Source: Pseudodesulfovibrio sp. (GTDB lineage: Bacteria; Desulfobacterota; Desulfovibrionia; Desulfovibrionales; Desulfovibrionaceae). Taken from it: a stretch of 64,000 nucleotides of DNA. The notes under the pieces are model-generated. The model did not search any database. It was given only the letters and a program-made list of their open reading frames with translations, and was not told where the DNA came from. Location of the stretch: NCBI GenBank assembly GCA_022712855.1, contig JAFLJT010000206.1, positions 1 through 64,000 of the forward strand, in the 5' to 3' direction. This document shows positions 1-64,000 of this stretch, piece after piece (within the stretch, counting starts at the first letter, position 1; each line of letters starts with the position of its first letter). Made by a program: the position numbers and the translations under genes.

Positions 1-380
1 CCGCTTCCCCCGGCACCACTGGCGAGTTCATGTTCCTGGCTGACTCCTTTGGTCTGCCCAAGGGCGTTCCGCATCGCGACAACGCTATTGCATGGCTCAA
101 GATTCTCGGTTCCAAAGAAGGTTCTGACACCTTCAACCCGATCAAGGGTTCCATATCTGCTCGCAAGGATTCCGATCTGAGCAAGTACAATGACTACCTC
201 AAGTCCGCAGCCAAAGACTTTGGTCAGGATCGCGTAGTCGGTTCCCTGGCTCACGGCGTTGCAGCCAATGACACCTTCAAGAACGGTTTCGCTTCCGTTA
301 TGGAGATGTTCCTGAAGTCCAAGAATGCTGAAGCAGCTTCCAAGGCATGTCAGCAGCTTGCCACGAAAGCTGGAATCTAA
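1..380 (+). CDS. Sugar ABC transporter substrate-binding protein, C-terminal part (5' end outside window)
   Basis: Frame is open to the left edge (ASPGTTGEFMFLADSFGLPKGVPHRDNAIAWLKILGSKEG...) and is followed by two ABC permease genes. Confidence 0.85.
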   Translation, partial: ASPGTTGEFMFLADSFGLPKGVPHRDNAIAWLKILGSKEGSDTFNPIKGSISARKDSDLSKYNDYLKSAAKDFGQDRVVGSLAHGVAANDTFKNGFASVMEMFLKSKNAEAASKACQQLATKAGI

Positions 381-454
381 AGTAAACAACGGGCTTTATA
401 CGCGTCGGGGTGGCAACACCCCGGCGCTAGCCCGATACGTTTGAGAGTATAAGT

Positions 455-1573
455 ATGCGAGAAGCATCACGGGACAGACTGAAAGCGTTTTTGACGCTGC
501 TGCCATCCATGGTCCTCATAGGTATTTTTGTCTATGGGTTCATCGGAAACACCATATGGACTTCCATGACCGATTGGGGTGGCTCAGGCTCACTCTCATT
601 GACGCCGGAAAAGAATTTTGTCGGCCTGGATAACTATGTGGAATTGTTTACCGGGTTTCTCTACAGCGGTTTCCGTCAGGATTTGGTCAACGCGGTCTAC
701 TATTCTGTCATGCTCCTCGTTGGCGCAGTGGGACTCGGCATGTTCATCGCTATCCTGCTCGACCAGAAACCCAAGGGCGAAGACGTCCTGCGCACCATAT
801 TTCTTTATCCTATGTCTCTGTCCTTCATCGTTTCCGGTACCATCTGGCGCTGGCTGCTCGCCCCGCAGGGTGGCGTTAACGTCCTCCCGAAATATGTGGG
901 CATGGAACCGCTGACGTTCGAATGGCTCTCCAGCCAGGCGGCTATCCTCGAATTTAACTGGCAGAATCTTTTTCAGGTTGCGCTGTATGTCATCTCGTTC
1001 ATCATGATTCTCGTGGGGCTGTATCTTCTCAAGGGAGATTCGAAAAAAGCCATCAGACGCTGGCTCGGCCCGGGCATCATCATCGGCGCTGGCGCATGGC
1101 TCTTTGGCGGCATGTTGCCCGAAGCGTTGTTCATGGAAGAAACCCACGGTTTCAACATGGCGACACTCGGTATCATCATGGCGACGGTCTGGCAGTACTC
1201 CGGCTATACCATGGCTCTCTATCTGGCGGGCTTCAACGGTATCTCCCAAGACTTGCGAGACGCGGCCATGCTTGATGGCGCCAGCGAGGTGAACTACTAT
1301 CGGTACGTCGCTATTCCCATGCTCAAGCCCATCACCATCAGCGCGGTTATCATCCTCTCCCATATATCATTAAAGATGTTCGACCTCATTTTCGCCATGA
1401 CCGGCCCGGATAATGCCGAGACAGGCCATCCGGCGCTCAACATGTTCCTGACCACGTTCAGGGCCAACGACTTTGCCAAGGGCGCGGCCATCGCTATCGT
1501 GCTGTTCCTTATCGCGGCCATGTTCATTGTGCCGTATCTGGTGGCGCAATATCGCCAGCGGAGGAGGGGCTAA
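455..1573 (+). CDS. Sugar ABC transporter permease (MalF/UgpA-like)
   Basis: Multi-TM protein with EAA-like loop (DLRDAAMLDGASEVNYYRYVAIPMLKP); operon with SBP and second permease. Confidence 0.92.
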   Translation: MREASRDRLKAFLTLLPSMVLIGIFVYGFIGNTIWTSMTDWGGSGSLSLTPEKNFVGLDNYVELFTGFLYSGFRQDLVNAVYYSVMLLVGAVGLGMFIAILLDQKPKGEDVLRTIFLYPMSLSFIVSGTIWRWLLAPQGGVNVLPKYVGMEPLTFEWLSSQAAILEFNWQNLFQVALYVISFIMILVGLYLLKGDSKKAIRRWLGPGIIIGAGAWLFGGMLPEALFMEETHGFNMATLGIIMATVWQYSGYTMALYLAGFNGISQDLRDAAMLDGASEVNYYRYVAIPMLKPITISAVIILSHISLKMFDLIFAMTGPDNAETGHPALNMFLTTFRANDFAKGAAIAIVLFLIAAMFIVPYLVAQYRQRRRG

Positions 1574-1576
1574 GTC

Positions 1577-2401
1577 ATGAAAAGTAAAGTAACCTTCGGC
1601 TCAGTTTTCCTTTATGGAACCCTCGGCCTCCTGTCGCTCTTTTTCCTCATGCCCGCGTATATGGCGGTGGTCACGGCACTGAAGCTGCCCCTGAACATCG
1701 ACCTGCCCACGGCATGGGAATTCCCGACCGTCATCAACTGGTCGAGTTTCTCGGACGCTATCAAGCTGCTCAAGCCGAACTTCATCAATTCGCTTATCCT
1801 GACCGTTTGCGCCACCGCCGGATCGACGATCCTCGGTTCGCTCAACGGCTATGTGTTCTCCAAATGGAAGTTCAAGGGCAGTGAAGTTGTCTTCACGCTC
1901 TTCCTGTTCGGCATGTTCATCCCGTATCAGGTTATCCTGATCCCGCTCTTCCAGACCCTGCGGGCTATGAACCTCTATGGTGGCCTCCCCGGCCTGATCC
2001 TGGCGCATATTGTCTATGGCCTGCCAATCACAACGCTTATCTTCCGTAACTTTTACTCGCAGATTCCCACCGCGCTCATTGAGTCGGGTCGCCTCGACGG
2101 CGCTGGGTTCTTCTCTATTTACACGCGCATCGTGTTCCCGTTGTCCATTCCCGGCTTCGTGGTCACGTCTCTCTGGCAGTTCACGCAGATCTGGAACGAA
2201 TTCCTCTGGGGCATTTGCCTGACGCGTCATTCGGAGAACCCGATTACTGTCGGCCTCGCCCAGTTGGCGGGTGGTCAGGCGGTGAGTTGGAATCTGCCCA
2301 TGGCTGGTTCGATCATGGCGGCTGTTCCTGTATTATGTATATATATCTTCCTTGGAAGATACTTTATTCGCGGCCTGTTAGCTGGTTCGGTGAAGGAATA
2401 G
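1577..2401 (+). CDS. Sugar ABC transporter permease (MalG/UgpE-like)
   Basis: EAA loop [28 protein letters not shown]; 3 bp after previous CDS. Confidence 0.92.
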
Positions 2402-2431
2402 TCTACGAAGATATGGATTGAAGACGTATAC

Positions 2432-2466
2432 AAAGGCCGCCCGACGCAGGGTGGCCTTTTTTTTTC
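2432..2466 (+). terminator. Rho-independent terminator of ABC operon
   Basis: aaaggccgcccgacgcagggtggcctttttttttc hairpin plus T-tract. Confidence 0.8.
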
Positions 2467-2741
2467 TTAATACACTAAATTATCACGCTTTATGGATAAT
2501 GCGAGCTGTGTATTTTTAAAATAATGCAAAAATATAATAAAAATATCTTGACTTCTCCCTGCCATTAGAGAAAGAGTGACGACAACGCACCAGCCGCACC
2601 CGTGTAGGCGCAGTCGAATTGTGACTAAGGCTGGTTTTAAGAGTACAAGTATATCGAGGAGCTGTGACGCATCTGGCGCATTGCTCCTTTTTTAATAAGC
2701 GCACGGGCGCTCTATTCCATTCACTTTCTAGGAGAATTTAC

Positions 2742-3005
2742 ATGTCTAAAAAATTGTATGTTGGCAATCTGCCTTGGTCCGCTACTGAAGATGAAATCCG
2801 CGCTGCTTTCGGCGAGTTCGGTGAAGTTACTTCCGTTAACTTGATCGAAGATCGCGAAACTGGCCGCCCCCGTGGTTTCGGTTTCGTTGAAATGGACGCT
2901 GATGGCGCTGTTGCAGCTATCGACGCCATGGACGGCAAAGATTTCGGTGGCCGTAACATCAAGGTCAACGAAGCTAAGCCCCGCGAAGAACGCCCACGCT
3001 GGTAG
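2742..3005 (+). CDS. RRM-type RNA-binding protein
   Basis: MSKKLYVGNLPWSATEDEIRAAFGEFG...RPRGFGFVEMD has RNP2 and RNP1 motifs; SD aggagaa upstream. Confidence 0.95.
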   Translation: MSKKLYVGNLPWSATEDEIRAAFGEFGEVTSVNLIEDRETGRPRGFGFVEMDADGAVAAIDAMDGKDFGGRNIKVNEAKPREERPRW

Positions 3006-3031
3006 TTTTCGCAAGCCCTAATACGGCATTA

Positions 3032-3070
3032 AACGCCCGCTTCTCTCAAGAGAAGCGGGCGTTCTTCTTT
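3032..3070 (+). terminator. Rho-independent terminator of RRM gene
   Basis: aacgcccgcttctctcaagagaagcgggcgttcttcttt. Confidence 0.85.
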
Positions 3071-3084
3071 GGATCACCCCAAAT

Positions 3085-3120
3085 AAAAGGGCCGCCCATC
3101 TTCGGGCGGCCCTTTTGTCA
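3085..3120. terminator. Second, probably bidirectional terminator between convergent genes
   Basis: aaaagggccgcccatcttcgggcggcccttttgtca. Confidence 0.75.
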
Positions 3121-3140
3121 TTCTTTCTAGCCAACCAAGT

Positions 3141-4418
3141 TTAGTTACCTGGCTCCACAAAATACGTGATCTGCGATCTCGGAGAAAGATACTTCAAGAT
3201 TTCCTCGGGCAGATGGGCCAACCGGATGGACTTCTCAACACGCAAATCCGGTTCGTCTGCCAGATCAACAATGAGCGCTTCCTTCTTGGGCACCTCGGCA
3301 TCATACAACACCACGCTGGGGTTGAGCTGGTTCTTCGGGTTCACCGACATAACCATGCCGATTGATCCGTTGCTGAGTTCCACCACCGTGCCGGGTGGGT
3401 ATACGCCAAGGCAGCGAATAAAGAGCGCCAGCAGTTCAACGTCAAAGAGCTGCTTCTGTTGTCCGAACATGTAGGAAAGCGCGAGGTACGGGGTGAGCGT
3501 CTCGTCAGCGGTCCCGTCGTTGCAATGATTGTCATAGGTGTCTGCAATGGCGACGATACGGGCAAGCTTGTTGATGTCGTCACCCTTGAGACCACCGGGG
3601 CCACCAGAGCCATCCATCCGTTCGTGGTGTTGTGCCACAACCACGACGGCAGCCTTGGGAAATTGTTCCATCTGGACCAGCATGGCCGCGCCGAATGCAC
3701 TGTGTTGTTTGAGGAGATCCTGCTCTGGCTTGGTCAGCGTGCCACGCTTCTTGAGCAGCTTCTTGGGAATACGTTCTTTGCCAATGTCGTGGAAGAGCGC
3801 GCCCATACCAAGGGCCGTCATTTCAGCAGGGGACAACCCGGCTTGTTTGCCGACCATCATGGAAAGCACGGCCACGTTCATGGGATGTGAATAGGTGGAC
3901 TCAGCAGAATCCATGACATTCATCAGATGCAGTGTGGACTCGTGGTCGTCGAGGAAATTTGCAGAAAGTCTGTCTACAAATCCGATGGCGTCTTCAATGG
4001 ATTGGAAATTACCGCCGAGCATTCCTTTAAGGATTGTATTGAACGCCTTGATGCAGGAGTTGAATTTCTTCTCGCACTGGGCAATGCGCTCCTTCTTCTC
4101 TTTGAGGCGCTTGGTGCGTTCCTTCTTGACCTCCCACAGATGGTCAATAACCGCTTGGGAGAGCTTCTTGTCCTCATCACGCTCAGGCTTTCGTTGGTCA
4201 GCGGGGCGCAAGGGGAGCACGTCACTCTTTTCGGGGATGCAGAACACGTCGGTTATGCCAAGATTTCTCAAGAGAGAGACGTGTTCTTCATCTTTGACCT
4301 TGAACTTGTTGAACAGAAATGGATGGTCAAACCAATTGGTTTTTTCCAAACGTATGAAGACACCAGCCCGGAGCTGGTTCACGGAGATCTTATATTCCGG
4401 CATGCTGATTTTTACCAT
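3141..4418 (-). CDS. HD-GYP-like phosphohydrolase protein with N-terminal DUF3391-like region
   Basis: HD motif GALFHDIGKERIP; downstream HHERMDGSGGPGGLKG. Confidence 0.85.
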   Translation of the reverse strand: MVKISMPEYKISVNQLRAGVFIRLEKTNWFDHPFLFNKFKVKDEEHVSLLRNLGITDVFCIPEKSDVLPLRPADQRKPERDEDKKLSQAVIDHLWEVKKERTKRLKEKKERIAQCEKKFNSCIKAFNTILKGMLGGNFQSIEDAIGFVDRLSANFLDDHESTLHLMNVMDSAESTYSHPMNVAVLSMMVGKQAGLSPAEMTALGMGALFHDIGKERIPKKLLKKRGTLTKPEQDLLKQHSAFGAAMLVQMEQFPKAAVVVVAQHHERMDGSGGPGGLKGDDINKLARIVAIADTYDNHCNDGTADETLTPYLALSYMFGQQKQLFDVELLALFIRCLGVYPPGTVVELSNGSIGMVMSVNPKNQLNPSVVLYDAEVPKKEALIVDLADEPDLRVEKSIRLAHLPEEILKYLSPRSQITYFVEPGN

Positions 4419-4802
4419 AAGTCCCCCTTTTTACCGTATCGGTCGTAAACACACAACACCTTAGACTCTGCATATTCCGATGCAGGAGTAGGCCTAACTA
4501 AGTACAATGCTTACTGGTTGACCTATTTGAATGTGTGGGGAGTTTTGTTCGGTGCATTTCTATGCTCTATAGCGATGGTTTTAGCTTCATATACAGGAAA
4601 ATGTACTGTGTGCTTGTCAAAGTGATAAATTTAAATTATAATAGAAAATTTTGTTCAAAAAAATAAGTAGTTACGTAAAATGGGCGAAAAACTCGTCTGT
4701 TTTGCCATTGCCAAGAAGGTCCAAATGTTTTAACCCATCAGTTCGGATAGTATTGCACAGCCTTTCATATTGGAAATACTCGTTTTTTTTGGGGACGACT
4801 CT

Positions 4803-5291
4803 ATGTACAAGAAGAGATCTGGTTTTAGTACAACTCTCATGACCAGCGCGATAGTGATCTTTTTTGTCGCTATGGCAGGAGTGGTTGTTGTCAAGACTGG
4901 CGTATTGCAGTCCAACACCGCCAGTAGTGATGGTCTGTCAGGTCTCGTATCTGTCAAAGGTACAGTCGATGTTGATGCGTTGAACCTTTCCCGCAGTGAA
5001 GTGAAGAAGATCAACCGGGCTGTGAATGCGCATAAAGACGTGTTCACTCAGGTGGACCTGTTTCTGGATACCAAAAATGGACGCGGAGAAATATCCGGCA
5101 AGACCGTGCTTGTCATGGCCATGGTCCTTGAGACCAGTGGTGATTGCGAAGTCCGGTCATGGAGTCGCAAAATTGCGCGTGATGATCTGGTGCCGCAGAT
5201 TGTCCGATATATGAAACGGGCAGCAGGTGAGTATCAGGAGTTCAAAAAGCATCCTGACGTGAAACAGAATTTCAAGTGCATATATATCTAA
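4803..5291 (+). CDS. Hypothetical single-TM protein, tandem paralogue 1
   Basis: MYKKRSGFSTTLMTSAIVIFFVAMAGVVV...; resembles the ORF at 5463-5966. Confidence 0.7.
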   Translation: MYKKRSGFSTTLMTSAIVIFFVAMAGVVVVKTGVLQSNTASSDGLSGLVSVKGTVDVDALNLSRSEVKKINRAVNAHKDVFTQVDLFLDTKNGRGEISGKTVLVMAMVLETSGDCEVRSWSRKIARDDLVPQIVRYMKRAAGEYQEFKKHPDVKQNFKCIYI

Positions 5292-5311
5292 GCATTTGTT
5301 CAATATATAGG

Positions 5312-5346
5312 AAAAGCCCCGACCGAAAGGTTGGGGCTTTTTTTTA
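5312..5346 (+). terminator. Rho-independent terminator
   Basis: aaaagccccgaccgaaaggttggggcttttttttt. Confidence 0.85.
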
Positions 5347-5462
5347 AGAGTACTCGACTTTAATGCGTTGCGTGTTGCAGTAACCTTTAAAGAGCTATAT
5401 ACTTAATATACTCTGTCCGAGAGAAAAACGTAGAGACGGCGGCAATTGAGTAAGGGTAGATT

Positions 5463-5966
5463 ATGTCTAATAGACTCTCAAATATGCAGGTTTTCAAGGG
5501 TATCGGCTTTGTCGTACTCTTCATTGCGCTCTCCTGGATTGCTGTTTTCAAGTCCGGTTTTATCGATGTCAGCAAGTTTAAGAGCAAGCCGACATACGAT
5601 AAGGCTTTGGTGGATTCTGTCGCCATCATGGGTTCGATAAAGGCCAAGGATTTGAACCTGTCCGGCAGCGAAATCAAGAAGATGAATCTCGCTGCCTTGC
5701 GCAACCGAGAAAAGTTTTCCAAGGTCAATATTCACTTGAACCGTGACGAAAGATACGGTTCAATGGAAATTAAGGATGATACTATCCTGAACATGGTTGT
5801 TGAGCTGGAAGTTGCAAAAGATTGCACCATTCAATCATGGGATTCCAAGTTTCCTCGCGCCGAACTCGCGCCGCAGATGACTGAATATATCAAGAAGGCT
5901 GCCAAAGAGTATCTTCATTACCAAAAGTCATTGGACAAGAAGGCGAAGTTTAAGTTGATCCTTTAG
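5463..5966 (+). CDS. Hypothetical single-TM protein, tandem paralogue 2
   Basis: Shares DLNLSxSExKKxN and C-x-xxSWxxKxxRxxLxPQxxxYxKxAAxEY with the preceding ORF. Confidence 0.7.
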   Translation: MSNRLSNMQVFKGIGFVVLFIALSWIAVFKSGFIDVSKFKSKPTYDKALVDSVAIMGSIKAKDLNLSGSEIKKMNLAALRNREKFSKVNIHLNRDERYGSMEIKDDTILNMVVELEVAKDCTIQSWDSKFPRAELAPQMTEYIKKAAKEYLHYQKSLDKKAKFKLIL

Positions 5967-5967
5967 G

Positions 5968-6071
5968 GAAGCACTGCATATTTGCCCGCTGGCGTCGTTG
6001 CTTCAAAAAGTTAAAACACTAGCGTACAGGAAGTACGCGTCGGCCTTGAACTTTTTTTGCGTCGTGTCGTT
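5968..6071. repeat. Intergenic palindromic element
   Basis: Inverted arms gcttcaaaaagttaa / ttgaactttttttgc around cgtacaggaagtacg. Confidence 0.45.
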
Positions 6072-6463
6072 TAATCTTTTTCCATGTCTTCCAGCAGAAT
6101 TTCCAGCGCGTGGACCGATATGCGAATCTCCATGAACGAGATGCCCAGCGAGATGATGAGAAAGAGAAGGCTGGCGCCAAATAGCACTTGGCCGACGCCC
6201 ATCCAATTTTGAAAAATAGAGATCATGGCGAAGATGCAGCTGAGCATGGACAGGACGCCGAACCCTTGCATTTTCCGGATCATGTGAATTCGGATGCGCA
6301 GGTTCTCGATCTGTTTGCGGATGGAATCATCCTTGCCCTTGCGATACTCGTCATGCAGGGCACGGATACGGTTGCTCATGGCCAGAAACCGATTGGTAAA
6401 GGCAAGCATAAACAGCGAAATGGCCGGAAAAAGCAATGCTGGTGTAGTGGCGGAAATTTCCAT
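6071..6463 (-). CDS. DUF2721-like membrane protein
   Basis: TTPALLFPAISLFMLAFTNRFLAMSNRIRALHDEY... with TM segments. Confidence 0.7.
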   Translation of the reverse strand: MEISATTPALLFPAISLFMLAFTNRFLAMSNRIRALHDEYRKGKDDSIRKQIENLRIRIHMIRKMQGFGVLSMLSCIFAMISIFQNWMGVGQVLFGASLLFLIISLGISFMEIRISVHALEILLEDMEKD

Positions 6464-6601
6464 GAGAACGTCCTTTGTAAGCAGGCTGCGTGTGAAAAGC
6501 GCTGCCGCTTTATTGATTGTCTCTCGAAGTGGTGGTTGGAAGATTAATAAAGTTGTTGAGTGAAGTCACGTGTAACTCCCAATTGGTAGTCTGATTGCTG
6601 T

Positions 6602-8440
6602 CTACAGGTAGATCAAGCCCATTAATAAGACGGTGACGACTGACGCAATGCACAACAGAGGGAAACCCACCTTGATAAAATCTATGGGGGCGTATCCTCC
6701 GGCTTCCATGGTCAGCAGGTTCGTCGGCGATGATATCGGCGAAACAAAGGCGCAAGCAATGGCGATGGCGGCCGTCATGGCAAAGGCATGCGGCGATACG
6801 CCCAATTCGACGGCGACCTCTATCGCAATGGGTAAGACCAGCACGGCTGTGGCCGTACTCGGCAGAAACCAGCCGATGGATGCTGTCAAAAAGAAAAGCA
6901 CACCCAGCATGTTGAGCGGTGAGAGTTGTCCAAGCAGATCGACCCATTGTCCCGCTATGAAATCGGAAGCCCCAGTTTTGGTCAGGGCCGTAGCCACAGG
7001 GAGCATTCCGGCAACCAGAACCACTGTCGGCCAGCTGATTTTTCGATAAATCGTAATGATGTCCACACATCGTGTCATTACGAGGGCCAGAGCCGCCATG
7101 AGCGCTATGGTCACGGTCGGCAGCACATCCAGGGCCATGAACGTCACCATGGCTGTGAGGATCGAGAGTGCCCATGGGGCGCGTCTTCGGGCGGGGAAAA
7201 CCTCGCAGCTTTCTTCCGGGAGAGTGAGGACCACAAAATGAACGCGTTCCTGCTTGAGTTGTTGGATATCATCCCAACCGCCACAGACCAGAAGGGCGTC
7301 GCCGTGATGTAATTTGGTCTTGGCAATATCTCCGGTTGAAACCGTGCCTCGTTGTCGCACACCCAACACTGTCACTTTATAAAGATTTCTGAATCCAATC
7401 TCTTCAAGTGTCTGGCCGACATACCGTGAATCCGGCGCGATGAGGATCTCGGCTAAGCCGATTTCCTGTAAAAATGCTTTTCTGTTTCGAGTCGATAAGG
7501 GAGGCAGGGATTTTAAATTTTGCGATTCGCCAAAATGCTCTCGCTTCTCGGACTTACCGGCGATGATAAGAATATCGCCTTCTCCAAAAATGGTTTCCGG
7601 GGTGATTTTTGAAATCAGTCGTCCTTTGGGCAGCTTCTTGTCGATGCCGACCAAAAGCACTCCGTGGCCTCTGCGAAAACGGGCCTGAGGAAGTGTGCGT
7701 CCGATTAATGGGGAATCGCTCATCACCTGATAGCGGCCCACTTCATCTTTCAGGCCGTAGCTTGCGATAAGGTCGATTATTGTACGCCGGGGGCCTGTCT
7801 CGCAGACTTCGAACCGTTTTCCCAGCAATCCACGTCCAAAGATCAACATGTACAGGATGGCGATAGCCAGAACCCCGAGGCCGATTGGCGTGAAGCTGAA
7901 AAAGTCCAAATTATCGAATCCAGCCTGAATGAGAGTCTGGCTGGCTATGAGGTTCTGATTGGATGCAACAAGCGTCATCATGCCGCTCGTTAAAGCAGCA
8001 ATGCCCAGGGGCATCAGTATTCTTTTTTTATTGAGATTAGCCTTTTGGGACACAGCTATGGCGATAGGTATGAAGATACCCATTGTGGCAGTGGAGTTCA
8101 TGAAAGAGCCAACGGCTCCGGCCGCCAGCATCAGCAAGGCTATGAGTTTGACCTCGCTTTCTCCCCCGATACGCATGACGAGTGCGCCTATCCGCTGGGC
8201 AACTCCGGTATTCGTGAGCGCTTCACTCACAACAAACATGATGATGAGGATGATGAGCACCGGATTAGAGAAGCCGGACAACGCTTCCTGGGTCGTGAGA
8301 ACCCCGGAAAGCATCATGGCGGTAACGACAAGAACGCCGATGATGTCGCTCCGAATGCGATTGCTAATAAAAAGGACCGCAGCCCCGGCGAAAATAACCA
8401 AGGCAGTCAATGCGTCAGGGGCGATTACGTTTTGCATCAT
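6602..8440 (-). CDS. SLC13/DASS-family permease with internal TrkA-C (RCK_C) domains
   Basis: Multi-TM; internal VMSDSPLIGRTLPQARFRRGHGVLLVGI and ILIAPDSRYVGQTLEEIGFRNLYKVTVLGVRQ. Confidence 0.85.
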   Translation of the reverse strand: MMQNVIAPDALTALVIFAGAAVLFISNRIRSDIIGVLVVTAMMLSGVLTTQEALSGFSNPVLIILIIMFVVSEALTNTGVAQRIGALVMRIGGESEVKLIALLMLAAGAVGSFMNSTATMGIFIPIAIAVSQKANLNKKRILMPLGIAALTSGMMTLVASNQNLIASQTLIQAGFDNLDFFSFTPIGLGVLAIAILYMLIFGRGLLGKRFEVCETGPRRTIIDLIASYGLKDEVGRYQVMSDSPLIGRTLPQARFRRGHGVLLVGIDKKLPKGRLISKITPETIFGEGDILIIAGKSEKREHFGESQNLKSLPPLSTRNRKAFLQEIGLAEILIAPDSRYVGQTLEEIGFRNLYKVTVLGVRQRGTVSTGDIAKTKLHHGDALLVCGGWDDIQQLKQERVHFVVLTLPEESCEVFPARRRAPWALSILTAMVTFMALDVLPTVTIALMAALALVMTRCVDIITIYRKISWPTVVLVAGMLPVATALTKTGASDFIAGQWVDLLGQLSPLNMLGVLFFLTASIGWFLPSTATAVLVLPIAIEVAVELGVSPHAFAMTAAIAIACAFVSPISSPTNLLTMEAGGYAPIDFIKVGFPLLCIASVVTVLLMGLIYL

Positions 8441-8777
8441 TTGCGTAGACCGTGGAATCCCCGCAATGTCAAGAAAGCAATGGGGGCAGGTCGTAGGGTG
8501 CGTAATAAATTTGGGAATTGGCGGATGGTAAGAGGTTTTTCATCTACCTTTTTACAGAGTGAGTTGAACAGATGTGAGTTTTCTGAAATATTGGGCTTCC
8601 GTCTGACTATATCACCAGTCTCAAGATGGAAAAGCGTGGGCCGAAGAGGAGAGAAAAGTGAGCAAACCGATTAATATTAAGTCGTTGGGTAGTATGGTGT
8701 TTCCGAAATGCGATTGCGGAATTCATTAATTAGATTTTACATTGAGTAATGAACACAGCCTAGAGGCTACTAAAAAT

Positions 8778-9350
8778 CTATCGTCTTTCCATCTGATAGT
8801 GTTCATAGATTGCTTTCCAATTCATATATTTCCAAATCAATTCAAATTGGGACAAGTCTAAGAATCGGGGAGAAATTTCTTTTGCATAACCCTTTAAGCC
8901 ATTATGCACCTCGGCAAATATCTCATCGCTAGTTGCCGATGTTAGAATATTTATACCAGATATTAGAATTTCACTGTCTTTGACTATGAACTTTTCCTTT
9001 TTAAAGCGGAGAGAATATCTTTCCTTGCTCATTTTATATAATGTTGCTCTTACTTGTGTATTCCAAAATCGTAAACGTAGAAAACCAATTATTTGATTGA
9101 ATTCCCAAGGATTGTACTGGCTTTTCTCTTCAAGTTCTCTTCTTTTTTTCTTTTCAGGGAATTCACTCCATTCAGCCTTCCGATAAGTATTATTTTCTAA
9201 CCTTTTAAGGTCATTACTGACCTTCGTCTCTACATCAGAGTCATGCTTTTCTAACGAAGTTCTGTATATTGGAAGGTCCAATAAATCCATAGTAGCCCGC
9301 CTTCTTTCAAAGTATTCATGGTCTCGTGGGGTTAAACTCCTCAAGCTCAA
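8778..9350 (-). CDS. Hypothetical protein in AT-rich stretch
   Basis: 190-aa ORF, no recognised family. Confidence 0.5.
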   Translation of the reverse strand: MSLRSLTPRDHEYFERRRATMDLLDLPIYRTSLEKHDSDVETKVSNDLKRLENNTYRKAEWSEFPEKKKRRELEEKSQYNPWEFNQIIGFLRLRFWNTQVRATLYKMSKERYSLRFKKEKFIVKDSEILISGINILTSATSDEIFAEVHNGLKGYAKEISPRFLDLSQFELIWKYMNWKAIYEHYQMERR

Positions 9351-9473
9351 CCATTGATAGTAACAAGTTGAGACAAAAAAGTCTTAACTTTTAGTGTGGG
9401 TGTAAAGGCCACTTGCCTTGCGTTTTGTTTTAATTCTATATTGTTTTTTTCATAATTTATAAAGGAGAAGGTA

Positions 9474-9719
9474 ATGTCAGATAAAGAATGTCGTCGATGT
9501 GGAAATGAGTCCTTAGCTGATTATAATTGTGCTGAGTGTGGAGAAAATGCTGCTTTTGATAGTGATGAAAGCCATAGTATTGATACAACAGGATTTTTAT
9601 ACGAAATAGATGCAGATGGTGATTCTTCGCAACAGATTTGTTCGTGTGGCAACGAGGTCTTCGAAGTTATCTATCATGAGTACTGTAGCTGGTGTCAGCA
9701 TCAAGTCGATAAGGGGTAA
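9474..9719 (+). CDS. Small zinc-ribbon-like hypothetical protein
   Basis: CRRCGNE...CAECGE...CSCGNE...CSWCQ; SD aaaggagaagg upstream. Confidence 0.6.
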   Translation: MSDKECRRCGNESLADYNCAECGENAAFDSDESHSIDTTGFLYEIDADGDSSQQICSCGNEVFEVIYHEYCSWCQHQVDKG

Positions 9720-9803
9720 GGCTGTAATTTCGGAGAATTAGGGGCCACCTCCCTAATTCTGCGTAACAAAGCACATTATGACTCTGAATAAACGGAGGTT
9801 CTG

Positions 9804-10325
9804 ATGAAAATGAAAGGGCAAAGTGTCTTGATGTTTGTGGATAATGTTTTCGAGGATATGGAGCTTTTATATCCGTACTATCGCCTGATCGAGGAAGGCG
9901 CGGAAGTTGTGGTGGCCGGGCCTGAGGCTGGTGCCGTCTATACGGGTAAAAACGGGTATCCTTTTCGGTCTACTGCTGCCATTGCGGATCAACAGGCTAC
10001 GGATTTCGATCTTCTTGTCGTAGCTGGTGGTTTTGCTCCAGATAAACTGAGGCGCGATCCCAAAGTGCTGGAACTCACCCGCGAGATACACGAAGCCGGA
10101 AAAATCGTTGCCCATATTTGCCACGGCGGCTGGATTCCGATCTCCGCCGGAATCATGCAAGGCTTTGCCTGCACTTCAACGCCCGGAATCAAGGATGACC
10201 TCGTCAACGCAGGGGCCACATGGACTGACGAAGAAGTCGTCGTGGACCGAAATCAGGTCTCCTCCCGCAAACCGGACGACCTGCCAGCTTTCTGTCGGGC
10301 CATTGTGAACTTGGCAACGAAATAA
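9804..10325 (+). CDS. DJ-1/PfpI family protein (type 1 glutamine amidotransferase-like)
   Basis: AHICHGGWIPISAGI nucleophile-elbow Cys region; DLLVVAGGFAPDKLRRD. Confidence 0.92.
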   Translation: MKMKGQSVLMFVDNVFEDMELLYPYYRLIEEGAEVVVAGPEAGAVYTGKNGYPFRSTAAIADQQATDFDLLVVAGGFAPDKLRRDPKVLELTREIHEAGKIVAHICHGGWIPISAGIMQGFACTSTPGIKDDLVNAGATWTDEEVVVDRNQVSSRKPDDLPAFCRAIVNLATK

Positions 10326-10341
10326 GATTGATTTTGGAGGC

Positions 10342-10378
10342 CCCCACTAATCAACGTTCATTAATTAGTGGGGATTTT
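10342..10378 (+). terminator. Probable terminator of PfpI gene
   Basis: ccccactaatcaacgttcattaattagtggggatttt. Confidence 0.7.
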
Positions 10379-10423
10379 GAATTAGCCAGATTGGCCCAAT
10401 AATAATCAGCTGATAGTTACTGT

Positions 10424-10464
10424 AAAACAGCCCGCGTCGGAGAATCCGGCGCGGGCTGTTTTGT
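10424..10464. terminator. Orphan bidirectional terminator next to Tn7-like left end
   Basis: aaaacagcccgcgtcggagaatccggcgcgggctgttttgt; A- and T-tracts on both sides, no adjacent gene needing it. Confidence 0.7.
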
Positions 10465-10484
10465 TATCAAATGAGGTCTGGCGA

Positions 10485-10510
10485 TGTGGGCGAGTAATAA
10501 AGTTCTTAAG
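10485..10510 (+). repeat. Tn7-like left terminal inverted repeat
   Basis: TGTGGGCGAGTAATAAAGTTCTTAAG. Confidence 0.75.
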
Positions 10511-10764
10511 TCAATTGACTATGACGCTTGCTCAAGACCTCTTTTTGCAAACTTTACGCACACAACTTATAGGGTTCATCCGGCTAAAGAGTACTTTTCT
10601 AATTGTTTAAGCGTATTTGCGTACACTGGAATACTGCCATGCCGGAGACCATATATCGTAAAAATAGTAGGCTTAAGCGCGAACTTATTCTTTTCATGGG
10701 TCTAACTAGTAGTCGTGTTGTGATAAATGAGTTATATGGTGTACTCTTTATTTTGGAGGCTCCA

Positions 10765-11994
10765 ATGAAAATAGTATCTCGCTTGATCGTCGCAATTGTA
10801 TTTATCTGTCTCTTTGCTTCCTCGAGTATGGCCGCGTCCCCACTCGCACCGGTTCATATTTACCTTGATGCTGATATGACAGGTGCCAGATCTTCCACCG
10901 TATCCATTGAGCGAGGCATCCGTACCGCCTTGGCGGAAAACGGGAACAGGTTGGGCGAGCGTCCTGTGGAGCTCATTGTACTCAATCATCGGGGCAATTC
11001 AGCCAGGAGTTTGGCCAATTTGAAAAAGTATCTTGCTGATCAGGATGCGTTGGTCGTGTTCGCGGGGTTGCATTCGCCACCACTGTTGGCCCATCGGCAA
11101 TTTATCAATGACAATCATATACTCCTCCTCGACCCTTGGGCAGCTGCAGGGCCGATAACTCGTCCCCCGGATAACAACAACTGGATTTTTCGATTGTCTG
11201 TGGATGATAGCAAGGCTGGAGAGGTCATCGTTCATCGGGCTATTGATCAAAGGGAATTCAAAAATCCAGCTTTGCTTTTGGAAAATACGGGTTGGGGAAA
11301 GTCCAATAGCAGGACGATGAGAGCAAGCCTTGGTAAACGAGGCATTACCCCGACACAAGTGTCTTGGTTCGACTGGGGGCTGAAGGAAACCGGGGCCAAG
11401 ATCATGTTGCGAAATATCAAAGAGTCGGGAGCTGATGTTATCTTCATGGTAGCCAACGCACCCGAAGGGAAAGTTCTCTGTAAGGCCATGCACGATTTAC
11501 CCGAGTCCGAGCGGCTTCCCATAGTCAGTCATTGGGGTATTACCGGCGGTGATTTTCCGCAGGTTGTCTCCGCGAGTATACGAGAGACGTTGGATTTGGA
11601 ATTTATCCAGACACGTTTTTCCTTTTTTGATATGGGAGATGCTCCGTTTCCAAACTCTGTTTTCAAAAAAGTGGGGGAACTGTTTCCTGAGGTTGCAGAG
11701 CCCGTCGACATTACGGCTCCGACTGGTTTCATTCACGGTTATGACCTGACTCGTCTGCTCATAGCCGCTGTAAGGCAGGAAGGCCTGACTGGTGACATTA
11801 AAGCAAGTCGTTCTCAAATTCGTAATGCCTTGGAAAACCTGGAGCACCCTGTGCAGGGGTTGGTTAAGGTCTACATCCGTCCTTTCAGGCCATACAGTGT
11901 CGAGGCGTCTGATGCTCATGAGGCGTTGGGAATTGAAGATTTCACCTTTGGAAAATATGACAAACATGATGCAATCATCCTCATCAAAGAATAG
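10765..11994 (+). CDS. Periplasmic ABC-type ligand-binding protein (Leu/Ile/Val-binding type), probably a sensor subunit
   Basis: Signal peptide MKIVSRLIVAIVFICLFASSSMAA; PBP1-like fold pattern; followed by a histidine kinase rather than ABC permeases. Confidence 0.75.
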   Translation: MKIVSRLIVAIVFICLFASSSMAASPLAPVHIYLDADMTGARSSTVSIERGIRTALAENGNRLGERPVELIVLNHRGNSARSLANLKKYLADQDALVVFAGLHSPPLLAHRQFINDNHILLLDPWAAAGPITRPPDNNNWIFRLSVDDSKAGEVIVHRAIDQREFKNPALLLENTGWGKSNSRTMRASLGKRGITPTQVSWFDWGLKETGAKIMLRNIKESGADVIFMVANAPEGKVLCKAMHDLPESERLPIVSHWGITGGDFPQVVSASIRETLDLEFIQTRFSFFDMGDAPFPNSVFKKVGELFPEVAEPVDITAPTGFIHGYDLTRLLIAAVRQEGLTGDIKASRSQIRNALENLEHPVQGLVKVYIRPFRPYSVEASDAHEALGIEDFTFGKYDKHDAIILIKE

Positions 11995-14176
11995 CCAGGA
12001 CCTAGAAAATCAGCTGGAAGAGGTTGGTGGAGTCCGGACTTCATTTTCCAGACTTTTTACCTATTTTCTGATTGGTTTTTTTATTCTTCAGGTAGCCACG
12101 GGCATAGCTGTGATCGTTCTGTTCATCGGCGGTGAAATGTCGAAAATGCAGGAGACTAATGTCACAGAGAAACTGCAGAATCACGTGCATACTTTAGAAT
12201 CGTATATTGATGACCGCCTGGTGCTTCTGAATGATTATTCCAATTTGCCGATTATCATAGCGGGAACAATGGACCCCGGTGGTAAACTGGCGAATACGGT
12301 GGATTTCATTCAAGCTTTATCCATGTTGAAAGGGGAGGCATTTTTTTGCCTACAGGATTTTCAAGGTGAAGTCATTTATTCGGCATCCAAGGTTGCCCTT
12401 TTCAAACCCCAAGGTGAAGACTTCGAGCAATTGATGGATGGTGAAGTTGGAAGTTCTGTTGGTATTGTCATGAGTAAGACAGCTGATCCTGACTGTTGTT
12501 ACTGGCGGTTGAGTGTTCCAGTAAAGTATCACGGAAGCCCCGAAGGTGTCTTTTCAGTATTTATCCCGATAGAGTTGAGAGCCATGCGTTATGGTGGACA
12601 TGATGCCATGAGCTACATGGCCATCAAGAAGGGAGAGGACATAGTCTCCTCCATTGGGCACGCTCCCCCTCCTGCCGTTACTATTGCTCTCGAAACCAAA
12701 ACTCGTTTTCCCGGAATCAGTATCCTGCACAAGGTAAGCAAGCAGGATATAAACCAAAAGATACAATATCTTATTGCCGTGACTATAGTAGCCCTAGTGT
12801 TGGGAGCATCTGTCCTTTTCGTTATAGTTCAAATAGCTGGCAGAAAGCTTCTCATCGTTCCTCACACCAAGTTGCAGGCCATGAGTGATGGACTTGAAAA
12901 GGAAGTGGAAACGCGGACTGAGGATCTTAAAATGCGAACGGTCCAGCTTTCCGTCGAGATTCGAGAGCGGCGCGAGGCGGAGTTGGAAGCGCGTGAGACA
13001 GGGCAGTTGGTGTCAGCCTTGTTGGAAGGTATCGGGGCTGCATTTTTTATCATTAACCCTAAGACAGGTAGTGTTGTTCGTTCCAATTCGGTTGCCCAAA
13101 CTCTGTTTGGGCTTTCTCCCATGCAGTTGTCAGGCAAGCCTTGCACAGACGTTTTTACGAAGTCATTGGATGTCATGGCGGATTTGATTTGTCCTTCCTC
13201 CATCAAGGGCAACACCTATACTGAAGGTATTGGGTATCATGTAGATGGCCATTCATTTCCGGTGTCTCGATATCTGATGCCAATGGAGTTAAAAGGTGAG
13301 CAACATATCGGTGTTATAATGCTCGACATAACGGAGCGTAAGTCTCTTGAACGCCGCTTGAACATGGCACAAAAACTGGAATCGATCGGTGAGTTGGCTT
13401 CTGGGATTGCCCATGAGATCAATACTCCGATCCAGTATGTCGGCGACAGTATCCGGTTTGTTGAGGATGCATTCGGAGATATCACTGAGATATTGCAGGC
13501 GGAGGCTGAACTGATTCGGAAATGCCGTGAGGCGGGGTCGTATTCGGAACTTCTTGGAAAGATAGACAATTTGGCTGAAGATGCTGATTTGGATTTTGTC
13601 ATGGAGGAAATTCCTAAAGCGTGCATTCGTGCCCTCGAAGGCACCGATCGAGTCACAATCATTGTACGGGCCATGAAGAATTTTGCTCATCCTGGTGATG
13701 GGAAAAAGAGTCCTGTGGATATCAATCAGGCACTTGAGAACACCATTCTGGTTTCAAAGAATGAGTGGAAATACGTTGCGGACGTGGTGACGGATTTTGA
13801 TCCGGTACCGATGGTTCAGTGTTTGCCTGGAGACATAAACCAAGTGTTTCTGAATATCCTTGTCAATGCGGCCCATGCCATAGGCGATGTAGTGGGCAAC
13901 ACGGGAGAAAAAGGGACTATAAATATAGTTACGAGAGCTGGCACTGATGAAGTCGTCATCAGGATAGGCGATACTGGAAGTGGTATCCTCCCAGAACATC
14001 TTGAGAAAATATTCGATCCATTTTTTACGACAAAGGAAGTCGGCAGGGGGACAGGGCAGGGGTTGGCCATTGTCCATGATATCATCGTAGAACGCCATGG
14101 CGGTTCCATTGATCTTGAATCCGCGGTGGGAGAGGGCTCGACATTCGTCATCACTCTACCATTTGAAGCATCGTAA
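11957..14176 (+). CDS. Membrane sensor histidine kinase with PAS domain
   Basis: TMs, PAS region, H-box ELASGIAHEINTPIQYVGD, N/G boxes DTGSGILPEHLEKIFDPFFTTKEVGRGTGQGLAI; start overlaps upstream CDS. Confidence 0.9.
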   Translation: MTNMMQSSSSKNSQDLENQLEEVGGVRTSFSRLFTYFLIGFFILQVATGIAVIVLFIGGEMSKMQETNVTEKLQNHVHTLESYIDDRLVLLNDYSNLPIIIAGTMDPGGKLANTVDFIQALSMLKGEAFFCLQDFQGEVIYSASKVALFKPQGEDFEQLMDGEVGSSVGIVMSKTADPDCCYWRLSVPVKYHGSPEGVFSVFIPIELRAMRYGGHDAMSYMAIKKGEDIVSSIGHAPPPAVTIALETKTRFPGISILHKVSKQDINQKIQYLIAVTIVALVLGASVLFVIVQIAGRKLLIVPHTKLQAMSDGLEKEVETRTEDLKMRTVQLSVEIRERREAELEARETGQLVSALLEGIGAAFFIINPKTGSVVRSNSVAQTLFGLSPMQLSGKPCTDVFTKSLDVMADLICPSSIKGNTYTEGIGYHVDGHSFPVSRYLMPMELKGEQHIGVIMLDITERKSLERRLNMAQKLESIGELASGIAHEINTPIQYVGDSIRFVEDAFGDITEILQAEAELIRKCREAGSYSELLGKIDNLAEDADLDFVMEEIPKACIRALEGTDRVTIIVRAMKNFAHPGDGKKSPVDINQALENTILVSKNEWKYVADVVTDFDPVPMVQCLPGDINQVFLNILVNAAHAIGDVVGNTGEKGTINIVTRAGTDEVVIRIGDTGSGILPEHLEKIFDPFFTTKEVGRGTGQGLAIVHDIIVERHGGSIDLESAVGEGSTFVITLPFEAS

Positions 14177-14187
14177 GAGAGACTGTT

Positions 14188-15384
14188 ATGAAACGAAAAA
14201 TACTCTTTGTGGATGACGACCAGAATATTTTGGACAGCTTTCGGACGATGTTGCATTCGAAAAGAAAGGAATGGAAGTGCAGCTATGTCAATAGTGGAGC
14301 GGAAGGTTTGAAGTTGATTGAGCAAGAGCCCTTTGACGTGGTCATTGCCGATATGCGTATGCCCGGTATTGATGGGGCTGACTTTCTCAAGAAAGTTGCA
14401 GATATTCAGCCTGGTACTGTTCGCATGATTCTTTCGGGCTATTCAGAGATGCAGGCGTTACTCAAGTCGGTCAAATACGCCCATCAGTTCCTCAGCAAGC
14501 CATGTAGTTCGGAAATTATTATCAATGCAATTCGTCGGGTAACCGGGTTGGCCCATATTCTTAACGATGAATCTGTACGAACTGTTGTGGCCCGGTTGGA
14601 CGCATTGCCTGTGCTGCCCGATTTATACATCAAGATATCTCAGGAATTGCAAAGGTCGGAGCCGAATCTAAAACGTGTCGGAGAACTTGCCGAGGGGGAT
14701 GTTGGCATGGCGGCGACCTTGATGAAGGTCGTTAACTCTTCTTTTTTCGGGTTTTATGAAAATATTTCTTCTCCGGTCAGAGCTGTTATTCTGCTGGGGA
14801 CGGAAGCGGTTAAGGGGCTGATTCTGGGGGTACACCTCATGGAGAAGATCGATTTGTCGCTGCTCTCCGGGTATTCCGTCGAAGAATTATGGAAGCATTC
14901 TTTGCAGACCGGCTATCTCGCCAAGACCATCGCTAGATTGGAAACAACTGACGAGGCATTTGTTGAAAGCTGCTTTACTGCCGGAATGCTTCATGATGTG
15001 GGGAAGTTGGTATTTGTTACCCAGATGGACTCTCTGTATCAGCCGGTACTTGACTCGGTACGCCAGATTGGTGGACCTATCGTCGATTTTGAAAATAATG
15101 AATTGGGAGTGAGTCATGCGGAGATTGGAGCATATTTACTTGGTCTATGGGGGTTCAACGAGAATGTCGTGACGGGAGTGCATGGGCATCATGCCCCGGC
15201 ACGGTATGGGACGGGCTTGACATCAGCCCTTGTTGTTCATGTCGCCAATACTTTGCAGCATGAATTGGGATATCCTGAGTCGAATTTCATCTTTTCCCCA
15301 ATGGATATGGAATATCTTGCGGCGCAGGGAATGGATGAGCGTCTGCCGGACTGGATAGAAGCGTGCAAGAAACATATGGAGTAA
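14188..15384 (+). CDS. Response regulator with HDOD output domain
   Basis: KILFVDDDQNILDSF...VVIADMRMPGIDG; HDOD region LPVLPDLYIKISQELQ...AATLMKVVNSSFFGF. Confidence 0.9.
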   Translation: MKRKILFVDDDQNILDSFRTMLHSKRKEWKCSYVNSGAEGLKLIEQEPFDVVIADMRMPGIDGADFLKKVADIQPGTVRMILSGYSEMQALLKSVKYAHQFLSKPCSSEIIINAIRRVTGLAHILNDESVRTVVARLDALPVLPDLYIKISQELQRSEPNLKRVGELAEGDVGMAATLMKVVNSSFFGFYENISSPVRAVILLGTEAVKGLILGVHLMEKIDLSLLSGYSVEELWKHSLQTGYLAKTIARLETTDEAFVESCFTAGMLHDVGKLVFVTQMDSLYQPVLDSVRQIGGPIVDFENNELGVSHAEIGAYLLGLWGFNENVVTGVHGHHAPARYGTGLTSALVVHVANTLQHELGYPESNFIFSPMDMEYLAAQGMDERLPDWIEACKKHME

Positions 15385-15386
15385 CT

Positions 15387-16517
15387 ATGAGAGATGAACG
15401 AAAAGTCCTTTTTGTCGATGACGAGCAAAATATACTCGATACATACAGCGCTTCTCTGCGTAGACGGTTCAAAGTGGAAACAGCTCTTGGCCCTCTTGAA
15501 GGTTTGAATAAAATTAAAGACTCCGGTCCGTTTGCCGTTGTGGTGTCGGACTTGAAAATGCCGGGCATGGATGGCATCGCATTTCTTGCAAAAGTGCAAG
15601 AGGTGTCTCCTGAGACCGTCCGCGTCATGTTAACCGGGCATGCGGATCTCAACTCTGCCATCTCTGCCGTGAATGAAGGATCAGTATTTCGCTTTCTGAC
15701 AAAGCCGAGTCCTCTTGACGTGATGATCCGGACTCTGGAAATTTCCATAAAACAGTACTCGCTGGTCGTGGCTGAGCGAGAACTGTTGCGGGGAACTCTG
15801 CGTGGGAGCATCAAAGTCCTCACCGACATTCTCGGCTTGGTCAACCCCGAGGCGTTCGGTAGAAGCGAAAGGGTGAAACGGTTGGCCGGGTATATAGGGC
15901 AGCATCTCAACTTGAGACATACGCTTTATCTCGATCTGGCAGCGATGTTGAGCCAACTTGGCTGTGTGACCCTGACAGACACAGTATTGAAGAAGGTGTA
16001 CGAAGGGCAGGAGCTGGATGCCGAGGAGAAACAGGTATTCGACATGCATCCGGCTGTCACGGCAGGAATGCTTTCTCAGATTCCGAGGATGGACAAAGTG
16101 TCCGACATCATTCTTCACCAAAACGATAGTCTGGAAGATAATCCGGCCCTTCCTGTGGAGGCGCGCATTCTCAAAGCATGCCTAGACTACGACGTTCTGA
16201 TTCAGCAGGGAGCTGAAAAGCAAGATGCGATCGATGTTTTACGGCAGAGAGAAGGGGTCTATGACTTAAAGGTCATAGATGTATTGGAGCGCGGAACCGC
16301 CGGAGAGGAAGGATATGTCCGGCGAGAAGTTGATCTTGTTGAATTGCAGGCAGGTATGATTCTGGATGAAGCTCTGTGGAGTATTGATGAGGTGCATCTC
16401 ATGGCTGAGGGAACAGAAGTCACAGAGACAGCCTTGATGCGAATCGGTAATTTTATGAAGGCGAAAAGGCTGCCTCAGATGATACGTGTATTGGTTCCGA
16501 TCGAAGTTGTTGGTTGA
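15387..16517 (+). CDS. Response regulator with degenerate HD-GYP-like domain
   Basis: KVLFVDDEQNILDTYS...VVVSDLKMPGMDG; C-terminal region RpfG-like but lacking HD and GYP motifs. Confidence 0.85.
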   Translation: MRDERKVLFVDDEQNILDTYSASLRRRFKVETALGPLEGLNKIKDSGPFAVVVSDLKMPGMDGIAFLAKVQEVSPETVRVMLTGHADLNSAISAVNEGSVFRFLTKPSPLDVMIRTLEISIKQYSLVVAERELLRGTLRGSIKVLTDILGLVNPEAFGRSERVKRLAGYIGQHLNLRHTLYLDLAAMLSQLGCVTLTDTVLKKVYEGQELDAEEKQVFDMHPAVTAGMLSQIPRMDKVSDIILHQNDSLEDNPALPVEARILKACLDYDVLIQQGAEKQDAIDVLRQREGVYDLKVIDVLERGTAGEEGYVRREVDLVELQAGMILDEALWSIDEVHLMAEGTEVTETALMRIGNFMKAKRLPQMIRVLVPIEVVG

Positions 16518-16637
16518 TGGGGAGCATGATGGCACGTTCTCGCTGGATGAAAAACCGGGTCCGAGTATTTTAAGATTTCATACAAAGTCTTTAAAAAATT
16601 ATGAAAAGATGTCTCGTTGGTGAGAAGTACTTAAGTC

Positions 16638-16727
16638 CGTATTGTTTTGGCTGAAGTAGATAATCGGTTGGCAGGCCGCCCTGTTGAAATCAAGATTCTC
16701 AATCATCGAGGTAATTCGGCCAGAAGT
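16638..16727 (+). pseudogene. Remnant of a second ligand-binding protein gene (paralogue of 10765-11994)
   Basis: RIVLAEVDNRLAGRPVEIKILNHRGNSARS against RTALAENGNRLGERPVELIVLNHRGNSARS. Confidence 0.8.
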
Positions 16728-16747
16728 GGAAGCCCAGGAGGTTGGAA

Positions 16748-18331
16748 ATGAGTAAACCAAGTCAACGTAATGCAATGGAGTCCCGGGAAGCCATACTTCG
16801 TGAGGCTGAAAAGGCATTGCAACAGATTGTCGATAGTGGCGTTGCAGAAAACACCATTGTCGAACAGATGCAGCGCTTCCGGTCCGGTTTTCCCTTCACC
16901 CGGTTGATCCGTCCGTGCACCCCCGGTGACGGGATCATGCTTGTACCTGCAGAGGTGCGTTCCCGATTGGTCAGCAAGTTTAGGCAGGCGGTCGATGAGG
17001 GAAGGGTGACCAAGTTCGTCCCCGCTTCGGGGGCGGCTACCCGCATGTTCAAGTCGTTGCTGGCTCTCTATAGTCGCGATGATAATCCGCTGAGCATGCA
17101 GGGAGACGATGCAGACAGTCGGTTTGGTCGCGATTTCTTCGCTTCTCTGGACAAGTTTGCCTTTTATGACGAGCTCAAGCGCATGATGGTGATGGACGGA
17201 ATCAGCCTGAGCCACTGCCTCGACAATGGGGAATACTGGCCTGTCTTGAATTATGTTCTTACCTCCAAGGGGCTTAATTACAGCCATCTGCCAAAGGGAT
17301 TGATTCCTTTTCACAAGTATTCGGATACATCGCGAAACCCATTCGCTGAACATATCGCAGAGGCCGTTGAGTACGCTACGGATAAGCAGGGTATTGCCAG
17401 GGTTCACTTTACTGTAAGCCCCGAGCATCGGCAGATCATCGAAAAGCATGTTTCGGATGTGCTGCGGCGGTATCCCGGAATTCGATTCGAGGTATCATAC
17501 TCAGAGCAAAGCAAACAGACGAACACCATTGCGGTGGATCTGACCAATGAGGGATTTCGTTCTCGCGATGGACACCTGCTCTTTCGACCTGCCGGTCATG
17601 GTGCTCTGCTGGTCAATCTCAATGAGTTGCAAGGTGACTTGGTTTTTCTGAAGAACATCGACAACGTTGCTCCGGACAGGTTGAAGGGAGATACTTTCGA
17701 GTACAAGCAAGTGCTTGGGGGACTGCTGGTGGAACTCCAAGGCGAAGCTTTCGACTACGTACATTTGTTGAGGGCAGGAGTGCCGGATGAGGCGGCTCTC
17801 GTCTTAATGACGGAGTTCGCTTTGTCCAGACTTTCTCTATCGCTGCCTGAAGATTATTACAGTATGTCCGATGGCGACAAGGCTGAATTTCTTCTCATGA
17901 TGTTTAATCGACCAATGAGAGTGTGCGGCATGGTTAAGAATCAGGGCGAACCGGGGGGAGGTCCCTTTTGGGTGTCCGGACCAGGTGAATTGCCCGCCTC
18001 ACAGATTGTCGAGAAGAGTCAGGTGGACCTTGATGAACCTGCGCAGGCTGACTGCCTAGTGTCAGCAACGCATTTCAACCCGGTGGATATCGTATGTGGT
18101 GTTCGCGACTGTGATGGTATCCCTTTCGATCTGATGGAACGTATAGATCAGGAGACCGGGTTCATTTCCATCAAGTCAAAGGATGGGGAGGAATTGAAAG
18201 CCATGGAACTGCCAGGGCTGTGGAATGGCTCCATGGCTGACTGGATCACCATCTTCGTCGAGGTCCCGCTCAGCACTTTCTCACCAGTCAAGACAGTCAA
18301 CGATCTTCTCAGACCTGAACATCAGTCGTAA
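16748..18331 (+). CDS. DUF4301-like protein
   Basis: FPFTRLIRPCTPGDGIM...FVPASGAATRMFKSL; SD caggaggttgg. Confidence 0.75.
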   Translation: MSKPSQRNAMESREAILREAEKALQQIVDSGVAENTIVEQMQRFRSGFPFTRLIRPCTPGDGIMLVPAEVRSRLVSKFRQAVDEGRVTKFVPASGAATRMFKSLLALYSRDDNPLSMQGDDADSRFGRDFFASLDKFAFYDELKRMMVMDGISLSHCLDNGEYWPVLNYVLTSKGLNYSHLPKGLIPFHKYSDTSRNPFAEHIAEAVEYATDKQGIARVHFTVSPEHRQIIEKHVSDVLRRYPGIRFEVSYSEQSKQTNTIAVDLTNEGFRSRDGHLLFRPAGHGALLVNLNELQGDLVFLKNIDNVAPDRLKGDTFEYKQVLGGLLVELQGEAFDYVHLLRAGVPDEAALVLMTEFALSRLSLSLPEDYYSMSDGDKAEFLLMMFNRPMRVCGMVKNQGEPGGGPFWVSGPGELPASQIVEKSQVDLDEPAQADCLVSATHFNPVDIVCGVRDCDGIPFDLMERIDQETGFISIKSKDGEELKAMELPGLWNGSMADWITIFVEVPLSTFSPVKTVNDLLRPEHQS

Positions 18332-18352
18332 GTCTATCAGGAGAAAATGCTC

Positions 18353-18910
18353 ATGAGCAGCGCACGAAGGCAACGCAAAGTATATATTGTGGACAAACCT
18401 TTCCAGCTGGGGTTTATCAAGAAAATTTCAATCCTGGCATTTATCTTTGTCGTATTCTCTTTGGTGGCCTTCGCCCTGACGTACCATATTTACGGAGAGG
18501 TCGCGGCACCCGGCATCGACCCCCTGTATGATTCCTCAAAAGACATTATGGACGCTCTTTCGCAACAGAGAACCGCTTTTGATATTCTTTGGCCTGTCAT
18601 GGTTGTCTGTCTTTGCGCCATATTATTGATCACTTTCATGTATGGTGTGATCCTTTCGCATCGTATGGCAGGTCCTTTGTATCGACTGAAGCAGGAGTTG
18701 AAGCAACTGGCTGCCGGTGCACCCGGCCCTGACATCGCGCTTCGAGAAGGAGATGAGTTTGAGTCGCTTTATGAAGAGGTGAACGGAGTCAAACGGCAAT
18801 ATAGGGAAATGGTGGACTGTATTCACCGGGCCATGAACGAATTGGATGACAACAATCCCCAGGTGGCCAGAAATGAATTGGCGTCGCTCTTTCCTCCGAA
18901 AGACGAATGA
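18353..18910 (+). CDS. Two-TM membrane protein with HAMP-like domain
   Basis: TM ISILAFIFVVFSLVAFALTYHIY; HAMP-like SHRMAGPLYRLKQELKQLAAG. Confidence 0.75.
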   Translation: MSSARRQRKVYIVDKPFQLGFIKKISILAFIFVVFSLVAFALTYHIYGEVAAPGIDPLYDSSKDIMDALSQQRTAFDILWPVMVVCLCAILLITFMYGVILSHRMAGPLYRLKQELKQLAAGAPGPDIALREGDEFESLYEEVNGVKRQYREMVDCIHRAMNELDDNNPQVARNELASLFPPKDE

Positions 18911-21567
18911 TACGTAGAGCGGTTAGTCAAGCACTTTTCATTCTGGTGGCGTGGGCGTTCCTCTGGTCGTCTATTCTTGGCGGAGGTCTGCCACTGGCGC
19001 ACGCTCAATCATCGTTGGTGCAACCAAAGGACATGGTCTCAACCATGTTGCAGGCTATGACCGACGATCAGTTGGAGTATGCGGCAGTAATAGCCTTGGA
19101 ACTCCTGCAAAGATATCCCAAATCCAAAGAAAGCAGTGAAGCGCGTTACGTCCTCGGCATTGTTTCCATTAGAAAGGGACAATTCAGTCAGGCCAGGGAA
19201 CTTCTGGTTGAGTATGTGGCTAGGGGAGGAGTAACAACCTATTCTGTCCGGGCTCAGCGGCTGTTAAGGCTTTTGTCCAAGGATGACCATGATGGTAAAC
19301 CATTGGCGCTTTTCTTTGAGAGTGAACGGTGTCTGAAAGACAGCCGTCCGCTAAAATCATTGCGCCTGCTCAAGGAGTGTCTTGCTGAATATCCCGATGC
19401 TGCGATTTCAGCCGATGCTCTTAACAGTCTCGCATATGTGTATCTGGTAAGCCTGCATAATTATGAGGAGGCATTCAAAGTATACACAAAGCTCATGGAG
19501 GGGCATCCAGACGATTCGTATACCGATAACGCCATCTACGGGCTTGGCCGATGCATGGAGCTTCTTGGTCGAAAGCAGCTTGCACGGGAGTACTATGAGC
19601 GATTGAAAAGGAAGCATGCAGCTCTTGGGGCGGAGATTGGCGGATACTCCATCCCGGCGTTGAATGAATACTCGCGTGTCTGGCATCGGCGAGCATCTCT
19701 CGGATTGAACCGTTTGAAGATGGTTCCCTCAAAAGCCGGTCAGGGTGAAAGTGCCGAGTTCTTTTTGACTGGGTTTGGTGACAGATTGGTGGTGGAGAGT
19801 CCGGCAGGCAGCATGAAGTACCAGAGGCTCTGGAGGTTGTTAGAGCGGGATCGAATGCCGGTTCGTTTCATCGAGTTCACTCTGAATCGCAAGGTGGATG
19901 TGACATGGGAAAATCGGCAGGAACTCCTTTCCGCAGCGAGTCTCGGCTATGCCCCGGTGGTCATATTTCAGTATTTTGATGAGGAGTTGAGCCCTGATTT
20001 CGTGAAACGAAATGCTGAAAGATACTATGACTTCATCCGAGAAAGACTTGTACCATTGCTCCAGGGTATTCATGAACCATACATACTGTTGGAAGCAGAG
20101 TTTAATCGCGGTGGGGTGGAGAAATGGACAGGCTGGAACGCCGTAGCAATACAGGCAATCAATATTATTCGTGCCGAGCTGCCCTCTGCGAAGGTAGGAC
20201 TGACAGTGGGAGACTGGGATATTGCGGGGCGGGATACGCTTGAACTTTCCATGGGAAAGGTTGCTTCACATTGTGATTTTCTCGGATATCAGTTCATGAT
20301 TTCTTCCATTGAGGAAAAGTGGGTTCAGGACCCTTCGGGGCAGTTGCTGGATCGGGTGCTCGATTTTGCTGATTACCTGAGTAAAACATTTAATAAACCA
20401 TTGTTCATCGGATATTTGGGCGTTTCGAGTCTGGATGGGTGGGATCAAGTCCAGGCTGAATGTCTTGAGTCCTTTTTCCGTCATAGGCGTGACCTAATGC
20501 ACATGGGTGTTTTTGGAATGGTCTACTTCTCCTACGTGGATGATCCGAGAAAGTCTGGCTGGTTTGGACCGGCAGAGCGCTTGTTTGGGATCGTTGACTC
20601 TGAAGGTATTCGAAAGCCCGCCTGGAGTGTGTATTCCAGCAATGCCAAAGAGATCATGAGCGAGGAAGAAACTGTTGCCGATGTGATAACACCACTGGCC
20701 TATCGTCGCCAGGATACCCCCTCGCGCACAAAGCCGATGGAGTTCAGTCATCAGTTTAGCCGTCCAAGATTTTGGAGACTGACTATACATGGGAAAAAAT
20801 CCGGAGCGTTGAGGACTTATCAAGGTTTTAGCCGTTCTGTTCGTGTTCGTTGGGAGGGCGATGCAGATAGGGGGCATTTCACCGCTGAAACCTGTCGAGC
20901 AAATCTTTCAGTTATTGTGGGGGGAATGGAAGATCCTGTGCTGCACCGTGTTACGGGGTGCGAATTCTCGATTACCAATTTGATTCCGCCGCGTCAGACA
21001 GTCCTTTTTTCAGAAGGGAGATCATCTGATTTGATAGTTCCAACAGCTTGGATCAAACGCACGTCCAAAACCTACTCGGGACTACAGGCTATGGTCTTGA
21101 AATGGAGTGATTCCATGGGGGGAGTGGCTTTTCCCATGCAGCTCAAAAAGACATTGTTGATTCAAAGTGGTGACGCTCTTGTCCTTCGGGTCAGAGAGGA
21201 TGAAATTGATAGTACGAAATTGAGTGTAAATGTATCGACTGATCAGGGCGATGTTTCGTTTTCCATCATTCCCTATCTCTATAGAGATGCAGGGAAAGAG
21301 TGGCGGAACATTAGAATCAGTCGATCAGAAATAGTACAGGGACTCCTGTGGAACTATGGTAAGAGTCCCGAACTATTTCGCCTCAATGGCCTGGCATTCA
21401 CCAGCCTTTCCAGTGGATGCCTGCTGGTTGATGACATTGTCCTTGAAAAAGTAACGCAAGGAGAGTCTCAGATTGTCATTCCCTATATTTCGCTCCCTCC
21501 AGATGTTTCTGAATCTGACAAGGGTAAGGATGACATTGGACATATGCGGTTCTTCCCGCAGCGGTGA
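18907..21567 (+). CDS. Secreted TPR protein with glycoside-hydrolase-like TIM-barrel region
   Basis: N-terminal signal; TPR repeats; YILLEAEFNRGG...GLTVGDWDIAG...PLFIGYLGVSSLDGW...GVFGMVYFSYVDDP. Confidence 0.7.
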   Translation: MIRRAVSQALFILVAWAFLWSSILGGGLPLAHAQSSLVQPKDMVSTMLQAMTDDQLEYAAVIALELLQRYPKSKESSEARYVLGIVSIRKGQFSQARELLVEYVARGGVTTYSVRAQRLLRLLSKDDHDGKPLALFFESERCLKDSRPLKSLRLLKECLAEYPDAAISADALNSLAYVYLVSLHNYEEAFKVYTKLMEGHPDDSYTDNAIYGLGRCMELLGRKQLAREYYERLKRKHAALGAEIGGYSIPALNEYSRVWHRRASLGLNRLKMVPSKAGQGESAEFFLTGFGDRLVVESPAGSMKYQRLWRLLERDRMPVRFIEFTLNRKVDVTWENRQELLSAASLGYAPVVIFQYFDEELSPDFVKRNAERYYDFIRERLVPLLQGIHEPYILLEAEFNRGGVEKWTGWNAVAIQAINIIRAELPSAKVGLTVGDWDIAGRDTLELSMGKVASHCDFLGYQFMISSIEEKWVQDPSGQLLDRVLDFADYLSKTFNKPLFIGYLGVSSLDGWDQVQAECLESFFRHRRDLMHMGVFGMVYFSYVDDPRKSGWFGPAERLFGIVDSEGIRKPAWSVYSSNAKEIMSEEETVADVITPLAYRRQDTPSRTKPMEFSHQFSRPRFWRLTIHGKKSGALRTYQGFSRSVRVRWEGDADRGHFTAETCRANLSVIVGGMEDPVLHRVTGCEFSITNLIPPRQTVLFSEGRSSDLIVPTAWIKRTSKTYSGLQAMVLKWSDSMGGVAFPMQLKKTLLIQSGDALVLRVREDEIDSTKLSVNVSTDQGDVSFSIIPYLYRDAGKEWRNIRISRSEIVQGLLWNYGKSPELFRLNGLAFTSLSSGCLLVDDIVLEKVTQGESQIVIPYISLPPDVSESDKGKDDIGHMRFFPQR

Positions 21568-24204
21568 CTATCTGGCAAAAATTGTTCCTTTGTACTCGCC
21601 GTTGGCTGGTAAGGTGAAGCTTGAGTCGTTGGCTATACTGATTGACTTGAAAGAGTCTGTCGCGGGTGGATCGCATTTTTTGCCATACTGTTTGCCGTCC
21701 ACGGCAAGTTCCAAAGTCGATTTTGTCCATGATAATTGCAACGTATGATTGCTTCCCTCTTTCCATGACGTGATGTCCAGTCCGGTAACGGCGGATATCG
21801 CCCCTTGTTCCCATCGGATGGCCTGGAGGAATCCGGACGGAGTCTTCTCCACGAAGATCGACCCCATGTTCCAGGCCTTGCCGAGCAAGGCTAAAAGAAC
21901 CCGTTGCTTTTCGTCGTTTCCGTTCCAATGCGGTACGAATCCAAAGGATACGCTGCCTTTCGTGAAACCATTGTCGGCAATTTCTGGCACCGTTGTCAGG
22001 AAGAAGCTGTCGGCCCCTGAGAGTATCCCCTTTTCTCCGCTTGTTGATTCATTGCGGACACCGGATTGATCCAGGTCATACCAATAGATGACCGAAGTGA
22101 GACCGGTATTACCAGTATGGATATCCTTGGCTGCTTTGAGATCGATGGGGCTGGAGTGCATTGCGAGATCATCATACAACCCGGGAGCTGGGAAACTGTT
22201 TTGGTGGTCAGCGCCCAAATGCAGAGTTCTGAAATCCGCCTGGAAGGGGCGAGGAAGCTGGGCTGAAGCATATGATTGACCATCGAGGAACAGGCTCAGG
22301 TTTTCCCTGTCCCAACTGATGATTATATGATGCCAGCGGTCAGTTGCTATTGGAAGAGGAGCTCCTTCAGCCATGTTCAAGAATCCGTCATTGCCAAACA
22401 GGATAGCTCGTATCCCATTCACTGGTGTGGTTTCGATAAACAGGGTGTTTCTGTCCCATTTTGGTCCTTTGGCCATGACAATCATGCGTTTATTTGCCTT
22501 TTCCTCTCCCCACTTTGGGCGGAACCACAGAGATAATGCCCCTTCGCCCAGCTTGCCCTCGTTTTGGAGGCGGTACTTCAGGCGTGTGTCAGGCCCGGTT
22601 GTCAATGTTATTTGCCCTTGGTCGTGTCCAGTTTTGAAACCGGCTCGTTCAGTTATCCAGGCGTCAGGAAGTCCGGGGATCAAGGAATTTCCCTTTTCCA
22701 CAGAAAGCCCCTTTTTCAAAAATTCCGATGCCTGTCCGGAATCGTAGAAAGTCGCCCTTATGGACTGGAAGTGAACAAGGATGGGGTTGGTTTTGATTCC
22801 TTCCTTGAAATCCTTGTGTTTCTTGATCAATCGGTCCTCGGCAAGTTGCATGGGGATTTTCCCGTCTGGGTCAGAGAAAAACTCGTGGGCCTGGATGAGC
22901 CAGACACCGTCAACACCTTCGACTTCTTGCTTAACATTCACAAAATCGAACGCCTGGATGATGCGCGGTTTTCCGTCATCGCCAAAGTAGTAAGTGAACG
23001 GTTCATAAATCCAGGGGGCACTGAGAACAATAGCCTGTCCTGGCTGTATGTTTTCTTCGATGAACTGGGCGACATCCCGCCACTGTTCCTTGTCGAGCAT
23101 CGAGTAATAGTTCCACAGGCCATGTGCGGTGCCAGCCATGAATACTGCTGCAACCGCATATCCTAAAATTGCGGGCGACAACCCGGCGATAAGCATCCCC
23201 AGAAAGAGACAGAAGCCTGGCAGAAACTGGATGGCATATCGTTCAACATAGATGGGAGTGAGTAGCAACGAGAGAGCGAATGGCGTGGCAACGGCTCCCA
23301 GAAACCATAATCCCAGGAAAATAGATGCATGCCCCGATGTGTTTTGTGTGGGGTGCTTTGCCCTGAGGGAAGGTATGAGGTTGACTGTAAGGAAAGCGAT
23401 GACGGCAATGGCGGTGATAATGAGGGGTATAAATCCGCCAGCAAGTTGGATGAAGGTCCTGTATGCGACGTCGAGATCCGGTACGGGAACCCAAGATCCC
23501 GGTCCTTCTCCGCCCAACTTGGCCAGCACTTGTTTCAACAGGAAATACATCCACGGGCTGAAGAGTATGAGGGCCAATATGTTGACTCCTATCCAGGCTC
23601 CAATTGTCCGCCATAAGCGAACAGAACGCCATTCGAGTGAGAAAAGGAAGAACAATTGGTGGAAGAAGATGATGAAGACCGTAAAGGTGTGGGTGTAGAG
23701 CATCAGCGCGACTGAAGCTGCATAGTAGAGCGTTCGGTTTCTGGTGCGTTCATCGAGGTACAGGAGGAGAGCGTGACAGGACATGAGGATAGCGGCGAGG
23801 AGCATAGTGTAGCTGCGGGCCTCTTGAGAGAAGTTGATTCCCATGTATGAAACCGCCATGAACAGTGCTCCCCACAAGGCTCCGTTACGGCCGATTAGAC
23901 GATGGCCAAGGGCGTATGTGAGCCAGACGGAAACGATCCCGAATAGGGCGGAAGGGAAGCGGAGTGCTGCCTCGGAGATGCCGAACAATTCGGTCCATCC
24001 ATGCAGTATGAAAAGGTAGAGCGGTGGATGCACGTCACGGGCACAGTACTTCACGATTTCTTCGAAGGATTTGACCGCGTATGTCACGGTCTGTCCTTCA
24101 TCGATCCATAGGCTTTCGCCACCAATGTCATAGAGACGGAGTATGGCTGCCAGCAGAATTATGGACCAGAGTTTCAGGTCGAAGCGTGAGCGCTGGGTTG
24201 ACAT
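21568..24204 (-). CDS. GT39/ArnT-like membrane glycosyltransferase with C-terminal LamG-like domains
   Basis: N-terminal LYDIGGESLWIDEGQTVTYAVKS...DVHPPLYLFILHGW and many TMs; C-terminal GALSLWFRPKW...DRWHHIIISWDRENLSLFLDGQ (LamG-like). Confidence 0.85.
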   Translation of the reverse strand: MSTQRSRFDLKLWSIILLAAILRLYDIGGESLWIDEGQTVTYAVKSFEEIVKYCARDVHPPLYLFILHGWTELFGISEAALRFPSALFGIVSVWLTYALGHRLIGRNGALWGALFMAVSYMGINFSQEARSYTMLLAAILMSCHALLLYLDERTRNRTLYYAASVALMLYTHTFTVFIIFFHQLFFLFSLEWRSVRLWRTIGAWIGVNILALILFSPWMYFLLKQVLAKLGGEGPGSWVPVPDLDVAYRTFIQLAGGFIPLIITAIAVIAFLTVNLIPSLRAKHPTQNTSGHASIFLGLWFLGAVATPFALSLLLTPIYVERYAIQFLPGFCLFLGMLIAGLSPAILGYAVAAVFMAGTAHGLWNYYSMLDKEQWRDVAQFIEENIQPGQAIVLSAPWIYEPFTYYFGDDGKPRIIQAFDFVNVKQEVEGVDGVWLIQAHEFFSDPDGKIPMQLAEDRLIKKHKDFKEGIKTNPILVHFQSIRATFYDSGQASEFLKKGLSVEKGNSLIPGLPDAWITERAGFKTGHDQGQITLTTGPDTRLKYRLQNEGKLGEGALSLWFRPKWGEEKANKRMIVMAKGPKWDRNTLFIETTPVNGIRAILFGNDGFLNMAEGAPLPIATDRWHHIIISWDRENLSLFLDGQSYASAQLPRPFQADFRTLHLGADHQNSFPAPGLYDDLAMHSSPIDLKAAKDIHTGNTGLTSVIYWYDLDQSGVRNESTSGEKGILSGADSFFLTTVPEIADNGFTKGSVSFGFVPHWNGNDEKQRVLLALLGKAWNMGSIFVEKTPSGFLQAIRWEQGAISAVTGLDITSWKEGSNHTLQLSWTKSTLELAVDGKQYGKKCDPPATDSFKSISIANDSSFTLPANGEYKGTIFAR

Positions 24205-24225
24205 GGTCTTCCCCTTGTCCTTTTT

Positions 24226-25494
24226 TTATTGTGCCATTGCTTCAATCAGGGTCATTCTTCCGGCGACTTCTGCCGGTGTCATGCCTGACGCCAGAGCTGT
24301 CTCAAGAAGTCGTTGTATTGATTCAGTAGATTGTTTCCAACCGGGGGGCGATTCATTCACTTTTTTAAAGGAGGGCGCGTCTTCGCCCGCTTTATAGAGT
24401 GCTTTAGCTGGGACCGGATGCATGCCGGGCAGGGATGCCCCGTAGAAAGCTACAGAAGTTCGTGCGGGGAGGATGTAGCGATCGCGTAAACGCCTGAATT
24501 GGGATTGTGTCGAGGTCAGGTATTCCAGCAGCAGGCGAGCTTCCTTTGGGTGTTTTGTATTGGCATTGATCACGTAGCCTCGTGTCCAGATGTAGTTAAC
24601 AGGCTCAACATCGATGTTCGCAACAGGAAGATATCCAACGGTTACATCTTCGGGGACGACCGGGAAACCTACTTGTCTGCTTCTGCTCAACAGATACCAG
24701 ACATAGTTTCCATTAATGGACAATCCGGCTCTTCCTGATCGGAACTCCCCTTCGGCAACGGCGTGGCTGTACTTTTCGTAATCAGGCTGGTTTTCCCTGA
24801 CCAGGGCTGAAAATGCCGCATATGCACGGGTATGAGCCGTCAGCCTGTCATTACTCGTTGTGTTGGCAAGTTCGATCATGAGCAGGGTGTGGTAGAATTT
24901 CGCCAGATGAATTCCTTCTGATGGGAAAATCACACCCTGAATTCCGTGAGTCTTTCGAATGTCCCGTGACAATGTGAGAAGTCCGTCGAGCGTGGTTGGA
25001 AGTCCCGTTTCGGGCAGGAACTCTTTACGGCCGTATAAATATTGGATGCCTATCAGTGAGGGAAGGCCGTATAGGTGCTTTTTGTATGAATACGACTTGA
25101 GTAGTGCGGGGACATAATCTTTCCGATCGGGAGAAGGGAGTTTGGCGAACCAGTCGTCAAGTGGGAGTAATTGGTCTTTCGAAGCGAATTCAGCCACCCA
25201 ACTGCCCGGCATTTCGATGATGTCCGGTGCATTGGAGGGTTGACCATCAAGCATATCAATGGATTGATGCAGGATACGCCACTCGTTGTGTTCTGCTACA
25301 ACTTCCACTCGAATCCCGGGGTACAAGGAGTGAAATTCAGCCAGGGTTCCCGGTCCCGTTTCTTCCAAGTTAAGAACGCGGTTGACGTCACCAAACACCC
25401 TGAGAGTCACAGGCTCATCCTGGGCTGATTTTGTCGCGCAACCGACGAGTAAACAGAACAATGCGGGCAAGGCCAGAAATCGAATTATGGTCAT
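24226..25494 (-). CDS. Extracellular solute-binding protein family 1 lipoprotein
   Basis: Lipobox LLVGCATKS; family 1 SBP pattern; start MTIIRFLALPALF. Confidence 0.85.
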   Translation of the reverse strand: MTIIRFLALPALFCLLVGCATKSAQDEPVTLRVFGDVNRVLNLEETGPGTLAEFHSLYPGIRVEVVAEHNEWRILHQSIDMLDGQPSNAPDIIEMPGSWVAEFASKDQLLPLDDWFAKLPSPDRKDYVPALLKSYSYKKHLYGLPSLIGIQYLYGRKEFLPETGLPTTLDGLLTLSRDIRKTHGIQGVIFPSEGIHLAKFYHTLLMIELANTTSNDRLTAHTRAYAAFSALVRENQPDYEKYSHAVAEGEFRSGRAGLSINGNYVWYLLSRSRQVGFPVVPEDVTVGYLPVANIDVEPVNYIWTRGYVINANTKHPKEARLLLEYLTSTQSQFRRLRDRYILPARTSVAFYGASLPGMHPVPAKALYKAGEDAPSFKKVNESPPGWKQSTESIQRLLETALASGMTPAEVAGRMTLIEAMAQ

Positions 25495-25513
25495 GGCGCA
25501 CCTCCCGATGCTG

Positions 25514-27373
25514 CTATTGTTTATTTCCATTTTTCAGCAACGAACTACCAATGTGGCGATAGAAGGCGGATTCGAGAATCAGGGCATTGGTGTCCAGCGT
25601 CAGGGCCGTATTCAATCCGCCGTTGTCATATTTTCCAGCTTGGAATCCTTTCTTCTTTTCTGAGAGCGGCATGAACAGCTCGACGAGCTTGCGCGTGTAT
25701 GCAGTGTTGTAGAGTGCGTCCCACGCAAATACGATTTCGGTTGAGGCCCAGAAAAGGTCTAACTGTTGAGTCGTGTATGGGCTTAGACACTGCCAATCTT
25801 TTTTCCCTCCGTCAGCAATGATGGCGCTTGTCGCAAACCATGGTGCTCGATCGATTCGCCCGTCTCCCGGGGCCGTGGGGATTTTCGTTCGTTCAAACCG
25901 TTTTGCCTGAACCTCGTATATGGCGCGGGCAAGGCGTTCTTCATCATCACCGGTGCGCCCGAATTCAATGAGTGAGAGAACAAATGGCTTTGAAGAAAGG
26001 GATGCTCCAGGACGGGTGTCGTATGGTACGGTTACGCCCATGATTTTTTTCTCTTTGAGGTGGGGGCGGTAGTCTCTGCTTGCCCATGCGTTGAGCCCCC
26101 AAAGACCAAGAGCACGGGCACCATAAGGGCCATATCCGAAGTAGCCTTCAATGGTGATGTTTTCCTTACCCGCCCAGAGGTTGGCTCCGGACAAGTGACC
26201 ATCCTGTACAAGGCGCTCGGTTCGGAATCTCTTGAAAACGGCTTGTGTTGCCGCCTTCAGGCCGGGATGCCTTGTCTCAATGATTTTGAGCCAGAGTAAT
26301 AACCGGGATACATCGATGGCAGACCATCCGAGACCAATGGATGAGGGTGCTTGATCTTCCCCAACCATTCGTGCCGTGTCGGTGAAGTAGAGCTTGTTTG
26401 GGAGTTCATTGTTGTAGAGGTCCATGCTTGCCAGCGTTTGCAGGAGTAGCCGTGTCCTCCGGGAAAAGTCGTCTTTGGTGATGATGGAGAGGCCTTCGGC
26501 ACTGACCAGTGCCGCCAGGGAAGACCCGACTTCCCACATTGTGGTGACAGGATATAAATCCAACCCGTTGAACATACCTGTAGATGGCTGATGGTTACGT
26601 TGGAAATAAGACCAAGCAATGTTGGCGACTCCTCGGAAACTGCCAGGCATCCTTTGTGCGGCAACCTGACTTGCTTTAGCTTGAGATGGCCCGGCCCTGT
26701 CCATTGGGACTACTGGCGGTCGGCCATAGGTATTTCTTGGAGTCGCTACGGATGGACTGGGTAGCGTTCCGGCCAGCCCTCCTTCCGAATATGGAATGAC
26801 TGTGAATCGTTCATCTTTCTTCTCAACGGAATTCCATATTTGGGCCGTAGAGTCGTTCCGCCTGAGTCCCGCTGCTGGTCGCGTATAGTTGGAGAGACCA
26901 AACAGATTCCAGGCGGTTTGTATTCTCCCAACTTCCGGCGGCAGGTTTACTCCAGAGGATATTTCTCCGACTCCGGCAGCGACAGGGGTGGACGCGCCCA
27001 GACTGGCCAGCTTCAGCTTTTGTCCCAACGACTTCTTCACAGCAGACCAGGTGGTTCCGGCTCGTGCGAACTTGGCTGTGGCCATTCCCCATAATTCGTA
27101 AGCTCGGGCATTGCCGCCTTCTTCTGCTGCTTTTGAGGCCATGACATACACGACGCCACGCATTGTCGTGGACAGTTCGCGCATATTCTCCGCTATGTCC
27201 TCGAGGATTATGGATGCCGGGTTATAGTCCTTGCCTTTGTAAAAGGCGACAGCCTCGGCGAATCGTTTGTTCGTTGCCAGAATTACAAGGTCTCTGGTTT
27301 CGGCAGCTAACACAGGAACCGAGAAAGCCAAGACGGTGATTATTAATAAGGAGAGTACGTGTTTGTAGACCAT
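25514..27373 (-). CDS. DUF3131 protein with N-terminal extension (copy 1)
   Basis: AWSYFQRNHQPSTGMFNGLDLYPVTTMWEVGSSLAALVSAEGL. Confidence 0.85.
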   Translation of the reverse strand: MVYKHVLSLLIITVLAFSVPVLAAETRDLVILATNKRFAEAVAFYKGKDYNPASIILEDIAENMRELSTTMRGVVYVMASKAAEEGGNARAYELWGMATAKFARAGTTWSAVKKSLGQKLKLASLGASTPVAAGVGEISSGVNLPPEVGRIQTAWNLFGLSNYTRPAAGLRRNDSTAQIWNSVEKKDERFTVIPYSEGGLAGTLPSPSVATPRNTYGRPPVVPMDRAGPSQAKASQVAAQRMPGSFRGVANIAWSYFQRNHQPSTGMFNGLDLYPVTTMWEVGSSLAALVSAEGLSIITKDDFSRRTRLLLQTLASMDLYNNELPNKLYFTDTARMVGEDQAPSSIGLGWSAIDVSRLLLWLKIIETRHPGLKAATQAVFKRFRTERLVQDGHLSGANLWAGKENITIEGYFGYGPYGARALGLWGLNAWASRDYRPHLKEKKIMGVTVPYDTRPGASLSSKPFVLSLIEFGRTGDDEERLARAIYEVQAKRFERTKIPTAPGDGRIDRAPWFATSAIIADGGKKDWQCLSPYTTQQLDLFWASTEIVFAWDALYNTAYTRKLVELFMPLSEKKKGFQAGKYDNGGLNTALTLDTNALILESAFYRHIGSSLLKNGNKQ

Positions 27374-27376
27374 AGG

Positions 27377-28789
27377 CTAATCCTCCCTCTCTCTTTGAGG
27401 TAGACAGCGGGGATAGTCGCTCATGGGAAGCTGTTTTCGCACATAGAAGTCAATATAGCTCGGCTCGTTTCGCAGGCGAACCAGTTGTCCTTTGAGATTG
27501 TGCAGAATTGCTTCGAGAACCATGGCATTCGTCTCCAACACGATGACCTTGTTGATGCGCCAGTTCTTCTCGTAGCGTCCTTCATACCAACCGCGCCCCT
27601 CTTCGTAGAAGCAGCATGAGGCGGCTGCGAGCAGGAAACGGCTGTATGGGGTGTCCCAGAGAGACCACATGCCGAAGATCGCGCGGGTCGAAAGAACGGA
27701 GAGGTCATAACGTAGTTGACCTGACCGGGATATTGTGGGCCAGAGACGGCCTTCGGCGGTGATCGTTCCGATGATTGCATAAGGAGGTCGGTCGATGCCG
27801 TTTTCGCTTCGGGCAGTCATTATGCCTTCTCGTCGATACCTCTCTTCTTGAACCTCGTAGATGTTCTTGGCGATTTCTTTGCGGTCAAGGGCATCGTCCC
27901 CTTTGGCGTGTTGTTCCGGGAGCGAGTCGTCGCTCCAGTCGAACTCCATTCCTTCAAGCAGGAAAGGCGTGCTTGTCAGATATATTGGGGCCCCTGTCTC
28001 TATTGACGTACGTGGGTCGTAAGGAATCTGTTTGCCGTAGATATCGATGTATCTGAGCGGGGAAGTGACCGAGGACTTCACTGGTAATCCCCAGAGACGG
28101 TAACCACGCGCTGCGTATGCCTCCCATCCCAAACGGCCTTCAACTCGAAGTGCGGTCTGTCCGTCTGATTTCAGTCCGCTTTGCAGTTGCCCGTCTTTGC
28201 CGAGGGCCATACAGAAATTCCACCTGAGTACGGCGCGGTCAACGCCTTCGGCAAAGAGCGGATATTCTTCCTTGAGCGCTTTAAGCCAGATAAGCAGACG
28301 GCCTATATCGAGTCCTGAGAAACCTGCAGAACCGGGTTGCATGTCGAAGCCGACCATACGCCCGGTTGAGGTGTTGTAGATGAGGTTGGGGAGTTCCCCG
28401 GCATAGAGTTCCATGGAGTTGAGCCATTCCACCAGCTTGCCGACCCGCTGACAGAAAACTTTTTCATCGACGATTTCCATCTGGTGGGCAGCCATCAGCG
28501 CTGACAGATAGGCAGCAACTTCGCCGATGGAAGTGTATGGGTAATTCTCGGCAGCGTTAACCAAGCCAGTGTTCGGGTGATAGTTGTTTTCGAAATATGC
28601 CCATGCAGTTTCTGAAAAGAGCCGTCCTTCTTCTGTGAGATCATTGCAGGCCACCAATTGAGGCGCGTCTCCAGGACGTGGTTGTTGCGCTCCACAGTCG
28701 ATTCCCCGGTACAGGGCTCCGCAGCCTCCGGCTGTCAGCAGCAGGAGGCAGAGGGAAGGAAGTATGAATATATATGTCAGTCGCGTCAT
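27377..28789 (-). CDS. DUF3131 lipoprotein (copy 2)
   Basis: Lipobox LLTAGGCG; AWAYFENNYHPNTGLVNAAENYPYTSIGEVAAYLSAL. Confidence 0.85.
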   Translation of the reverse strand: MTRLTYIFILPSLCLLLLTAGGCGALYRGIDCGAQQPRPGDAPQLVACNDLTEEGRLFSETAWAYFENNYHPNTGLVNAAENYPYTSIGEVAAYLSALMAAHQMEIVDEKVFCQRVGKLVEWLNSMELYAGELPNLIYNTSTGRMVGFDMQPGSAGFSGLDIGRLLIWLKALKEEYPLFAEGVDRAVLRWNFCMALGKDGQLQSGLKSDGQTALRVEGRLGWEAYAARGYRLWGLPVKSSVTSPLRYIDIYGKQIPYDPRTSIETGAPIYLTSTPFLLEGMEFDWSDDSLPEQHAKGDDALDRKEIAKNIYEVQEERYRREGIMTARSENGIDRPPYAIIGTITAEGRLWPTISRSGQLRYDLSVLSTRAIFGMWSLWDTPYSRFLLAAASCCFYEEGRGWYEGRYEKNWRINKVIVLETNAMVLEAILHNLKGQLVRLRNEPSYIDFYVRKQLPMSDYPRCLPQRERED

Positions 28790-28799
28790 GCGGGCTCCA

Positions 28800-30209
28800 T
28801 CAGGGGTCGAACTTGTGGATGGTTATGGACGGTTGGTATTTCCAAGGCGGCAAAGCCTTACGTGGCAGAGTGTTTTTTTTGAAGAATTTATCCCAATGAC
28901 TCTCCAGCCCGCTGTATACAAGGAGTTTTCCCGTGGTCTTGTAGAGCAGAATTTCTAAAATTACGCCGTTGCCATTGAGCGTGATGGCTTTGTTCAGGAG
29001 GCCCGTTTCTTCGAATCTCCCAACGTAAAATCCTTTCCCAGGTTCGTAGAGAGCGGTAACAGCCTCGGCTAACAGGTCCGTGTAGTCGGACTTGAACAGA
29101 ACCCATAATCCCATGGCGGCTTTGGTGTTCAGGCAGGCTAGTTCGGGCATGGGTTTCCCTTCATGACTGAGCGTCGCCCAAGGGGTGCCGTAGCCCAGGA
29201 TGGTGCCGTAGACGAAGTAGGGTGGTTTATCCACAGCATCTTCGGTTCGGGCGGTGAGAATGCCGGTGTTCAGGAATCTCGCTTCTTGTGCTTTGTAGAT
29301 TTGCCACGCAAATCTTGCTTGAATGGGGTCACTGTGTATTTTCAGATTGGTGTTGGTGTCTCCCGGCAGGTCCCAATTGTGTTCAATACCATCGAGTACG
29401 TAGCTTTCAGAAACCACGAAGTTGGGGGCGTGAAGGTTTTCGGGGTCCCTTGCGTCAAAAGGAACCTGGAAACCATAGACTGTGATAGTTGAATACGGTT
29501 CGGCGACCGATGCGGCGTCGGTGTTGGCTCCCCAAAGGGCGAATCCCCGCGCTGCATATTCCTCGTAACCCAACCGGCCTTCGGCGTAGTGGATCAAGTT
29601 GTTTTCATCCCGTTGGTAATAGCTCGCTCCGAACATTGTGCCATCGCGGTCAAGAAGTTTGGACCAGTTCCACCGCATGACGCCTTTGTCTACTAATTCA
29701 CTGTATGCCGGATAGCGTTCTTTGAGAATTTTCAGCCATGTCAGCAATCTTCCGAGATCAAGCGCTGACCATCCGAGTTCGCCTGGTTCATTGGCCCAGT
29801 CTACCATCCGTCCATTGTCGGCACTGTAAAACTGGTTTGGAAGGTCGCCTCGGAATAGTTCCATTGAAATGAACCAACGCAGGATCTTCCGAATGCGTGA
29901 GTCGAATTCCCTCTCATCGATCAGATTCAGCTGATGAGCGGAAATGATGGCCGCGATGTGGGCCGATAGATCCCACATGGTGAAGGGCGCGTAATTGGGT
30001 TGAGCCCCGGAAAGTCCCGTCTCCTGATTGACGTTGTTCTGGAAATAGTTCCAGGCGATTTCTGCCCACTGTCTTTCATTGGCGGTGAGCGGCCCTTGTC
30101 TCGGAATCTGCTTTTCGGCAGGTCTGATTGGGGCACATAGAGCCGGAGAGCCTGTTCCCAAGATTGCTGCGATCAATAGGATTGCGAGGAATATACGGGG
30201 GATGCTCAT
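28800..30209 (-). CDS. DUF3131 protein (copy 3)
   Basis: AWNYFQNNVNQETGLSGAQPNYAPFTMWDLSAHIAAIISAHQ. Confidence 0.85.
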   Translation of the reverse strand: MSIPRIFLAILLIAAILGTGSPALCAPIRPAEKQIPRQGPLTANERQWAEIAWNYFQNNVNQETGLSGAQPNYAPFTMWDLSAHIAAIISAHQLNLIDEREFDSRIRKILRWFISMELFRGDLPNQFYSADNGRMVDWANEPGELGWSALDLGRLLTWLKILKERYPAYSELVDKGVMRWNWSKLLDRDGTMFGASYYQRDENNLIHYAEGRLGYEEYAARGFALWGANTDAASVAEPYSTITVYGFQVPFDARDPENLHAPNFVVSESYVLDGIEHNWDLPGDTNTNLKIHSDPIQARFAWQIYKAQEARFLNTGILTARTEDAVDKPPYFVYGTILGYGTPWATLSHEGKPMPELACLNTKAAMGLWVLFKSDYTDLLAEAVTALYEPGKGFYVGRFEETGLLNKAITLNGNGVILEILLYKTTGKLLVYSGLESHWDKFFKKNTLPRKALPPWKYQPSITIHKFDP

Positions 30210-31648
30210 GGGGTTGGCCTCGTTTTTTCATTTTCCAGCAACGGTTGGAATTCTCTCTGATATCTGGACGGAGGGAGTCCTTGTTGCTCGAAATTCTTGC
30301 TCTCCAGTAGTTTTTCCCAATAACCATGAGTGTCGGGCTGGCTGTACAATACCCCGGTAGCCTTAAATGCCAGCGCCTCCAGAATGATGGCGTTGCAGTC
30401 CAGTGTGATGGCACGGTTGGTTGAGCCATCTTTCTCGTATATCCCGGCGAACCATCCGCCGTATTCATCGTACTTGGGAGCCAGGGCGTTAATGAGGGCG
30501 TCTGTATACGGGCTGTCGTAAAGTGCCCACATTGCATAGGCTGCCTTGGTGGATATGGCTGCAGCATCAGGAACGGGATTTCCTCTGCTATCGAGTGAGA
30601 CAAAGGGAACTCCTTGGGCATACAGCGAGTCTATTAAGTAGTAAGGAGAGCGGTCCATAATGTGTGGATCACGGGCTGTCAGTCGTCCCTGTTGTGAATA
30701 ACGAGCTTCCTGCACGAGATAGATGGCATCGGCCAGCTCTCTCATGGGAGTAGAGGAAGTGGTCTGGTTTTCAGTGTGAGGAACGACAAAGCCGAATTCA
30801 AGTCCCGCCAGCATTCCCATGCCAGTCGTTACGGCTCCAATCTGCGGTGGGTCTCCGGTCGGGCGGTTGTCGAAAGGCAACCAGTGGCCGAGAATGGTGA
30901 TGGCTGACCTATGATTCATTTTCAACGACTCATGGCCATTAAATCCCCACAGCTTAAATCCTATTGCAGCGTATTGTTGCAGGCCGAGGCGTCCTTGGCG
31001 GAAAAGTGTCACTTTGCCGTCGGAAGCGGCGGTAGCACCGTGGAGTAATCCATCGCTGTCCAACACATGCCGGAAATTGAACCGTAGGACTATTTTATCG
31101 ACGGTCGTGGAATGCGTGATGAATTCATTTCGAACAATACGAAGCCATATGAGTAGCCGGCCTATATCTATGGCGGAGAAACCAGCTTGGCCTGGCTGCC
31201 CATCGTTTTGAATCAATCCACCTGTTCGAGCGTTGTAAAACTTGTTTGGCAAACCATAATCGTTGAGTTCCATTGTGTTCAGCCAATAGATGACCGCTGT
31301 CATTCGACGATCGAAAGTTATCTCATCCAGCACACCGATTCGTTTGGCAGAAACCAAGGCGGCAAGGTAGCTGCCGATGTCCCACATGGTCACAGTGTCG
31401 CTCCCGACAGCACCTTGCGGTATTCCTGTTTCCGGAAAGATGGTTCGGTCGAAGTATGCCCATGCTCTGCTGGCCGTCTGTATCTCGGATTCCAAGAGCT
31501 GACCTTGTCTGATGGGAATGTCTACAGTGGACGAAACAGGAGCAAACATCATCGCCTGATTCTGCTCGTGATAGTGGCATGCACTAAGAAGCGCGGCGAT
31601 GAGCAGCCAGGAGACTATGCTTGATCGTATGAAAGAGGAGAGTCTCAT
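30206..31648 (-). CDS. DUF3131 lipoprotein (copy 4)
   Basis: Lipobox ALLSACH; AWAYFDRTIFPETGIPQGAVGSDTVTMWDIGSYLAALVSAKR. Confidence 0.85.
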   Translation of the reverse strand: MRLSSFIRSSIVSWLLIAALLSACHYHEQNQAMMFAPVSSTVDIPIRQGQLLESEIQTASRAWAYFDRTIFPETGIPQGAVGSDTVTMWDIGSYLAALVSAKRIGVLDEITFDRRMTAVIYWLNTMELNDYGLPNKFYNARTGGLIQNDGQPGQAGFSAIDIGRLLIWLRIVRNEFITHSTTVDKIVLRFNFRHVLDSDGLLHGATAASDGKVTLFRQGRLGLQQYAAIGFKLWGFNGHESLKMNHRSAITILGHWLPFDNRPTGDPPQIGAVTTGMGMLAGLEFGFVVPHTENQTTSSTPMRELADAIYLVQEARYSQQGRLTARDPHIMDRSPYYLIDSLYAQGVPFVSLDSRGNPVPDAAAISTKAAYAMWALYDSPYTDALINALAPKYDEYGGWFAGIYEKDGSTNRAITLDCNAIILEALAFKATGVLYSQPDTHGYWEKLLESKNFEQQGLPPSRYQREFQPLLENEKTRPTP

Positions 31649-31652
31649 AACA

Positions 31653-32708
31653 TTACCCTCCCCAATCCTTTTGGTTGGGGCCCCAGGGAGACCTCGTCCG
31701 ACTTGGCTTTTTTTTCTTTTTTTTGGATTCTCCGGTTATGAAGTCGGTTATCGCTTCGACATCAAGGTTGTAACCTATGAAAATACTGCCGTCAGAGAAG
31801 TCGCCGCCCTTTTCTGGACTCCATGGGAAAGAGTTTGGGGCATAGCTGCTGTACGCAACGATGAACCCTCCAGGGGACCAGTCGTAATAGCCGAATCCGT
31901 ATATGAAGTCCGGGTCGCTAATGGAATGCTTCGATGAATCCGGATAGATATTCGCTTGACCCCAAAAACTGAATTTATCCCAGATTGGTACCGACAATCC
32001 CAGGCCAAACCATTGCTTCCACCATTTGCCTGATTCGTATTCCGGTGACAGGTTATGGGATGCCCAACCCAGAATGCTGGCATCTTCGGAAGGATGGAGA
32101 AATTTGGTTACCGACTCTGGCATTTCGTATCGGTACGTAGTGGTGATGGTGCCAGCATTGATGTCTGTGAATTCCTCTCCCGCTTTCGGGTTGAGACGGT
32201 TGCCTGAATAATTGGCGTATTCCAGACTCAAGGTGTCTGGTGCGTAACTGGCAACTCCGAAACTATAGCTGAAATCTGGCTCATACGCCTGTTGGTATGA
32301 AGGTTCCATGTATTGATAGAATGTGAACCTGGCATAATATGGCGATATCCCATTGAAAGAGAGTGTTTCGGTAAAGGCCTGTTTGTGGATTTTTTTCTGG
32401 CGAGAGCCATTCCTGTGCTCCTGCCACGATGGTGCTATTGAAGTGGTGTAGCCCACGTTGACGGAAATCTCTCGAGCGATGGCGTCGCCAAGAGATGAAG
32501 CCGGTTCTTCATGGCGGCTGGTGTCGATGGTAAACGAGCGGGAAAGCATGTTTGCTAAACTCCATGACGGCTCGTCTTCAATTGCGGTGCTCAGTCCGGG
32601 CTGGGGGATGCTTTTGATGTAAGGATCATCAGCTTCCGCAAGGCATGACGACCACCACAACATGCTCAATAAGAATATTGGTATTGCTATCTTTATCGTC
32701 ATTGACAC
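31653..32708 (-). CDS. Secreted, outer-membrane-like hypothetical protein
   Basis: Signal peptide; alternating aromatic pattern (YARFTFYQYMEPSYQQAYEPDFSYSFGVASYAPDTLSLEYANYSG) suggestive of beta strands. Confidence 0.55.
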   Translation of the reverse strand: MSMTIKIAIPIFLLSMLWWSSCLAEADDPYIKSIPQPGLSTAIEDEPSWSLANMLSRSFTIDTSRHEEPASSLGDAIAREISVNVGYTTSIAPSWQEHRNGSRQKKIHKQAFTETLSFNGISPYYARFTFYQYMEPSYQQAYEPDFSYSFGVASYAPDTLSLEYANYSGNRLNPKAGEEFTDINAGTITTTYRYEMPESVTKFLHPSEDASILGWASHNLSPEYESGKWWKQWFGLGLSVPIWDKFSFWGQANIYPDSSKHSISDPDFIYGFGYYDWSPGGFIVAYSSYAPNSFPWSPEKGGDFSDGSIFIGYNLDVEAITDFITGESKKKKKKPSRTRSPWGPNQKDWGG

Positions 32709-32714
32709 GGCTCT

Positions 32715-34052
32715 TTACTTTCGGCCCTGAATCTTCAGATACGGTCCAAAGACCTTGAAGTGCAGGGTTTCGAGGATGACGCCGTTGGTGTTGCAGGTAA
32801 TGGCCTTGTTGATGCGGCCATCACTTTCGTAAGTCCCTGCGTAGAATCCATCATCCTCCGTTTGCAGCGTGCGTGCTTTTTCCAAAAGAATAGGGCTATA
32901 ATCTGTAGCGTAGAGGTAGGCCCATCCATAAGCACCCTTGGTGCTTATGGTTCTCCAGTCCTCCGAGCGAAGTCCGTCGCTTGTCAGACTTGCCCAGGGG
33001 ATGCCGTCGCCAAACACCGTGTTGTAGACAAAATAAGGGTCTTCATCGAGGGCGGTTTCCGTTACGGCCGTGACAATCCCAGTTCGTTCAAATCGTTTTT
33101 TTTGCGCCAGATAGACACGATAGGAAAACTCTCGAGAGTAATGATCCCACCCGAATTCCAAGCCGTCGAGAATATATGGCTCACTCAGGGTGTATGTGTG
33201 AGCGCCGAACCGGCTCGGCGATCGAAGATCGACCGGGACTTCGACTCCTTCCACGTCGACAAATCCGGTATAGTCCAGATAATTATAAGCTTGGCTAATG
33301 TCGAAGCCGAGAAGGGCGAATGATTTGGAGACGTATTCTTCGTATCCGAGTCGTCCTTCCTGATGGACCTCCTCGCGGCCAGCACTCCGACTTGTGCCGT
33401 ACATGACCCCGTCGCGGAACATGCGTTCAAACTTCCAGCGGGAGACTATCGCACGAACCTTGGGTGTGAACTCGCCGTATTCGTAAAGGAGAACATTGAG
33501 TGGCACGCACAGTCTGCCGATATCGATTGCACTCCAGCCGATGCCTTTTTCGGTTGACTGGTTCTGGTAGTCGGTCATCGAAAGAGTTTGTGTGTTGTAT
33601 GTCTTGTTCGGTAGCTCGTCATTGTACAGGGGGATTCGAATGAGGGAATCCAAAGCGTTATCAATGCGTCGCTTGAATTCTTCCTCGGCTATGATGTCGA
33701 GTCGGTATGCTGCGATGGTTGCGAGCAGATAGCTCGAAGTATCCCAGAGAGTCGTGAAGCTGAATCCTTTGACCGAATCTGCCAGCCCTGTCTGAGTGTT
33801 GGTGTTGTTTTCGAAATAGTTCCAGGCCTTCTGGGCTATCAGGTGTTCGGCTTCGGTGAGAGGACCATGTTGTGCAGGGGGGATGTCGTCTGTCATCTCC
33901 ATTTGGATCACGGTGTCGGTTGCGATTTCAATTGTGTCCACCCCGAGGTGACTGAGATCTGTCAGCATGAAGATGATGATTCCCGTGGTCAGAAGACCGA
34001 GGATGATCGCGATCTGGCTTCGCGCTTGGAGCATGGCTTCTTTGAACTGCAT
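32715..34052 (-). CDS. DUF3131 protein (copy 5)
   Basis: AWNYFENNTNTQTGLADSVKGFSFTTLWDTSSYLLATIAAYR; N-terminal TM. Confidence 0.85.
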   Translation of the reverse strand: MQFKEAMLQARSQIAIILGLLTTGIIIFMLTDLSHLGVDTIEIATDTVIQMEMTDDIPPAQHGPLTEAEHLIAQKAWNYFENNTNTQTGLADSVKGFSFTTLWDTSSYLLATIAAYRLDIIAEEEFKRRIDNALDSLIRIPLYNDELPNKTYNTQTLSMTDYQNQSTEKGIGWSAIDIGRLCVPLNVLLYEYGEFTPKVRAIVSRWKFERMFRDGVMYGTSRSAGREEVHQEGRLGYEEYVSKSFALLGFDISQAYNYLDYTGFVDVEGVEVPVDLRSPSRFGAHTYTLSEPYILDGLEFGWDHYSREFSYRVYLAQKKRFERTGIVTAVTETALDEDPYFVYNTVFGDGIPWASLTSDGLRSEDWRTISTKGAYGWAYLYATDYSPILLEKARTLQTEDDGFYAGTYESDGRINKAITCNTNGVILETLHFKVFGPYLKIQGRK

Positions 34053-34058
34053 AGATGA

Positions 34059-35867
34059 TTATCCCACACTCTCGTTATTGGACCACAGTGCCGCCCTGAC
34101 GATCACGATCAGGGAGTTCATGTTGAGTAATGACCAGAACCCCGCAATGATGAAGCCCAAGAGGTCATATTCGTACCCCAAGGCTATTCTGCCGAGATAC
34201 CAGAGAATTCCAAGAATGTTCAGTGCGATCATGATTATTTGTGGGATGACCAGGTTAAGGTAGGTCCGTTGCTCGCTGGTCTTGGGTGTGACCTTGAATT
34301 TAACCTCGTCTCCTTTGAGTACTGTCCATATCGCTTTGAGATTGAGTGGGAAGAAGGCCACGTAGTATTGGACATCTCGCAACGTGTTCACTCCCCAGGT
34401 TCCAATCATGAAGGTGAACTGGCTGATGATCTGGAATGAGAGAATGTGAATGAAGAAGTCGAGATCAAATCCGTTCACCGGCACGATGTTCGTGAAGAAG
34501 AAAATGGGTGGTGTGATGAGAAATATGACCATCCAGAATGCGGCGAAATAAGAGAATGTCGATGCGAAGTACATGCTCTTTTGTCCGGGTGAAAGACTTG
34601 CCTTTCCGAGGGGGTTGTCGCGACGCAACAGGTCGAGTGTTCCCCCGGCATATTTGAAACTTTGTGTCAGGTATGCCAGGGCATCCTGGGGAGACAGCAT
34701 TTTGGATACGATTTCTGGGTGATAGACTGATTTCCATTGATGGGTCTGATCCGCATGGAGCAGCAGGGAAGTGTAGATGTCCTCAGAGACATGATACTTG
34801 TAAGGAGTGATTTCCGTCTCGGCCATGAATGCCCGACGGGCACCAAATTCCAGTGCATCCCGAAGTTCTTCGGATTCCATCTCCGGCGTCACGTTGTTGA
34901 TGTGGTTTTCCATCTCCTCCCCATAACGGATCAGCGCCGCACGCTGTACAGCCTCTCGCCTGTGAAGGGAACCTGCGCCGCAGCAGAACGTGGCGTTGTG
35001 ATTCATCCGTCTTCTGAGGATGCAGTCATAAAACATTCTGGGGTCGCTTCCGAAGAGGTCCTGATTCACCTTGACGGGTCCTATCAACTTTTCGATAGCT
35101 CCTCCGAGCCGCCCACCCAATTGGCCGAACCTCTGCGAGATCCAGTCCTTGAGTCGTGTCCCCTCGATAGTGTCGTAGAACCATTGCGGGGTCTGTACCC
35201 AAGCCACGTCGGGATCTCGGAAATAGCCAAGCGTGTTCTCAAGAAAGTTCGGAAACGGGCGCGTGTCCGCATCGAGTATCACGAGGATGTCCCCTGAAGT
35301 CCTTTCCATGGCGTTTCGAAGGTTTCCGGCCTTGAAGCCCCGGTTGTCCTCGCGCGTGATGTAGCCCACGTCCTCACTTTCGGCCACGGCTCGCATTTCA
35401 TCACGCTTCCCATCGTCCAGGACATGGATTTTTACTTCAACCGGTGGCGGGCAACGCATTTGTTTTGTATCCCGGATACTATATCTGACGAGTTCTGGCT
35501 CCTCTGTGTAAGTCGGTAGAAATACATCGACCTGCAGCGGACGGTTCTCGGAGAGTTTGTCCGATGTGGCCAAGATATCATTGGCATACAACGCCGGCGG
35601 GCCGCTCGGCACGTCCTTGTGTTTCCACAGGTTGACGATGAAGAGCGTCGTACTGAGAAAAGCCATGGTTTCGGCAAGCGCCAATGGAATAGCGAACCAC
35701 AACGCCTCGGTGTTAAGGGAGTAAAACCAGCGCCAGTGGAAATACCAGATGCCTATGCCAATATTGATGGTGGCAAGATATTGGTACAGAAATTCCCTCC
35801 ATGGCGAGTAGGGGACTGCCGTGTAAGGTTTCCTGTGTTCATATTTTGAAAAATAGAACTGTTCCAT
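34059..35867 (-). CDS. Cellulose-synthase-like family 2 glycosyltransferase
   Basis: VDVFLPTYTEE, HVLDDGKRDEM, ILDADTRPFP, QTPQWFYD, VSEDIYTS; multiple TMs; no PilZ-like tail. Confidence 0.88.
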   Translation of the reverse strand: MEQFYFSKYEHRKPYTAVPYSPWREFLYQYLATINIGIGIWYFHWRWFYSLNTEALWFAIPLALAETMAFLSTTLFIVNLWKHKDVPSGPPALYANDILATSDKLSENRPLQVDVFLPTYTEEPELVRYSIRDTKQMRCPPPVEVKIHVLDDGKRDEMRAVAESEDVGYITREDNRGFKAGNLRNAMERTSGDILVILDADTRPFPNFLENTLGYFRDPDVAWVQTPQWFYDTIEGTRLKDWISQRFGQLGGRLGGAIEKLIGPVKVNQDLFGSDPRMFYDCILRRRMNHNATFCCGAGSLHRREAVQRAALIRYGEEMENHINNVTPEMESEELRDALEFGARRAFMAETEITPYKYHVSEDIYTSLLLHADQTHQWKSVYHPEIVSKMLSPQDALAYLTQSFKYAGGTLDLLRRDNPLGKASLSPGQKSMYFASTFSYFAAFWMVIFLITPPIFFFTNIVPVNGFDLDFFIHILSFQIISQFTFMIGTWGVNTLRDVQYYVAFFPLNLKAIWTVLKGDEVKFKVTPKTSEQRTYLNLVIPQIIMIALNILGILWYLGRIALGYEYDLLGFIIAGFWSLLNMNSLIVIVRAALWSNNESVG

Positions 35868-35884
35868 ACTAAACTCTGGTGTAT

Positions 35885-36205
35885 TTAGAAACTGGCAATA
35901 CCTGTCTCTTCAGAATCAAAAATCTCAAGCACCTTGTCCAGTCGGGTGAGTCTCAGCATCTCCATGATCTGGTCTGATACACAACACAACTTGACGTCGC
36001 CTTTGACGCCGACTCTGCGCAGGGCAGAAATGATTGCTCCCAGGCCGGAGCTGTCTATGAATGTCACCTCGGATAAATTCAGAAGAAGGCGAATCTTGCC
36101 AGTTGTTATTTGCTGTATAAGTTCGTCCTTGAATTCCACAGCCTGACTGGCATCCAGTCGGGATACTTTCGGCTTGAAACTGACAATATCACCAAATTCC
36201 TGCAT
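35885..36205 (-). CDS. STAS-domain anti-sigma-factor antagonist-like protein
   Basis: LLLNLSEVTFIDSSGLGAIISALRR. Confidence 0.9.
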   Translation of the reverse strand: MQEFGDIVSFKPKVSRLDASQAVEFKDELIQQITTGKIRLLLNLSEVTFIDSSGLGAIISALRRVGVKGDVKLCCVSDQIMEMLRLTRLDKVLEIFDSEETGIASF

Positions 36206-36229
36206 GATTACTTCCATGTATTTCCTCCC

Positions 36230-36988
36230 TTATGATTTCTGGCGTTTTAGATTGCGATGTACCAAGCGGATGCGCATAACGTCGGCGAACATTTTGATGG
36301 AATCCCTAATAGGGCTGACGGTGGACCCCTCCATGTGTTGCCATTTTACGGGTATCTCTTTGATGCAGTAGCCCAGCCTGTTGGCCAAGTAGAGCTGTTC
36401 CACGTCAAAACTGAACCCGAACAACTTCTGCTGTTTCGCTATTTCATGGCCGGCCTTCCGCCTGAAGGCTTTGAAGCCGCACTGGGTATCCCGAATGCCC
36501 GAGATTGCGAACAGGCTGACTACCGCGTTGAAGGTTGCGCTCATCAAATCCCGATAGAACGGCTTCTTTTCAACTTCAGACTCCTTCAGTCGTCGTGAGC
36601 CGATGACGACGTCGCATCCGTCCTCAAGGACAGGCAGAAATTTTTCGATTTCTTCAATAGGAGTGGAGAGGTCCGCATCCGAGAACAGGATATAGGTTCC
36701 TTGGGCCTTGATAATCCCTCTGGCTACGGAAAATCCTTTGCCGACGTTTTTGACGTTCTCCATAATCGCGCTGACCTTCTGGTCTTTCATTTCCTCTCCG
36801 TAGATGTCGATGGTCTTGACAACTTCCGTGGTCCAGTCCCCACTGCCGTCGTCAACAATGATGATCTCACTCTTGTAGTCCTGTTCGGAAAGGTAGTCTT
36901 TCACCCGGTAAAGAGTGTCAGCTATGCGTTCCTGCTCATTATATGCAGGGATCACTACGGATAGGTAGATTGCATCATCGTGTATCAT
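36230..36988 (-). CDS. GT2 polyprenyl/dolichyl-phosphate sugar transferase-like (GtrB/DPM1-like)
   Basis: LSVVIPAYNEQERI...IIIVDDGSGDWT...YILFSDADLSTPIEEIEKF...GSRRLKES...DTQCGFKAFRR. Confidence 0.9.
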   Translation of the reverse strand: MIHDDAIYLSVVIPAYNEQERIADTLYRVKDYLSEQDYKSEIIIVDDGSGDWTTEVVKTIDIYGEEMKDQKVSAIMENVKNVGKGFSVARGIIKAQGTYILFSDADLSTPIEEIEKFLPVLEDGCDVVIGSRRLKESEVEKKPFYRDLMSATFNAVVSLFAISGIRDTQCGFKAFRRKAGHEIAKQQKLFGFSFDVEQLYLANRLGYCIKEIPVKWQHMEGSTVSPIRDSIKMFADVMRIRLVHRNLKRQKS

Positions 36989-36995
36989 TTTTGCC

Positions 36996-37361
36996 TCACT
37001 TTTTGGCCGCCAGCCCAACTCCAAGGGATATTACCAGAATGCCACTCCAGCGAACCAGGGAGATCTGGTCGCCAAACATCCACCATGAGCCGAGGGCAAC
37101 GAGGACGTACCCCGAACTCAGGAGCGGATATGCATAGCTGAGATCCAGATTGGCCAGGACCGCTACCCACACCAGCATGGCGATTCCATATGAAACGAGT
37201 CCCGCAAAAACCCATGGTTGGAACACAATTTGGAAGATGATCATGATGCCTGGAGGGCCAAGGTCGCCAAGTTGGGTCATTCCCATTTTCATGAATAGTT
37301 GGCCGAGTACTCCGAGCACCACCGAAATGATAACGAGCATGTATGATTTCATATCGTGCAC
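36996..37361 (-). CDS. EamA/SMR-like 4-TM protein (ArnE/ArnF-like subunit)
   Basis: VVLGVLGQLFMKMG...LDLSYAYPLLSSGYVLVALGSWWMFGD. Confidence 0.8.
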   Translation of the reverse strand: MHDMKSYMLVIISVVLGVLGQLFMKMGMTQLGDLGPPGIMIIFQIVFQPWVFAGLVSYGIAMLVWVAVLANLDLSYAYPLLSSGYVLVALGSWWMFGDQISLVRWSGILVISLGVGLAAKK

Positions 37362-37712
37362 CTAGCTCCTGGACATGAGAATGATGCCGAAGATTATCGT
37401 CGCGATGCCTGCCCACCGATGGGGGGGCACAGTTTCCTTGAATAAATATTTCGAGAAGAACGTTACCAGGACGTACCCAAGGCTCATCATGGGGTAGGCA
37501 AGACTGAGTTCCATGCGGGACAGTACAAGCAACCAAGTGAAGGCTCCCAAGCCAAGGGTCAGAATGCCAAAGAAGAAGTGGGGGGTCATGATAGCCAGAA
37601 GTATCGGCTTGCCATCCCCGAGGCGTTCCTTGATCTTGTTGGCTGCCAGCTTCTGGAAAATCTGACCCAGTGTGGTGAAGGTAACGGAGATGATTACTAG
37701 CAAATATGCCAT
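37362..37712 (-). CDS. EamA/SMR-like 4-TM protein (ArnE/ArnF-like subunit)
   Basis: VTFTTLGQIFQKLAA...MELSLAYPMMSLGYVLVTFFSKYLFKE. Confidence 0.8.
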   Translation of the reverse strand: MAYLLVIISVTFTTLGQIFQKLAANKIKERLGDGKPILLAIMTPHFFFGILTLGLGAFTWLLVLSRMELSLAYPMMSLGYVLVTFFSKYLFKETVPPHRWAGIATIIFGIILMSRS

Positions 37713-37715
37713 TGC

Positions 37716-38129
37716 TTATTCCTCCAATCGTTTCTTCATGGTCAGTGTGTTAATACCATTCTGACTATCGTAGGACACGGAGTCCATGACCTCGTAAATG
37801 ATGAATACTCCATATCCGTGGGAAGGGTGCTCTTTAAAATTCGGTTGTGGGACCTCGTCTGGTAAAAATCCGATGCCGTTGTCATCAACCGTGATCGTCA
37901 GCATACCGTCCTCAACTGTCATGGTTAGCCCGATTGCATCGTCTCCGACTGCCTGAGCGTGGTTGATGGCGTTGGACAGAGCTTCTCCTACTGCCAGCTC
38001 AATCTGGTCGCCTGTCTTGATGTTCACCTTGGTTTCTTCGCGAAACCTGGCGACGAGATCAGCCCCGAGGATGAGGTTATCCAGATTCGGCCCAAAGCGA
38101 GCCGAGTATTCCAGTTGACGGCCCGGCAC
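37716..38129 (-). CDS. RsbW-like serine-protein kinase / anti-sigma factor (HATPase_c)
   Basis: ELAVGEALSNAINHAQ...LTITVDDNGIGFLPDEVP...HGYGVFIIYEVMDSV. Confidence 0.88.
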   Translation of the reverse strand: MPGRQLEYSARFGPNLDNLILGADLVARFREETKVNIKTGDQIELAVGEALSNAINHAQAVGDDAIGLTMTVEDGMLTITVDDNGIGFLPDEVPQPNFKEHPSHGYGVFIIYEVMDSVSYDSQNGINTLTMKKRLEE

Positions 38130-38131
38130 TC

Positions 38132-38485
38132 TCAGTACTCCTCAAAGCTGTCTACGGCAGATTCCAGGTCGGGGTATACTTTGAATACTTTATCAAGACG
38201 TATCAATGTGAATACCTGTTGAATCTTGACCGTCATGTTTGCCAGTCGTACGTCGCCGCCGTCTTTGGAGACATAGCGTAGCGCTGCCACAAGTGCTCCC
38301 AGCCCTGAACTGTCAACGAAGGAAACCTTGCCGAGGTCAACGACAATGCGTCGACTTCCGTCTTCGGCCAGTGATCTGATCCTGTTTTTTACTGGCAAGG
38401 CGATCGCTGCATCGAAGCGCCCTTGCAAGGTCAGCACAATGGCTTTTCCCATACGGTGTTCACTGAAGTTGAGAGTTTCATTCAT
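38132..38485 (-). CDS. STAS-domain anti-sigma-factor antagonist-like protein
   Basis: RRIVVDLGKVSFVDSSGLGALVAALRYV. Confidence 0.9.
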   Translation of the reverse strand: MNETLNFSEHRMGKAIVLTLQGRFDAAIALPVKNRIRSLAEDGSRRIVVDLGKVSFVDSSGLGALVAALRYVSKDGGDVRLANMTVKIQQVFTLIRLDKVFKVYPDLESAVDSFEEY

Positions 38486-38578
38486 GCGTATTCTCCGGTC
38501 ACCATGTTATATCTAATAATAATACAACAATGATTACCATACTATTGATTAATGCGCAGCCTTAAATGGATAATATAA

Positions 38579-39556
38579 TCATACTTTCCTGAGCGTATGA
38601 ATCGTCAACTCTGGAGGGCAATTCAGTCGCGCCTGCACTCCTGAGCATCCCGCCCCTCGGGAGGTATAGCCTTGCATTGCACCGTATCTCCACGCCCCAC
38701 TGCACATGTATCGAGGACACGCTCCATGAGTTATGACGGGGATTCCTCCGGGTAGACAGATCTGTCCTCCGTGAGTGTGTCCACAAAGGTAGTAATCTAT
38801 GCCTTTGTCGTTTGCTTCTTTATACATTTCAGGGCTATGGGCGAGAAGTAGGACGCATGCGTCGTTTGGTACCCCGTTGAGAGCCTTGTTTAAGTCGTCG
38901 ACTCCGTAAAAGTGAGGATCGTCAACCCCTGCCACGTATAGCTTGTGGGTACCCAAACTCAATTCAACGAAATCGTTCAGTAGGACCGGTACTCCAGCTT
39001 TTTCAAAAAAGGGAACTTCTTCGATGAAATCATGGTTGCCCAGAATGGCGTATGTTCCCAACTCGCATTGCAGGACTTCAAGAAGGGTGGCCATCTTGTT
39101 CCCGCACGTGTCGTATGGGCCGTAAGTAAGGAATCGGTAGTCGCCGGTCAGAACGCAGAGGTCGAACTCCAGAGTTCGCACGGTTTCCTGCAGTTTCTTT
39201 CCTCCATCCACGAATCCATCGATGTGTATATCGGTCAAATGGAGGATTCGTAATCCGTCAAATTGATGTGGCAGGGTAGTGAGGTTGACGTTCACGTGCT
39301 CGACCTGAAAATTCAGGCTTTCCCGTTCACACCGATTTGTGAGGCCTGTAAGAGAGAGCCCGATGCGGGCTGCTGTCGCGATGGAGTCGAGGTTTTCAAA
39401 GTGAAGCCCTCCACGTCCGTTTCCGAACATGGTCGCAGCATATTCCACTTGAAGTTTCAGACGTTTGGCAAGAGCTTCTTCGCCTATTCTTGCGGCCAAA
39501 TCTAGAAATACGTCCTGCGTAATCATCGTTTTTTTTGATTTTTCTCTGGTGATCAT
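38579..39556 (-). CDS. Metallophosphoesterase
   Basis: LRILHLTDIHIDGF, VLTGDYRF, AILGNHDF, LLLAHSPEMY, CGHTHGGQICLPGG. Confidence 0.92.
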   Translation of the reverse strand: MITREKSKKTMITQDVFLDLAARIGEEALAKRLKLQVEYAATMFGNGRGGLHFENLDSIATAARIGLSLTGLTNRCERESLNFQVEHVNVNLTTLPHQFDGLRILHLTDIHIDGFVDGGKKLQETVRTLEFDLCVLTGDYRFLTYGPYDTCGNKMATLLEVLQCELGTYAILGNHDFIEEVPFFEKAGVPVLLNDFVELSLGTHKLYVAGVDDPHFYGVDDLNKALNGVPNDACVLLLAHSPEMYKEANDKGIDYYLCGHTHGGQICLPGGIPVITHGACPRYMCSGAWRYGAMQGYTSRGAGCSGVQARLNCPPELTIHTLRKV

Positions 39557-40743
39557 GTTTCGGCACTGCATGTGGCATCGTCTGCATCTTCAAAAGAACC
39601 ACCGAATTGAAGGCAGAGGATGGTTACGTCGTCCTGTGGCGCTCGCCCACTTCCGAATTGCATCATTGAATCGTAGATTTTCGCGACAAGGCTGTCGGGA
39701 GCCTCTCGTCTGTTCTTGATTGCACTGATAAGGAGGCGTTCATGTCCAAAATCCTCCCCACTTGGTGATTCATATTCGAAGATACCGTCTGTGAAGGCGA
39801 TGAGACGATCCTCGGGTTCCAATTGGAACGTTCCTTCTTCAAATGGGACAATGCCGTCAAGGCCGATAAGTGTGCCGCCTTTGTGGAGCATTATGGGGTC
39901 ATTGTCCTGGCGAAGTACGAAAGGAGGAAGATGTCCTGCGCTGCTGTATCGCACCTCACCGCTTTTGACGTTGATCGAGGCGTAGAATATGGTGAAGTGT
40001 TTTTCGAAACGCTCGATGGGAAAATCTTTGTCCAAGGCTTCGAGCACCTTGGCCGGAGATTTCGGAGTTTCAGTTTCGCTATCGAGAAGATAGCCTGCAC
40101 GGGGTTGGAGCTGTTGGGTCACTGAGACTGCGGCCAGTGCAGAAGATACTCCGTGTCCGCTGACATCCAACACATAGAAGGCGACGTGCTCCGAATCCAG
40201 ATGAAAAACGTTGAACATGTCCCCGCCGACATATTCGCTGGGTTGAAATTTCCAATTGATGCGAAGTCTGTCAATATTGGGCTGGCAATTCGGAAGGAAG
40301 CTCTTTTGGATAAAGGCGGCGGCTTTGAGATCCTCTTCAAGAATTTTTTCCTTTTCCTTCAACTCTTCAAGCAGTCGGTACAGTTTCAAAGCAGCATCGA
40401 GGGTGTTGGTCAGTATTCGCGTGTTGGTGGGTTTTTCCAGAAAGCGGAAAATATGTCCTTCATTGACGGCGGCGAGAGCAGCGTCGAGATCGGCGTGTCC
40501 AGTGAGCATGATCCGGATAGTGCCTGGTGAAAGTCTGCGAACTTCAGCAAGGAACCGGACGCCATCCATTTCCGGCATACGCAAGTCCGACACAATGACT
40601 GAGTATGGTTTTGAATTTTGTATTAATTTGAGAGCTTCATGGGGGGTGTCGGCAGTGTCTATGGAATACCGCTTCCGCAGTAACACCTTAAGAGACGCCA
40701 GAACCTCGGGCTCATCGTCAACAAAGAGAATTTTATCGGACAC
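39553..40743 (-). CDS. Response regulator with SpoIIE/PP2C phosphatase output (RsbU-like)
   Basis: KILFVDDEPEVL...VIVSDLRMPEMDG; PP2C VGGDMFNVFHL...YVLDVSGHGVSSALAAV...APQDDVTILCL. Confidence 0.92.
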   Translation of the reverse strand: MSDKILFVDDEPEVLASLKVLLRKRYSIDTADTPHEALKLIQNSKPYSVIVSDLRMPEMDGVRFLAEVRRLSPGTIRIMLTGHADLDAALAAVNEGHIFRFLEKPTNTRILTNTLDAALKLYRLLEELKEKEKILEEDLKAAAFIQKSFLPNCQPNIDRLRINWKFQPSEYVGGDMFNVFHLDSEHVAFYVLDVSGHGVSSALAAVSVTQQLQPRAGYLLDSETETPKSPAKVLEALDKDFPIERFEKHFTIFYASINVKSGEVRYSSAGHLPPFVLRQDNDPIMLHKGGTLIGLDGIVPFEEGTFQLEPEDRLIAFTDGIFEYESPSGEDFGHERLLISAIKNRREAPDSLVAKIYDSMMQFGSGRAPQDDVTILCLQFGGSFEDADDATCSAET

Positions 40744-40858
40744 AATAGATTCACCTTTTCGTCATAACACTTCAAATCATACACTGCTAACACCTGCGAA
40801 AGTATAACAGAATAGATATAATAATGTAAAAAAGAATTTTTTAGCGTATTGATTCACT

Positions 40859-41974
40859 ATGCAGAATACAGATGAGCGAATTGTCCGAAACATAATTGAA
40901 AGCCTGTCGGTGGGCCTGATGGTCATCTCCCCGAGCGGCGTCATAGTCATGCATAACGCTGCTTTGTGTACCATTCTGGATATACCTGCGATGACATTAT
41001 CCTCAGCGAGCTGGGCTGAGTTGTTTATCGAAGATGTCGACAGGAATACGGACTTCAATCAAGTAATCCTCGACGTGATTGAAAAAAGGGCAGTGGAGAT
41101 GCGACATATAGTAGTCTATGAAAATACAGGAGGAAAGCGTCGGAGATTGTGTATCACCTCGTCTTTTTTGCAGGAAGGAGAAGAGCTGGTCGCAATTGTC
41201 TTCCTCATTGAGGACGTGACGGACAAGTATGAGATGCTCGAGAAGGAGAATGACTACCTTCGAAAAATTCAGGGGCTACAATCAGAGCGGATAGAGGGGC
41301 TGAATAAGCTGGCAATGTCCATGGCGCATCAAATTAGAAACCCACTGATGAGCATAGGCGGAAGCAGCAATTTCTTGCTCAAGAATTTGAGTCTCGATCA
41401 GCGAGAGCGTGATCTGTTCGACTCAATTATTCAAGGTGCTCATAGGCTTGAATCAATTGTGCAGGCGGCTAGGTCGTTTGCATCGATTCTGGAGCCGCAG
41501 CAGCAGGAAGTGCCACTGGCAAATATCCTGAAGATGAGTTGCGAAAAGGCCAATGTCTTTTCTGTCGATCATGGCCGGAGTGTTGCATGGGATATGCCGT
41601 CAATCGATTTGCAGTTACAGGTCGATCCAGATCTTTTCGAGAAGGCGCTTTCAGCGCTTCTGTTCAATTCCATAGAATTCAACGCCAAGAATGAAGTCGC
41701 TATTTCCATTAGTGCCATGGAGCAGGACGGTGAAACGTTGATCAGTGTCACGGATCTAGGCATCGGTATCTCTTCTGAAGATATTCCCTACGTCTTCGAC
41801 CCGTTCTATTCCACCAAGCCTGACGGGGTCGGGATGGGCCTCACCGTGGCCAGGCGTATTGTCACGGAGCATAGGGGACAATTAACTTTGACAAGTGTTG
41901 CTGGAAAGGGAACAACGGCAACCATCATCATTCCTTGTAGCTACTCTAATAGTAATTTATGCAGTTTGCCATAA
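40859..41974 (+). CDS. Soluble PAS histidine kinase
   Basis: PAS N-terminus; H-box LAMSMAHQIRNPLMSIGG; DLGIGISSEDIPYVFDPFYSTKPDGVGMGLTVARRI. Confidence 0.9.
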   Translation: MQNTDERIVRNIIESLSVGLMVISPSGVIVMHNAALCTILDIPAMTLSSASWAELFIEDVDRNTDFNQVILDVIEKRAVEMRHIVVYENTGGKRRRLCITSSFLQEGEELVAIVFLIEDVTDKYEMLEKENDYLRKIQGLQSERIEGLNKLAMSMAHQIRNPLMSIGGSSNFLLKNLSLDQRERDLFDSIIQGAHRLESIVQAARSFASILEPQQQEVPLANILKMSCEKANVFSVDHGRSVAWDMPSIDLQLQVDPDLFEKALSALLFNSIEFNAKNEVAISISAMEQDGETLISVTDLGIGISSEDIPYVFDPFYSTKPDGVGMGLTVARRIVTEHRGQLTLTSVAGKGTTATIIIPCSYSNSNLCSLP

Positions 41975-42228
41975 GTGACGGTTCGGTTTGTTTCGTATAA
42001 AATGTAGCATGATGGGCGGGCATGTAGAGAGTTATGAGAAGTAGGTCCAGTTTGTAGGTCTGTAAAGTCCCTGTATAATAGGTCTATTGCAAAGTAGAGG
42101 CTTCTGCCCCAATGAAGGTCTCTGACTGTCAGCCATGGTTTGTAGTCGCGGCCTTTACCTGCACCGCATCCTTCCTTGATCCATCGCTGAAATGTTGCTT
42201 CCGAGGGGGAGTACTTTTTCTTCGCCAT
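41941..42228 (-). pseudogene. Truncated TnsA-like Tn7-type transposase endonuclease subunit (N-terminal fragment)
   Basis: MAKKKYSPSEATFQRWIKEGCGAGKGRDYKPWLTVRDL resembles TnsA N-termini; remainder degenerate; starts 97 bp inside the right TIR, transcribed inward as in Tn7. Confidence 0.75.
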
Positions 42229-42279
42229 GAATAAGCCGCTCCTAGTTTGCTCATTCGATGAGCACCAGGAGCGGCTTTA

Positions 42280-42325
42280 CTTAACAACTTTATTACTCAC
42301 TAAAGAACTTTATTACTCGCCTACA
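42280..42325 (-). repeat. Tn7-like right end: two tandem TnsB-type repeats (20-bp period), terminus at 42325
   Basis: Reverse complement TGTAGGCGAGTAATAAAGTTCTTTAGTGAGTAATAAAGTTGTTAAGT. Confidence 0.75.
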
Positions 42326-42330
42326 AGTGA

Positions 42331-42426
42331 TGTGGGAGAGTAATAAAGTTGTATACTGGATTTACAACAGTGATCTACCGAAGCTGAACCCAGAGAGTAA
42401 AGCTGGTGTGGGTGAGTAATAGAGTT
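42331..42426 (+). repeat. Second Tn7-like left end with two spaced TnsB-type repeats
   Basis: TGTGGGAGAGTAATAAAGTTG at 42331 and TGTGGGTGAGTAATAGAGTT at 42407. Confidence 0.7.
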
Positions 42427-42508
42427 ATTGGGGCTGTACCAGATCTTTTTGCTGAGATTTAACTGAAGAGCATTAATTTGCAAATATGCAGAGAATACTG
42501 TGAGGGAC

Positions 42509-42856
42509 TTACTTAACAGTAACAACGACCTTGGCGCTCTTCCCTCCCCCGCTTACGATAAGGCTGTAACTTCCAGGCTCAACATTCTCAGGGATTGCTA
42601 ATGTCTGAGTGAAGTCGTCAGACTTGATCTTATAGCTCCCGAGCGGTGTCGAGCCGAACATTCCCTTGAGTTCGAAAGTGGCCTCGTCTGCACCGACCAG
42701 CCCACCCACCTCTACTTTCACTTCGCTTCCAGCACTCAAAACCAAGTTCTCAGGAGTGATAGAGGTTTCCCCTCCATGGGCACCCGCCACCAGTGGTAGG
42801 GCCAGGGCAAATATCAACGCCAAAATGAATCCCAATCCGGGTAGTGCTTTCAACAT
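42509..42856 (-). CDS. Secreted hypothetical protein, Ig-like
   Basis: MLKALPGLGFILALIFALALPLVAGAHGGETSITPENLVLSAGSEVKVEV... Confidence 0.65.
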   Translation of the reverse strand: MLKALPGLGFILALIFALALPLVAGAHGGETSITPENLVLSAGSEVKVEVGGLVGADEATFELKGMFGSTPLGSYKIKSDDFTQTLAIPENVEPGSYSLIVSGGGKSAKVVVTVK

Positions 42857-42867
42857 AGTATTTCTCC

Positions 42868-43890
42868 TTACATGTGTTCCATGATCGGCATGAAGTAGGT
42901 CGCGACCATGAGTCCCAACCATACGACAAGGCCGGTTATCGTGATAAACTTAACCAACCTGAACAGAATGGTTTCCTGGCGAATGACCAGACCAAGGACC
43001 GGAATGACCGCCAGCATGCCGCCGACAAAGGCGGAACCAATCAAAATTCCAGCAACGCCGATTGCTGATTCAATCGGGTAGAAAATCCAGAATGGCCATG
43101 GAGGTTTGGTGACCTCAATACCAGGCTTGGGAGTTCCCAACAGTTCCGGGGTATAGAAGGCAGCAACTATTGCCATGAACACCACGAGGATTCCACCATA
43201 CAGCAGGAGGTTTTTGACATGGCCGTAGAACATGGAACCGCTTTCAAGGCTTTTTTGGTACTCCGACTCGCTTTGGGAAGGCAGTGGAGCGATGCCATGC
43301 TGTTTCACCAGCAAGGCATGGGCTACCAGCGTGAGTATCAGCAACATGGGAAAGATCGATATGTGCAGCGCATAAATGCGGGCCAGCATGGATGTCGACA
43401 AGGTGAAATCTTCCTGGAAGAAAGCTCCGAGTGGCCCAAGCAAAGCATTGACTGCAGTGAAATGCGCCATGGCCTCATACCCTTCCTGATCCCACTTCAG
43501 TACTGTGCCGGAAAAATACAACTGAAAAGAGATAGCGAACAGAAGCAAACCTAGTAAATAGGTAGCAACCCGGGGAGGTCTATAGGCATGGGTCAGCAGG
43601 ACTCGAATCATATGGACAATGACCAGACCAAACCCGATATTGGCGCTCAGACTGTGCAGGGAACGCACAAAGCGGAGCCATGGGACATAGTTTATGTAAC
43701 GCACGCTCGTATGTGCGGTATCGGGAGACGGATTGTAGAACTGGGAAAGTACGATGCCGGTAACAATTGTGACTGCAAACGTAATGACGGTCAGACCGCC
43801 CAAAGAGAACCAAATTGTGTTCGCATGCGCCGGAACCGGATAATCCGCTTTCTTGATCCCAATGCGTTCAAGGAAACTCTCTTCAGCCAT
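42868..43890 (-). CDS. Cytochrome b (b6-like, with C-terminal TM extension)
   Basis: RFVRSLHSLSANIGFGLVIVHMIRVLLTHAYRPPR and IYALHISIFPMLLILTLVAHALLVKQHG heme-ligand His pairs. Confidence 0.88.
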   Translation of the reverse strand: MAEESFLERIGIKKADYPVPAHANTIWFSLGGLTVITFAVTIVTGIVLSQFYNPSPDTAHTSVRYINYVPWLRFVRSLHSLSANIGFGLVIVHMIRVLLTHAYRPPRVATYLLGLLLFAISFQLYFSGTVLKWDQEGYEAMAHFTAVNALLGPLGAFFQEDFTLSTSMLARIYALHISIFPMLLILTLVAHALLVKQHGIAPLPSQSESEYQKSLESGSMFYGHVKNLLLYGGILVVFMAIVAAFYTPELLGTPKPGIEVTKPPWPFWIFYPIESAIGVAGILIGSAFVGGMLAVIPVLGLVIRQETILFRLVKFITITGLVVWLGLMVATYFMPIMEHM

Positions 43891-44109
43891 TGTCGACCTC
43901 CAAAATTAGTTCGCTCAGAAAACGATGATCAACCTCAAATTAACATAATAATGTTTTTACGGGAAAAGAAAAAAGCTTATGCCTCTAACCCGCCATCGAG
44001 CTTCTCTCGACAAGAAGCCCTGTGGGATGTATTTTATTGGTAAGAATTCAAAGCAGTAAGTGGAGAAAACACCATATACTTGGTCATCAGGACATGGGTA
44101 TGGTCATGA

Positions 44110-44427
44110 ACATGGATACGATATATGTGGTCCATCAACGGCGTTAAGTATGCCGACGCCGAGCCGCTTCAGTTTAAGTACGGTGAACGCCTGCGCATCA
44201 CCTTCGTCAATGACACCATGATGAACCACCCCATGCATCTGCACGGCATGTGGAGTGACCTTGAGACCGGTGATCCACACAGCATCCCACGGAAGCATAC
44301 CGTCATTGTGCAGCCCGGTTCGAAGATCAGCTATCTGGTTACGGCTGATGCCATGGGAAACTGGGCATTCCACTGCCACCTGCTCTATCACATGCTGGGC
44401 ATGTTCCGAAAAGTCGTCGTGAGCTAG
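44110..44427 (+). pseudogene. copA: C-terminal remnant of CopA/PcoA-type multicopper oxidase
   Basis: YMWSINGVKYADAEPLQFKYGERLRITFVNDTMMNHPMHLHGMWSD...WAFHCHLLYHMLGMFRKVVVS; N-terminal domains absent. Confidence 0.85.
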
Positions 44428-44436
44428 GGTAATATC

Positions 44437-45149
44437 ATGAGAACAAGCATTATATTCCTGATCACTCTGTTGGCCTTTCCGTCCCTGTCGTTCGCTGGCG
44501 GCATGGAAGACGATCCCGTGCTTGCCAAACTCATTGTTGGCCAATTCGAAATACGTTCAGCAGATGGGAGCAAGCCGCTCGTTTGGGATGCTGAAGGCTG
44601 GATAGGAAAAGACCTGAACAAGTTCTGGTTCAAGACCGAAGGTCAATTCGTCGACGATAAATTCGAGAAGGTTGAACTGCAGGGATTGTACAGCCGGGCC
44701 ATAGCCCCATACTGGGGTCTGCAGGTCGGTGCGAGAAGGGATTTTTACCAGAAACCGGGACACCATGCCGAAACTGGCTCGTATTGGGCTTCAAGGGGGT
44801 AGCCCCTTACTTTTTCGACATTGATACGACGGTGTTCGTGGGTGACGATGGACGGACGACTCTTCGCTTCGAGGCTGAGTACGAAATACTTCTGACCCAA
44901 AAACTGATATTCGTCCCGGACCTTGAAGTGGACTTGTATGGCAAGGATGATCCCGCCACAGGAACAGGTTCCGGTCTTTCAGAAACAGAACTCGGCTTAC
45001 GTTTGCGTTATGAGGTGAAGCGGGAATTCGCTCCCTGTATTGGTGTGAACTGGAGCAAGCTGTACGGCAAGATTGCCGACTATGCTCGTGAAGAAGGAGC
45101 TGATTATGACGACGTTCAGTTCGTAGTGGGTGTGCGCCTCTGGTTCTAA
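44437..45149 (+). pseudogene. copB: CopB/PcoB-type copper resistance outer membrane protein, frameshifted
   Basis: First frame ...QVGARRDFYQKPGHHA; the +1 frame continues RNWLVLGFKGVAPYFFDIDTTVFVG...EFAPCIGVNWSKLYGKIADYAREEG... Confidence 0.85.
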
Positions 45150-45171
45150 AGAATGAGCACAAAAAATAGAT

Positions 45172-45203
45172 AAAGGCCGCTCCATGTTTGGGGCGGCCTT
45201 TTC
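45172..45203 (+). terminator. Rho-independent terminator
   Basis: aaaggccgctccatgtttggggcggccttttc. Confidence 0.8.
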
Positions 45204-45351
45204 CATTGCGTCTTCGGCGCAAACCTCCACTGCCCCTCCATAGGCAGAACAAACAAACACAATAGTTCCATTGCCCTTTGATTTATAATACCGCTCAAAT
45301 TCCCTTGGGATATTATCTAATAGAATAACTACACCCTTTGGAGGAAGAAAA

Positions 45352-45549
45352 ATGAAAAACCATTTACGAGTTTTGACTGTTCTACTGATCACGATGTTGA
45401 GCTTCGGCGGAGCCGCATTCGCCCAATCCGGCGGCATGATGGGCGGCATGATGAACATGATGATGGGCGGAAGCCAGCGCGGACCCGGCAGTGGCCAGCC
45501 CGGTGCGGGGAGTTCTGGAATGATGCAGGGACAAGGGATGATGCAATAA
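45352..45549 (+). CDS. Small secreted Met-rich protein
   Basis: Signal peptide then SGGMMGGMMNMMMGGSQRGPGSGQPGAGSSGMMQGQGMMQ; SD ggagg. Confidence 0.7.
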   Translation: MKNHLRVLTVLLITMLSFGGAAFAQSGGMMGGMMNMMMGGSQRGPGSGQPGAGSSGMMQGQGMMQ

Positions 45550-45679
45550 AAAACTCACAGAAGGATGGGTGTTTTGATTGTGCTGCATTGCCTCAGCCAG
45601 GAATAATTCTTATTTATTAACTGTCAGGTAATCGTGCATTTACCTGTTGGCTGCAACCTGATGAAGGGATGGTGACGAG

Positions 45680-45934
45680 ATGACCAAACCTTGCCAAGGA
45701 GGCACATGTATGGGCGGATGTTGCGATCAAGGTTTCAAGAGAAAAGAGGCAGATGCCGTTTCTAAGGATCCGGTCTGTGGCATGAAGGTGGATTGTGAAA
45801 ATAAAGGTGCCCTCAAGCTTAATCATGAGGGTAATGACGTCTATTTTTGCAGTACGGCTTGCATGACAAAATTCATCAACGATCCTGAAGCGTATCTAAA
45901 GAAAAAGAAATCGTTCTTTGGTCTTTTCAACTGA
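45680..45934 (+). CDS. YHS-domain protein
   Basis: DPVCGMKVDCENKGALKLNHEGNDVYFCSTACMTKFINDPEAYL. Confidence 0.88.
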   Translation: MTKPCQGGTCMGGCCDQGFKRKEADAVSKDPVCGMKVDCENKGALKLNHEGNDVYFCSTACMTKFINDPEAYLKKKKSFFGLFN

Positions 45935-45992
45935 CAATGAGGGATAGGGGGAACATGCCTACTGTTCCCCCGCGTCATTTGAAGGAGGTACT

Positions 45993-46273
45993 ATGTCTGT
46001 AGATACATTCCTTTCCAATTTGCTCGTTCCGATGGCCCAAGGCGGTGGCGGGCCGGGAGCATGGGATGGTCATATGATGAACATGCCATTCGGCGGCTTT
46101 TTCATGCTGCTGTTTGTCGTAGATTTTGTCTTTTTATCGTACTCGTTGTTCGCGGATTCTCCGGTAAAGGGGAAGATAAATCCCCCATGGTGACCCTGAA
46201 AAACAGGTATGCGAAAGGTGAAATTGACAAAGACACCTATGAACAAATGAAAAAAGACATAGAAGGCGGGTAA
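45993..46273 (+). pseudogene. SHOCT-domain membrane protein split by frameshift
   Basis: TM half ends ...KGKINPPW*; the +1 frame continues KSPMVTLKNRYAKGEIDKDTYEQMKKDIEGG. Confidence 0.7.
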
Positions 46274-46277
46274 TCCA

Positions 46278-46469
46278 ATGAAACATAAGTGGTGGATGGC
46301 AGTAGCCTGTATCATACCCTTGATGCTGATCTTCATCCTGCCTGCATTTGGGATAACAGGCTCATTGCCGGTTCTTCTTTTGCTAGTGGGTTGTTTCGTT
46401 ATGCATATGTTTATGATGCACGGTCACGACAACGACGATAACGACGGAGGCGGCCATGGGCACCATTAA
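46278..46469 (+). CDS. Small membrane protein (DUF2933-like) with His/Asp tail
   Basis: WMAVACIIPLMLIFILPAFGITGSLPVLLLLVGCFVMHMFMMHGHDNDDNDGGGHGHH. Confidence 0.7.
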   Translation: MKHKWWMAVACIIPLMLIFILPAFGITGSLPVLLLLVGCFVMHMFMMHGHDNDDNDGGGHGHH

Positions 46470-46737
46470 CATCAAACGTTTTGGGTTCGCTTGGGGGGCT
46501 ACGGCGACTCTATTGTACCTTGGATGCGTCTTTGTAATGGCAGTCCTCGGCAAGGAAGGGAGTATCGATTTCTTTAACCGGCTTTTGCACGGGATCGATG
46601 TCGCATCCATAATCCGTATGAACATGCCTCTGTCAGAAATGTTCATGGGCCTTGCCGAGACCTTCATTCTCGGTTGGCTGATCGGAGCCACGATTGCCAG
46701 CCTGTACAATCTTACCCTCAGGTCTTCCAAGAGTTGA
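46456..46737 (+). CDS. Small membrane protein (DUF5676-like)
   Basis: TINIKRFGFAWGATATLLYLGCVFVMAVLGKEG...LSEMFMGLAETFILGWLIGATIASLYN. Confidence 0.65.
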   Translation: MGTINIKRFGFAWGATATLLYLGCVFVMAVLGKEGSIDFFNRLLHGIDVASIIRMNMPLSEMFMGLAETFILGWLIGATIASLYNLTLRSSKS

Positions 46738-46749
46738 ACAGGGTGTATC

Positions 46750-47505
46750 GTGAGAAATGATGCCAAAATAAGATTCAGCCTCCTGGCTGTTTTCATGGGC
46801 TTGTTCATCCTGACCGGATATGCATCAGGCGGAAAATCTCTTGAGTTGGGGCTGTCGTTTTTGGAGTTCCGACAAGGAGAAGTCCCCGATGGGTGGACTC
46901 TCAGAAAGCGCCCATTCCTGACGACGGGAAAAGCCCAATGGGTTGAAAAAGATGGCATCAAGGCGGTGGAACTGTCTTCAAACGCAGCTCTCACATTCCT
47001 TGAAAAAACCGTGTCCATAGACCTCAAAGAGTACCCATGGGTTTCCTGGCAGTGGCGAGTGGACAATATCCTGCCCGGCATTGATGAGCGGACGAAGCAA
47101 GGCGACGATCATCCTATACGTATCTTTTTCGTATTTGAACCAGATCCGTCCAAACAGTCCTTTTGGTTCCGAATGAAGCGGATACTGTACCTTGACTTGT
47201 ATCACGGCCATCCAATGGGCGGACGTTTTACCGAATACCTCTGGAGTAGCCACCTGGAAGAAGGGACCATCATGGCCGACCCCGGTAAGCCAAAACAAAA
47301 ACTGATTGTTGTGGAGGGGGGAGATCAAAACATAGGCAAATGGCTTTTTTATGAAAGAAACCTCTATAAGGATTTTGTGGACCTTTACGGAGAGGAGCCT
47401 CGAAAGCTCATTTTTATAGGCATCCTGAATGACATGGATCAAACCGGCGGAAAAGCGGTCAGCTACATCGTGGATTTATGTTTCAGCAAAACCGGCAAAC
47501 ACTAG
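46750..47505 (+). CDS. DUF3047-like protein
   Basis: YPWVSWQWRVDNILPGIDERTKQGDDHPIRIFFVFE. Confidence 0.75.
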   Translation: MRNDAKIRFSLLAVFMGLFILTGYASGGKSLELGLSFLEFRQGEVPDGWTLRKRPFLTTGKAQWVEKDGIKAVELSSNAALTFLEKTVSIDLKEYPWVSWQWRVDNILPGIDERTKQGDDHPIRIFFVFEPDPSKQSFWFRMKRILYLDLYHGHPMGGRFTEYLWSSHLEEGTIMADPGKPKQKLIVVEGGDQNIGKWLFYERNLYKDFVDLYGEEPRKLIFIGILNDMDQTGGKAVSYIVDLCFSKTGKH

Positions 47506-47524
47506 TAGGCTCGGAGAATAAATT

Positions 47525-48172
47525 ATGGAAACGCAAGGATTGCCGCTTGGCGGTCAATGGGGACTGGTTATCATAATGAGTTTGGTGGGGACATGGGTCG
47601 TCTTCAGATACCTTGTGCCCAAAAGCTGGAAGGAATGGCGTAACGCCGGGCTGGTTCAGGCCTTTCTTATCGCTTTATATGCTGAAATGTATGGTTTCCC
47701 GCTGACGATATACTTTCTGACGTCCTATCTTGATCTGAATATTCCTTGGATTCATTTACGCGGTCATCTCTGGTCCACATTGTTGGGCCTTGGCGACACC
47801 GGAGCCATCATCGAAATGATGCTTGGCCTGAGTGTGACGTTGATCGGCCTATTCATGCTCATGCGGGGATGGAGGCAAATCTATCAAGGCAGCAAAGAGG
47901 GAATTCTTGTCACGGGCGGTTTGTACCAATACATGCGGCATCCCCAGTATACAGCCATATTCATCGCCATGACAGGACAGCTCATACATTGGCCCACGGT
48001 CCCAACCCTGGTACTCTTCCCGATCATCGTCTTCGCGTACTATCGGCTGGCGCTCCGCGAGGAAAAAGTCATGCTCGATGCTTTCGGCGATGAGTACAGA
48101 AAATACATGCTGAACGTCCCAAGGTTCATTCCAAAACGTGAACACTGGGCAGATGCCGTTGATGACGAGTGA
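47525..48172 (+). CDS. Isoprenylcysteine carboxyl methyltransferase-family membrane protein
   Basis: VTGGLYQYMRHPQYTAIFIAMTGQLIHWPT...LALREEKVMLDAFGDEYRKYMLNVPRFIP. Confidence 0.85.
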   Translation: METQGLPLGGQWGLVIIMSLVGTWVVFRYLVPKSWKEWRNAGLVQAFLIALYAEMYGFPLTIYFLTSYLDLNIPWIHLRGHLWSTLLGLGDTGAIIEMMLGLSVTLIGLFMLMRGWRQIYQGSKEGILVTGGLYQYMRHPQYTAIFIAMTGQLIHWPTVPTLVLFPIIVFAYYRLALREEKVMLDAFGDEYRKYMLNVPRFIPKREHWADAVDDE

Positions 48173-48264
48173 ATAGTTGGAAAGTTCTTAAGCCTTGTTT
48201 CCTCACTCCCTGTCGATGGCGGTATAAGTAGTTCGTGTTAACTTTCCATTGAAGGAGTTCTGTC

Positions 48265-48585
48265 ATGGATGAAAGAATGATTACCCTTACGATTCTGGTG
48301 ATTGTGGTCGCAGCTGGTGTGTATTTCATGGCTAAAAGAAAGGGTGGCGGCGGAGGCGGTTGTTGCGGTGGACACGCACATGGCGGCCATGATGCTGACA
48401 GCGGAAGTGATGCCGATGCTAAGAATGCAAAGGATCCGATTTGCGGAATGGATGTAAAAATAACAGATGAAACATTGCAGAGCAGTTATAAGGATAAGAC
48501 TTACTACTTTTGCTCAAGTTCTTGTGTAGAAAAGTTTGAGAAGGAGCCTCAGATGTGGATTGGAGATGAAACGGATGAAAAGTAG
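48265..48585 (+). CDS. Membrane-anchored YHS-domain protein
   Basis: GGGGGGCCGGHAHGGHDADSG...DPICGMDVKITDETLQSSYKDKTYYFCSSSCVEKFEKEPQMW. Confidence 0.85.
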   Translation: MDERMITLTILVIVVAAGVYFMAKRKGGGGGGCCGGHAHGGHDADSGSDADAKNAKDPICGMDVKITDETLQSSYKDKTYYFCSSSCVEKFEKEPQMWIGDETDEK

Positions 48586-48619
48586 AGCCTGAAATCTCGG
48601 CTGAATAAAAGGGAATGAC

Positions 48620-49534
48620 ATGGCACTTTCACAAAAAACCAAAGTTCTTGCTATTGGCATATCCAGTAGCATTATCCTTCTTGCGATCTTCGTGACCGTC
48701 ATTCTGGTCTCGGTCCCTCTCGAATTCGCTGCCGAAGAGTTTTCAAGGCTCTGGTACTGGGTTCTGATCCTGGCTACAGGGTTCGGTTTTCAAGTAGGGT
48801 TGTTTACCCATGTCAGGCTCAGCGTTCATGAAAAAATGCGAGGAGAAACCGCCAGTGTCGCTGCTACAGGAGCCATCTCCACTGGCTCGATGGTGGCGTG
48901 CTGCAGCCATGCCATTGTCAATATTCTCCCCTTGATAGGCGTCTCCGCAGCAGCGGTCTTTCTTGCGACGTTCCAACTCCCACTCATTCTCCTCGGTGTT
49001 TTTTCCAACCTAGTCGGAATAACCGTCATGCTTGGCGTTGTTCAGAAGCATGAGCTGGCGGGTGAAAGCGTTCTTCTCAACACAATCGTGAGGTACGATA
49101 TGAAAAAGCTCAGAAATATCATGATCGCCATTTCCATTGCCGCAGTGGCAAGTGCATTCATGGTCACATCAGCAATGGCAACTGGGGGCGGAAGTCTTAT
49201 CGCCGAGGGCCTTTCGAGCGAAAGTGATCGCGCTAAAGGTGTTACCGTTTCCGTCGCTCCCCAAGATGTGTATGTCGGAACTCCCGTCGCATTCAAGATC
49301 GGCCTGAGTACACACTCCGTGGATCTCACGTATGAGTTAACTGAAATTGCGACCCTTGAAGACAATATGGGCAACACATACCAACCCGCAGCATGGGCTG
49401 GCGACCCGCCCGGCGGTCATCACCGATCCGGCGTTCTGACTTTCCCATTTCTGAAAGATGGGGCGAAATCCATGAAGCTCACCCTGCGTGGTATTGCAGG
49501 CGTTCCGGAACGAGTCTTCGAGTGGAAATTCTAA
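48620..49534 (+). CDS. Membrane protein with periplasmic C-terminal domain, metal-island associated
   Basis: Multiple TMs with GSMVACCSHAIVNILPLIGVSAAAVFLATFQ; soluble C-terminal region. Confidence 0.65.
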   Translation: MALSQKTKVLAIGISSSIILLAIFVTVILVSVPLEFAAEEFSRLWYWVLILATGFGFQVGLFTHVRLSVHEKMRGETASVAATGAISTGSMVACCSHAIVNILPLIGVSAAAVFLATFQLPLILLGVFSNLVGITVMLGVVQKHELAGESVLLNTIVRYDMKKLRNIMIAISIAAVASAFMVTSAMATGGGSLIAEGLSSESDRAKGVTVSVAPQDVYVGTPVAFKIGLSTHSVDLTYELTEIATLEDNMGNTYQPAAWAGDPPGGHHRSGVLTFPFLKDGAKSMKLTLRGIAGVPERVFEWKF

Positions 49535-49569
49535 CGATCAGCACTTAGATCAACTACGGGGAGGCGGTC

Positions 49570-52029
49570 ATGAGCGATTGTTGTCATGGCAAGCATTCGG
49601 ATACGCACACACCAGATTCTCAATCAGAAAACAAAGACCCTGTCTGCGGAATGGATGTCGAACCCAAGAACACTCCATTCAAGACGTCATATGAGGGTGT
49701 GGATTACTGCTTCTGCAGTGAAGGCTGCATGGAGAAGTTCGTCAAATGCCCCCATAGATATATTGGGAAAGAAGCTCAAGCTTTCAGTGAGCCCACTCCT
49801 TCTGGCGGTGGAGATTATATCTGTCCCATGTGTCCGGAAGTCCGACAGGAAGGCCCCGGTTCCTGTCCTATGTGCGGCATGGCCTTGGAGCCGGAAATTC
49901 CTACACTCGGCGTAACTAAATACACTTGCCCAATGCACCCGGAAGTCGTGCAGGATGGCCCCGGCAGTTGTCTCAAGTGCGGCATGGCGCTGGAGTCCAT
50001 GTCCGTTGATGCGGATGAAGAAAACCCCGAATATGACTTCATGCGGCTTCGTTTCTGGATATCCGCTCTGTTCTCCATCCCTCTGGTTATCATCGCAATG
50101 CGCCCAATGATCCCTGGCGGCGACATTCTTGATCGCCTGGCTTCACAAGAAACATATCACTGGCTTGAACTGATACTTGCAACCCCCGTCGTTCTTTGGG
50201 GCGGCTGGGTATTCTATGTCCGTGCCGTGCAGTCGGTCATCAATCAAAACCTCAACATGTTCACTCTGATTGGATTGGGAACATCAGTGGCATACATCTA
50301 CAGCCTTATAGCCGTACTGTTTCCCGACATATTCCCGGCCTCCTTCCGCGACGAGTCCGGAACCGTCGCGGTGTATTTCGAGGCAGCTGCGGTCATCGTC
50401 ACCCTCGTTTTGTTGGGTCAGATGATGGAACTCAAAGCCAGAGGGCAGACCGGTGCGGCCATCAAGGCCCTGCTTGGACTGGCTCCCAAGACGGCCAGAA
50501 AGGTGTCCGAGGACGGGAGTGAGGAAGACATCCCGCTGGAACAGGTCGTGGTCGGTGACAAACTGCGTGTACGCCCTGGAGAGAAGATTCCCGTCGATGG
50601 TGCGGTTGTCGACGGTACCAGTAATGTGGACGAAGCAATGATTACAGGAGAGCCTCTTCCTGTTGCAAAATCGATGGGAGACAATGTCGTTGGAGCGACT
50701 GTGAACGGCAATGGTTCTCTGATCATGGAAGCTGAAAAGGTCGGTGCGGATACTTTGCTGTCCCAGATCGTCCGCATGGTTGCCGAAGCGCAACGAAGCC
50801 GTGCTCCAATCCAGAAACTTGCGGACTCGGTCGCCGGAGTGTTCGTTCCAGCCGTCGTCGGTGCGGCACTGATAGCCTTTGCCGTCTTCGCTCTATACGG
50901 ACCGGAACCGCGTATGGGGCACGCCATCATTGTAGCGGTGTCCGTCCTTATTATCGCCTGCCCCTGTGCGCTGGGTCTTGCCACTCCCATGTCGATCATG
51001 GTTGCCATGGGCAAGGGAGCATCCGCAGGAGTTTTGTTCAAAAACGCTGAGGCCATCGAGACATTCAGAAAAGTGGACACATTGGTCGTCGACAAGACAG
51101 GCACTTTGACCGAGGGCAAACCTAAACTGACCAATGTTGAGATTGTCGGCGATATAGATGAAGTAACTTTTCTGACTCTGGTCGGAAGTGTCGAACGTAG
51201 TAGCGAACATCCTTTGGCGGAAGCCATAGCTGATGGGGCAATTCAGCGAGGAGCAACCTTCAAGGAAGTCGAAAGATTTGAATCCCATACCGGCAAAGGC
51301 GTGAGTGCCATGGTTGATGAGCGTGCCGTCCTTCTTGGAAATGTGAAGCTGATGGATGAGAGTGACGTTGATACAAAGGAACTCATTGATCAGGCGGAAG
51401 CTTTGCGTAGTGAGGGGCAAACCGTCATGTTCGCCGCAATCGATGGGAAAGCCGCTGGCTTGCTTTGCGTTGCCGACCCGATCAAGGAAACCACGTCTCA
51501 GGCCATCAAGGCACTGCATGATGAGGGGCTGCGCATCGTCATGCTGACCGGAGACACGAAAACCACAGCCAAGGCAGTTGCAGCCAAACTGGGACTTGAT
51601 GATGTTGTTGCGGAAGTCCTGCCGGACGAGAAAGCCGCCACGGTCAAACGTCTTCAGGGTGAAGGACACATAGTTGCCATGGCCGGAGACGGAATCAACG
51701 ATGCCCCGGCACTGGCTCAGGCCCATGTCGGCGTTGCCATGGGTACAGGGACAGACGTGGCCATGGAAAGTGCCAGTGTCACATTGGTGAAGGGCGACCT
51801 GAGAGGCATTGTTCGTGCCAGAAAGCTGAGCCGTGCCACCATGAAGAATATCAAACAGAACTTGTTCTTCGCTTTTATTTACAATGCACTTGGCGTCCCT
51901 ATCGCAGGCGGGGTACTCTACCCCATATTCGGAGTATTCCTTAACCCCATGATAGCGGCAGCCGCCATGAGCTTCAGTTCGGTTTCCGTTATCGTAAACG
52001 CACTTCGCCTCAGAGGGACACGCATATGA
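49570..52029 (+). CDS. Heavy-metal (Cu/Ag) translocating P-type ATPase with N-terminal YHS and two HMBD-type motifs
   Basis: [23 protein letters not shown]...[10 protein letters not shown] and YTCPMHPEV...[40 protein letters not shown]. Confidence 0.95.
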
Positions 52030-52562
52030 TCACATTCCAAAGAGCATATATGTACAACACGTGGTTCGCGCTTTTTCTGCTGATATCCATTTTTGCGACC
52101 CCTGTATTCGCCGACTCTGATTCTGGGCACGACGAAACGGCCGAGAAAGGCATGGATGAGTTTTTTAAAGGGGCCTCTCAAAAGAATGGCTGGAGCATCT
52201 TCTACGAAGGGATGACCCTTCAAGGAAAACGGATCGAGATAGCCGGTGGTCCTCATTGGCTCTCCATGCATGGCGGAGGCTGTGCCAGTTGCCATGGAGA
52301 AAAGGGACAAGGCGGATTCACTCCCATGATGTGCAACAAAAAGACACCGCCCATATATCTCAAGGCTCTTATGGGGAGTGAACATGAGCATAATGGCATG
52401 AAAGAGAAACATACGCCGTACACCATCAAGACCATCAGGCGGGCCTTGGAGTTTTCCATCAATCCGGCGGCCGAGCGCCTCGATCCCTGCATGCCCAAAT
52501 GGTATCTATGGGACGACGATTTCAGGGACCTGCTTTTCTATCTGAAAATGATTGGTGAATAG
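52026..52562 (+). CDS. Secreted c-type cytochrome-like protein
   Basis: Signal peptide, heme motif CASCHG; overlaps ATPase stop (ATGA). Confidence 0.75.
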
Positions 52563-52630
52563 AAAAATTCCCATCCGAAAAACGGATCACCCAACGTACT
52601 TCTTGGAAAGAGGTAAGGAGAAGGGTTGAG

Positions 52631-54031
52631 ATGACAAAGAGCGATTTGATAATCCTCGGTGGTGGCTCAGCAGGAGTTGCTGCAGCAATACGTGCTCAAG
52701 AACTGGGCGCGCGCGTCACCCTCATCAATGAAGGAATCATCGGCGGGACCTGCGTCAATACCGGCTGCGTCCCTTCAAAGACGCTGATTCGTGCCGCAGA
52801 GGCTCATCACCGAACCGGGAATCACCTTTTTGCTGGCATTGAAAGTTCGTCCCGCATTATGGATTTTGGGGCGATCATCCGCCAGAAGGACGAACTCGTC
52901 GATTCACTCCGAAAAGCGAAGTATAGTGATGTGCTGGCACAGTACGACACGATCAAGAGAGTCGAAGGACAAGCCAGGTTTCTTGCGCCTGACATCATCA
53001 TGGCAAGTGGGCAGAAATACAATGCGCCAAAGATAATTGTGGCGACAGGAGCGCGTCCTTGGCTTCCACAGATCCCCGGCTTGCAGGACGTTAACCCTTT
53101 GACCAGCACCTCTGTTCTCGAATTGGATCGTCTCCCTGAATCAATGGTCATCCTCGGAGGACGATACATTGGCCTTGAATATGCCCAGATGCTGGCCCGG
53201 TTGGGAACACAAGTGACCCTTCTTCAGAGAAGCGACTACATCCTGCCAACTGAAGACGAAGACGTTTTGGGAGAATTGACTAAGTATTTGTCCAACGAGT
53301 CCATTCAAATCCATACGGGAGTCCATGTTGAGGAAGTTCACAGCGATGGGGACGGCGTATCTGTGAATGCCATAAAAGATGGCAAGAAATACGTTGTCAC
53401 GGCTGAACGAATTCTTTGCGCTACAGGAAGGCGTCCTGTGACCAATGATATGGGCTTGGAGGACATTGGAATACGTGTGGGGCAAGACGGTGAATTGTTC
53501 GTCAACGACACCCTCCAAACAAACCAGCCTGGAATATATGGCGCAGGAGATGTCGTCGGTGACCCTGCTTTTGTTTACACGGCGGCCTATGAAGGCCGCT
53601 TGGCTGTGGACAATGCTTTAGGGGAAAAGCCCACGCAACGTGATTACACAGCTCTCCCGTGGGTCATCTTTACCGATCCTCAAATCGCTGGTGTCGGTTT
53701 AAACGAGAAGGACGCAGCAGAACGTGGGCTGGCAGTCGATGTAGCCAAACTGGAGCTGAAGGATGTTCCGCGAGCATTGGCGGCTCGAGACACACGAGGC
53801 TTTATCAAGTTGATTAAACAACGTGGAAGCGACACGCTGCTTGGAGCACGCATTCTGGCACCTGAAGGCGGTGAACAAATCATGGAGGCGGCGCTGGCGA
53901 TCCGACACGGTATCGGCGTTTCTGAACTCGCATCTGCGTTTCACCCCTATCTGACACAATCTGAAGGGGTCAAACTCTGTGCCCAGAGTTTTGAAAGGGA
54001 CGTGAAGAAGCTGTCATGCTGTTCGGCGTGA
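52631..54031 (+). CDS. merA: Mercuric reductase (MerA, lacking NmerA domain)
   Basis: GGTCVNTGCVPSKTLIRAAEA, FAD/NAD motifs, C-terminal HPYLTQSEGVKLCAQSFERDVKKLSCCSA. Confidence 0.9.
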   Translation: MTKSDLIILGGGSAGVAAAIRAQELGARVTLINEGIIGGTCVNTGCVPSKTLIRAAEAHHRTGNHLFAGIESSSRIMDFGAIIRQKDELVDSLRKAKYSDVLAQYDTIKRVEGQARFLAPDIIMASGQKYNAPKIIVATGARPWLPQIPGLQDVNPLTSTSVLELDRLPESMVILGGRYIGLEYAQMLARLGTQVTLLQRSDYILPTEDEDVLGELTKYLSNESIQIHTGVHVEEVHSDGDGVSVNAIKDGKKYVVTAERILCATGRRPVTNDMGLEDIGIRVGQDGELFVNDTLQTNQPGIYGAGDVVGDPAFVYTAAYEGRLAVDNALGEKPTQRDYTALPWVIFTDPQIAGVGLNEKDAAERGLAVDVAKLELKDVPRALAARDTRGFIKLIKQRGSDTLLGARILAPEGGEQIMEAALAIRHGIGVSELASAFHPYLTQSEGVKLCAQSFERDVKKLSCCSA

Positions 54032-54061
54032 GAGAGTTCGTCACAGGCCTATCCCTGTCGA

Positions 54062-54427
54062 TTACGACTGCCCGGCTCTCCGGCCCAGGAAATAATTCCA
54101 GACGGAAGCGGAAAGCAAACCAGCAATGCCAAGCCATAGCAATATATTGACATAAAACGCGAAAGTGAACACCAGGACGGACACACCGCTTGCAATGTGA
54201 ACGCGCAAGGGCCCTGAATGGTTATGCCGTTTTTTGGTGGCATAAAGCCCGATGCCACCCACAATAAGGAAAACGACCAGAAGAGGTGCGAGAACTGCAT
54301 CGTTCACGATAAATCCGACCCCAAGGGCTGTGATCAGTGCGATGAGTGGCCCGAAACCCAAGCAGCATAGAAGTGTGAAAAACGAACCAGCAAAGCCGAT
54401 TTTATCTAAATAATTTTTAAACATCAT
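54062..54427 (-). CDS. MerC-like mercury transport membrane protein
   Basis: FFTLLCCLGFGPLIALITALGVGFIVNDAVLAPLLVVFLIVGGIGLYATKKRHNHSGP. Confidence 0.75.
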   Translation of the reverse strand: MMFKNYLDKIGFAGSFFTLLCCLGFGPLIALITALGVGFIVNDAVLAPLLVVFLIVGGIGLYATKKRHNHSGPLRVHIASGVSVLVFTFAFYVNILLWLGIAGLLSASVWNYFLGRRAGQS

Positions 54428-54556
54428 ACCGCTCCTTTAAGCCATATCTACTTGCACAAAAGAATGATTCCCCATGCCCTTTAATCTGCGGAAATCGACA
54501 CCCCCTGACCAGCGATGAAACCCACTTCACCCAGAGGACAAAGTGGGCCTTCTGTT

Positions 54557-54829
54557 TTAGTCATCAATGGGGACACCTAACCCCGATTCCTTCAACTTCC
54601 CCAGATCAATGCCTTGATCTGTACAGCAGGTCATGAGCTTACCGTCGATAACGACGGCAGGGACAGAGTTGATCCCAAGCTTGCGGGCTCGAGCTGCAAC
54701 ATCGGTGTCCTTCATGTCCAGAACTGACACTTCGCACGAAGAACACGCCTCGTTGCGTATCTGTTCGACAACGTCCATACAGAGCGGACACCCCGCACCA
54801 AACACCTCTATCTTTCTCTTGGTGGTCAT
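54557..54829 (-). CDS. Small thioredoxin/glutaredoxin-like protein
   Basis: IEVFGAGCPLCMDVVEQI...LGINSVPAVVIDGKLMTCC. Confidence 0.85.
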   Translation of the reverse strand: MTTKRKIEVFGAGCPLCMDVVEQIRNEACSSCEVSVLDMKDTDVAARARKLGINSVPAVVIDGKLMTCCTDQGIDLGKLKESGLGVPIDD

Positions 54830-55242
54830 GAAGACCTCCTCTTTTTATCATCAAGTGCCGCAAGAATCGGGCATCCATCAAGAGGACCGAGTCCAGGGCA
54901 ACTAGAAGCTAGCTTTCGTAGAGCTTCCTTAATTTCAAGCAACGATGCGATTCGATTTTCCACGTCGGTAATTTTATTTTCAATCCGAGCTTTTACATCG
55001 ATACACGAAGCGTCCATTTTCGTTCGTAACAATAAAAGTTCGGATATTTCCTTCAAAGAAAACCCCAGTCCCTGCGTCTGCTTTATAAAATAAATTCGGG
55101 CGACCGATTCGTCAGGAAAACGCCGGTGCCCTGACTCAGTACGCGGAGGAGCTGGAATAAGCCCTTTTCGTTCGTAGTACCGAATTGTTTCGATATTCAC
55201 ACCGGTCCTTTTGGCCAGTTGCCCAACTGTCAATCCTTCCAT
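54826..55242 (-). CDS. merR: MerR-family regulator, mercury type
   Basis: LTVGQLAKRTGVNIETIRYYERKGLIPAPPRTESGHRRF; C-terminal Cys pattern ASCID...SSCPGLGPLDGCPIL. Confidence 0.88.
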   Translation of the reverse strand: MEGLTVGQLAKRTGVNIETIRYYERKGLIPAPPRTESGHRRFPDESVARIYFIKQTQGLGFSLKEISELLLLRTKMDASCIDVKARIENKITDVENRIASLLEIKEALRKLASSCPGLGPLDGCPILAALDDKKRRSS

Positions 55243-55260
55243 GGCTCCTCCTTTGATATT

Positions 55261-55291
55261 AATATAAGACCTGTACTTTGGTACAGGTCAA
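55261..55291 (-). promoter_or_regulatory. MerR-type promoter/operator with 19-bp spacer
   Basis: Minus strand TTGACC-TGTACCAAAGTACAGGTCT-TATATT; dyad ACCTGTACcAAAGTACAGGT within spacer. Confidence 0.85.
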
Positions 55292-55411
55292 GAGCTCGTG
55301 CCTATTAATTACAAAAAGATGAATATATGTATCATACTGCTGATCGAGTAGATCTCGAGATGACGACTTCCGTGACCTTCTTTTCTACATGAAGAACATC
55401 GGAGAATAAAG

Positions 55412-55444
55412 AAAGGCCGCCCAGATCACTGGACGGCCTTTCTC
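55412..55444. terminator. Rho-independent terminator
   Basis: aaaggccgcccagatcactggacggcctttctc. Confidence 0.75.
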
Positions 55445-55459
55445 ATAATTGTTTATTCG

Positions 55460-56464
55460 TTACACTTCTGTTTGGCGAGGTACTATGACAGTAAACGTAG
55501 AACCGCTTCCAACCTCACTTCTCGCTGTGATGTCTCCACCAACTTCGCGCATTGTCTTCTTACAGGCCGCCAGACTGATTCCGCTCCCGCCCGCCTTGGT
55601 GGTATAAAACGGAGTGAATATCTTGCAGACCTGGTCTTCACTGATCCCGACGCCCTGGTCTTCAACCTGGACTGTGCAATGGTTGCCATGTCTATTGGTC
55701 GAGATGAAGACGCTGTTCCCTGGCTTGGAAATGTCCAACGCATTATCAAGCAGCTTGGACAGCACCCAGGATATGGCTGCCGGGTCAACCTGTGATGGGC
55801 AACCATTGACGTCATTTCGAACATCCAAGTTGATGTCCTGTTCCTTGAAACGCGACTGGTATCTTTGGGCCATCTCTTTCACCGCCTCATTGAGGTCGAC
55901 GGTAGTGATATGGAGGCTTTCCTTGGCTGCGTATTCGGTCATGGATTCAACAAGGTTGTCCATGGCGGCAAGTTCGCCTCTGAAATCCTTGTTCAACTGC
56001 GGATCGTTGAGTCCTTTGGCCTTATCGAAGAGACTTCGAATTGCATTGAGATTATCCTTGATTTCCCAACTGATAACCCCAGCGGTCTTGCCCAAAGTCC
56101 CGAGCCGTTCCGCTTCAACCAGCTCTTCGGTTCTACGACGCTGTCTATCTGAAAGCCACCCAAGGATGGATGCCACGAATATGAAGATTGTAACTTGAGA
56201 GATCGCAACAGGAACTGGCATTGCATGAGCGCTGTCAGCGGTCATACCTGTAATAAACAGGATGGAGATCGCAATAGAGGCCCATATGCCTATCTTCAAT
56301 CCGAACCAGAATGCTGCGAGCAAAATGGGTATGAAGAAAAGTTCTCGATGCAGGCCATGATGGCTAAAACTGCCTTGCAGGCCGCTGAAGTGCAGGGCGG
56401 TTATAACGCTGGTAATCAGAACCAATATCTGTATCTTCGTACTCATTTTCATTTCGATACTCAT
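55460..56464 (-). CDS. Membrane sensor histidine kinase
   Basis: TM segments; GKTAGVISWEIKDNLNAIRSLFD; VEDQGVGISEDQVCKIFTPFYTTKAGGSGISLAACKK. Confidence 0.85.
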   Translation of the reverse strand: MSIEMKMSTKIQILVLITSVITALHFSGLQGSFSHHGLHRELFFIPILLAAFWFGLKIGIWASIAISILFITGMTADSAHAMPVPVAISQVTIFIFVASILGWLSDRQRRRTEELVEAERLGTLGKTAGVISWEIKDNLNAIRSLFDKAKGLNDPQLNKDFRGELAAMDNLVESMTEYAAKESLHITTVDLNEAVKEMAQRYQSRFKEQDINLDVRNDVNGCPSQVDPAAISWVLSKLLDNALDISKPGNSVFISTNRHGNHCTVQVEDQGVGISEDQVCKIFTPFYTTKAGGSGISLAACKKTMREVGGDITARSEVGSGSTFTVIVPRQTEV

Positions 56465-56511
56465 AACAATCTCCTTATTCCGAAAAAGGGAAGCAGTGCC
56501 ACCAGTTGCTA

Positions 56512-56937
56512 CTAGTGCATCGAACGAATGGTGCCGCTGCTCTTTTCAACGATCAGGTGATCCACAACTGAGTCGTCCTTGGTCAGTATCTCGACCATGA
56601 AATCATCGTCTCGTTCCATAACAGTGCCTGTCTTGATATTGGGATTCCGGGCGATGTGATTGCTCGCCAGAGTTTCTGCATGATTTGCAGTCTCCACCAA
56701 GGCGGGTGTCTCGGAAGATTGTTCCGTTGTGGGAGCAGGCGGAGTTGTGGTTTGTTGTCCGCCCATCATGTCCTTGAATGTTTGCCCATTCATCATGTCG
56801 TTCATGCTTCCTATCATCCCACTGGAAGACCCTTGGCTGCCGCCGCCCATCATTGCCAGAGAAGGTGAAACAGCGATGATGGCAACAAACAGAATGGCTC
56901 CCAAGGCAATAGTAATTTTCTTTGTGGTGCAGTGCAT
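56512..56937 (-). CDS. Secreted Met-rich hypothetical protein
   Basis: Signal peptide then AMMGGGSQGSSSGMIGSMNDMMNGQTFKDMMGGQQ; sigma-54 promoter upstream. Confidence 0.7.
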   Translation of the reverse strand: MHCTTKKITIALGAILFVAIIAVSPSLAMMGGGSQGSSSGMIGSMNDMMNGQTFKDMMGGQQTTTPPAPTTEQSSETPALVETANHAETLASNHIARNPNIKTGTVMERDDDFMVEILTKDDSVVDHLIVEKSSGTIRSMH

Positions 56938-56990
56938 AAGAACTCCATGGTTTACCGAGACTCTCGGTGTTGATGTTATGCGTATGCATA

Positions 56991-57006
56991 GGCAAACCAC
57001 GTGCCA
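56991..57006 (-). promoter_or_regulatory. Sigma-54 (-24/-12) promoter
   Basis: Minus strand TGGCAC-GTGGT-TTGCC. Confidence 0.85.
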
Positions 57007-57104
57007 AATTGTCAGTTCGGGATAAAATGCTAGAAATTACGGTGTGATAGTTGTGAGATGTGGATAATGACAGGCCTTCAGTTCACCTGAAAGCGTTCAC
57101 CTGT

Positions 57105-57121
57105 GTGTCTAAAAAATGTAC
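57105..57121 (+). promoter_or_regulatory. Candidate enhancer (UAS) site, near
   Basis: GTGTCTAAAAAATGTAC. Confidence 0.5.
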
Positions 57122-57136
57122 ACACTGCACCAAGGT

Positions 57137-57153
57137 GGATAATTATTAGACAC
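57137..57153 (-). promoter_or_regulatory. Candidate enhancer (UAS) site, far
   Basis: Minus strand GTGTCTAATAATTATCC. Confidence 0.55.
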
Positions 57154-57178
57154 CTAAGGAGGCTATGAAAGGAGAAAG

Positions 57179-59272
57179 CTATGCGGTCTTAACAACTGCA
57201 ATTGTTATATCGTCCAGTTGCTCAGCGTCACCACGGAATTCTATCAGTGCCTGTTCCAATGCTTGGATGATTTCCTCTGAAGTTCGAGAAGAGTTGGCCC
57301 TAATCACTTTTTTCAGACGTTCTTTGCCGAACATGACCTCTCCAGGAGAGAGAGTTTCCCAAATACCGTCGGTTCCAATGACGAAAATCTGTCCGGAGGC
57401 AAGATTGCTTCGTTCGCACAACTCAAAATGAGCATCACTGACGACACCAAGCGGCAACCCTTCACCTTCCAAATTCTCGAACTTGTCGGTTGCCGGGTCA
57501 TAAATTAATGCAGGCTCATGACCAGCGCGAACCCAACGGATATCATTGCCTTCTGTAAGCTCCAGCAGGAACAGTGTCATGAAACGGCCCGACATATCCA
57601 TGTCATCGAACAAAAGTTCATTAACTGCCTGTACAATGCTATCCAAGTTGGCTCCAGACCCGGCTTGGCTGCGAAGATATGCCCTTGCCGAGGACATCAT
57701 CAATGCGGCTTGAACGCCATGCCCGCTGACATCTCCCACCGCCACTATGAGGCAATCTCCGTCCTTGGTCTCCCTAGATATAAAACCGTAATAATCGCCA
57801 CCGGTTTCATCACAGTATGTGCTCTTCGCGGCAACATCTGCATTAGAAAAAACCGGGCTTTCTGATGGAAGCAAGCTTTGCTGAACTTCCTGGGCCACTT
57901 CCAACGCGTGCTTCATAACCACCCGTTCATGTAACTCGGGCAGCATTTTATTGAATGCAAAACCGAGCTGACCGATCTCGTCAGTGGAGCGAACATTTGC
58001 TTTGGCAGAAAAATCTCCCCTGGACACACCTTGCACCGCATCGACCAACTCTCTGATGTTTCGCGTAAAAAATCTTGATAATATAAGAGCTATGCCAAAA
58101 ACCAAGCCTGCCACCAGGAGCATGACATACCCCATCTTTATGTCATGCTCATCAACCTGCGTTACAACATAGTCGCGAGCAGCCTGCGCATCCTTGACAA
58201 TGTCATCCTTGGGAACAATCAAAAGAAGTGATGTGCCACTTTCATCGATAGGTGCATATGCCCAGAGAGCATCCCCGTCTTTATAGGAGGGCATACTGAC
58301 GACACCAGTTTTTTGAGCGAAGAGGTCGGCTGCTATGACACCTAATTGTTCAGCGTTATCAGAGGTGAGCCACTTCTCTCCCTCCGGAACCCACCAATGC
58401 CCTCGACCGATCTTATGAACTTGCTCTTGAGCCACGACCTTCAAGCGAGGAGGTCTATTCCCTTGGCCGAAAGCCGGCTTGACGAGAAAGGCTTCTACAT
58501 TGTCGGAAAACATATTGACATGATGATTCTCACGGAGAAGAGCATCTATTGGGACGACAATGGATAAATTACCCAGCAACTTTCCTTCATCATTTTTGAT
58601 CGGAGCAGTCACTTTGAATGCCAAACGCCGTGTTAGCTTATCCAGCAGAGGCAGCGACCATGTCAGCCCTCTCTGCAAATTGGAAGCCTCATCAATCTCA
58701 CCTTGAGAACGGCGTATTTTGTGTTCATCATTAACTTTGGGGTATGTGACACGGCTGCCGTCAGACAGAATCATCTCGATCCATAAAATCAACTTAGGGT
58801 ACTTAAATTTAGCTGTCCCCATCAATGGAATCAGATTATTCATTATTGGCTTGTCGCTCTTATTCCCCTCAAAAGTAGCCTGTTGAAAATCAACATCAAG
58901 AGACTGCTCGCGGTCCCGCACATGCAAGGTAAAGTATTCTTCCAAGACCTCGTTCATCCTTACATCGGAGGGAATGAATGGGGCGTCATTCGTGGTATGG
59001 GCGTATCCGTACAACACCCCTTCTATTCTTGAAGCTATGAGGAATGATATTGATTCAAGGAGTTGACGTTCCTGTCTTAAGACTCGCGCGTGATCTTCAA
59101 CAATACGCTTGAGTCCCATGCGGGCCTTGTGCACAAGCACTTTCTCGCTTCTTTCAGCAAGGTTGTTCCCCATCACGGTCAGATCCCTTTGAATGCTGGT
59201 TCGAACCATCAGCAAAGGGAACAAAGAAATAACCATTAATAGAATTAGTAGCTTAAAACGGATACGCATCAT
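57179..59272 (-). CDS. Membrane HAMP + SpoIIE/PP2C phosphatase (RsbU-like)
   Basis: Periplasmic sensor, HAMP region ELVDAVQGVSRGDFSAKANVRSTDEIGQLGFAFN, PP2C DETGGDYYGFIS...AVGDVSGHGVQAALMMSSARAYL...QLDDITIAVVK. Confidence 0.92.
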   Translation of the reverse strand: MMRIRFKLLILLMVISLFPLLMVRTSIQRDLTVMGNNLAERSEKVLVHKARMGLKRIVEDHARVLRQERQLLESISFLIASRIEGVLYGYAHTTNDAPFIPSDVRMNEVLEEYFTLHVRDREQSLDVDFQQATFEGNKSDKPIMNNLIPLMGTAKFKYPKLILWIEMILSDGSRVTYPKVNDEHKIRRSQGEIDEASNLQRGLTWSLPLLDKLTRRLAFKVTAPIKNDEGKLLGNLSIVVPIDALLRENHHVNMFSDNVEAFLVKPAFGQGNRPPRLKVVAQEQVHKIGRGHWWVPEGEKWLTSDNAEQLGVIAADLFAQKTGVVSMPSYKDGDALWAYAPIDESGTSLLLIVPKDDIVKDAQAARDYVVTQVDEHDIKMGYVMLLVAGLVFGIALILSRFFTRNIRELVDAVQGVSRGDFSAKANVRSTDEIGQLGFAFNKMLPELHERVVMKHALEVAQEVQQSLLPSESPVFSNADVAAKSTYCDETGGDYYGFISRETKDGDCLIVAVGDVSGHGVQAALMMSSARAYLRSQAGSGANLDSIVQAVNELLFDDMDMSGRFMTLFLLELTEGNDIRWVRAGHEPALIYDPATDKFENLEGEGLPLGVVSDAHFELCERSNLASGQIFVIGTDGIWETLSPGEVMFGKERLKKVIRANSSRTSEEIIQALEQALIEFRGDAEQLDDITIAVVKTA

Positions 59273-59466
59273 GCCTCCTGAGTCACCATGACACTTAATT
59301 CATTCAGAAGGTAAATTCTACAGGCTTTCCCCTGTAATCACTACCCATCAGTACAGTTTTAACTGATGGTTGGAGAGCTCTGCAATCTATCTTATTTCAA
59401 AGGCGCCAATCGTCATGTAATAACTAGTTTATTAAAATCACAATGTATTCTTTTTGTATTTATTGG

Positions 59467-59700
59467 CTAGGTAACTTTCACAACAGCTATCGTCATGTCA
59501 TCCAACTGCCCGGCTTCTTCATGGTATTCATTCAGCGCCTGCTCCAATGCTTGGATGATCGCCGCTGAGGATTCAGACGAGTGAGTACGAATCACTTCCT
59601 TCAGACGGTCCTTGCCAAACATTTTCCCATCAGAAGAATGAGTTTCCCATATGCCATCAGTCCCAATGACAATAACATGGCCTTTTACAACAAGAATCAC
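59467..59700 (-). pseudogene. C-terminal fragment of PP2C phosphatase (partial duplicate of 57179-59272)
   Basis: VIGTDGIWETHSSDGKMFGKDRLKEVIRTHSSESSAAIIQALEQALNEYHEEAGQLDDMTIAVVKVT. Confidence 0.85.
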
Positions 59701-61055
59701 ATTCCATACTTTTTCAACTTATTATTCAGCGTAGTTCGTGTGATGTTGAGAATCTTTGCGGCTTCACTCTTGTTCCAGCCGGTTTGTTCCAGGGTCGCAA
59801 GGATTGCCTGTTTCTGGATATTCTCAAGCGGTTGCCCGCCAAGTTGAAGAGAGTTTGGTCCTGTTGCTTCATTCAGTTCATAACTTTCGATAACAGTCGG
59901 CGGGAGTTCCTTTTCCGTCACATACTCTCCCATGGAAAGTATTACCGCACGCTCAACCGCATTCTCCAGTTCACGTACGTTCCCCGGCCAGGGGTGCCGA
60001 ATGAGCATATCCATTGCGACAGGTGTGAACCCACTGAGTTTTTTTCTGTTTTTTTCGGCAAATCGTTCGAGGAAGAAATTTGCAAGCAAAGGCACATCAT
60101 CTTGGCGGTCCCGAAGCGGAGGCATCTTCAGCACCATGACGTGCAGTCGATAGTAGAGGTCTTCACGGAAGTTGCCTGCTTCCACTTCTTTTTTGAGGTC
60201 TTTATTTGTTGCAGCGACAATCCGAACATCAACCGAGAGAGCAGTGTCGCTGCCTAACCGTTGGATTTCTCGTTCCTGCACGGCCCGGAGCAACTTGGCC
60301 TGCATGGGCACGGATATTTCCCCAATTTCGTCGAGGAATATTGTCCCTTTATGGGCCTGCATGAAGCGACCGTCGCGTCTTTTGTCAGCACCGGTGAAAG
60401 CACCTTTTTCATGTCCAAAGAGTTCTGATTCCAAAAGAGTCTCGGAAAGGGCTGCGCAGTTGATTGTCACGAGCTGTTTCTTTTTTCTGTTGCTATTGAA
60501 ATGTATTGCCCGGGCGATGAGTTCTTTGCCTGTCCCGGACTCACCGGTGATCAGAACGGTTGCCTCGGTAGGGGCAACGACTTTCACCATCTCGGTGACT
60601 TCAGTCATGGCGGGACTCGATCCGATTATACCGGCAAGGGTCTGCTCAGGGGAGACTGCCTCCTTGAGATATTTATTCTCATCAGACAAACGCCTATGAT
60701 CAAGGGCTCGTTCAAGGATGATTTTGAGTTCATCAAAATTCAGCGGCTTGGTCAGGTAGTCGTATGCGCCCAACTTCATGGCTTCGACAGCGATTTCAAC
60801 CGACGAGTAGGCCGTCATTATCAAGACAGGGATGGCGGGATTGAATGCCTTGATTTCTTCCAACGCCTCTATTCCGCTGACTGTTGCCATGCGTACGTCC
60901 ATGAGGACGGCATCGTAGGGCTGGTCTTTGACGGCAGTGATTGCTTCTGCCCCATCCGTGACCGAAGATGTTGTATAGCCCCAGCCCCCGAGGACCGTTT
61001 CAAGCATCGAGAGGTGGCCTTTTTCATCATCTACAATAAGTATTGTTGCTTTCAT
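59697..61055 (-). CDS. Sigma-54-dependent response regulator (NtrC family, ZraR-like)
   Basis: MKATILIVDDEKGHLSML; GESGTGKELIARAIHFNS; ELFGHEKGAFTGADKR; C-terminal Fis-type HTH ATLEQTGWNKSEAAKILNITRTTLNNKLKKYG. Confidence 0.93.
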   Translation of the reverse strand: MKATILIVDDEKGHLSMLETVLGGWGYTTSSVTDGAEAITAVKDQPYDAVLMDVRMATVSGIEALEEIKAFNPAIPVLIMTAYSSVEIAVEAMKLGAYDYLTKPLNFDELKIILERALDHRRLSDENKYLKEAVSPEQTLAGIIGSSPAMTEVTEMVKVVAPTEATVLITGESGTGKELIARAIHFNSNRKKKQLVTINCAALSETLLESELFGHEKGAFTGADKRRDGRFMQAHKGTIFLDEIGEISVPMQAKLLRAVQEREIQRLGSDTALSVDVRIVAATNKDLKKEVEAGNFREDLYYRLHVMVLKMPPLRDRQDDVPLLANFFLERFAEKNRKKLSGFTPVAMDMLIRHPWPGNVRELENAVERAVILSMGEYVTEKELPPTVIESYELNEATGPNSLQLGGQPLENIQKQAILATLEQTGWNKSEAAKILNITRTTLNNKLKKYGM

Positions 61056-61077
61056 TGTGTGCACTTTTGATAGAATT

Positions 61078-62862
61078 TTAGACGAAAGATATTGTGAATG
61101 TCGTACCTTTGCCTGCCGTGCTTGCAATGTCGATCTTTCCACCATGGCCTTCCACGATTTTTCGAACGACAGCAAGGCCGAGACCGGTACCCTGATTTTT
61201 TGTTGTGAAATAGGGATCAAAAATGATCTCCTTGTCTTTCTCAGGAATGCCTATCCCTGTATCAGACATTTCGATGAGCAAGCGCGAATCTGAAGCGCGT
61301 ACATTGATGGATAATTGACCTCCGGTCTCCATTGCCTGGATACCGTTAAGGCCGATGTTGAGAAGGGCTTGAACAATGCGATCTGCATCGAGTTCTATGT
61401 GTGGCAGATCCTGATCAACATGGATTTCAACCTCAACTCCCTGACTCACCGCATCTTGTTGGAGCAACCGGGAGACGGTATCTATCACGATATTCATGTC
61501 GGTTTTCCGAAGTTTGAAATCAGAGGGACGGGAGAATTCCAGAAGTTCCGATATGACTCTATTGAGTCGCTCAGTCTCGGAGATCATCACTTTCGCAGCC
61601 TTTTGGCTCTCACTTCCTTCATCAAACAGCCCCGCAAAGTAGGTTGCAAACCCCTTGATGCTGCTGAGTGGGTTGCGCACCTCATGGGCTATGCCCGCCG
61701 CGAGGTTGCCAATGGCAGCCATTTTCTCACGCTGTCTCATCTCTGATTGGAGACGATGGATCTCTGTGAGATCGCTCAGAATGAATATCTTTCCAAGGTG
61801 GAGCCCTTCATCCGTAACCACGGGGGCCACGCTTATGTTAACCGGGGAAGACTTTCCGGCTACCTTTATTGAAAGCTCCCTGGTGATGGGGGTTTTCATA
61901 CTCGCGCCATCTTCAGACAGTTTGATGATATTTGCAGGGAGAACGTCATCCACAGATTGGTTGATGACTGTTTTTGCGTCAGCTCCGAGAAGAGCGGCGG
62001 CGTCCCTGTTCAAATGTGTGATGTTTCCGTCAGGGCCGACGACAACCAGACCAACCGGGAGGTTCGATACAATTTCCGCAGCAAAGGCCCGAGTGTCTTT
62101 TAATTGTTTGTTAGATCGATGGTATGCCTGAACCCACACCAGGGAGACCATGCAGCCAAGTGCCAGCAACAGCAAGACTGCTGATGTCGTGGCCATTATT
62201 GTGATGTCCTCTCCGCGTGCATCAACGAATGGCTTAATATCTAACCCTATAAATATGAGCGGCTTTATTATGATGTCTTGGGACTGCTGCCGTTGCATCA
62301 TACCCATATGTGAACTTGTGCCTTTCGTCCCACTTGAGGTGCCGTTCATGCGATGCTGCATCATGCCCCCCATCATATAGTTCGTCACTTGTGATCTGTC
62401 GGCATTCAGAGTGATGAACTCTTTGAAGACGATGAATGAATCAGGAGTATGGTTGTCCTCCAGGATTTTCCATTGCGCCTTTTGGGTTGGAGACAGGGCT
62501 TTGATTTGCGTTTTTGAGAGGAATACCTCTCCGATTCTTTCAGAGTCGCTATGGGCGATTATCTTCCCTGATTGGTCTGTGAGAGTGATGTAAAGGATAT
62601 CCGGCAGCTCGGCGGTGGCGTCAATCAATGCCTGCAATCTGCTTTCAGTGCCAAATCTGCCCATCATTCCAGCTTGGGCTCCCGCCTCAAACGACTTGAT
62701 AAGGGCCCCGCCTTTTTCGCCGAGCACCTTCTCCATATACCGTACTTCACGGTTATAGTTGAACACGGCGAGTACGACGATAACCAGGGTCAAAATGGCA
62801 GTCATGCCTATGATGAGCCAAATGGATGCAGAGCTTCCCAAAAGTCGTTTTTGAATTCTCAT
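61078..62862 (-). CDS. Sensor histidine kinase (ZraS-like) with Met/His-rich periplasmic segment
   Basis: Two TMs, periplasmic MMGGMMQHRMNGTSSGTKGTSSHMGMMQRQQ, PAS, H-box GNLAAGIAHEVRNPLSSIKGFATYF. Confidence 0.92.
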   Translation of the reverse strand: MRIQKRLLGSSASIWLIIGMTAILTLVIVVLAVFNYNREVRYMEKVLGEKGGALIKSFEAGAQAGMMGRFGTESRLQALIDATAELPDILYITLTDQSGKIIAHSDSERIGEVFLSKTQIKALSPTQKAQWKILEDNHTPDSFIVFKEFITLNADRSQVTNYMMGGMMQHRMNGTSSGTKGTSSHMGMMQRQQSQDIIIKPLIFIGLDIKPFVDARGEDITIMATTSAVLLLLALGCMVSLVWVQAYHRSNKQLKDTRAFAAEIVSNLPVGLVVVGPDGNITHLNRDAAALLGADAKTVINQSVDDVLPANIIKLSEDGASMKTPITRELSIKVAGKSSPVNISVAPVVTDEGLHLGKIFILSDLTEIHRLQSEMRQREKMAAIGNLAAGIAHEVRNPLSSIKGFATYFAGLFDEGSESQKAAKVMISETERLNRVISELLEFSRPSDFKLRKTDMNIVIDTVSRLLQQDAVSQGVEVEIHVDQDLPHIELDADRIVQALLNIGLNGIQAMETGGQLSINVRASDSRLLIEMSDTGIGIPEKDKEIIFDPYFTTKNQGTGLGLAVVRKIVEGHGGKIDIASTAGKGTTFTISFV

Positions 62863-62882
62863 AATGATCCTGCGGGATGAGG

Positions 62883-62899
62883 GTGACTAATTTTTAGAC
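62883..62899 (+). promoter_or_regulatory. Candidate enhancer (UAS) site, far
   Basis: GTGACTAATTTTTAGAC. Confidence 0.55.
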
Positions 62900-62915
62900 G
62901 ATGAGCCGCCATACT

Positions 62916-62932
62916 GGTTAAAAATTAATCAC
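62916..62932 (-). promoter_or_regulatory. Candidate enhancer (UAS) site, near
   Basis: Minus strand GTGATTAATTTTTAACC. Confidence 0.55.
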
Positions 62933-63028
62933 AATGCTGTTGTTTGGCAAGCACTAAAACGACAGTCTTCATCTCGGAATCCTAAAAAAATAAGTTATTA
63001 AAACAAGTTATAATGCAGACGCATTCTT

Positions 63029-63044
63029 TGGCACGGGGCTTGCC
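63029..63044 (+). promoter_or_regulatory. Sigma-54 (-24/-12) promoter
   Basis: TGGCAC-GGGGC-TTGCC. Confidence 0.88.
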
Positions 63045-63086
63045 TTATAGGTTGTATCTTCAACAACAAAACCGGAGGATACTATC

Positions 63087-63542
63087 GTGAAGAAGACTAT
63101 TATGGCACTCACACTGATTATGGCTATTGCATTTATTTCCACCAACGCCATGGCGCGGGGAATGAACGGCGGACATGGAAACGGCTACAACATGCATTAC
63201 AATACTGGAGCCAACTCCCAAGTCGACCCCCAAGTCTATCAGGACTTCCTGAACTCCACCTCAGACCAGCGCGCAGAAATCGCTGCAGACAGAGCTGAGA
63301 TCGCAGCGCTCATGGCAAGCCCGACACCGGATGCCAAGAGGGTTCGTACCCTGACTGAGAAGATCAACAAGAATATTACCACGCTGAACGAAAAGGCAAC
63401 TGCTCTGAACCTGCCTACACACGGCATGACGGGTCACGGCATGATGGGGTCTGGAATGATGGGCCGCGGTATGATGGGTGGCGGCATGATGGGCTTCAAC
63501 GGCCATGGCAATGGCTACGGCAATGGATGCCCTAATTGGTAG
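63087..63542 (+). CDS. ZraP/CpxP-like periplasmic metal-associated protein
   Basis: Signal peptide; helical STSDQRAEIAADRAEIAALMASPTPDAKRVRTLTEKINKNITTLNEKA; Met/Gly/His-rich tail. Confidence 0.8.
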   Translation: MKKTIMALTLIMAIAFISTNAMARGMNGGHGNGYNMHYNTGANSQVDPQVYQDFLNSTSDQRAEIAADRAEIAALMASPTPDAKRVRTLTEKINKNITTLNEKATALNLPTHGMTGHGMMGSGMMGRGMMGGGMMGFNGHGNGYGNGCPNW

Positions 63543-63553
63543 AGTATATCACG

Positions 63554-63596
63554 TCGGCGAGAGGGAGCACCAGTTCCCTCTCGCCAACTCTTTTTA
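63554..63596 (+). terminator. Terminator/attenuator between ZraP-like and SHOCT genes
   Basis: ggcgagagggagcaccagttccctctcgccaactcttttt. Confidence 0.75.
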
Positions 63597-63611
63597 TCTG
63601 GAGAAAATATC

Positions 63612-63869
63612 ATGTGGAATTGTAATTGGGGATTCATGAACGGCACTGGCCCAGGCTGGTTTATGGGAGGAGGCTTCGGAATGCTCTTCAACTTGTTCCT
63701 CCTCGTCGCCGCGGTGATCCTGGCATACAAGCTCATTCAGCGGTTTGTCCTTCGCCCAGAAGGAAGCAGAGACAAAAATGATTCATTGGAAATACTCAAG
63801 CGCAAATATGCCAATGGTGAAATCGATGACGAAGAATTTCGCCGAATACGAGAAGTACTCGAAGCCTAG
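63612..63869 (+). CDS. SHOCT-domain membrane protein
   Basis: TM then EILKRKYANGEIDDEEFRRIREVLEA. Confidence 0.85.
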   Translation: MWNCNWGFMNGTGPGWFMGGGFGMLFNLFLLVAAVILAYKLIQRFVLRPEGSRDKNDSLEILKRKYANGEIDDEEFRRIREVLEA

Positions 63870-64000
63870 TGTGTCAATTTTGAACTCGGCGTGATCTCGT
63901 ATAATCCCCCAACAGTCGCCGGTCACTCTATTAAAAAATAATGACGTTATACTGTTAGCATAGCCCCTTTTGTCGTAGATATTACAGTCAAGCTGTCATC

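Follow-up and report, generated by a model that had tools for sequence, protein, structure and literature searches.

A junction of two tandem Tn7-type elements in a Pseudodesulfovibrio draft genome

Genomic islands in which several Tn7 elements share one att site, the older ones being degenerate, have reportedly been described by Parks and Peters in 2007/2009 and by Peters et al. in 2014. In our literature search, no paper treating Tn7 together with Pseudodesulfovibrio was found. For Tn7 itself, the 3' end of glmS serves as the binding site of TnsD, and insertion takes place about 25 bp from that site (PMC2918618), and the 5-bp duplication and the right-end conventions of the element have been set out (PMC11406308).

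The window analysed here comprises 64,000 nucleotides and corresponds to positions 1-64000 of contig C186, which is 78,072 bp long. The contig comes from a draft genome that is 87.7% complete and consists of 369 contigs. The spot flagged in a preliminary description, 42280-42426, is a genuine join between two Tn7-type elements. We number the elements 1 to 3, with left ends L1 to L3 and right ends R1 to R3. The order from left to right is chromosomal neighbours, L1-R1, AGTGA, L2-R2, a copy of the glmS terminator, L3-R3 and glmS, with glmS and the window on different contigs. The features within the window are as follows.

3141-6463, minus strand: native chromosomal genes next to glmS in relatives, encoding an HD-GYP-type protein (3141-4418) and a 130-aa protein (6071-6463)
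10413-10484, no strand: glmS terminator region, copy a, on the outer flank of L1; 96% identical over 68 bp to the R2-L3 spacer
10485-10505, plus strand: L1, left end of element 1; one TnsB-type repeat, after which homology to the interior of L3 resumes
10485-42325, minus strand: element 1, about 31.8 kb, without a tns operon
42100-42228, minus strand: what is left of tnsA in element 1: the first 44 codons, with 81% identity to an intact relative
42284-42325, minus strand: R1, right end of element 1, with its tip TGTAGGCG at 42325 and two TnsB-type repeats that abut
42326-42330, no strand: AGTGA between elements 1 and 2, which is TCACT on the glmS strand
42331-42427, plus strand: L2, left end of element 2, with one repeat at 42331 and another at 42407
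42331-64000, minus strand: the part of element 2 in the window; it continues to a right end at contig position 64375

Direct reading of the junction gave AACTTTATTACTCACTAAAGAACTTTATTACTCGCCTACA ending at 42325, AGTGA, TGTGGGAGAGTAATAAAGTTG from 42331 and TGTGGGTGAGTAATAGAGTT from 42407. The right end, the 5 bp, the opposing left end and the second copy 76 bp further in, as claimed in the preliminary description, are thus all exactly placed. The tip of R1 is slightly decayed, with TGTAGG in place of TGTGGG (a transition). The ends of the array have the structure of Tn7 ends: they run TGT...ACA, and their TnsB-type repeats abut on the right, as the two of R1 do, and are spaced on the left, as are the two of L2, with L1 and R2 down to a single repeat. 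Elements 1 and 2 lie in the same orientation with 5 bp between R1 and L2, the arrangement of a tandem array, which the R2-L3 spacing of 72 bp does not fit. An 18-base end pattern, TGTNGGNRARYAATAAAG, was matched 45 times across 36 genomes of the genus, and the reversed pattern used as a control had no match, so the pattern is not due to chance. Five of the matches are in this genome, at 10485, 42325 and 42331 of the window, at C186:64448 and at C276:13289.

Concerning the att gene, which had been expected beyond 64 kb, C186:64448 marks L3, with three spaced repeats, and the end of contig C276 carries a glmS-like gene of 941 aa, followed 6 bp past its stop codon by R3 with three abutting repeats and then by the start of tnsA. 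The outer 5 bp of L3 and R3 are identical (TAGAC on the glmS strand), and most simply the two are therefore the ends of one element, element 3, with a matching target duplication (TAGAC/TAGAC) and with its middle missing from the assembly. As R3 lies 6 bp past the stop of the glmS-like gene and has the same flanking 5 bp, glmS is the attachment gene. The C186 portion of element 3 holds transketolase-, phosphoglycerate kinase-, pyruvate kinase-, aldolase-, epimerase- and GAPDH-like reading frames, named from their translations by eye. A further contig, C234, carries tnsC, tnsD (with TnsD/TniQ domains) and part of tnsE; it probably belongs to element 3, which adjoins glmS, is the youngest by array order and probably carried tnsABCDE. 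A Pfam TnsA search of the genome gave no match, and tnsA remnants were recovered with a protein query. The tns genes found are thus those on C234, the tnsA remnants and the tnsA start; neither tnsB nor a full-length tnsA was found in the draft genome, which is 87.7% complete. R1 and R3 have a right-end hairpin and the start of tnsA in common, and R2 is more diverged. Against the prototypic Tn7 proteins in PDB, TnsC from C234 matched at 6e-176, and TnsA, TnsB and TnsE of the relative G004 at 2e-84, 1e-214 and 6e-29, respectively. The 941-aa product of the glmS-type gene located at the attachment site (L009:10457-13282) scores 187 bits against an NCBI GlmS cut-off of 418, and the att codons of the gene are conserved. 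Several relatives have two copies of the glmS-type gene.

In 20 of 30 glmS loci of the genus, with the locus of this genome included, the conserved KTVTVG codons are followed 26-28 bp on by a right-end tip, where shuffles gave an expectation of 0.1. The right end is thus downstream of and proximal to glmS in these loci, as R3 is on C276; two further loci (L020 and L026) have tips that appear degenerate by eye. G032 has a single 21-kb element with intact tnsABCDE and ACGGC on both flanks. As had been proposed, the join connects two Tn7 elements of the same orientation. Junctions of the same type are present in relatives. Right and left ends are separated by exactly 5 bp in G001, G030, G004, G014 and G023, and by 4 bp in G028 and G003. 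The junction 5 bp equal those next to glmS in G023 (CCGTT) and G014 (TCTTC), and differ from them in G001 and G004. Comparable junctions were also found in Methylobacter oryzae, with spacers of 4 and 5 bp, and in Thalassomonas sp. RHCl1, with a spacer of 5 bp. In G004 (L056:5796-6734), an insertion with a reading frame that by eye is transposase-like interrupts tnsD. In G028 (L060:9300-11850), two neighbouring left ends, at 1783970 and 1784905, precede almost identical stretches of cargo that share a coding tail, which resembles the duplication of a module together with its left end. G028 was considered as a second case of duplicated flanks and rejected, as the repeat following its left ends is cargo and not the glmS terminator.

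These relatives bear on two other explanations of the junction. The two tips make an inverted repeat around the 5 bp, as would a bidirectional terminator or a small repeat element, but the same ends flank the single element of G032 with matching duplications at glmS, R3 and L3 likewise contradict such a structure, and the ends adjoin tnsA genes or remnants and recur at glmS in most relatives. We find it hardly credible that the repeats are anything other than transposon ends. An assembly artefact might be feared in a genome with this many contigs and this degree of completeness, in which contigs break within tns regions. However, the same junction type is found in the complete or nearly complete genomes G001, G030, G004 and G023, and an artefact is highly improbable.

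On the far side of the array, the proteins at 6071-6463 and 3141-4418 have matches among the genes that follow glmS in relatives, where their order and direction are the same. In G010, the site is empty and these native neighbours are about 0.2 kb from glmS. The array therefore sits between glmS and its native neighbours. Between the terminator copy and these neighbours (6602-10325) are a transporter, a small protein and a DJ-1/PfpI gene, a close homolog of which is located elsewhere in five relatives. Element 1 itself carries two-component/HDOD regulators and a DUF3131/glycosyltransferase cluster; five DUF3131 proteins are clustered with glycosyltransferases at 25514-36217. Repeats of L1 have been lost through an apparent repeat-to-repeat deletion.

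The claim that a second element starts at 42331 and bears the metal genes was borne out. Its cargo comprises a cytochrome b-type protein, a YHS/heavy-metal P-type ATPase, a MerA-type reductase, MerC, MerR and two-component regulators. The MerA-type reductase was found in no other of the 36 genomes at E 1e-100 and the metal P-type ATPase has one close relative (77%, in G022), so the metal island is accessory, as had been supposed. Of what was predicted beyond 64 kb, the right end is there: R2, at C186:64375, lies 375 bp past the window, reads TGTGGCGAGTAATAAAG with its tip short of one base, and, like L1, is reduced to one repeat. The att gene is present as well, on the other contig, but instead of tns genes R2 holds only a decayed tnsA fragment inside, and element 2 is without a tns operon. 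Nor does AGTGA recur beside R2, where the outer 5 bp are ACTAT as against TCACT at L2 (glmS strand). As for element 2 being younger than element 1, the array order fits but decay lends no clear support.

The 72-bp spacer between R2 and L3 contains a terminator hairpin and adjoined glmS until the insertion of element 3. Elements 1 and 2 are flanked by two alleles of the glmS terminator on the same chromosome, and because one copy lies between R2 and L3, element 2 is now off the standard position. The target duplications of both elements are mismatched (TCGCC/TCACT for element 1, TCACT/ACTAT for element 2). As both are decayed copies, this bears on their history and not on their family. Decay, glmS allele exchange or non-standard insertion could each account for the terminator copy and the mismatches. 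Movement of the two elements as one composite via R2 and L1 was considered and rejected, since the outer ACTAT and TCGCC differ.

Taken together, it is very likely that 42280-42426 is the junction of two Tn7 elements inserted successively at one attachment site downstream of glmS. The anatomy of the array and its duplications display the outcome; from known Tn7 behaviour, we infer that TnsD directed these insertions. By this analogy, TnsD would recognise the end of the glmS coding sequence, and an element would be joined at a set distance downstream, leading with its right end and duplicating 5 bp of the target. Because insertion leaves the recognised sequence intact, a diverged element that target immunity does not stop could insert again between glmS and the resident; as the conserved 3' end of glmS survives each insertion, every newcomer would be oriented alike and would enter between glmS and the element already there. 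Elements 1 and 2 are cargo-bearing fossils whose tns genes have been lost. Alternatively, R1 and L2 may have been joined by recombination or deletion within a longer array, or by glmS allele exchange between strains, and not by direct insertion. The mismatched duplications of elements 1 and 2, the two terminator alleles on one chromosome and the deletion in L1 agree with this. On the other hand, R1 and L2 are exactly 5 bp apart, as are the corresponding ends in five relatives, a spacing that recombination would not favour, and decay can explain the mismatch of element 1, as TCGCC and TCACT differ by two transitions and the tip of R1 also has a transition. We consider such an origin possible but unlikely, and favour successive insertion. 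Similarly, we suggest only tentatively that arrays also grow by glmS allele exchange or by insertion past the terminator, which would leave a terminator copy inside and reset the attachment site.

The locus provides a base-level record of a large accessory region (a DUF3131/glycosyltransferase cluster, mercury/heavy-metal genes and sugar-phosphate genes) built through stacking of Tn7 beside glmS, a site occupied in most of the sampled members of the genus. Such arrays preserve the order of acquisition, and bear on the extent to which Tn7 target immunity fails between diverged elements.

Compared with prototypic Tn7 at attTn7, the system is alike in the tnsABCDE order (in relatives), the homology of TnsA, TnsB, TnsC and TnsE, the TGT...ACA ends, the close right and spaced left repeats, the right end facing glmS, the 5-bp duplication and the insertion distance of about 25 bp past the TnsD site. 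It differs in its end repeat, which is GAGTAATAAAGTT-like, in its target, a 941-aa GlmS-like protein below the NCBI GlmS cut-off, and in its cargo. CAST systems share TnsABC and TniQ but differ from this one, in which TnsE and a long TnsD are present, the middle of element 3 being missing from the assembly. Multi-element Tn7 islands likewise have several elements per site with the older ones degenerate, whereas here a terminator copy lies between elements 2 and 3. The array is a well-preserved new case of a known type of genomic island, one formed by tandem Tn7 elements at attTn7.
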